Below, in pieces: positions 1 through 20,654 of a stretch of 20,654 bases of DNA. Made by a program: the position numbers and the translations under genes. Numbering within the stretch: the stretch's first letter is position 1; each line of letters begins with the position of its first letter. The stretch covers positions 1-20,654 of the IMG/VR virus record IMGVR_UViG_3300042465_002431; one strand, 5' to 3'. Below the pieces are notes generated by a model. That model ran no database searches and had not been told where the DNA came from. It saw only the letters and a program-made list of their open reading frames with translations. The stretch is from a virus.

Positions 1-351
1 TAACTGCCAGTTGATCTCTTTCTTTGGGTACAGTCCGCAGATAATATCTTTGTCAGCATCAATCATGCGCACAATGTCTTTTGGGTCAAAGCTAATGTCC
101 GCATCAATAAACATCAGGTGCGTAGCGTCTGATTGCATAAAGTCATAAGCCATACCGTTACGGGCACGGGTAATCAAAGACTCATTCATCATGTACGAGT
201 AATACATTTGGATATTGCGTGGTTGAAACGTCTGCACACAGTTAAGAATACCCATGGTGTAACCGCCTACACATAGTCCACCGTACATCGGTGTAGCTAT
301 AAATAACTTAGCGGGTTTCTTTGGTTCGATTGCTTCTACGTTTTCTAACAT
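1..351 (-). CDS. GT-A-type glycosyltransferase, N-terminal part (cut by window start)
   Basis: The frame opens at an ATG at 351 behind an AGGAG ribosome binding site and runs off the window after 117 codons. A beta-strand (KLFIATPMYGG, residues 15-25) is followed by NESLITRARNGMAYDF (56-71), then HLMFIDADISFDP (78-90) with a DxD motif at D83/D85, and IICGLYPKKEINW (103-115). This layout is typical of the GT-A glycosyltransferase-like proteins common in aquatic phages, where the DxD binds a metal and the sugar nucleotide. The sugar and acceptor cannot be told; modification of phage DNA, virion or host surface are all possible. The ribosome binding site overlaps the end of the preceding gene, so it is probably the last visible gene of the same minus-strand transcript. 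Confidence 0.75.
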   Translation of the reverse strand, partial: MLENVEAIEPKKPAKLFIATPMYGGLCVGGYTMGILNCVQTFQPRNIQMYYSYMMNESLITRARNGMAYDFMQSDATHLMFIDADISFDPKDIVRMIDADKDIICGLYPKKEINWQL

Positions 352-360
352 TTAATGCTC

Positions 361-625
361 CTAAAAAAGTGCTTCTTCAAATACAGTTAAATCAATCGGT
401 TTCTTTTTGCAACGTAAAAGTTTGTACGTCCACCCAACTCTCCCGTTTACGATTTGGTTTGCTTCTTCTAGTCTGAAGACCTTTCGCATTAGCTCTTGGT
501 TCTCGTCGTAAATCAGGTACGTATTCAAACTTGTGTTCCTCAAATTTTGGTATGTAGTATTTAGTTTTAGGTAGTAAGCGTAATGCTTCGTCAAGCACCT
601 CAATCACATTTAATTTACTAGCCAC
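361..625 (-). CDS. Small unknown protein, apparently split by a +1 frameshift
   Basis: Two overlapping minus-strand frames cover this stretch. The first opens at a GTG (625) abutting the TAA of the upstream 58-aa gene and encodes a plausible start (MASKLNVIEVLDEALRLLP, then a KFEEHKFEYV stretch). It then degenerates into an arginine-rich tail that stops at 392. The second frame reads plausible protein in the other half (LIYDENQELMRKVFRLEEAN, then GRVGWTYKLL) and ends at TAG 361-363. Joining them near 510-520 by skipping one base gives one protein of about 87 aa. A sequencing indel, a real mutation or a programmed +1 shift would all fit; no classical shift signal is evident. Function unknown. 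If unshifted, the CDS would be 392-625. Confidence 0.5.
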
Positions 626-802
626 TTACGTCTTTCTTGTTCGCTTAATTTTGACAATACCTTCTTCGGGTTCTTTGTTACGGGCTTCGAGCATGACATC
701 TGCCATTTCCCATACTTCCTTCATATCAAACACACTAGCCCTACTTATTAGCCCGTTGACTATAAACATCGCAAAGCAATCCCTTAAGTCTTCATCATTC
801 AT
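626..802 (-). CDS. Small unknown protein, 58 aa
   Basis: The ATG at 802 lies directly after the TAA (803-805) of the DNA polymerase gene, and the frame runs 58 codons to a TAA at 626-628, which abuts the GTG of the next gene. The product begins MNDEDLRDCFAMFIVNG and ends in a basic tail (KIKRTRKT). It has an acidic, helical body (MKEVWEMADVMLEARNKEPEE) and no recognisable family. The seamless start-stop spacing on both sides is the main evidence that it is a real, translationally coupled gene. Confidence 0.6.
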   Translation of the reverse strand: MNDEDLRDCFAMFIVNGLISRASVFDMKEVWEMADVMLEARNKEPEEGIVKIKRTRKT

Positions 803-2626
803 TTAGCACTCTCCATATGATTTACCTACACCCGATTCACAACTAAGCGGAAGTGTCTGCGCCCATGCAGGTCTAGTTTTCATGCACTCTTCCACATACT
901 GTTGAGCCTCTAGGACTTCTTCTTTTGGTGCGAGACAAGCTACCGCATCATGCACCGTCAACACTACCTTGTATCGTTTACCGATAAGTAGCATCTGCTC
1001 TGCAATAACGCATCTTGCAACTGCTTGGCATAAGTTCTCTACAACCTTGCCACCATAAATTTTAACTGCACCCTTGCGGGTTTTGTATTGATACTGCACT
1101 TTACCCTCAGTATCATATACCCTTTCAAGACCATCATACCTTTGCCATAGACCACTTGGCAATAGAAACCCACCCTCAATCGGATCAAACTTAACTGCAT
1201 CGACCGCACCAAATGTTGAAGCTTTCTTGTCGACTATTGCTTCGACACACTTTTGTGCTTGCTTCCACAGTTCAGGTATTTTGTCATAAGTTTTTCGGTA
1301 GACTTGGATAATACGGTTTGCTTCATCTGCTTCAATTTCCACACCGAAAGTCTTGAGTTGGACTTGGAATTTCTGCGCCCCCATGCCATAACCAGCGCCG
1401 AGAATTGTCGTCTTGCCGACGAAGCGTTCGTCCTTCGATATTTTTTCCACATCCTTGCCATATATAGCCGATGCCATGATCTTGTATACATCTTCACCCT
1501 TATCAAAAGCGTCTACTAAATCACTCTGCCCCGATAACCAAGCAACGGTGCGAGCCTCAATCTGTGACGAGTCGCAGTCAATCATCATGTACCCATCAGG
1601 CGCACGTATAGACTTCTTTAGCTTGCCTGCGTTGTTACCCCGACTGGGTAGGTTCTGCAAGTTAATCTTGTCATCGCCACCCCACCGACCAGTATGCGCC
1701 GCATAGTATTTAATAGGCACGGGCAACAAGCCACGGGTAGAGATGTCGATAAACCTCTGCGTTCTCGTCTCCTCCAAAGTTGTTTTGTTACCTAGCCTTG
1801 CGGACACCAGAGCCTGTACACGTGGATCAGTATGCTCTAACAAAGCCTTGAACTCCTCGTCGGTCTTGGCAAATGCCCATGCTTCCTTACCTGTCCTAGC
1901 ACTAATCTTGGTAGGAGGCACGACACCCAAAGCCTTTAGTAACTCAGCAAACCGATCACTACTCATCAGGTCGTCAATGTCAGCCTGTGCGGAATCAAGC
2001 AGTTTAGCCTTGAGGTTCTTGACGTTCTCCAAGTGTTCTTCCAACATAGTCTTATCTAAGACTAACGACGGTTGTATAAACATCTTTAGCGTTGTATCTA
2101 TAACCTTCAACTCCTTTGTTGGGAAAGTTTTTGCTAGTATCTTAAAAATATCGTAGGTTATTGCCACGTCGTTGATACAGTACTTGCCATACAGGTCTAG
2201 GTCTACATCGTAGAAGTCTGTGCGCCGTTTACCCTCGGCACGAATGACCTCATCTCCCTTTGCCCCAACTTGATAGCGTTCAGCCAAAACCTTGAGACTG
2301 CCACCCGCATCTACTCCATGGATAGCACGAGCCATACACAAGGTATCAAGATAGCCTTTTGGTTTAATACCAAAGTGCCAATTCAGAATTGCCCCATCGA
2401 ACTGCATGTTGTGTGCCAAAGCCAAAGCGTTGTCCCAATCAAACTTCTTTAGGAAAGCACGAGTATCAGCTTGGGTCCCACTAAACCATTCAGGTTGTTC
2501 GTTATCTACCGCAACGGCAACACCAATCACTTCGAATCGGTCGTCACGAATGTACTCCTCGGTCGTCAGCTTAGTTAAGCTAAACGCTTTGTCGTAGTAG
2601 GTCTCAAAGTCTAGGGTAATAATCAT
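803..2626 (-). CDS. DNA polymerase I-type (family A) replicative polymerase with 3'-5' exonuclease
   Basis: This 607-aa protein copies the phage genome. The N-terminal DEDDy proofreading domain is intact: Exo I DFET (D6, E8), Exo II HNMQFDG (D77) and Exo III YCIND (Y149, D153). The polymerase domain has TGRW (312-315), motif A DSSQIEAR (D352, E357), motif B R401-FVG-K405-TTILGAGYG and motif C VHDA (H559, D560). There is no 5'-3' exonuclease domain, as usual for phage family A enzymes. Two positions stand out. Leu409 aligns with E. coli Phe762, a residue whose Phe/Tyr/Leu state has been linked to phage lifestyle in virioplankton surveys. Ala561 replaces the usual Glu of HDE. The start ATG overlaps the upstream stop (ATGA), so translation is probably coupled. 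No helicase or primase was recognised in this window. Confidence 0.95.
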   Translation of the reverse strand: MIITLDFETYYDKAFSLTKLTTEEYIRDDRFEVIGVAVAVDNEQPEWFSGTQADTRAFLKKFDWDNALALAHNMQFDGAILNWHFGIKPKGYLDTLCMARAIHGVDAGGSLKVLAERYQVGAKGDEVIRAEGKRRTDFYDVDLDLYGKYCINDVAITYDIFKILAKTFPTKELKVIDTTLKMFIQPSLVLDKTMLEEHLENVKNLKAKLLDSAQADIDDLMSSDRFAELLKALGVVPPTKISARTGKEAWAFAKTDEEFKALLEHTDPRVQALVSARLGNKTTLEETRTQRFIDISTRGLLPVPIKYYAAHTGRWGGDDKINLQNLPSRGNNAGKLKKSIRAPDGYMMIDCDSSQIEARTVAWLSGQSDLVDAFDKGEDVYKIMASAIYGKDVEKISKDERFVGKTTILGAGYGMGAQKFQVQLKTFGVEIEADEANRIIQVYRKTYDKIPELWKQAQKCVEAIVDKKASTFGAVDAVKFDPIEGGFLLPSGLWQRYDGLERVYDTEGKVQYQYKTRKGAVKIYGGKVVENLCQAVARCVIAEQMLLIGKRYKVVLTVHDAVACLAPKEEVLEAQQYVEECMKTRPAWAQTLPLSCESGVGKSYGEC

Positions 2627-3087
2627 CTAGGGATAGCCTTATTTTTCTTAATTTCCTGTACTTTTGCTTTTTTGTACGCTTCCACATTATCAATAACATA
2701 TCGTTTTTCTCGCTCTGTTAGATGTCCTATGGGTTGTGGAAGGGTTGTTGTTAGTGATCCGCCAACATAAGATGAGTTGCTTGTTGAATAGCTTGTTTCC
2801 CATAGTTCTTGTTGTTTTACTGAGTCATCCGCAAGGCGACGCAATACGTCAGCCGTAAAGTTTTCTCTACGCACGTCTTCCAACTTCTCGTATAGCGCAT
2901 TGACCTCGGGGGTAGTTAGGAATGGTAACGGCGCATCCTTTGAGTTCTCTTCGGGAATACTTTTACGAGCGTGTACCGCACCTATAATGTCGCCCCATTT
3001 ACCCGTATAGTCATCAAACTCCTCGGGGTTGGTATCCATGCGATCAAGCAGAATTTGTACTCCTTGATTCATCACATCTTTGTTCAT
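2623..3087 (-). CDS. Unknown phage protein, 154 aa, upstream of DNA polymerase
   Basis: The ATG at 3087 overlaps the previous stop (TAATG) and the TGA overlaps the polymerase start (ATGA), so the gene is embedded in a coupled operon with the replicative polymerase. The protein is hydrophilic and mostly helical. An acidic N-terminal half (PEEFDDYTGKWGDIIGAVHA, 21-40) is followed by a charged helix (YEKLEDVRRENFTADVLRRL), a Ser/Thr-rich stretch (YSTSNSSYVGGSLTTT) and a basic C-terminal helix ending EIKKNKAIPR. No catalytic motif or transmembrane segment is visible. Its position suggests a role near replication, but that is inference only. Confidence 0.8.
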   Translation of the reverse strand: MNKDVMNQGVQILLDRMDTNPEEFDDYTGKWGDIIGAVHARKSIPEENSKDAPLPFLTTPEVNALYEKLEDVRRENFTADVLRRLADDSVKQQELWETSYSTSNSSYVGGSLTTTLPQPIGHLTEREKRYVIDNVEAYKKAKVQEIKKNKAIPR

Positions 3088-3377
3088 TACGCTTCTCCTA
3101 AATACTTGACTAACTCTTTGAACTTAACACCTTCCTTCAACAACTTCACACGTCCGTCGGTTGGGGATGGCTCAAGCTTGAGTAGTTTTCTTTTGGTTAA
3201 ATTTTTAATGTGCTTAAACGTAGTCATGGGCGACTTTTGCTCAAACCCATCGGAGAAAGCCATGATAGTAACCTCACCTTTACGCACAATCTCATCAAGG
3301 ATAATTAACTCCACAGGCTCAAGCCCAAACTTGTCCTTCGTTCCTCTTAGCTTTGCCACAAATTTATCGAACTTCAT
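3087..3377 (-). CDS. MarR-like winged-helix DNA-binding protein
   Basis: This 96-aa protein has a compact winged-helix pattern: helix (PVELIILDEIVRKGEVTIMA, 21-40), a probable recognition helix (SPMTTFKHIKNLTKRKLLKL, 49-68), and a wing with the MarR-like signature DGRVKLLKEG (74-83). It is shorter than typical MarR proteins (about 140 aa), so it would hold little more than the DNA-binding core. It could be a phage transcription regulator or a structural-type wHTH. The start and stop overlap the neighbours (ATGA and TAATG), placing it in the polymerase operon. The family call rests on pattern only. Confidence 0.65.
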   Translation of the reverse strand: MKFDKFVAKLRGTKDKFGLEPVELIILDEIVRKGEVTIMAFSDGFEQKSPMTTFKHIKNLTKRKLLKLEPSPTDGRVKLLKEGVKFKELVKYLGEA

Positions 3378-3598
3378 TTACCTCTCCTTAATGCGTAGTA
3401 GTTGTATCTATCTTGTTTGTACCGCACGTATATCTTTCCTTCTTTAGTCAGCACGCTAATGTAGTACCGAGCTTGCCGTATGCGAACCCGCATTAACTTG
3501 GCAACATCTTTTACATTGACGGCATACTTACCACCCAGCACCCGAATCAACCGCAACTTCTTGCCGTTACTCGGCTTGGACTTGGGTCGGGTCTTCAT
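3374..3598 (-). CDS. Small basic protein with HTH-like helices
   Basis: The chosen start is the ATG at 3598 (MKTRPKSKPSNGKKLRLIRV), which has a GAAAG ribosome binding site five bases upstream; a TTG at 3610 would add four residues. The start lies 32 bases inside the end of the DUF6378-type gene, an unusually long overlap for this operon. The 74-aa product is strongly basic. An HTH-like segment (VNVKDVAKLMRVRIRQARYY) is followed by a wing-like strand (EGKIYVRYKQDRYNYYAL). This suggests nucleic-acid binding, perhaps transcriptional regulation. Family not recognised. Confidence 0.7.
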   Translation of the reverse strand: MKTRPKSKPSNGKKLRLIRVLGGKYAVNVKDVAKLMRVRIRQARYYISVLTKEGKIYVRYKQDRYNYYALRRGK

Positions 3599-3866
3599 CA
3601 CATCTTTCAATTAAAGCAGCATATCCACAGATGTCCACCACAGAATCACGATGGTCAGGGTTATTCGCCAACCTAGCAGTCTTGAGTAGAATCATCATCG
3701 AGGCAACATCTTTAGCGTTAAGTTCACCACCACTTGTGCGTGCCTCAAGAAAAGCGTTCCACATCTTCGCAATCGTCTTTAGGTTCTTTGCAGGATGTCC
3801 ATAGGTCTTCTCCCGATCACCATAGATAATGGTGTGGGCTTCTTTTAATACAGTTTTTTCACTCAT
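3567..3866 (-). CDS. DUF6378-type phage protein
   Basis: This 99-aa protein matches, from memory, the pattern of the DUF6378 family of phage proteins: VLKEAHTIIYGDREKTYGHP (6-25), a central helix (NLKTIAKMWNAFLEA), then LNAKDVASMMILLKTARL (49-66) and the signature DHRDSVVDICGYAALIE (71-87). The function of that family is not established. The all-helical acidic fold and the conserved GDR-YG-P and HRDS-D-GY residues suggest an active or ligand-binding site. The ATG overlaps the upstream TGA (ATGA), and the 3' end is overlapped by the next gene. It lies between the nuclease and polymerase genes, in a nucleic-acid metabolism setting. Confidence 0.75.
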   Translation of the reverse strand: MSEKTVLKEAHTIIYGDREKTYGHPAKNLKTIAKMWNAFLEARTSGGELNAKDVASMMILLKTARLANNPDHRDSVVDICGYAALIERCDEDPTQVQAE

Positions 3867-4156
3867 TTCTCTTGCGCCTTTCTTAGTATTGCTTTAGCAA
3901 ATTCATAAACTCCAGCATCAACGATAACCCCATGTTCTTGAGCAATCTTGTTTATTTCCTCATTTGTTAGTGTCTTTGCTTTTAACGCTTCTATTTCAGC
4001 TTGCAGTATTTGTAGCTGGTGTCTCAACATCGCCTCGGTATTTTCTTTATCTTGTTGCATCCACCCCGCAAACGGAATTGGTATGCCACCCGAATACTCA
4101 TCTTCTTCGATTTTCCTTCTAGCGTTTTCCAAATCCTCAGTTGTCCACGTCGTCAT
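3863..4156 (-). CDS. Unknown phage protein with coiled coil, 97 aa
   Basis: The ATG and TGA both overlap neighbours (ATGA at each end), which supports a coupled gene. Residues 36-62 (DKENTEAMLRHQLQILQAEI and onward) form a likely coiled coil, suggesting oligomerisation. The C-terminal part (LTNEEINKIAQEHG, then GVYEFAKAILRKAQ) resembles a small helical module often found at the ends of otherwise unrelated phage proteins. No enzyme motif is visible. Function unknown. Confidence 0.75.
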   Translation of the reverse strand: MTTWTTEDLENARRKIEEDEYSGGIPIPFAGWMQQDKENTEAMLRHQLQILQAEIEALKAKTLTNEEINKIAQEHGVIVDAGVYEFAKAILRKAQEK

Positions 4157-4455
4157 CCCCTACCCTCCTCATCAAAAGACGCAAGATACTGCTCTAGTTC
4201 ATGTATGTTTTCTTCGTTAATAACCATCGTTACCCCACCGTTTTTGCGGATCAGGCTCAGTTCTCTCTCCTGCAAAGTAGTTGTTGTGCCTTTCCCTGCC
4301 TTACACTCGATGGCAACAAACTGAGAATTAAAACAAGCAATGATGTCAGGCACACCCGACCGCCCGTAGCCATGCGTAGCGGGCATAAAGTTATACACCC
4401 CATACTCCGCTAGGACTTTACGGACTTTGTCTTTGACCTTTTTCTCAGGGGTCAT
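4153..4455 (-). CDS. VRR-NUC domain nuclease
   Basis: This is a stand-alone 100-aa nuclease of the PD-(D/E)xK superfamily. The core runs from THGYGRSGVPDIIACFN (27-43), with catalytic D37, to FVAIECKAGKGTTTTLQE (46-63), giving the E50-x-K52 pair and Q62. This is the pattern of VRR-NUC proteins, which in phages act as single-domain structure-specific nucleases such as Holliday-junction resolvase-like enzymes. All key residues are present, so it should be active. It likely resolves or trims branched DNA in replication or before packaging. It overlaps both neighbours by ATGA and sits in the polymerase operon. Confidence 0.88.
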   Translation of the reverse strand: MTPEKKVKDKVRKVLAEYGVYNFMPATHGYGRSGVPDIIACFNSQFVAIECKAGKGTTTTLQERELSLIRKNGGVTMVINEENIHELEQYLASFDEEGRG

Positions 4456-4805
4456 TTGAATAACTGTTCGATCTTGGACTCGAGATATTGGATAACCGCA
4501 ACGTTACCCCTACTCTTAACCTCTAACTCGTGGTATGCCTGTTTCCAATACATAGCCAAGCGTTGCATCTCAGCCATGTCTGTCTCTAACCGCTTAATCG
4601 TATCTGTTGGTTTAATATGCACACGTTTGGCTTTAGTTGATTTATTAACAGGTGTTAACTTTTTCTTCGAGTTTGTCTTAATGTAATTGCGGATTGCATA
4701 CACTTGGCTACTTGATAGCCCTGTCTTTTCACAAATCTCCTTAACGGATATATTTTTATTTGCATCCATCAACGCTTTTACTGTGTTTACTTTTGTATTT
4801 TTCAT
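4452..4805 (-). CDS. HTH protein with C-terminal helical tail
   Basis: The 117-aa product has an N-terminal helix-turn-helix (ISVKEICEKTGLSSSQVYAI, 19-38), a basic linker (KKKLTPVNKSTKAKRVHIKP), and a helical tail (65-117) likely to dimerise. It may be a DNA-binding regulator or a small-terminase-like HTH protein. The start ATG follows an AAGAAAGAG site. Codons 50-54 coincide with a perfect copy of the palindrome TTAACAGGTGTTAA (4645-4658) that recurs ahead of other minus-strand genes. That makes this protein one candidate binder or self-regulator, which is an inference. It begins a run of ATGA-coupled genes that reaches the polymerase. Confidence 0.7.
   Translation of the reverse strand: MKNTKVNTVKALMDANKNISVKEICEKTGLSSSQVYAIRNYIKTNSKKKLTPVNKSTKAKRVHIKPTDTIKRLETDMAEMQRLAMYWKQAYHELEVKSRGNVAVIQYLESKIEQLFK
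4645..4658 (+). promoter_or_regulatory. Palindrome TTAACAGGTGTTAA (copy inside HTH gene)
   Basis: This is a 14-bp perfect inverted repeat with a two-base centre, flanked by a TTTA tract as in the other copies. It lies in the coding region of the HTH gene and faces the other way from the gene-leading copies. It may be an operator or a chance match; the perfect symmetry favours a site. Confidence 0.4.
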
Positions 4806-4829
4806 AGCACTCTTTCTTTATGGTTAAAT

Positions 4830-5105
4830 TTATGCGTTTGGTAACGCACGTATTTGTTGGTATTCATCTATATTTAAATAGACTGTGTACAAATTACTTC
4901 CGATCTGCCTACCAACATCTGCAATAACGGGTTCGGCAGAGTTATCAGCCACACGTAGCAACGCAAGACGTTCCAATATGAAGCTTGGAATCATGTCAGG
5001 TTTAATTAACTTAACCTCACAAGTCTTGTTGTTGTTTAATGTTGCTAGATTAACTACACCTATACTACCTGTGCACACACTTAGTGTATATGGCTTCTTC
5101 TTCAC
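4830..5105 (-). CDS. Unknown protein, 91 aa, first gene behind its own promoter
   Basis: The start is a GTG at 5105 behind AGGA. An ATG two bases upstream is followed at once by TGA, so it cannot be used. The product (MKKKPYTLSVCTGSIGVVNL...) looks like a small beta-rich protein with a middle helix (PDMIPSFILERLALLRVADN) and ends EYQQIRALPNA. No family recognised. It is preceded by a 67-base AT-rich gap holding a good sigma70-type promoter, and followed after 24 bases by the HTH gene. It probably leads the transcript running through the nuclease and polymerase genes. Confidence 0.7.
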   Translation of the reverse strand: MKKKPYTLSVCTGSIGVVNLATLNNNKTCEVKLIKPDMIPSFILERLALLRVADNSAEPVIADVGRQIGSNLYTVYLNIDEYQQIRALPNA

Positions 5106-5118
5106 ATTTTTCCTATAA

Positions 5119-5163
5119 AGTATACCACATTCTTAATGTATATAACAATTATAGAATTGTCAA
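5119..5163 (-). promoter_or_regulatory. Sigma70-type promoter for the polymerase-side operon
   Basis: On the minus strand TTGACA (5163-5158) is followed after 17 bases by TACATT (5140-5135). A second option is TTGTTA with an 18-base spacer to TATACT (5124-5119), preceded by an extended TGG. The first would start RNA about 20 bases before the GTG at 5105. The second would leave almost no leader, so the first is preferred. The gap is very AT-rich and holds no gene. Confidence 0.55.
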
Positions 5164-5172
5164 GTAAATATT

Positions 5173-5982
5173 TTATTGGGAAAAACCCTCGATCCAAAAC
5201 TCAGTATCGGAAGACTTGTAACCTACATCAGGCACATGTGTGTTTTTATCCATCATCTTAAGCAGACCAACTTGTTGTTGGATGAACGCAGGTGCCGCCG
5301 CCAGTGTTTCGTGTGTAGTAGCACCCATTTCCAAATTGGATTGTTTCATCAACACCGCAACAGTCACCGACTCATCAGGGGCAATATACACATGCACTCT
5401 TGGGAACTCTGTGTCTTTTGTCTTCATAAACTTCTCAAGAGCAGGGAATCCTTCGTGCATTAGCTCTTTAACCGCATTGGTCTTAGGCTCATACCCCAAC
5501 ATCTTCATATGCATGACTTCTTCATATAGCACCTCCAAATCATCTAACTTGTAACCACGAGCCTTCCACATGGCTTTTTCTTTGTGAGTGTTAAAAGCTT
5601 CTTTGGCATTACTTAGGGTTCGACTCGCAACTTCTTGCGCTGTGTAGGGCTTGAGATAGTCCTTCATATACTTCAATACTTTGCGTATGTCCTGTGTCTT
5701 GCGAGTATGGTAATCGGTATTGTGCATGTTGTATTTCTCGTTCTGAATCAACCGACTCTCAACCACAATCTTGTCGCCGTCTGAATAAACTGACCCAATA
5801 CTGTTACGCACGCTTGCTGACGCATTTGGCGATACAGGGAATCGACTGTCCACAAACGCTACGAACTCAGAGTTAATCACCCTGATCTCAACAGGAAAGC
5901 GACTGATCTGTGTTCGCCTAAAGTCTGTCAATAACTGCACATACCTTGGGGTAAGTTTCTCTACATCATTAAGTACTAGCAT
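5173..5982 (-). CDS. Unknown phage protein, 269 aa
   Basis: The ATG at 5982 lies behind AGGAG at a good distance and overlaps the end of the upstream gene by 14 bases. The N-terminal third is beta-rich (RFPVEIRVINSEFVAFVDSR, 28-47). A basic helical centre follows (TRKTQDIRKVLKYMKDYLKP, then TLSNAKEAFNTHKEKAMWKA), then a beta stretch (FPRVHVYIAPDESVTVAVLM). There are no transmembrane segments and no motif I recognise. It is the last gene before a 67-base gap with a promoter, so it may end one transcription unit, although no hairpin terminator is visible. Confidence 0.75.
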   Translation of the reverse strand: MLVLNDVEKLTPRYVQLLTDFRRTQISRFPVEIRVINSEFVAFVDSRFPVSPNASASVRNSIGSVYSDGDKIVVESRLIQNEKYNMHNTDYHTRKTQDIRKVLKYMKDYLKPYTAQEVASRTLSNAKEAFNTHKEKAMWKARGYKLDDLEVLYEEVMHMKMLGYEPKTNAVKELMHEGFPALEKFMKTKDTEFPRVHVYIAPDESVTVAVLMKQSNLEMGATTHETLAAAPAFIQQQVGLLKMMDKNTHVPDVGYKSSDTEFWIEGFSQ

Positions 5983-6370
5983 CTTCTTTCTCCTCTTCTA
6001 TTAACTTCTTTGCGTATGTTGAATCAAACCCAACTTCTAGGTGACGCACCACGTATGGGTAATCCAAATCCCAACCGCCCTCACCAAATGCTTCTTCGAT
6101 TAGGTCATCTACGTTCTCGCCCACCCTAGCAAACCGACACGCAAAGTCGGGGTCATACTTCTCAGCCATGTTCATCAGATCGCCGAACGTTTTTTCCGAA
6201 TCGGGATACCACTTCCAATGATGATGGTGAAAGTGCAACAAGTCTTCGCTCAACCACATACAGTCCAACATTTCCTTAAGCACCTCATCATCCTTCAACT
6301 TCATTAGTGCTACAAACTGCTCAGGGTCTTTCACCTGCAAACAAAACGATACGTCTGATCTGTAACCCAT
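5969..6370 (-). CDS. MGYRSDV-type conserved phage protein
   Basis: The 133-aa product starts MGYRSDVSFCLQVKDPEQFV, the start seen in a widespread family of small phage proteins of unknown function. It continues with the family-like pattern of a strand-helix N-terminus, a tryptophan-rich segment (HFHHHHWKWYPDSEKTFGDL, 47-66) and an acidic C-terminus. The four-histidine run and nearby aromatics might bind metal, but that is speculative. The ATG is preceded by GGAGG and abuts the TAA of the upstream gene. Confidence 0.7.
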   Translation of the reverse strand: MGYRSDVSFCLQVKDPEQFVALMKLKDDEVLKEMLDCMWLSEDLLHFHHHHWKWYPDSEKTFGDLMNMAEKYDPDFACRFARVGENVDDLIEEAFGEGGWDLDYPYVVRHLEVGFDSTYAKKLIEEEKEDAST

Positions 6371-6592
6371 TTAGTCCTCCACTATTTCAATCGTTACGTT
6401 ATAGTCAGGGTCTTCACTTATATACTCTCGATACTCGTACAACAAATCTTCGGTGGTGTAGTGGTTGTACCCCATAAACCCTTCGGCAATAATCAATGTT
6501 AAGTAGTCAGGGTTCATCTCTAAATCGTCAAACATCGACTGACTAAGATGCTCTATCATCTCCCCTCTACTAATCTTTATATGCTCACTCAT
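6371..6592 (-). CDS. Small acidic unknown protein, 73 aa
   Basis: The ATG at 6592 follows AGGAG by seven bases, and the TAA abuts the next gene's ATG. The product is strongly acidic (MIEHLSQSMFDDLEMNPDYL, then YEYREYISEDPDYN and TIEIVED). The pattern is compact and helical with no known motif. Small acidic phage proteins are sometimes DNA mimics or host-enzyme inhibitors, but nothing here shows that directly. Confidence 0.65.
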   Translation of the reverse strand: MSEHIKISRGEMIEHLSQSMFDDLEMNPDYLTLIIAEGFMGYNHYTTEDLLYEYREYISEDPDYNVTIEIVED

Positions 6593-6602
6593 AATCTTCT
6601 CC

Positions 6603-7472
6603 TTAAAACATACTTAGAATTTCATCAACCTTGGATTTCACATCCAACCGCAAGCCATCGTCTTCACGTAACTCACCGGCAGAGACTCCCGAGAGCACGC
6701 TCTCCAATTTCTTTCTACATGTCTCCAACTTAGGGTCATTGGTTACGTTCAACTTAGTAAGCAGATCACACAACTGCACCGCATTACCCACCAATGAATC
6801 TCTGAACACAGGGGTAAACACTTCTGTTCCATCTTTCAACACCCTCGGCGTAGGAAGAGAAGTAAGGCGTTCACTCATGTTTGACAAGCACTCATGCAAT
6901 CTTGTCCATGCATCTGCCATCGCATCGTTCAACTTCGCTTCGTAGAACTTCTCGTATTGCTCTTTCAAGTCTGCCTTGTAAGTCTCACCCACATCAACTC
7001 GGAAGTCACCACCATCAGGCACAGGCAAGAACACATACTTGAACTTGAACTTACTAGCCAACTCACTTGCATCAGGATAGTCGGCTGCGTCAAAAAGATC
7101 GCTCAACTGAAACGCACTTGCTGACACCAATGTCGGATACTCGTCAATGAACTCTCTGACCGATTCTTCGAACTGCATCTGGTAATCACCCAACGTAGCT
7201 TTGTAGTCAAAGAAGTTTGCCATTGGCAACAACCTGCTACCACCATCCGACCAAGGTAAAGTCTGCTGATAATGCCACGCACGAATTGCGTTCACCAACT
7301 TCGTCAAATCGTCGAGCTTTTGCGTTCCCGCCAATAACTTTTTGTGATAGTTTCCTGCTCTCGCATGCGTTCCTTTGCTTGCGTCAATCTCCTCGGATAC
7401 TTTCTTGTCCATCTTACGACCTGTCCACACCGAAATGTTTAGGTCAATCAACATCGAACTATTCTGAATCAT
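6603..7472 (-). CDS. DUF3150-like protein of the AAA/VWA module
   Basis: The chosen start is the ATG at 7472 (MIQNSSMLIDLN), which has AAGGAGAG at the right distance; an upstream in-frame start at 7493 falls inside the palindrome and has no ribosome binding site. The 289-aa product opens with DLNISVWTGRK, which resembles the N-terminal signature (LNxSxWTGRKK) I associate with DUF3150. The rest is long charged helices (TYKADLKEQYEKFYEAKLND, and others) ending KVDEILSMF. In phages and integrative elements DUF3150 proteins lie beside CobS/MoxR-type AAA+ ATPases and VWA proteins, exactly as here, so it is probably their partner or adaptor. Biochemical role unknown. It has its own copy of the palindrome-plus-AAGGAG leader. 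Confidence 0.75.
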   Translation of the reverse strand: MIQNSSMLIDLNISVWTGRKMDKKVSEEIDASKGTHARAGNYHKKLLAGTQKLDDLTKLVNAIRAWHYQQTLPWSDGGSRLLPMANFFDYKATLGDYQMQFEESVREFIDEYPTLVSASAFQLSDLFDAADYPDASELASKFKFKYVFLPVPDGGDFRVDVGETYKADLKEQYEKFYEAKLNDAMADAWTRLHECLSNMSERLTSLPTPRVLKDGTEVFTPVFRDSLVGNAVQLCDLLTKLNVTNDPKLETCRKKLESVLSGVSAGELREDDGLRLDVKSKVDEILSMF

Positions 7473-7486
7473 TTGCACTCTCCTTA

Positions 7487-7500
7487 TGAACATCTGTTAA
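7487..7500 (-). promoter_or_regulatory. Palindrome copy ahead of the DUF3150-like gene
   Basis: On the minus strand it reads TTAACAGATGTTCA, preceded by the constant TTTA and followed by TAAGGAGAG. The gap to the ATG is 14 bases. One base breaks the symmetry. Confidence 0.6.
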
Positions 7501-7504
7501 TAAA

Positions 7505-8716
7505 TTACTGCACACGAACACTCTTACCAACGGGGCTTGTGATGTCCGTTGTAATACCCCATAGCGTTGGGCAATCCCACTTGCCCCACTCGTTTACATA
7601 GCCGTCGGTCAATACCACCGCACACTCGGGTTTGAGTTTATGGTCTTTGATATAGCGAGGAATACATCTTGGGTCTGTGCCACCACCGCCCTTGGGTTTA
7701 GTCGATGACAACAGATTGTCTAGCTGGTCTTGCTCATACTTCTCATGCTGACAAACATCTGTATCCCAATACAGAAGATCAATACCCTCGGGCTTAACTG
7801 TGTCGCAAATCTTTCTGACCTCGCCCAAGAACTGACCGATCTCCTCAGTCCCAATCGAGCCTGACATATCAATCGCAACCACAATGCGACCCACCGACTC
7901 ACCGATCAACGACGGCATATAAACATCTTGGTCAATCCACCTACGATTAGGTCTGCGCCATGTCGATTCATCCTTATCCATACAGAACGAATTAACGAAC
8001 TCACGCATAGCCTCTCGCCAATCAACCTTCGCTTCGAGTGCATCGGTTACTTCTCGTGGAACATTACCTTTCATCTTGCCCGCAAGAATCGCACCTTGAC
8101 GCAACGCTTGGTCAATATCTTTGGCAAGGGCTTCCTTCTCCTTTGCATCCATCTCCTTCGCACCTTCCCAATCATGCTCATCAAGTCCTTCCATTCCCTC
8201 ACCATTACCCTCTTGGTCTACGGGAACATCTTTGCCTGCTTGATCGCCAACTGTCTTGACATGCACCGACCCTTGCTTGGCTTGCTTCATCAAGTCATTG
8301 AACACCTGTTGAGAATCCATACCCCGATACTTAGGATCGAGCAAACCTTCTTTGGGTAATGCCACCTCTTGCCCTGACGGATCGGAGTCCACGATCATTT
8401 GGTTAATCACATAGTCACATGCCATGTTTGCCATCTGTGCATGCTTGTCGTAAAGATGTTTCCACATAGTCGTATGCCGAAAGGCCTTGTGCAAATTCTC
8501 ATGCAAGATCACACCCTTGACATTTGATTCACTCAGCTTGTCGATAAACGCACGACCATACATTACATCTCGACCATTGGTGCATGCCGTTGGCACATCA
8601 TCTTTGATCTCAACCTTACCGACCATGAACACACCCGAATACAAACAATACTTAGGGTTCTTCATCAGCGATACGTGAGCACGCTGAACTCTCTGCTCTG
8701 CCGTTAGCTTAGTCAT
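7505..8716 (-). CDS. VWA-domain protein with HExxH metallopeptidase-like domain (DUF2201 type)
   Basis: The start is the second of two adjacent ATGs (8716, MTKLTAEQR), chosen because AAGGAGAGTG then has the same spacing as in the neighbouring genes; product 403 aa. The N-terminal part has VILHENLHKAFRH with an HExxH zinc site (H72, E73, H76). A charged Gly/Glu/Asp linker follows (about 145-195). The C-terminal VWA domain has MIDAS residues DMSGSIG (D283, S285, S287), the GGGGTD threonine (T347) and LTDGY (D371). This is the architecture of DUF2201 proteins, which pair with MoxR-type ATPases; the VWA part binds partners through a metal. All key residues are present. Its start region overlaps the end of the SH3-like gene, and it lies between that gene and the DUF3150-like gene. 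Confidence 0.88.
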   Translation of the reverse strand: MTKLTAEQRVQRAHVSLMKNPKYCLYSGVFMVGKVEIKDDVPTACTNGRDVMYGRAFIDKLSESNVKGVILHENLHKAFRHTTMWKHLYDKHAQMANMACDYVINQMIVDSDPSGQEVALPKEGLLDPKYRGMDSQQVFNDLMKQAKQGSVHVKTVGDQAGKDVPVDQEGNGEGMEGLDEHDWEGAKEMDAKEKEALAKDIDQALRQGAILAGKMKGNVPREVTDALEAKVDWREAMREFVNSFCMDKDESTWRRPNRRWIDQDVYMPSLIGESVGRIVVAIDMSGSIGTEEIGQFLGEVRKICDTVKPEGIDLLYWDTDVCQHEKYEQDQLDNLLSSTKPKGGGGTDPRCIPRYIKDHKLKPECAVVLTDGYVNEWGKWDCPTLWGITTDITSPVGKSVRVQ

Positions 8717-8921
8717 CATCACTCTCCTTGTTAACATCTGTTAATAATTTATGGAACGCAGGGTCAATCTTGGTTACTCTTGTTTCTTGTGTAGCGTTGG
8801 CAAAACTTCTGCCTTTGCCTTTGAACTTAATCAAGTGAACTCCTGCCGTAAAGTCGGTAACTGTTACTTGCCCGACCTCTCCATCCACCAATACCCAATC
8901 ACCAACTTTTAGAATAGCCAT
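8709..8921 (-). CDS. Small SH3/KOW-like beta-barrel protein, 70 aa
   Basis: The chosen start is the ATG at 8921 (MAILKVGDWVLVDGEVGQVT), 13 bases inside the end of the AAA gene. A TTG at 8939 is possible but its AAGGA would touch the start codon. The alternating hydrophobic pattern with glycine turns (VGDWVLVDGEVGQVTVTDF, then GVHLIKF) resembles a small SH3 or KOW-like barrel, a nucleic-acid or protein-binding fold. It ends in an acidic tail (NKESDDD). Its last codons contain a palindrome copy and the ribosome binding site of the VWA gene. It is inserted between ATPase and VWA genes, so a role in that module is plausible. Confidence 0.7.
   Translation of the reverse strand: MAILKVGDWVLVDGEVGQVTVTDFTAGVHLIKFKGKGRSFANATQETRVTKIDPAFHKLLTDVNKESDDD
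8731..8744 (-). promoter_or_regulatory. Palindrome copy ahead of the VWA gene
   Basis: On the minus strand it reads TTAACAGATGTTAA, a perfect inverted repeat, followed directly by CAAGGAGAG and, 14 bases on, the VWA start. It lies within the last codons of the SH3-like gene, so here the element is kept inside a coding region. Confidence 0.6.
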
Positions 8922-9982
8922 TGGTTCTTCAATGCCCAATCCTTGAAGTCGCTATTCATTACGCAGAACGATTGCTTGTTGGACTTCATCACACTCGTTG
9001 CGAACAATGCTTGCCACTCCATGTCCATACGCTTGCTGTATGTAAGCCACTTGCTCAGAGTATCTTTCTCCACCCGAGCGATAGCCGAGAACACCAAGAT
9101 ACATTTAGCCACCGTATCATCAGGCAACTTTGCACTCGATGGATTAGAGATCACGCTCTCCCATGTCGGCAACTTGTCCACCACAGTAAAGAACGCTTGC
9201 ATATCCCGACTCGCCGACTCACCGATAGTGCCTGTCAATAGACTGATCGTTAGTGCATCACCCAACTCCGCCCTCTTCTTGGCAATGTGACTCGCCTTCT
9301 CCAAAGATCTTGGAGTAACCACCGCACCCATACCAGCACGCGTTGGATTAAAGATATACGGATTGTCTTTCTGACTGCCATCGGTATAACTCGATAGCGC
9401 ATGGGGGAACTGCTTAACCCAAGCCACCACCTCGGGGGCAATATCATTCTTCAATGCCCACTCAATCCACTCATCAGCATCGGGCTTGCGAACTGTTACA
9501 AGGGCTATCCTGTTTCGTGCGTGGGCTTCCAACATGTCCCCGACCCCGTCGCTTAGTAGATTAGTTGTCCCAAACACAATCGAACCCTTCGGGGCATAGT
9601 TATCACCAATCCTGCCCTCGAGCATCAGCGTAAGCAATACATTCTTCACCGCCTTCATCGCCTTACCGATCTCATCAAGCATGATGATTACAGGCTTATC
9701 CGAATGGAACTTGAACCTCGCATTGGGGGCAAACTTAGTCACCTTCAAATCTTCACCCGCTTGAACTGTATAGGGCAACGCAAAGTCACCCAAGTCCAAC
9801 AAGGTGCAATCAATGTAGGCAATCTCGTAATCGGGATACCTTTGTGCCAACACCTTTAGCATTGAACTCTTACCAATTCCTGGCTCACCCTGCCCAATGA
9901 TGGTTACATCATTACCCACAGTCCCAATGCCATGAGCGAACTCTTGCAACGAAACTGACTGACCAAAATTTATAACTGACAT
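8909..9982 (-). CDS. MoxR/CobS-type AAA+ ATPase
   Basis: The start is the ATG at 9982 (MSVINFGQSVSLQEF) behind AAGGAGAG; longer in-frame starts lie in the leader and lack a ribosome binding site. The 357-aa product has Walker A GEPGIGKSS (32-40), Walker B VIIMLDE (98-104), a sensor-1 Asn in FGTTN (N141), and an Arg-finger-like HARNR (154-158). The order and the VWA and DUF3150-like neighbours indicate a MoxR/CobS-type ATPase. Such ATPases remodel or load partners together with a VWA protein; in CobNST the pair drives metal insertion. The phage target is unknown. It is the first gene behind a near-perfect sigma70 promoter, with a palindrome copy in its leader. Confidence 0.9.
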   Translation of the reverse strand: MSVINFGQSVSLQEFAHGIGTVGNDVTIIGQGEPGIGKSSMLKVLAQRYPDYEIAYIDCTLLDLGDFALPYTVQAGEDLKVTKFAPNARFKFHSDKPVIIMLDEIGKAMKAVKNVLLTLMLEGRIGDNYAPKGSIVFGTTNLLSDGVGDMLEAHARNRIALVTVRKPDADEWIEWALKNDIAPEVVAWVKQFPHALSSYTDGSQKDNPYIFNPTRAGMGAVVTPRSLEKASHIAKKRAELGDALTISLLTGTIGESASRDMQAFFTVVDKLPTWESVISNPSSAKLPDDTVAKCILVFSAIARVEKDTLSKWLTYSKRMDMEWQALFATSVMKSNKQSFCVMNSDFKDWALKNQWLF

Positions 9983-9985
9983 ACG

Positions 9986-10020
9986 CACTCTCCTTTTATA
10001 AACAACTGTTAATAAATCAC
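9986..10020 (-). repeat. 35-bp leader repeat, copy 1
   Basis: This 35-base stretch, containing the palindrome and the AAGGAGAGTG ribosome binding site, is identical to 11040-11074. It leads the AAA ATPase gene. Confidence 0.85.
9999..10012 (-). promoter_or_regulatory. Palindrome copy in the AAA ATPase leader
   Basis: On the minus strand it reads TTAACAGTTGTTTA. With flanks TTTA and TAAA the symmetry extends to about 22 bases with one mismatch pair. It lies some 28-41 bases downstream of the predicted RNA start and 16 bases ahead of the ATG, so it should be in the transcript as well as in the DNA. Confidence 0.6.
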
Positions 10021-10046
10021 TCTTACTTCTCACACTTTATAGAACC

Positions 10047-10075
10047 ATTATAACACCTATAAGTATGTTTGTCAA
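10047..10075 (-). promoter_or_regulatory. Near-perfect sigma70 promoter for the AAA/VWA module
   Basis: On the minus strand TTGACA (10075-10070), a 17-base spacer and TATAAT (10052-10047) match the consensus exactly, and a TGT before the -10 adds an extended element. RNA would start near 10040, giving a leader of about 58 bases before the ATG at 9982. The site lies in the gap after the 313-aa gene, whose stop is at 10096. It would be read by the host RNA polymerase without a phage factor. Confidence 0.85.
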
Positions 10076-10095
10076 GCATTTACAACTCCGATAAA

Positions 10096-11037
10096 TCAAA
10101 CCACCTTCGTCATTGGCTTACCCGCTTCAACCTCAATCTTCTTTGTGGTATCGGTAGCGTTATGCACCATGGTGTAGATAGTCGATTGCAAGGTTTCCCA
10201 CTTGAACTTCACGTCATACAACTTCTTTATCCGATTGTTACCCACATCACCAAGGTTCACTTGCTTTGCCAAGCGACTTTCCTCGGCACGATCAGGCTCA
10301 TCGGTCATCGCTAGATAAACACGCATCCACCCATCATCTCCACAAGTTTGTAGGTACTCGTAGGCTTGCTTTGGATTGACCCTATCAATAGTGCCTGTCC
10401 ACCGATACTGAACCACCCCATCAGGCAACCCATAATCCACTTTCAGCGTAGCCCAACTATGTTCAAGTCTTTGTGTGTAGGTAGCGAACTGTTCTCGGGT
10501 TTCGTGCATGACCCAACCATCAGTCAATTTGTTGAACGATTTTGCCCACTCGATGAACGGCTTGATTTTCTCCCGAGCATCTTTCGCCTTAGTCCGATCG
10601 ATCACCACCTTCTCAATCACAATGGGTTTCTCGGGTTTGTAATTCCCATCTGCACCCATGACCAACCGCAACTCCCCATCTGTGGGTATCGGATAAGCCT
10701 CATCTACGCTATGCCCTTTGGGGTAAACCCACAACTTGTTGTATTTCTTGCATATATAGAACGGGCTATAACAACTCATAAAGTCTGCCGTTGTCGGGGT
10801 AGCCCACGAGTTAATCCGCAACCCAATCGAACCATCGGGGTAATACATCACTACATCGGTCTCATATAAATGACACGCATAAACTTCTTGGTATGCGTCA
10901 TCAACTGTAACCATACGCTTCTCGATTGTTTCCCATGTCCGATACCGCTTACCAATCGGTCTAATATCCTCGGCACGACCACGAATCCTCTTGGTGTTTT
11001 CCCACTTCGCTTTGAAATGCTCATAACATCTACTCAT
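10096..11037 (-). CDS. Unknown phage protein, 313 aa
   Basis: The start is the ATG at 11037 (MSRCYEHFKAKWENTKRIRG) behind AAGGAGAG; the GTG three bases upstream would crowd the site. The protein is soluble, mixed alpha/beta and rich in Trp and Tyr. Features include a basic N-terminus, a beta segment (ETDVVMYYPDGSIGLRINSW), VIEKVVIDRTKAKDAREKIK, a helical centre (FIEWAKSFNKL, then ETREQFATYTQRLEH), and a C-terminus rich in Thr, Lys and Val. I recognise no family and no catalytic motif. Its leader is base-for-base the same as that of the AAA gene, which suggests the two are controlled together. Confidence 0.8.
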   Translation of the reverse strand: MSRCYEHFKAKWENTKRIRGRAEDIRPIGKRYRTWETIEKRMVTVDDAYQEVYACHLYETDVVMYYPDGSIGLRINSWATPTTADFMSCYSPFYICKKYNKLWVYPKGHSVDEAYPIPTDGELRLVMGADGNYKPEKPIVIEKVVIDRTKAKDAREKIKPFIEWAKSFNKLTDGWVMHETREQFATYTQRLEHSWATLKVDYGLPDGVVQYRWTGTIDRVNPKQAYEYLQTCGDDGWMRVYLAMTDEPDRAEESRLAKQVNLGDVGNNRIKKLYDVKFKWETLQSTIYTMVHNATDTTKKIEVEAGKPMTKVV

Positions 11038-11039
11038 CA

Positions 11040-11074
11040 CACTCTCCTTTTATAAACAACTGTTAATAAATCAC
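11040..11074 (-). repeat. 35-bp leader repeat, copy 2
   Basis: Identical over 35 bases to 9986-10020. It leads the 313-aa gene and contains the TGA stop (11073-11071) of the upstream 58-aa gene. Confidence 0.85.
11053..11066 (-). promoter_or_regulatory. Palindrome copy ahead of the 313-aa gene
   Basis: It reads TTAACAGTTGTTTA on the minus strand, 15 bases before the ATG at 11037, with AAGGAGAG between. Confidence 0.6.
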
Positions 11075-11247
11075 CTGCTTTTCTCTAGTTCCCTTGCCGT
11101 ATGGTCTGCCTTGCATATGGCATACGCAGTCCAAAACTTAATGAACATCTCCAATTCCTTGTCAGTTTTGGGTTCTCGGGCATCATTTAGTAACCCTTCC
11201 AATAGCGTTACTGCTGTGGCTATCTCTTTCCCTCGTTTAGTAGTCAT
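11071..11247 (-). CDS. Small unknown protein, 58 aa
   Basis: The ATG at 11247 overlaps the upstream TGA (ATGA), and the frame runs 58 codons to a TGA at 11071-11073, inside the leader repeat of the next gene. The product is helical: MTTKRGKEIATAVTLLEGLL, then a second helix (KELEMFIKFWTAYAICKADH), ending ARELEKSR. It may be a two-helix bundle. No family recognised. The overlap with the upstream gene is the main evidence for translation. Confidence 0.65.
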   Translation of the reverse strand: MTTKRGKEIATAVTLLEGLLNDAREPKTDKELEMFIKFWTAYAICKADHTARELEKSR

Positions 11248-11459
11248 AGCATCACCACATCAAGTCCAAGTCTGCCAATCGGGAATGTGTGATACAACCA
11301 CCGATCATCTCGCCCGACCTCCCTTACCTGTATCCTTGTGTTGTCCTCGCTTATGGAGATCATCTCGTATCTACGGGTAAACCCCTTGTAGTCTTTCCGC
11401 AACAACACATCACCCGAGTGCAACTCTCGCCCCGTCTTTTTGTCGATGACTTTAACCAT
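11244..11459 (-). CDS. Small beta-rich unknown protein, 71 aa
   Basis: The ATG at 11459 has AAGGA at normal spacing, and the TGA overlaps the next ATG. The product (MVKVIDKKTGRELHSGDVLL...) has a glycine-turn strand pattern (RRYEMISISEDNTRIQVREV) like a small SH3-type barrel, comparable to many short phage proteins that start with a V-D-x-x-T-G turn. Function unknown. Confidence 0.7.
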   Translation of the reverse strand: MVKVIDKKTGRELHSGDVLLRKDYKGFTRRYEMISISEDNTRIQVREVGRDDRWLYHTFPIGRLGLDVVML

Positions 11460-11670
11460 TTGGGAATCCTTTTAGCCAATCAACCAGCGCAATCGTCAGC
11501 CAAACTGAAAAGCCAACACCCAAGATGACTGCACCCAAACCACGCACAATCCGCCAACCCCGTTCATTTTCGGTTTCACACCGCCAAATCGGGGTAGCGT
11601 AGTCAGCATCTTTAAATGCCTCACTCGTTGAGCGGTATGTTTTACCCATTCCCTTGTTTCTTGTGCTCAC
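11452..11670 (-). CDS. Single-span membrane protein, 72 aa
   Basis: The preferred start is a GTG at 11670, because it overlaps the TGA of the preceding small gene (GTGA). An ATG at 11682 (within the preceding gene) and one at 11649 are alternatives. The N-terminal two thirds are soluble (TYRSTSEAFKDADYATPIWR), and residues 45-65 form a hydrophobic span (LGAVILGVGFSVWLTIALVD), followed by WLKGFPNG. With positive residues before the span, the N-terminus may stay in the cytoplasm. It is the third of three consecutive small membrane proteins. A lysis or superinfection role is possible but unproven. Confidence 0.65.
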   Translation of the reverse strand: MSTRNKGMGKTYRSTSEAFKDADYATPIWRCETENERGWRIVRGLGAVILGVGFSVWLTIALVDWLKGFPNG

Positions 11671-11747
11671 GATGCCCCCCATATCAGGTTAAGAAAAAAC
11701 GCAATGACCAACACAATCGGAAACCAATCCTCATCAAATATCTTCAT
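11667..11747 (-). CDS. Tiny membrane protein, 26 aa
   Basis: The ATG at 11747 overlaps the TGA of the 29-aa gene (ATGA), and its own TGA overlaps the next GTG. The 26-residue product is a short acidic head (MKIFDEDWF) followed by one hydrophobic span (PIVLVIAFFLNLIWGAS). The double start-stop overlap and the membrane-type composition, matching its neighbours, support a real mini-gene. Function unknown. Confidence 0.5.
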   Translation of the reverse strand: MKIFDEDWFPIVLVIAFFLNLIWGAS

Positions 11748-11833
11748 AATCCATACTCCAATTTAATTGACCAAAGAACCACGCAAACCGCTAAAACGAG
11801 CAGAAATACACCTGCTTGCAGATACACTTTCAT
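11744..11833 (-). CDS. Tiny membrane protein, 29 aa
   Basis: The ATG at 11833 follows an AAGGGGGG ribosome binding site and a perfect palindrome copy (11855-11868), the same leader layout as the larger minus-strand genes. The 29-residue product is almost entirely one hydrophobic span (YLQAGVFLLVLAVCVVLWSI) with a short tail. The regulatory leader is the best evidence that this very short frame is used. It leads a coupled run of three membrane proteins. Confidence 0.55.
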   Translation of the reverse strand: MKVYLQAGVFLLVLAVCVVLWSIKLEYGL

Positions 11834-12081
11834 TTCACTATCCCCCCTTTTTGATTAACACCTGTTAATAATTCCCTATCGAATATCGCTACATAATTGC
11901 TTTTATGCATCGGGACTACGCAAAACTTGCGGTCTTTGGCGATCTCATCACCACAACCTAGACACACTCGATAACCCAAATCCCACCGACCTGAAGCCAC
12001 ATCTTCACCGCACAACCTACAACAGGTTTTGGTGTGTTGGTTTTGGTTTACTTTGTCCAATGTTCCATGATCTTGTTCCAT
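11830..12081 (-). CDS. Zinc-ribbon-like small protein, 83 aa
   Basis: The ATG at 12081 has AAGGG seven bases upstream. Two CxxC knuckles, C21-RL-C24 (in CCRLCGED) and C40-LG-C43 (in YRVCLGCGDE), are spaced as in a small zinc ribbon. A strand-rich tail follows (VVPMHKSNYVAIFDRELLTG) and ends GVNQKGGIVK. Phage proteins of this size and pattern are usually annotated as hypothetical; nucleic-acid or protein binding is likely. The last codons overlap the palindrome copy that leads the 29-aa gene. The start lies inside the first TGTTCCA repeats, so its expression may be affected by whatever binds them. Confidence 0.75.
   Translation of the reverse strand: MEQDHGTLDKVNQNQHTKTCCRLCGEDVASGRWDLGYRVCLGCGDEIAKDRKFCVVPMHKSNYVAIFDRELLTGVNQKGGIVK
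11855..11868 (-). promoter_or_regulatory. Palindrome copy ahead of the small membrane genes
   Basis: It reads TTAACAGGTGTTAA on the minus strand, a perfect inverted repeat 21 bases ahead of the ATG at 11833, with AAGGGGGG between. It falls in the final codons of the zinc-ribbon gene. Confidence 0.55.
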
Positions 12082-12385
12082 AATATACCCTTTGTTCCAT
12101 AAACGAAATACAAGAAAAACACAATAACTTCAACGACTTGGCGCAATAAATTGCACTCTGTTCCATTGTTCCAGCGAATATATGAACCTGCCAAAGAGGA
12201 CAAGAAGGCAGAACTTCTTGAATTACTTTACTTTGTCAAGTAGAAACCTAACTCGCTCTCTTATATATATATATGGAACAATGGAACAAATAGAGAAAAC
12301 AACCCGCAAACCCTTTGCCCATATGAAAAAACCTTGTTCCAGTCGAATGGAACAATGCGGAACAAATGGAACAATGCTTGGAACA
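12061..12385. repeat. Array of twelve TGGAACA/TGTTCCA repeats
   Basis: Seven-base repeats occur at 12061, 12074, 12093, 12159, 12167 and 12335 as TGTTCCA, and at 12274, 12282, 12348, 12358 (first base C), 12367 and 12379 as TGGAACA. Five copies on the left read one way and six of the seven on the right read the other, so the block is roughly symmetric about 12220. Two pairs have an exact 8-base step. An alternating TA tract (12261-12274) touches the right half. The arrangement resembles iterons next to an unwinding element, or a multi-site operator. The first two copies lie in the zinc-ribbon gene's start codons. Confidence 0.75.
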
Positions 12386-12394
12386 AGCAATTTA

Positions 12395-12408
12395 TTAACA
12401 CATGCTAA
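12395..12408. promoter_or_regulatory. Variant palindrome copy in the gene-free stretch
   Basis: It reads TTAACACATGCTAA on the plus strand with the usual TTTA flank, one symmetric pair broken. It does not lead a visible gene. Confidence 0.35.
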
Positions 12409-12476
12409 TAAGTTTGCACAACTGCATCATCAGCATCATCATCTTCATCGGAAACTATCATCAAAAAACGGGCAAC

Positions 12477-12499
12477 AAAAAAACCCCGATTGCTCGGGG
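12477..12499 (-). terminator. Intrinsic terminator of the 170-aa gene
   Basis: On the minus strand a CCCCGA/TCGGGG stem with a GCAA tetraloop is followed by seven T residues. It lies about 20 bases after the TAA of the 12519-13031 gene. A weaker AACCC/GGGTT hairpin overlaps the stop codon. It should separate this gene from the downstream repeat array. Confidence 0.9.
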
Positions 12500-12518
12500 C
12501 TCGTAAAACCCTTTCGGG

Positions 12519-13031
12519 TTAGATTTTGATTTTTGCGGTTTTCTCAGCCTGAATTAAAAAGCCCATCACTTTGACTAGGTCAAAATCACACTCTTTAATT
12601 TTCCCGCCGTCTTCGATCAATTTTGTAATGCGATCAATAAAACCCTTTTTAGGGCTCTCTTTTTTCTCAGCAGGGAAAGCAAACTTTACTACCCTTTTGT
12701 AATAGGTCTCGATTGTTGATCGAGCATCTTTTTTAGCCTGATTAGCAATATCCCATTTATCAGGGTAAGAGTTATCAGCCGAGCAAGCCTCTTTATATGC
12801 TTTGCTATTCATACGGGGTAAATCAACGGCTAAAGCCTGAATATGCTTAGGCTTAACAATCGAATGGATTGCGTCAGCAATGAATTGAGCCTTAACCTCT
12901 TCTAATGCCTTTTCAGAGCCAAAAAACTCAGCAACATTTAAGCCCATTGTCTGTAATTCAGTCTCAGCCTTGTCACCTAGTTTTAATGCGGATTTTACTG
13001 AACTAATCATTTCTACATAATTTGCACTCAT
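12519..13031 (-). CDS. Unknown phage protein, 170 aa, first gene of the minus arm
   Basis: The start is the ATG at 13031 (MSANYVEMISSVKSALKLGD) with AAGGAG eight bases upstream; the frame stays open further but that part lies in the leader. The product is soluble and helical: acidic N-terminal helices (KAETELQTMGLNVAEFF, then KALEEVKAQFIADAIHSIV), a central polar part, and a basic segment (YYKRVVKFAFPAEKKESPKK) before a C-terminal helix. No known motif. It is a single-gene unit, with a palindrome copy in its leader and a strong terminator after its stop, and it sits at the arm divergence. That isolated position is typical of early or regulatory genes, which is only a contextual hint. Confidence 0.8.
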   Translation of the reverse strand: MSANYVEMISSVKSALKLGDKAETELQTMGLNVAEFFGSEKALEEVKAQFIADAIHSIVKPKHIQALAVDLPRMNSKAYKEACSADNSYPDKWDIANQAKKDARSTIETYYKRVVKFAFPAEKKESPKKGFIDRITKLIEDGGKIKECDFDLVKVMGFLIQAEKTAKIKI

Positions 13032-13050
13032 TGTAATTCTCCTTGATATA

Positions 13051-13064
13051 TGAACACCTGTTAA
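13051..13064 (-). promoter_or_regulatory. Palindrome copy ahead of the 170-aa gene
   Basis: It reads TTAACAGGTGTTCA on the minus strand, 19 bases before the ATG at 13031, with AAGGAG between. Confidence 0.6.
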
Positions 13065-13144
13065 TAAAACCCCAAATGCAAAACGCAATGGGATAATTCA
13101 TAGTACCAAAATGGGCAAAATTACCTAGCATTTTCAAACACTTA

Positions 13145-13158
13145 TTAACACCTGTTCA
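13145..13158. promoter_or_regulatory. Upstream palindrome copy in the divergent region
   Basis: It reads TTAACACCTGTTCA on the plus strand, about 80 bases upstream of the other copy and in the opposite orientation. Two sites spaced like this would allow a looped or cooperative repressor complex over the promoter of the 170-aa gene. Confidence 0.45.
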
Positions 13159-13308
13159 TAAATAGCGACCCCCACCCCCCAAATACAGTTTGGGACTCCG
13201 CCTATCCTGCCTTACATAATGATGTACACGAGAATTTCCCAGTCCTCTGTGTTTCTGGACAATGTAAAGTCGTTTCTAGGAAACACCCCCCTTACCTTTT
13301 TATTTCGC

Positions 13309-13326
13309 ATACCCCCCGGGGGGTAT
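13309..13326. repeat. 18-bp perfect G/C-core palindrome with T-run
   Basis: ATACCCCCC is followed directly by its exact inverse, and then by ATATATTTTTTT on the plus strand. As RNA it would form a stem of about seven pairs with a four-base loop before a U-run, so it could stop plus-strand transcription. As DNA it could be a protein site near the terminase genes. Confidence 0.5.
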
Positions 13327-13478
13327 ATATTTTTTTAAAATAAATGCTGCATTGCAACATGGCAAAAAGGAATTAAACTAATTTGGTTCTTAGTCACGTG
13401 AGGACACGGGGGAACGTGGGATTTTTTAATTGCTTCGCATGCTTTAACTACCACTCACTAGTACCCCACCTATAGTAG

Positions 13479-13507
13479 TTTGCAAAATAAAAAATACGAT
13501 ATATACT
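13479..13507 (+). promoter_or_regulatory. Candidate promoter for the head and packaging genes
   Basis: TTTGCA (13479-13484) and TATACT (13502-13507) have a 17-base, A-rich spacer. RNA would start near 13514, about 29 bases before the terminase small subunit ATG. The -35 is only a four-of-six match, so the site may be weak or need an activator, as expected for a late promoter. Confidence 0.4.
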
Positions 13508-13542
13508 TCGCTCATCGAAACTACACAAAGTTTTACAACTAG

Positions 13543-14142
13543 ATGCCTATTATTGCGACGCCAGAAATAGGAATACCACTACCCTTTGACACGACGCCAG
13601 AGGAGATCGAAGACTTTCGAGAGAAAGCGCACGCCCTATTCGAGACTGTGCAAGAGCTGATTAAGCAAGGCGCCACTGTCCCAGTCACCGAAGCAGATAA
13701 GGCAAAAAGCCACGAAATTATGGCTACCCAAAAGCTCCCGCCAGTAAAAGAACTGACCCCCGGGACCATCATCAATCTGGAAGCCATCCTGTCGGAATGG
13801 GACCAAGAGGTTCTAGACGTCCACCGCCGTTTACGTAATTACGTGACCAACAAACTAATCACTGAATCAGTTGATCCAGACCCCCGTCAGCGTATGAAAG
13901 CCTTGGAAAACCTAGGGCGCATCGGTAGTGTGGGATTGTTCTCCGATAAGATTGAGGTTAACGTGACCCATCGCACAGTCGATGATATTGAGCGGGAACT
14001 TGCCAAAACCCTAGATATGTACATGGGTCAGGTAGAAGAAGTCAAACCAGAAAAGCCCAAGAGTATTGGTGATATTAACGTGGATGAAGAATTAGGCACA
14101 GACGACAAAAACGATGAGCCCGGAACTGCTTCAGAGAGCTGA
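13543..14142 (+). CDS. Terminase small subunit (probable)
   Basis: This 199-aa protein directly precedes, and overlaps by 29 bases, the terminase large subunit gene. It would recognise the packaging site and start cutting. Central helices (NLEAILSEWDQEVLDVHRRL, 78-97, and RNYVTNKLITE) are followed by DPRQRMKALENLGRIGSVGL (113-132) and DKIEVNVTHRTVDDIERELA (135-154). That C-terminal pattern of a helix, a short GLF turn and a VTHR strand is familiar from phage small terminases. The last 35 residues are acidic and probably disordered. No clear N-terminal HTH can be seen. The ribosome binding site is weak. Gene order is the main support. Confidence 0.75.
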   Translation: MPIIATPEIGIPLPFDTTPEEIEDFREKAHALFETVQELIKQGATVPVTEADKAKSHEIMATQKLPPVKELTPGTIINLEAILSEWDQEVLDVHRRLRNYVTNKLITESVDPDPRQRMKALENLGRIGSVGLFSDKIEVNVTHRTVDDIERELAKTLDMYMGQVEEVKPEKPKSIGDINVDEELGTDDKNDEPGTASES

Positions 14143-15631
14143 GAAAGCTCTACCCCATCTACCCCCGCCAGTCCAGCAGAAGATTGGCGCCCTCATTGTC
14201 GAGGCTAAGAGGAGTATCGCATTTGATAAGGCCAAGGATGACTTCATGGTCTTCGTTAACTATGTTTGGCCTACGTTTATTCATGGAGAACATCATGTCA
14301 AAATGGCAAGGGCGTTCGAGCGAGTCGCTACTGGACAATGTAAAAGACTTATTATCAATATGCCACCTCGGCATACGAAATCTGAATTTGCTAGTTACCT
14401 CCTTCCTGCTTGGTTTCTGGGTAAATTTCCTCAGAAGAAAGTTATTCAAACCTCCCATACCGCTGAGCTCGCTGTGGGCTTCGGACGAAAAGTCCGTAAT
14501 TTGGTCGACTCAGACGTATACAAAGACATTTTTCCAACAGTTGGGCTGCAAGCCGATTCCAAAGCTGCGGGTCGCTGGGCGACTAATAGCGGCGGAGACT
14601 ACTTTGCGATCGGTGTTGGTGGTGCGGTCACTGGTAAAGGCGCAGATATACTCATTATTGACGACCCACATTCAGAACAAGAGGCAGCATTAAGCGAAAC
14701 GAACCCAGAAATCTACGATAAAACGTACGAATGGTACACATCGGGTCCTCGTCAGCGTCTCCAACCGGGCGGCGCAATCATTATTGTGATGACACGGTGG
14801 TCCAAGAAGGACTTAACAGGCCAAGTTGTCAAAGCAGCCACCCAAAGAGAGGGAGAAGAGTGGGAAGTAATCGACTTTCCGGCGCTTTTACCCTCTGGTA
14901 AGCCACTTTGGCCTGAATTTTGGTCAAAAATAGAGCTTTTAGCCCTAAAAAACGAGCTTCCCAACGCCAAATGGCAGGCTCAGTACATGCAAACCCCGAC
15001 TTCTGACGTTTCGGCGATCATAAAACGGGAGTGGTGGAGGGTTTGGGAGGAAGATTATCCTCCGCAGTGCGAGTTTTTGATCCAATCGTGGGATACGGCG
15101 TTCCTAAAGACGCAGCGGAGCGACTATTCTGCGTGTACAACGTGGGGTGTGTTCTACCATCCAGACGATAGAGGGGTAGAACAGGCAAATATTATCCTCT
15201 TAAATGCGTTTAAAAAGCGCATGGAGTTTCCTGAGTTAAAACAGAAAGCGTTTGAAGAATGGAAAGAGTGGGAACCAGACGCTATGATTGTGGAAGCGAA
15301 AGCGGCAGGCTCGCCATTGATATTTGAGCTTCGAGCGATGGGTATTCCTGTCCAAGAGTTCACACCTTCTAAAGGTAACGATAAAATAGCGAGATTAAAT
15401 GCGGTAGCTGACTTATTTGCGAGTGGGCACGTGTGGATTCCAAACACAAGTTGGGCAGAAGAATTGGTAGAAGAGGTCGCAAGCTTTCCATCGGGGGAGC
15501 ATGATGACTTGGTAGATTCGATGAGCCAAGCCCTGCTGCGGTATAGACGTGGCGGCTTTATTCGGTTAGAGTCTGATGAACCCGACGAGATAAAGTATTT
15601 CAAATCCAAGCGCACTGCTGGGTACTATTAA
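14114..15631 (+). CDS. Terminase large subunit
   Basis: This 505-aa motor ATPase and nuclease pumps DNA into the prohead. The ATPase has an atypical Walker A NMPPRHTKS (82-90), Walker B ILIIDD (179-184, with D183/D184) and coupling motif VMTRW (225-229). The RNase H-type nuclease has D327 (SWDTAF), E394 (VEAKAAG) and the D464/D465...D468 cluster (HDDLVDSM). All catalytic residues are present and the length is normal, so it should be active. The Walker A with arginine and histidine is typical of the large terminase group COG5362. It overlaps the small subunit gene and is followed nine bases later by the portal gene. Head-filling or cohesive-end packaging cannot be told from this. Confidence 0.97.
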   Translation: MSPELLQRAEKALPHLPPPVQQKIGALIVEAKRSIAFDKAKDDFMVFVNYVWPTFIHGEHHVKMARAFERVATGQCKRLIINMPPRHTKSEFASYLLPAWFLGKFPQKKVIQTSHTAELAVGFGRKVRNLVDSDVYKDIFPTVGLQADSKAAGRWATNSGGDYFAIGVGGAVTGKGADILIIDDPHSEQEAALSETNPEIYDKTYEWYTSGPRQRLQPGGAIIIVMTRWSKKDLTGQVVKAATQREGEEWEVIDFPALLPSGKPLWPEFWSKIELLALKNELPNAKWQAQYMQTPTSDVSAIIKREWWRVWEEDYPPQCEFLIQSWDTAFLKTQRSDYSACTTWGVFYHPDDRGVEQANIILLNAFKKRMEFPELKQKAFEEWKEWEPDAMIVEAKAAGSPLIFELRAMGIPVQEFTPSKGNDKIARLNAVADLFASGHVWIPNTSWAEELVEEVASFPSGEHDDLVDSMSQALLRYRRGGFIRLESDEPDEIKYFKSKRTAGYY

Positions 15632-15640
15632 GGATAAATT

Positions 15641-18118
15641 ATGGCAGCTAATATTGACAAAGGTTTGTACGCAGCCCCTGAAGGGATCGAAGCTCTTGCG
15701 ATGCAAGAACCCGAGATCGAGATAGAAATTGAAGATCCTGAGTCAGTCACTATTGGTATGGACGGTCTAGAAATAGTTCTAGAGAAGGAAGAAGAAACAA
15801 CCGACGAGTTCAACGCTAACCTTGCTGAGTACATGAGCGAGGGCGAGTTAACAAAACTAGCAGGTGATTTAGTTGGTGACTTTGATTCGGATATTGGCAG
15901 TAGAAAAGACTGGATACAGACATACGTTGACGGTTTAGAACTTCTTGGTCTAAAGATCGAGGAGCGCACAGAGCCCTGGGAAGGCGCATGCGGTGTGTAC
16001 CACCCCCTCCTGTCTGAAGCCCTTGTCAAGTTCCAAGCAGAAACCATGATGAGTATGTTCCCTGCAGCGGGACCGGTAAAGACCGTCATCATCGGTAAAG
16101 AGACTCCACAGAAAAAAGATTCGGCTGAGCGTGTCCAAGATGACATGAACTACCAGCTTACAGAGGCAATGCCAGAGTTCCGCCCTGAACATGAGCGCAT
16201 GCTGTGGGGCTTGGGCTTAGCAGGTAATGCGTTCAAGAAAGTGTACTTCGATCCAAACTTAGATCGTCAAGTGTCGATGTACGTCCCTGCAGAAGATCTA
16301 GTTGTGCCTTATGGCGCAGCTGACTTGGCCTCTTCGGAGCGGGTCACGCATGTGATGCGCAAGACCGAGAACGAGCTCAAGAAATTACAAGCTGCTGGCT
16401 TTTACCGTGACGTGGACTTAGGTGATCCTGTCAATACGCTTGATGAGGTTGAGAAGAAGATTGCCGAGAAGCTTGGCTTTAGAGCAACATCGGACGACCG
16501 TTACAAATTACTAGAGATGCATGTAGATCTTGATCTGCCAGGCTACGAGCATAAAGACGAGGATGGGAAACCTACTGGGATTGCACTACCGTACGTAGTG
16601 ACTCTAGAAAAGGGTAGCAACACCGTTTTGGCTATCCGCAAAAACTGGGAGCCAGATGATGAGACTTATCAGAAACGCCAGCATTTCGTCCATTATGGAT
16701 ACATTCCGGGCTTTGGCTTTTATTGTTTTGGCCTTATTCACCTCATCGGCGCTTTTGCTAAGTCTGGTACTTCTCTTATCAGACAACTTGTCGACGCTGG
16801 TACATTATCGAATTTGCCAGGTGGCTTTAAAACCCGAGGTCTGCGAGTTAAGGGAGACGATACCCCGATTGCCCCAGGTGAGTTTAGAGACGTAGATGTG
16901 CCTAGTGGCACGATGCGTGACAACATTCTGCCGCTTCCATACAAAGAGCCTAGCCAAACATTAATGGCCTTGCTCAACCAAATCGTTGAAGAAGGTCGCC
17001 GCTTTGCTAATACTGCTGATCTGCAGATCAGTGATATGTCCAGCCAAGCTCCTGTTGGCACAACTCTAGCAATTCTTGAGCGTACGCTCAAAGTGATGTC
17101 GGCTGTACAAGCTCGCATCCACTTCTCCATGAAGCAAGAGTTAAAGCTGCTCAAGCACATTATTGCTGCATACACACCAGACGAGTACCCATATCAACCG
17201 GTCGAAGGATCTAGATTTGCTAAGCGTTCTGATTACGACAACGTGGACGTTATTCCTGTCAGCGATCCTAATGCTTCAACAATGGCACAGAAGATTGTCC
17301 AGTACCAAGCGGTCCTCCAATTAGCGCAACAAGCACCACAGCTATACAACTTGCCATTACTGCACCGTCAGATGTTAGATGTGCTCGGTATTAAGAATGC
17401 ACAAAAACTCATTCCGATGGACGAGGATCAGAAACCAACAGACCCCGTATCCGAGAACCAGAACGTGCTCAAAGGCAAGCCGGTTAAAGCATTTATGTAC
17501 CAAGACCATCAGGCTCATATCACTGTCCATATGTCAGCGATGCAAGATCCGAAGATTATGCAATTACTACAGAACAACCCAATGGCGCAGCAGTTACAGA
17601 GCGCTATGATGGCGCACATCAATGAGCATCTGGGCTTTGAGTATCGCAAACAGATTGAGTTGCAGTTGGGTATGTCCCTGCCTCCACAACAAAATGAGTC
17701 AGGTGAAGATGTCAATATGAACCCAGAAGTTGAAGCTCGTCTGGCACCAATGCTTGCCGAAGCTGCGACCCGTCTATTGCAACAGAATCAGGCGCAAGTG
17801 GCTCAGCAGCAGGCTCAGCAACAAGCGCAAGATCCGATCATCCAGATGCAACAACAAGAGTTGCAACTTAAGATGCAAGAACAACAACGCAAGGTTGCTA
17901 AAGACGCTTCTGATGTAGCCCTTGAGCAAGAACGCCTAGTACTTGAAGGTATGAAAGTTGAAGCAGATGTCAAGAAAAACGCCGATAAAGTGAAGTTTGA
18001 TGCTCTCAAAACCGCTGCGACAATGCGCAACGACAAAGAGAAACTGGTCGCTAATGCCGGAATGGACCTATTGAAGGCTGAGCTGGCCCCGCCTAAACAA
18101 ACCCGTAAAGGAGACTAA
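15641..18118 (+). CDS. Portal protein (P22-like, large)
   Basis: This 825-aa protein forms the ring through which DNA enters the head. Supporting evidence is its place right after the large terminase, its size, and its P22-portal-like stretches: DFDSDIGSRKDWIQTYVDGL (79-98), the EPWEGACGVYHPLLSEAL segment, and an FVHYGYIPGFGFYCFGL segment. The N-terminus has an acidic PEIEIEIED (24-32), nearly the same as one in the scaffold-like protein. Residues about 711-752 are very Gln-rich (QQQAQQQAQDPIIQMQQQEL), followed by a charged helix; this fits the long helical barrel of large podovirus-type portals. AAGGA precedes the ATG. Confidence 0.9.
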   Translation: MAANIDKGLYAAPEGIEALAMQEPEIEIEIEDPESVTIGMDGLEIVLEKEEETTDEFNANLAEYMSEGELTKLAGDLVGDFDSDIGSRKDWIQTYVDGLELLGLKIEERTEPWEGACGVYHPLLSEALVKFQAETMMSMFPAAGPVKTVIIGKETPQKKDSAERVQDDMNYQLTEAMPEFRPEHERMLWGLGLAGNAFKKVYFDPNLDRQVSMYVPAEDLVVPYGAADLASSERVTHVMRKTENELKKLQAAGFYRDVDLGDPVNTLDEVEKKIAEKLGFRATSDDRYKLLEMHVDLDLPGYEHKDEDGKPTGIALPYVVTLEKGSNTVLAIRKNWEPDDETYQKRQHFVHYGYIPGFGFYCFGLIHLIGAFAKSGTSLIRQLVDAGTLSNLPGGFKTRGLRVKGDDTPIAPGEFRDVDVPSGTMRDNILPLPYKEPSQTLMALLNQIVEEGRRFANTADLQISDMSSQAPVGTTLAILERTLKVMSAVQARIHFSMKQELKLLKHIIAAYTPDEYPYQPVEGSRFAKRSDYDNVDVIPVSDPNASTMAQKIVQYQAVLQLAQQAPQLYNLPLLHRQMLDVLGIKNAQKLIPMDEDQKPTDPVSENQNVLKGKPVKAFMYQDHQAHITVHMSAMQDPKIMQLLQNNPMAQQLQSAMMAHINEHLGFEYRKQIELQLGMSLPPQQNESGEDVNMNPEVEARLAPMLAEAATRLLQQNQAQVAQQQAQQQAQDPIIQMQQQELQLKMQEQQRKVAKDASDVALEQERLVLEGMKVEADVKKNADKVKFDALKTAATMRNDKEKLVANAGMDLLKAELAPPKQTRKGD

Positions 18119-18306
18119 TGGACGCATCAGATGTTCTAGTACAAACCCTAGACAAAGAAACAACCGCTAAACGGGACTGGATAGCCTCTGGACAAGCAAA
18201 GGACTATTCCGAGTACCAAAGAGTTTGTGGGGAGATTAAAGGTCTGCTCTTCGCAAAGCAGGAAATATTAGACCTTAAACAAAAAATGGAGAACTCAGAT
18301 GAGTGA
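18118..18306 (+). CDS. Small head-module protein, 62 aa
   Basis: The ATG at 18118 overlaps the portal stop (TAATG) behind AAGGAG, and the 3' end overlaps the next gene by eight bases. The product is helical and charged (TLDKETTAKRDWIASGQAKD, then IKGLLFAKQEILDLKQKMEN). Small proteins of this kind often follow portal genes in aquatic podovirus-like genomes; their role is not established. Confidence 0.75.
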   Translation: MDASDVLVQTLDKETTAKRDWIASGQAKDYSEYQRVCGEIKGLLFAKQEILDLKQKMENSDE

Positions 18307-18721
18307 AATCCTTATCGGTACAAACCCCGATAAACCACAAATAGTAGGATCAGTAAGTTTCGACGCCACAGAAGCCGAAAAAGCAAGACAACTCCCAATC
18401 CCGCAAGGATACAGAATACTTTGCGCAATTCCAGAAGTTGAAGAAGCCTATGACAGCGGGATCATTAAGTCTGATGAAACCCGTCGGTATGACGAGCTCT
18501 TAACAACCGTGTTGTTTGTGGTTGATATGGGTCCTGACTGCTATACCGATAAAGAACGGTTCCCAAACGGTCCTTATTGCAAAAAAGGTGATTTTATTTT
18601 GGTTCGTCCAAATGCTGGAACTCGCTTAGTTATCCATGGCAGGGAGTTTAGGATTATTAACGATGACTCTGTGGAGGCTGTAGTTCAAGACCCACGTGGC
18701 ATCACCCGTAAATTCATTTAA
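18299..18721 (+). CDS. GroES-like (Cpn10) co-chaperonin
   Basis: The 140-aa product has the pattern of a co-chaperonin in residues 36-129. A strand (GYRILCAIPEVEEA) is followed by a loop holding SGIIKSDET (53-61, like the GGI-V/I-L mobile loop of GroES), VLFVVDMGPD (71-80), then KKGDFILVRPNAGTRLVIHG (95-114) and FRIINDDSVEAVV (117-129). In phages such as T4 (gp31) a co-chaperonin partners host GroEL so that the capsid protein folds. Its place between portal and scaffold genes, just before the capsid-type gene, fits that job. It has an extra N-terminal 35 residues and a short basic tail. Similarity is by eye only. Confidence 0.75.
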   Translation: MSEILIGTNPDKPQIVGSVSFDATEAEKARQLPIPQGYRILCAIPEVEEAYDSGIIKSDETRRYDELLTTVLFVVDMGPDCYTDKERFPNGPYCKKGDFILVRPNAGTRLVIHGREFRIINDDSVEAVVQDPRGITRKFI

Positions 18722-18733
18722 GGAGCCTACACA

Positions 18734-19741
18734 ATGGCTGAAATGGAAAAAGAGCAATATAAGTTCCCTGATGAAGTAGAAGATCAGGGTAAACCCTTAG
18801 AACAAGTCGAGGAAGAGCAGAGGCAAGAAGCTGCTGGTCCTGAGATCGAGATCGAAATTGAAGACGATACACCCGTCGAAGACCGTGGGCGTGAACCTAC
18901 TCCCAGAGAAGTTGTACAAAAGCTCGAGGTAGATGTAAGTGAGCTAGATCAGTACAGCGAGGACGCTAAGAAAAAGATGATCCAGATGAAGAAGATCTGG
19001 AACGACGAGCGTCGAGCACGGGAGGCTGCCGAACGTGAGCAAAATGCCGCCGTAGACGCTGCAAAACGGCTTCGGGAGGAAAACGAGCGTATTAGAACTA
19101 TGCTCTCAAAGGGCGAGCAAGAGTATGTCGCTGCGATGAAAACAACAGCCGACTTACAACTTGAAATGGCTAAAAGGGCATATAAAGAGTCTTATGACAA
19201 TGGTGATAGCGAGGGCATGATGAACGCCCAACAGGCTATTACTAATGCCACTCTGCAATTAGACAGAGTAAACAATTTTAAGATGCCCCCTTTACAAGAG
19301 AAAGAATCTGATGTACAAACACAAGAACAGTATCAACCTGCTGCTCGCCCTGATGACAAAGTTATGGCATGGCAGTCAAGGAATCCCTGGTTCGGACAGG
19401 ACGAGGAGATGACAGCATCGGCACTAGGCTTACATGAAAAGCTAAAACGCCAAGGTGTCGTGGTTGGATCTGATGAGTACTATGCCGCACTGGACAAAAC
19501 CATGCGCAAACGCTTCCCAGAAGGTTTCGACGAAGATCTGGAAATGCCAGTACCCGAAGAAGCAAGGGAAGTGAGAGCTGCTGACAAACCAGTAGTTAAA
19601 CCGTCCACGGTAGTTGCACCGGCTACTAGGAGCACAGCCTCCAAGAAGATTAGGTTGAAGACGTCGCAAGTTGCGATCGCCAAGAAACTTGGTCTAACGC
19701 CTGAGCAGTATGTCCGTGAACTTATGAAATTGGAGGCCTAA
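18734..19741 (+). CDS. Scaffolding-like head-assembly protein
   Basis: The 335-aa product has the composition of a head scaffold. It has an acidic N-terminus including PEIEIEIED (36-44), a long charged coiled coil (about 75-155, such as NDERRAREAAEREQNAAVDA), a middle segment NPWFGQDEEMTASALGLHEK (217-236) and a basic C-terminus with KIRLKTSQVAIAKKLGLTPE (305-324). Scaffolds are removed after assembly, and their basic helical end usually contacts the coat protein. The order portal, co-chaperonin, scaffold, coat-type gene supports the call. AAGGAG lies nine bases upstream of the ATG. Confidence 0.75.
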   Translation: MAEMEKEQYKFPDEVEDQGKPLEQVEEEQRQEAAGPEIEIEIEDDTPVEDRGREPTPREVVQKLEVDVSELDQYSEDAKKKMIQMKKIWNDERRAREAAEREQNAAVDAAKRLREENERIRTMLSKGEQEYVAAMKTTADLQLEMAKRAYKESYDNGDSEGMMNAQQAITNATLQLDRVNNFKMPPLQEKESDVQTQEQYQPAARPDDKVMAWQSRNPWFGQDEEMTASALGLHEKLKRQGVVVGSDEYYAALDKTMRKRFPEGFDEDLEMPVPEEAREVRAADKPVVKPSTVVAPATRSTASKKIRLKTSQVAIAKKLGLTPEQYVRELMKLEA

Positions 19742-19742
19742 C

Positions 19743-20195
19743 ATGGCTAGTAATAAATTAACTCGTGAGCTAGAAACCCGTGAATTTTCGGAGCGTCCTA
19801 AACAGTGGATGCCACCAGAACTTCTCCCTGAGCCAGACAAACAGGCTGGGTATGCTTATCGCTGGATTCGTACTTCAACCATGAATCAGGCTGACCCACG
19901 TAACCTTTCCGCCAAGTTGCGCGAAGGATGGGAACCTGTAATGCTAGAAGAACAACCTCAATTCAAACTGTTAGCTGATCCCAATAGTCGTTTTAAAGAC
20001 AACATTGAGATTGGTGGATTGTTACTTTGCAAAACTCCACTTGAGTTTGTTGAGCAGCGTAATAAACATTACTCTGACCAAGCAGATGCTCAAATGAAGG
20101 CTGTAGACAACACTCTTATGCGCCAAAGTGATCCACGGATGCCTCTTTTTAATGAAGGGAAAGTTACAGTGGGTTCTTTTGGAAAAGGTAGTTAA
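19743..20195 (+). CDS. Conserved head-module protein, 150 aa
   Basis: The ATG follows GGAGG in the end of the scaffold gene. The product has recognisable conserved blocks: YRWIRTS (39-45), REGWEPV (60-66), NIEIGGLLLCKTP (87-99) and DPRMPLF (130-136). Proteins with these blocks lie between scaffold and coat genes in several aquatic phage genomes, as I recall, but their function is unknown. It is a soluble, mixed alpha/beta protein with no signal peptide. It may be a minor head protein or an assembly factor. Confidence 0.75.
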   Translation: MASNKLTRELETREFSERPKQWMPPELLPEPDKQAGYAYRWIRTSTMNQADPRNLSAKLREGWEPVMLEEQPQFKLLADPNSRFKDNIEIGGLLLCKTPLEFVEQRNKHYSDQADAQMKAVDNTLMRQSDPRMPLFNEGKVTVGSFGKGS

Positions 20196-20220
20196 TTTTA
20201 TTTAATTTAGGAGATTTATT

Positions 20221-20654
20221 ATGGCTTATCCAAGCGTAACAGCTCCATACGGCTTAGTTCCGATCAACAGCGTAGATGGCAAACCCTACGCTGGTGCAAC
20301 CCGTCAATTGCCAATTGCGAGTACTTATAACACTCCAATTTTTAACGGGGATATCGTAGCTTTAGTCGATGGTGGCACTATTGCAGTATCAGGCGTTACA
20401 AACGACTCTACAACTTCTGCTGCTAACTACACTTATGGTGTATTTGTTGGTGTTCAGTATGTAAACAGTCAAGGTCAAACAGTTCAAGCTCAGTACTACC
20501 CAGGTAATGCTGCTGCTACTTCGGCTGTAGCTTACGTTGTTGACGATCCTATGGCTGCTTTTAAAGTAGCTGTTGTATTTGCTAATAGCGTTGTAACTAC
20601 TGTTAACCAAAGCATTGTTGGTGTAAACATGGCAATCGACCAAGGTACAGGTAG
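20221..20654 (+). CDS. Capsid-type structural protein, N-terminal part (cut by window end)
   Basis: The ATG at 20221 has a good ribosome binding site (AGGAG), better than those of most plus-strand genes. The first 144 codons read MAYPSVTAPYGLVPINSVDG and continue beta-rich, with many Ala, Thr and Val and few charges (AYVVDDPMAAFKVAVVFANS). Phage proteins with this start are either coat or decoration proteins of aquatic phages; the family pattern (APYGL near the start, a Y-VDDP motif later) fits both. The position after scaffold suggests coat or head decoration. Highly expressed structural protein is likely; the exact role is open. Confidence 0.7.
   Translation, partial: MAYPSVTAPYGLVPINSVDGKPYAGATRQLPIASTYNTPIFNGDIVALVDGGTIAVSGVTNDSTTSAANYTYGVFVGVQYVNSQGQTVQAQYYPGNAAATSAVAYVVDDPMAAFKVAVVFANSVVTTVNQSIVGVNMAIDQGTG

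Follow-up and report, generated by a model that had tools for sequence, protein, structure and literature searches.

Among origins of replication at which a helicase itself serves as the initiator, those of the SaPIs, the PICIs and P4 are the closest described counterparts of the locus analysed here. Cch and the Rep protein of SaPIbov1 belong to the DUF927 helicase class (PMC7581432; PMC10061031). The SaPI Rep proteins are self-loading initiator helicases, the C-terminal domain of which binds the iterons, apparently as two hexamers (PMC7581432), and the PICI origins always comprise two sets of iterons around an AT-rich region (PMC6092414). In P4, the annotated type 1 repeat of the origin is TGTTCACC, which occurs in both orientations.

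The stretch of DNA analysed in this study (hereafter the window) is the 20,654-bp IMG/VR virus record IMGVR_UViG_3300042465_002431, a fragment that does not contain the primase-helicase gene. At 12061-12385 it carries an array of twelve heptamers, which we regard with reasonable confidence as the iteron-type replication origin of a lake phage, at which the PrimPol-DUF927 primase-helicase of the phage itself would act. The array is best read as a new variant of the helicase-initiated iteron origins known from SaPIs, PICIs and P4, occurring here in an ordinary-sized tailed phage.

As in the SaPIs and PICIs, two iteron sets flank an AT-rich stretch, and the helicase is a DUF927 protein with a C-terminal DNA-binding domain (predicted in the present case). 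However, the SaPI origin lies directly downstream of rep, whereas in contig G001, a longer relative, the array lies about 20 kb from the helicase gene. The present system also differs in that the replicon is a tailed phage of ordinary size with its own polymerase, in that the sites are 7-bp words placed as mirror images, including an inner tandem pair with an 8-bp step, and in that the helicase is fused to a primase-like N-terminus. P4 is similar in having short type 1 repeats both ways and a primase-helicase from the same replicon, and the word of one relative, G005 (GTGAACA, i.e., TGTTCAC), has seven of the eight bases of the P4 repeat. On the other hand, the word of the window, TGTTCCA when read on the opposite strand, does not match the type 1 repeat; P4 has a separate ori and crr; and the P4 alpha protein has Zn-ribbon, Toprim, D5_N and Pox_D5 domains, none of which was detected in the DUF927 protein here.

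The origins of iteron plasmids and lambda likewise have repeated initiator sites by an AT-rich tract, but their iterons are long and direct, whereas the words here are short, occur in both orientations and have no DnaA box nearby (the single TTWTNCACA match in the window is 10 kb off). A preliminary description of the window had suggested an iteron-type origin, and this is supported here with the correction that the array is two-sided and like those of SaPIs, PICIs and P4, not of the plasmid or lambda type. According to the literature, SV40 and papillomavirus origins also offer short sites to a self-loading hexameric helicase; however, that initiator is unrelated, and its DNA-binding domain is N-terminal instead of C-terminal.

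Architecture and setting of the array

Table 1. Features of the array and its surroundings (positions in the window).
Feature	Position	Strand	Remark
Family A DNA polymerase gene, leftward early arm	803..2626	-	
83-aa double-zinc-ribbon protein gene, left neighbour of array	11830..12081	-	
Left outer iterons, TGGAACA	12061, 12074, 12093 (12061..12099)	-	Relatives conserve -213/-200/-181
Left inner tandem pair, TGGAACAATGGAACA, 8-bp step	12159, 12167 (12159..12173)	-	Conserved at -115/-107
Central palindrome-like element, ACTTTACTTTGTCAAGT	12225..12241	.	Imperfect in window; TTWACANTGTWAA in several relatives
(TA)6 tract, candidate DNA-unwinding element	12262..12273	.	Abuts right inner pair; column conservation 0.83
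Right inner tandem pair, TGGAACAATGGAACA, 8-bp step	12274, 12282 (12274..12288)	+	Column conservation 0.99
Inverted iteron, 13 bp before right outer triple	12335..12341	-	Forms palindrome with 12348
Right outer iterons	12348, 12358 (CGGAACA), 12367, 12379 (12348..12385)	+	
Right-edge palindrome, TTATTAACACATGCTAATAA	12392..12411	.	Member of dispersed operator-like family
Terminator-like hairpin of leftward 171-aa gene	12502-12481	-	Insulates array
171-aa all-helical protein gene, right neighbour of array	12519..13034	-	Fold predicted

Eleven of the heptamers are exact copies of TGGAACA and one has a single mismatch; the five left sites are on the minus strand, while six of the seven right sites are on the plus strand and one is inverted (Table 1). 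In 500 dinucleotide shuffles the maximum was three exact copies per 325 bp, against the 11 observed, and no 7-mer of any kind exceeded five copies per 325 bp in the same shuffles. The features reported in the preliminary description, i.e., the number of copies and their opposed orientations, an abundance far above chance, an alternating TA tract and the 8-base tandem steps (found in two pairs), were all confirmed. A similar density of the word elsewhere in the genome had been named there as evidence against an origin, but outside the array only two single copies occur in the window (6825 and 8057), and the whole contigs of three long relatives contain no second cluster.

When positions are counted from the right inner pair (= 0), sites at -213, -200, (-190), -181, -115 and -107 face sites at 0, +8, +61 (inverted), +74, +84, +93 and (+105). 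All five left sites have a right partner no more than 1 bp from the mirrored position, with P = 0.0013 for random placement and P = 0.04 if the observed gaps are merely re-ordered. The TA tract was among the weakest stretches of the duplex in some genomes only, and not consistently. To the right of the array, at 12415-12475, most relatives have a conserved CATCATCATC...ACTATCATNAA stretch. Neither an Rfam search nor a DNA-level search against annotated phages returned a match.

The genes between 1 and 12.1 kb run leftward (DNA polymerase, a MoxR/VWA pair and small genes), and those from 13.5 kb run rightward (small and large terminase, portal and capsid-region genes). In close relatives the usual order is zinc-ribbon gene, array, 171-aa gene, TerS and TerL. 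The array does occupy a gap after a terminated gene, as described earlier, with a terminator-like stem beyond the leftward 171-aa gene; the overlap of the array with the start of the zinc-ribbon gene is true of the window, but in many relatives this start lies outside the array. Cumulative GC skew, which had been proposed as a check, was uninformative as an origin test, since its minimum was 1.3-1.7 kb from the array, at the switch in gene direction, and tracked the latter without marking the position of the array. The phage genome would be about 62 kb, given that the 64.8-kb contig G001 has overlapping ends and that relatives are of similar size. The polymerase of the window has weak homologues in HTVC027P and HTVC023P, annotated as DNA polymerase A/DNA polymerase. 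A scan of a genome collection for the host gave just three loose phage-like matches in MAGs.

Conservation of the layout and changes of the word

Leaving aside several pattern matches with the inner pair alone, which were counted as chance matches, the layout of the array recurs in about 25 contigs of related phages. Column conservation across these contigs was 0.99 at the inner sites, 0.83 in the TA tract and 0.47-0.57 in the spacers. Conservation of the word, another check proposed earlier, depends on distance: these contigs keep it, whereas distant relatives have exchanged most copies. In the same layout, TGAAACA was found in L029, L032, L033, L035 and L044, GTGAACA in L022 (= G005) and AGAATAA in L051 (= G020), while NGGAACA is retained in L028, L038 and L075; L059, L068 and L071 have mixed words (AGAACA and GGAACA types) and a less regular layout. 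Most of the distant relatives retain both the 8-bp inner pair and, ahead of the right triple, the inverted junction of 12-13 bp; the offset of the inverted iteron persists despite a different word. In the phages with TGAAACA and GTGAACA, the AT-rich tract is largely on the opposite side of the inner pair. A fixed layout together with an array-wide change of the word fits the sites of one protein with drifting (co-evolving) specificity. For several of the words there is just one near-complete genome, so that phylogeny and word are confounded.

The strict spacing would also fit a repressor or activator complex, and the array could then be mainly a transcriptional switch, namely an operator cluster for the leftward early promoter. 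As the gene ahead of it is terminated (12481-12502), the leftward early operon has to begin within the array or close by, and the TA tract could serve as the -10 element. However, no confident sigma-70 promoter was found inside the array, and at least five sites per side with two-fold symmetry are more than one promoter needs. The position of the AT tract on the other side in the TGAAACA and GTGAACA phages is hard to reconcile with a fixed promoter, and a separate family of dispersed palindromes (see below) looks like the operators of the early genes. A role mainly as a switch is accordingly quite improbable. The leftward early promoter is nonetheless probably located in the array region, so that its regulation may share the iterons and a dual role is possible.

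The primase-helicase as candidate initiator

A primase-helicase of 939-961 aa, related to the DUF927 protein of G001/G009, is encoded in all 11 longer array contigs that were tested. It matches the DNA primase/helicase families of PHROG, and DUF927 was detected in the protein of a near relative (1.3e-22). AlphaFold predicted a winged helix for the C-terminal 199 residues (pLDDT 81). The best PDB match of this domain in Foldseek was the SCCmec protein Cch (5dgk), a weak one (E 0.056), and the matches after it were mostly winged-helix DNA-binding domains; a comparison with predicted viral structures ranked DUF927 and phage replication proteins highest. At the sequence level, the primase-helicase had no match in the PDB.

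At a core identity of about 0.64, the winged helices were 0.62-0.75 identical in pairs of genomes with the same word, versus 0.43-0.46 in comparisons with the GAAACA genome G013. Of the 938 windows of an unbiased sliding-window comparison, that of the winged helix had the second rank and was not unique; the co-variation of winged helix and iteron word seen in these sequences is therefore only suggestive. GGAACA arrays also occur in three additional contigs whose winged helix is similar, which is consistent with such co-variation as a weak test.

Alternatively, the array could be an origin at which a different phage protein recognises the word and then recruits the helicase, i.e., a 76-aa Cro-like HTH protein, a 296-aa protein, the zinc ribbon or the 171-aa protein. 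The HTH protein is encoded beside the primase-helicase in 11 of 11 array genomes, but its recognition region (VSRxTVYSWFxG) is nearly invariant though the word changes, and no homologue of it was detected in Pseudomonas phage Rollin, with which the 296-aa protein is shared. In most relatives the array has the zinc-ribbon and 171-aa genes as its neighbours; however, arrays are present in G006, where the zinc ribbon is undetectable, and in G005, where the 171-aa protein is, and the latter is predicted to be all-helical, with no match and no known DNA-binding fold found. For these reasons the zinc ribbon and the 171-aa protein, both proposed earlier as binders, are unlikely to bind the array, and the 171-aa protein was rejected as a candidate. 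Recognition by any of these four proteins appears rather unlikely overall.

If the primase-helicase is the initiator, the course of initiation could be as follows. The origin would sit at the point of divergence between the leftward early (replication) arm and the rightward late arm, with the two iteron sets (YGGAACA) pointing outward from a centre of about 100 bp that holds the small palindrome and the TA tract. The word would be read by the C-terminal winged helix of the PrimPol-DUF927 protein, oligomers may form on both half-arrays, and the AT tract would then melt. The helicase could load as opposed rings and fire bidirectionally, and the same protein would prime the synthesis that the family A polymerase of the phage extends. 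For a phage group that is represented here solely by uncultured contigs, such a model predicts the replication origin and names the initiator; it would also extend helicase-initiated origins of the satellite type to phages of ordinary size.

More tentatively, these phages could be a widespread freshwater group with private origin "locks", in which a two-sided geometry stays fixed while the word is rewritten and tracked by the winged helix of the PrimPol-DUF927 protein; we consider this possible without favouring it. The series of words would be GGAACA, GAAACA, TGAACA, AGAATA and the TATGCAA of Rollin, each in nearly all copies of its array. If this were true, the origin of one phage would not be fired by its relatives. 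The natural series of word changes under one geometry offers a test bed for studying how the specificity of an initiator and that of a dozen dispersed sites shift together.

Rollin and other phages

Among annotated proteins, the primase-helicase has its closest homologue in Rollin (28% over 91%). Rollin and G001 have in common the primase-helicase, the 296-aa protein, an SNF2 helicase and the polymerase, while TerL, TerS, the portal, the 76-aa HTH protein and the 171-aa protein of G001 were undetected in Rollin by a homologue search whose length cut excluded the 68-aa zinc ribbon. Eight of the nine TATGCAA copies in Rollin fall at 260-680 (420 bp; null maximum 5), beside an AT tract at its own early/late divergence, in an orientation pattern different from that of the window. 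As a cultured relative of the replication module, Rollin makes the prediction testable. Several near-identical palindromes, AAAAGGTAGCAAGTTACTACCTTTT, surround the Rollin array (L280 1-500), and the Rollin record has open frames at 51.8-61.3 kb with zero annotated genes. No convincing array was found in Rhizobium phage RHph_TM3_14A, which has a remoter helicase homologue.

The array of Rollin, found without detectable packaging homologues, indicates that the array goes with the replication module and not with the packaging genes. This bears on a function as a packaging (pac/cos) or partition (parS) site, for which it could be said that the small terminase gene begins 1.2 kb rightward and that the P1-type parS has heptamers flanking a bend site too. 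However, ParA/ParB families were absent among the proteins scanned (a subset of the genes), and in long relatives the array is not at the contig end. Taken with the analogous array of Rollin, these results make a packaging or partition site highly improbable.

Clusters of other words (TGGCACA; CTAGGAAAA) were observed in 023Pt_psg01 (L085 ~11550-11770) and Pelagibacter phage HTVC023P (L086 ~10380-10480). Both isolates have a related terminase, upstream of which the clusters lie, and no homologue of the primase-helicase was detected in the stretches examined.

Other repeats and conserved genes

A trio of genes at 6603-10033, encoding a DUF3150-like protein, a DUF2201 VWA/metallopeptidase and a MoxR-like AAA ATPase, is conserved in most array-bearing relatives. 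Each genome also has its own dispersed palindrome, in 3-10 copies over the early arm. That of the window, TTAACA-NN-TGTTAA, is exact at 4645, 8731 and 11855 and nearly so at ~12392, ~13056 and ~13141; the others include TACTGTC-N-GACAGTA in G005, GCGACAT-N-ATGTCGC in G019 and GTTATCA-NN-TGATAAC in G016, and the copies in G002 span 24934-34436. These palindromes look like a drifting set of operators or stoperators. At a contig end of G002 (~29-400) there are seventeen CAGTTCC repeats, which are unrelated to the array.
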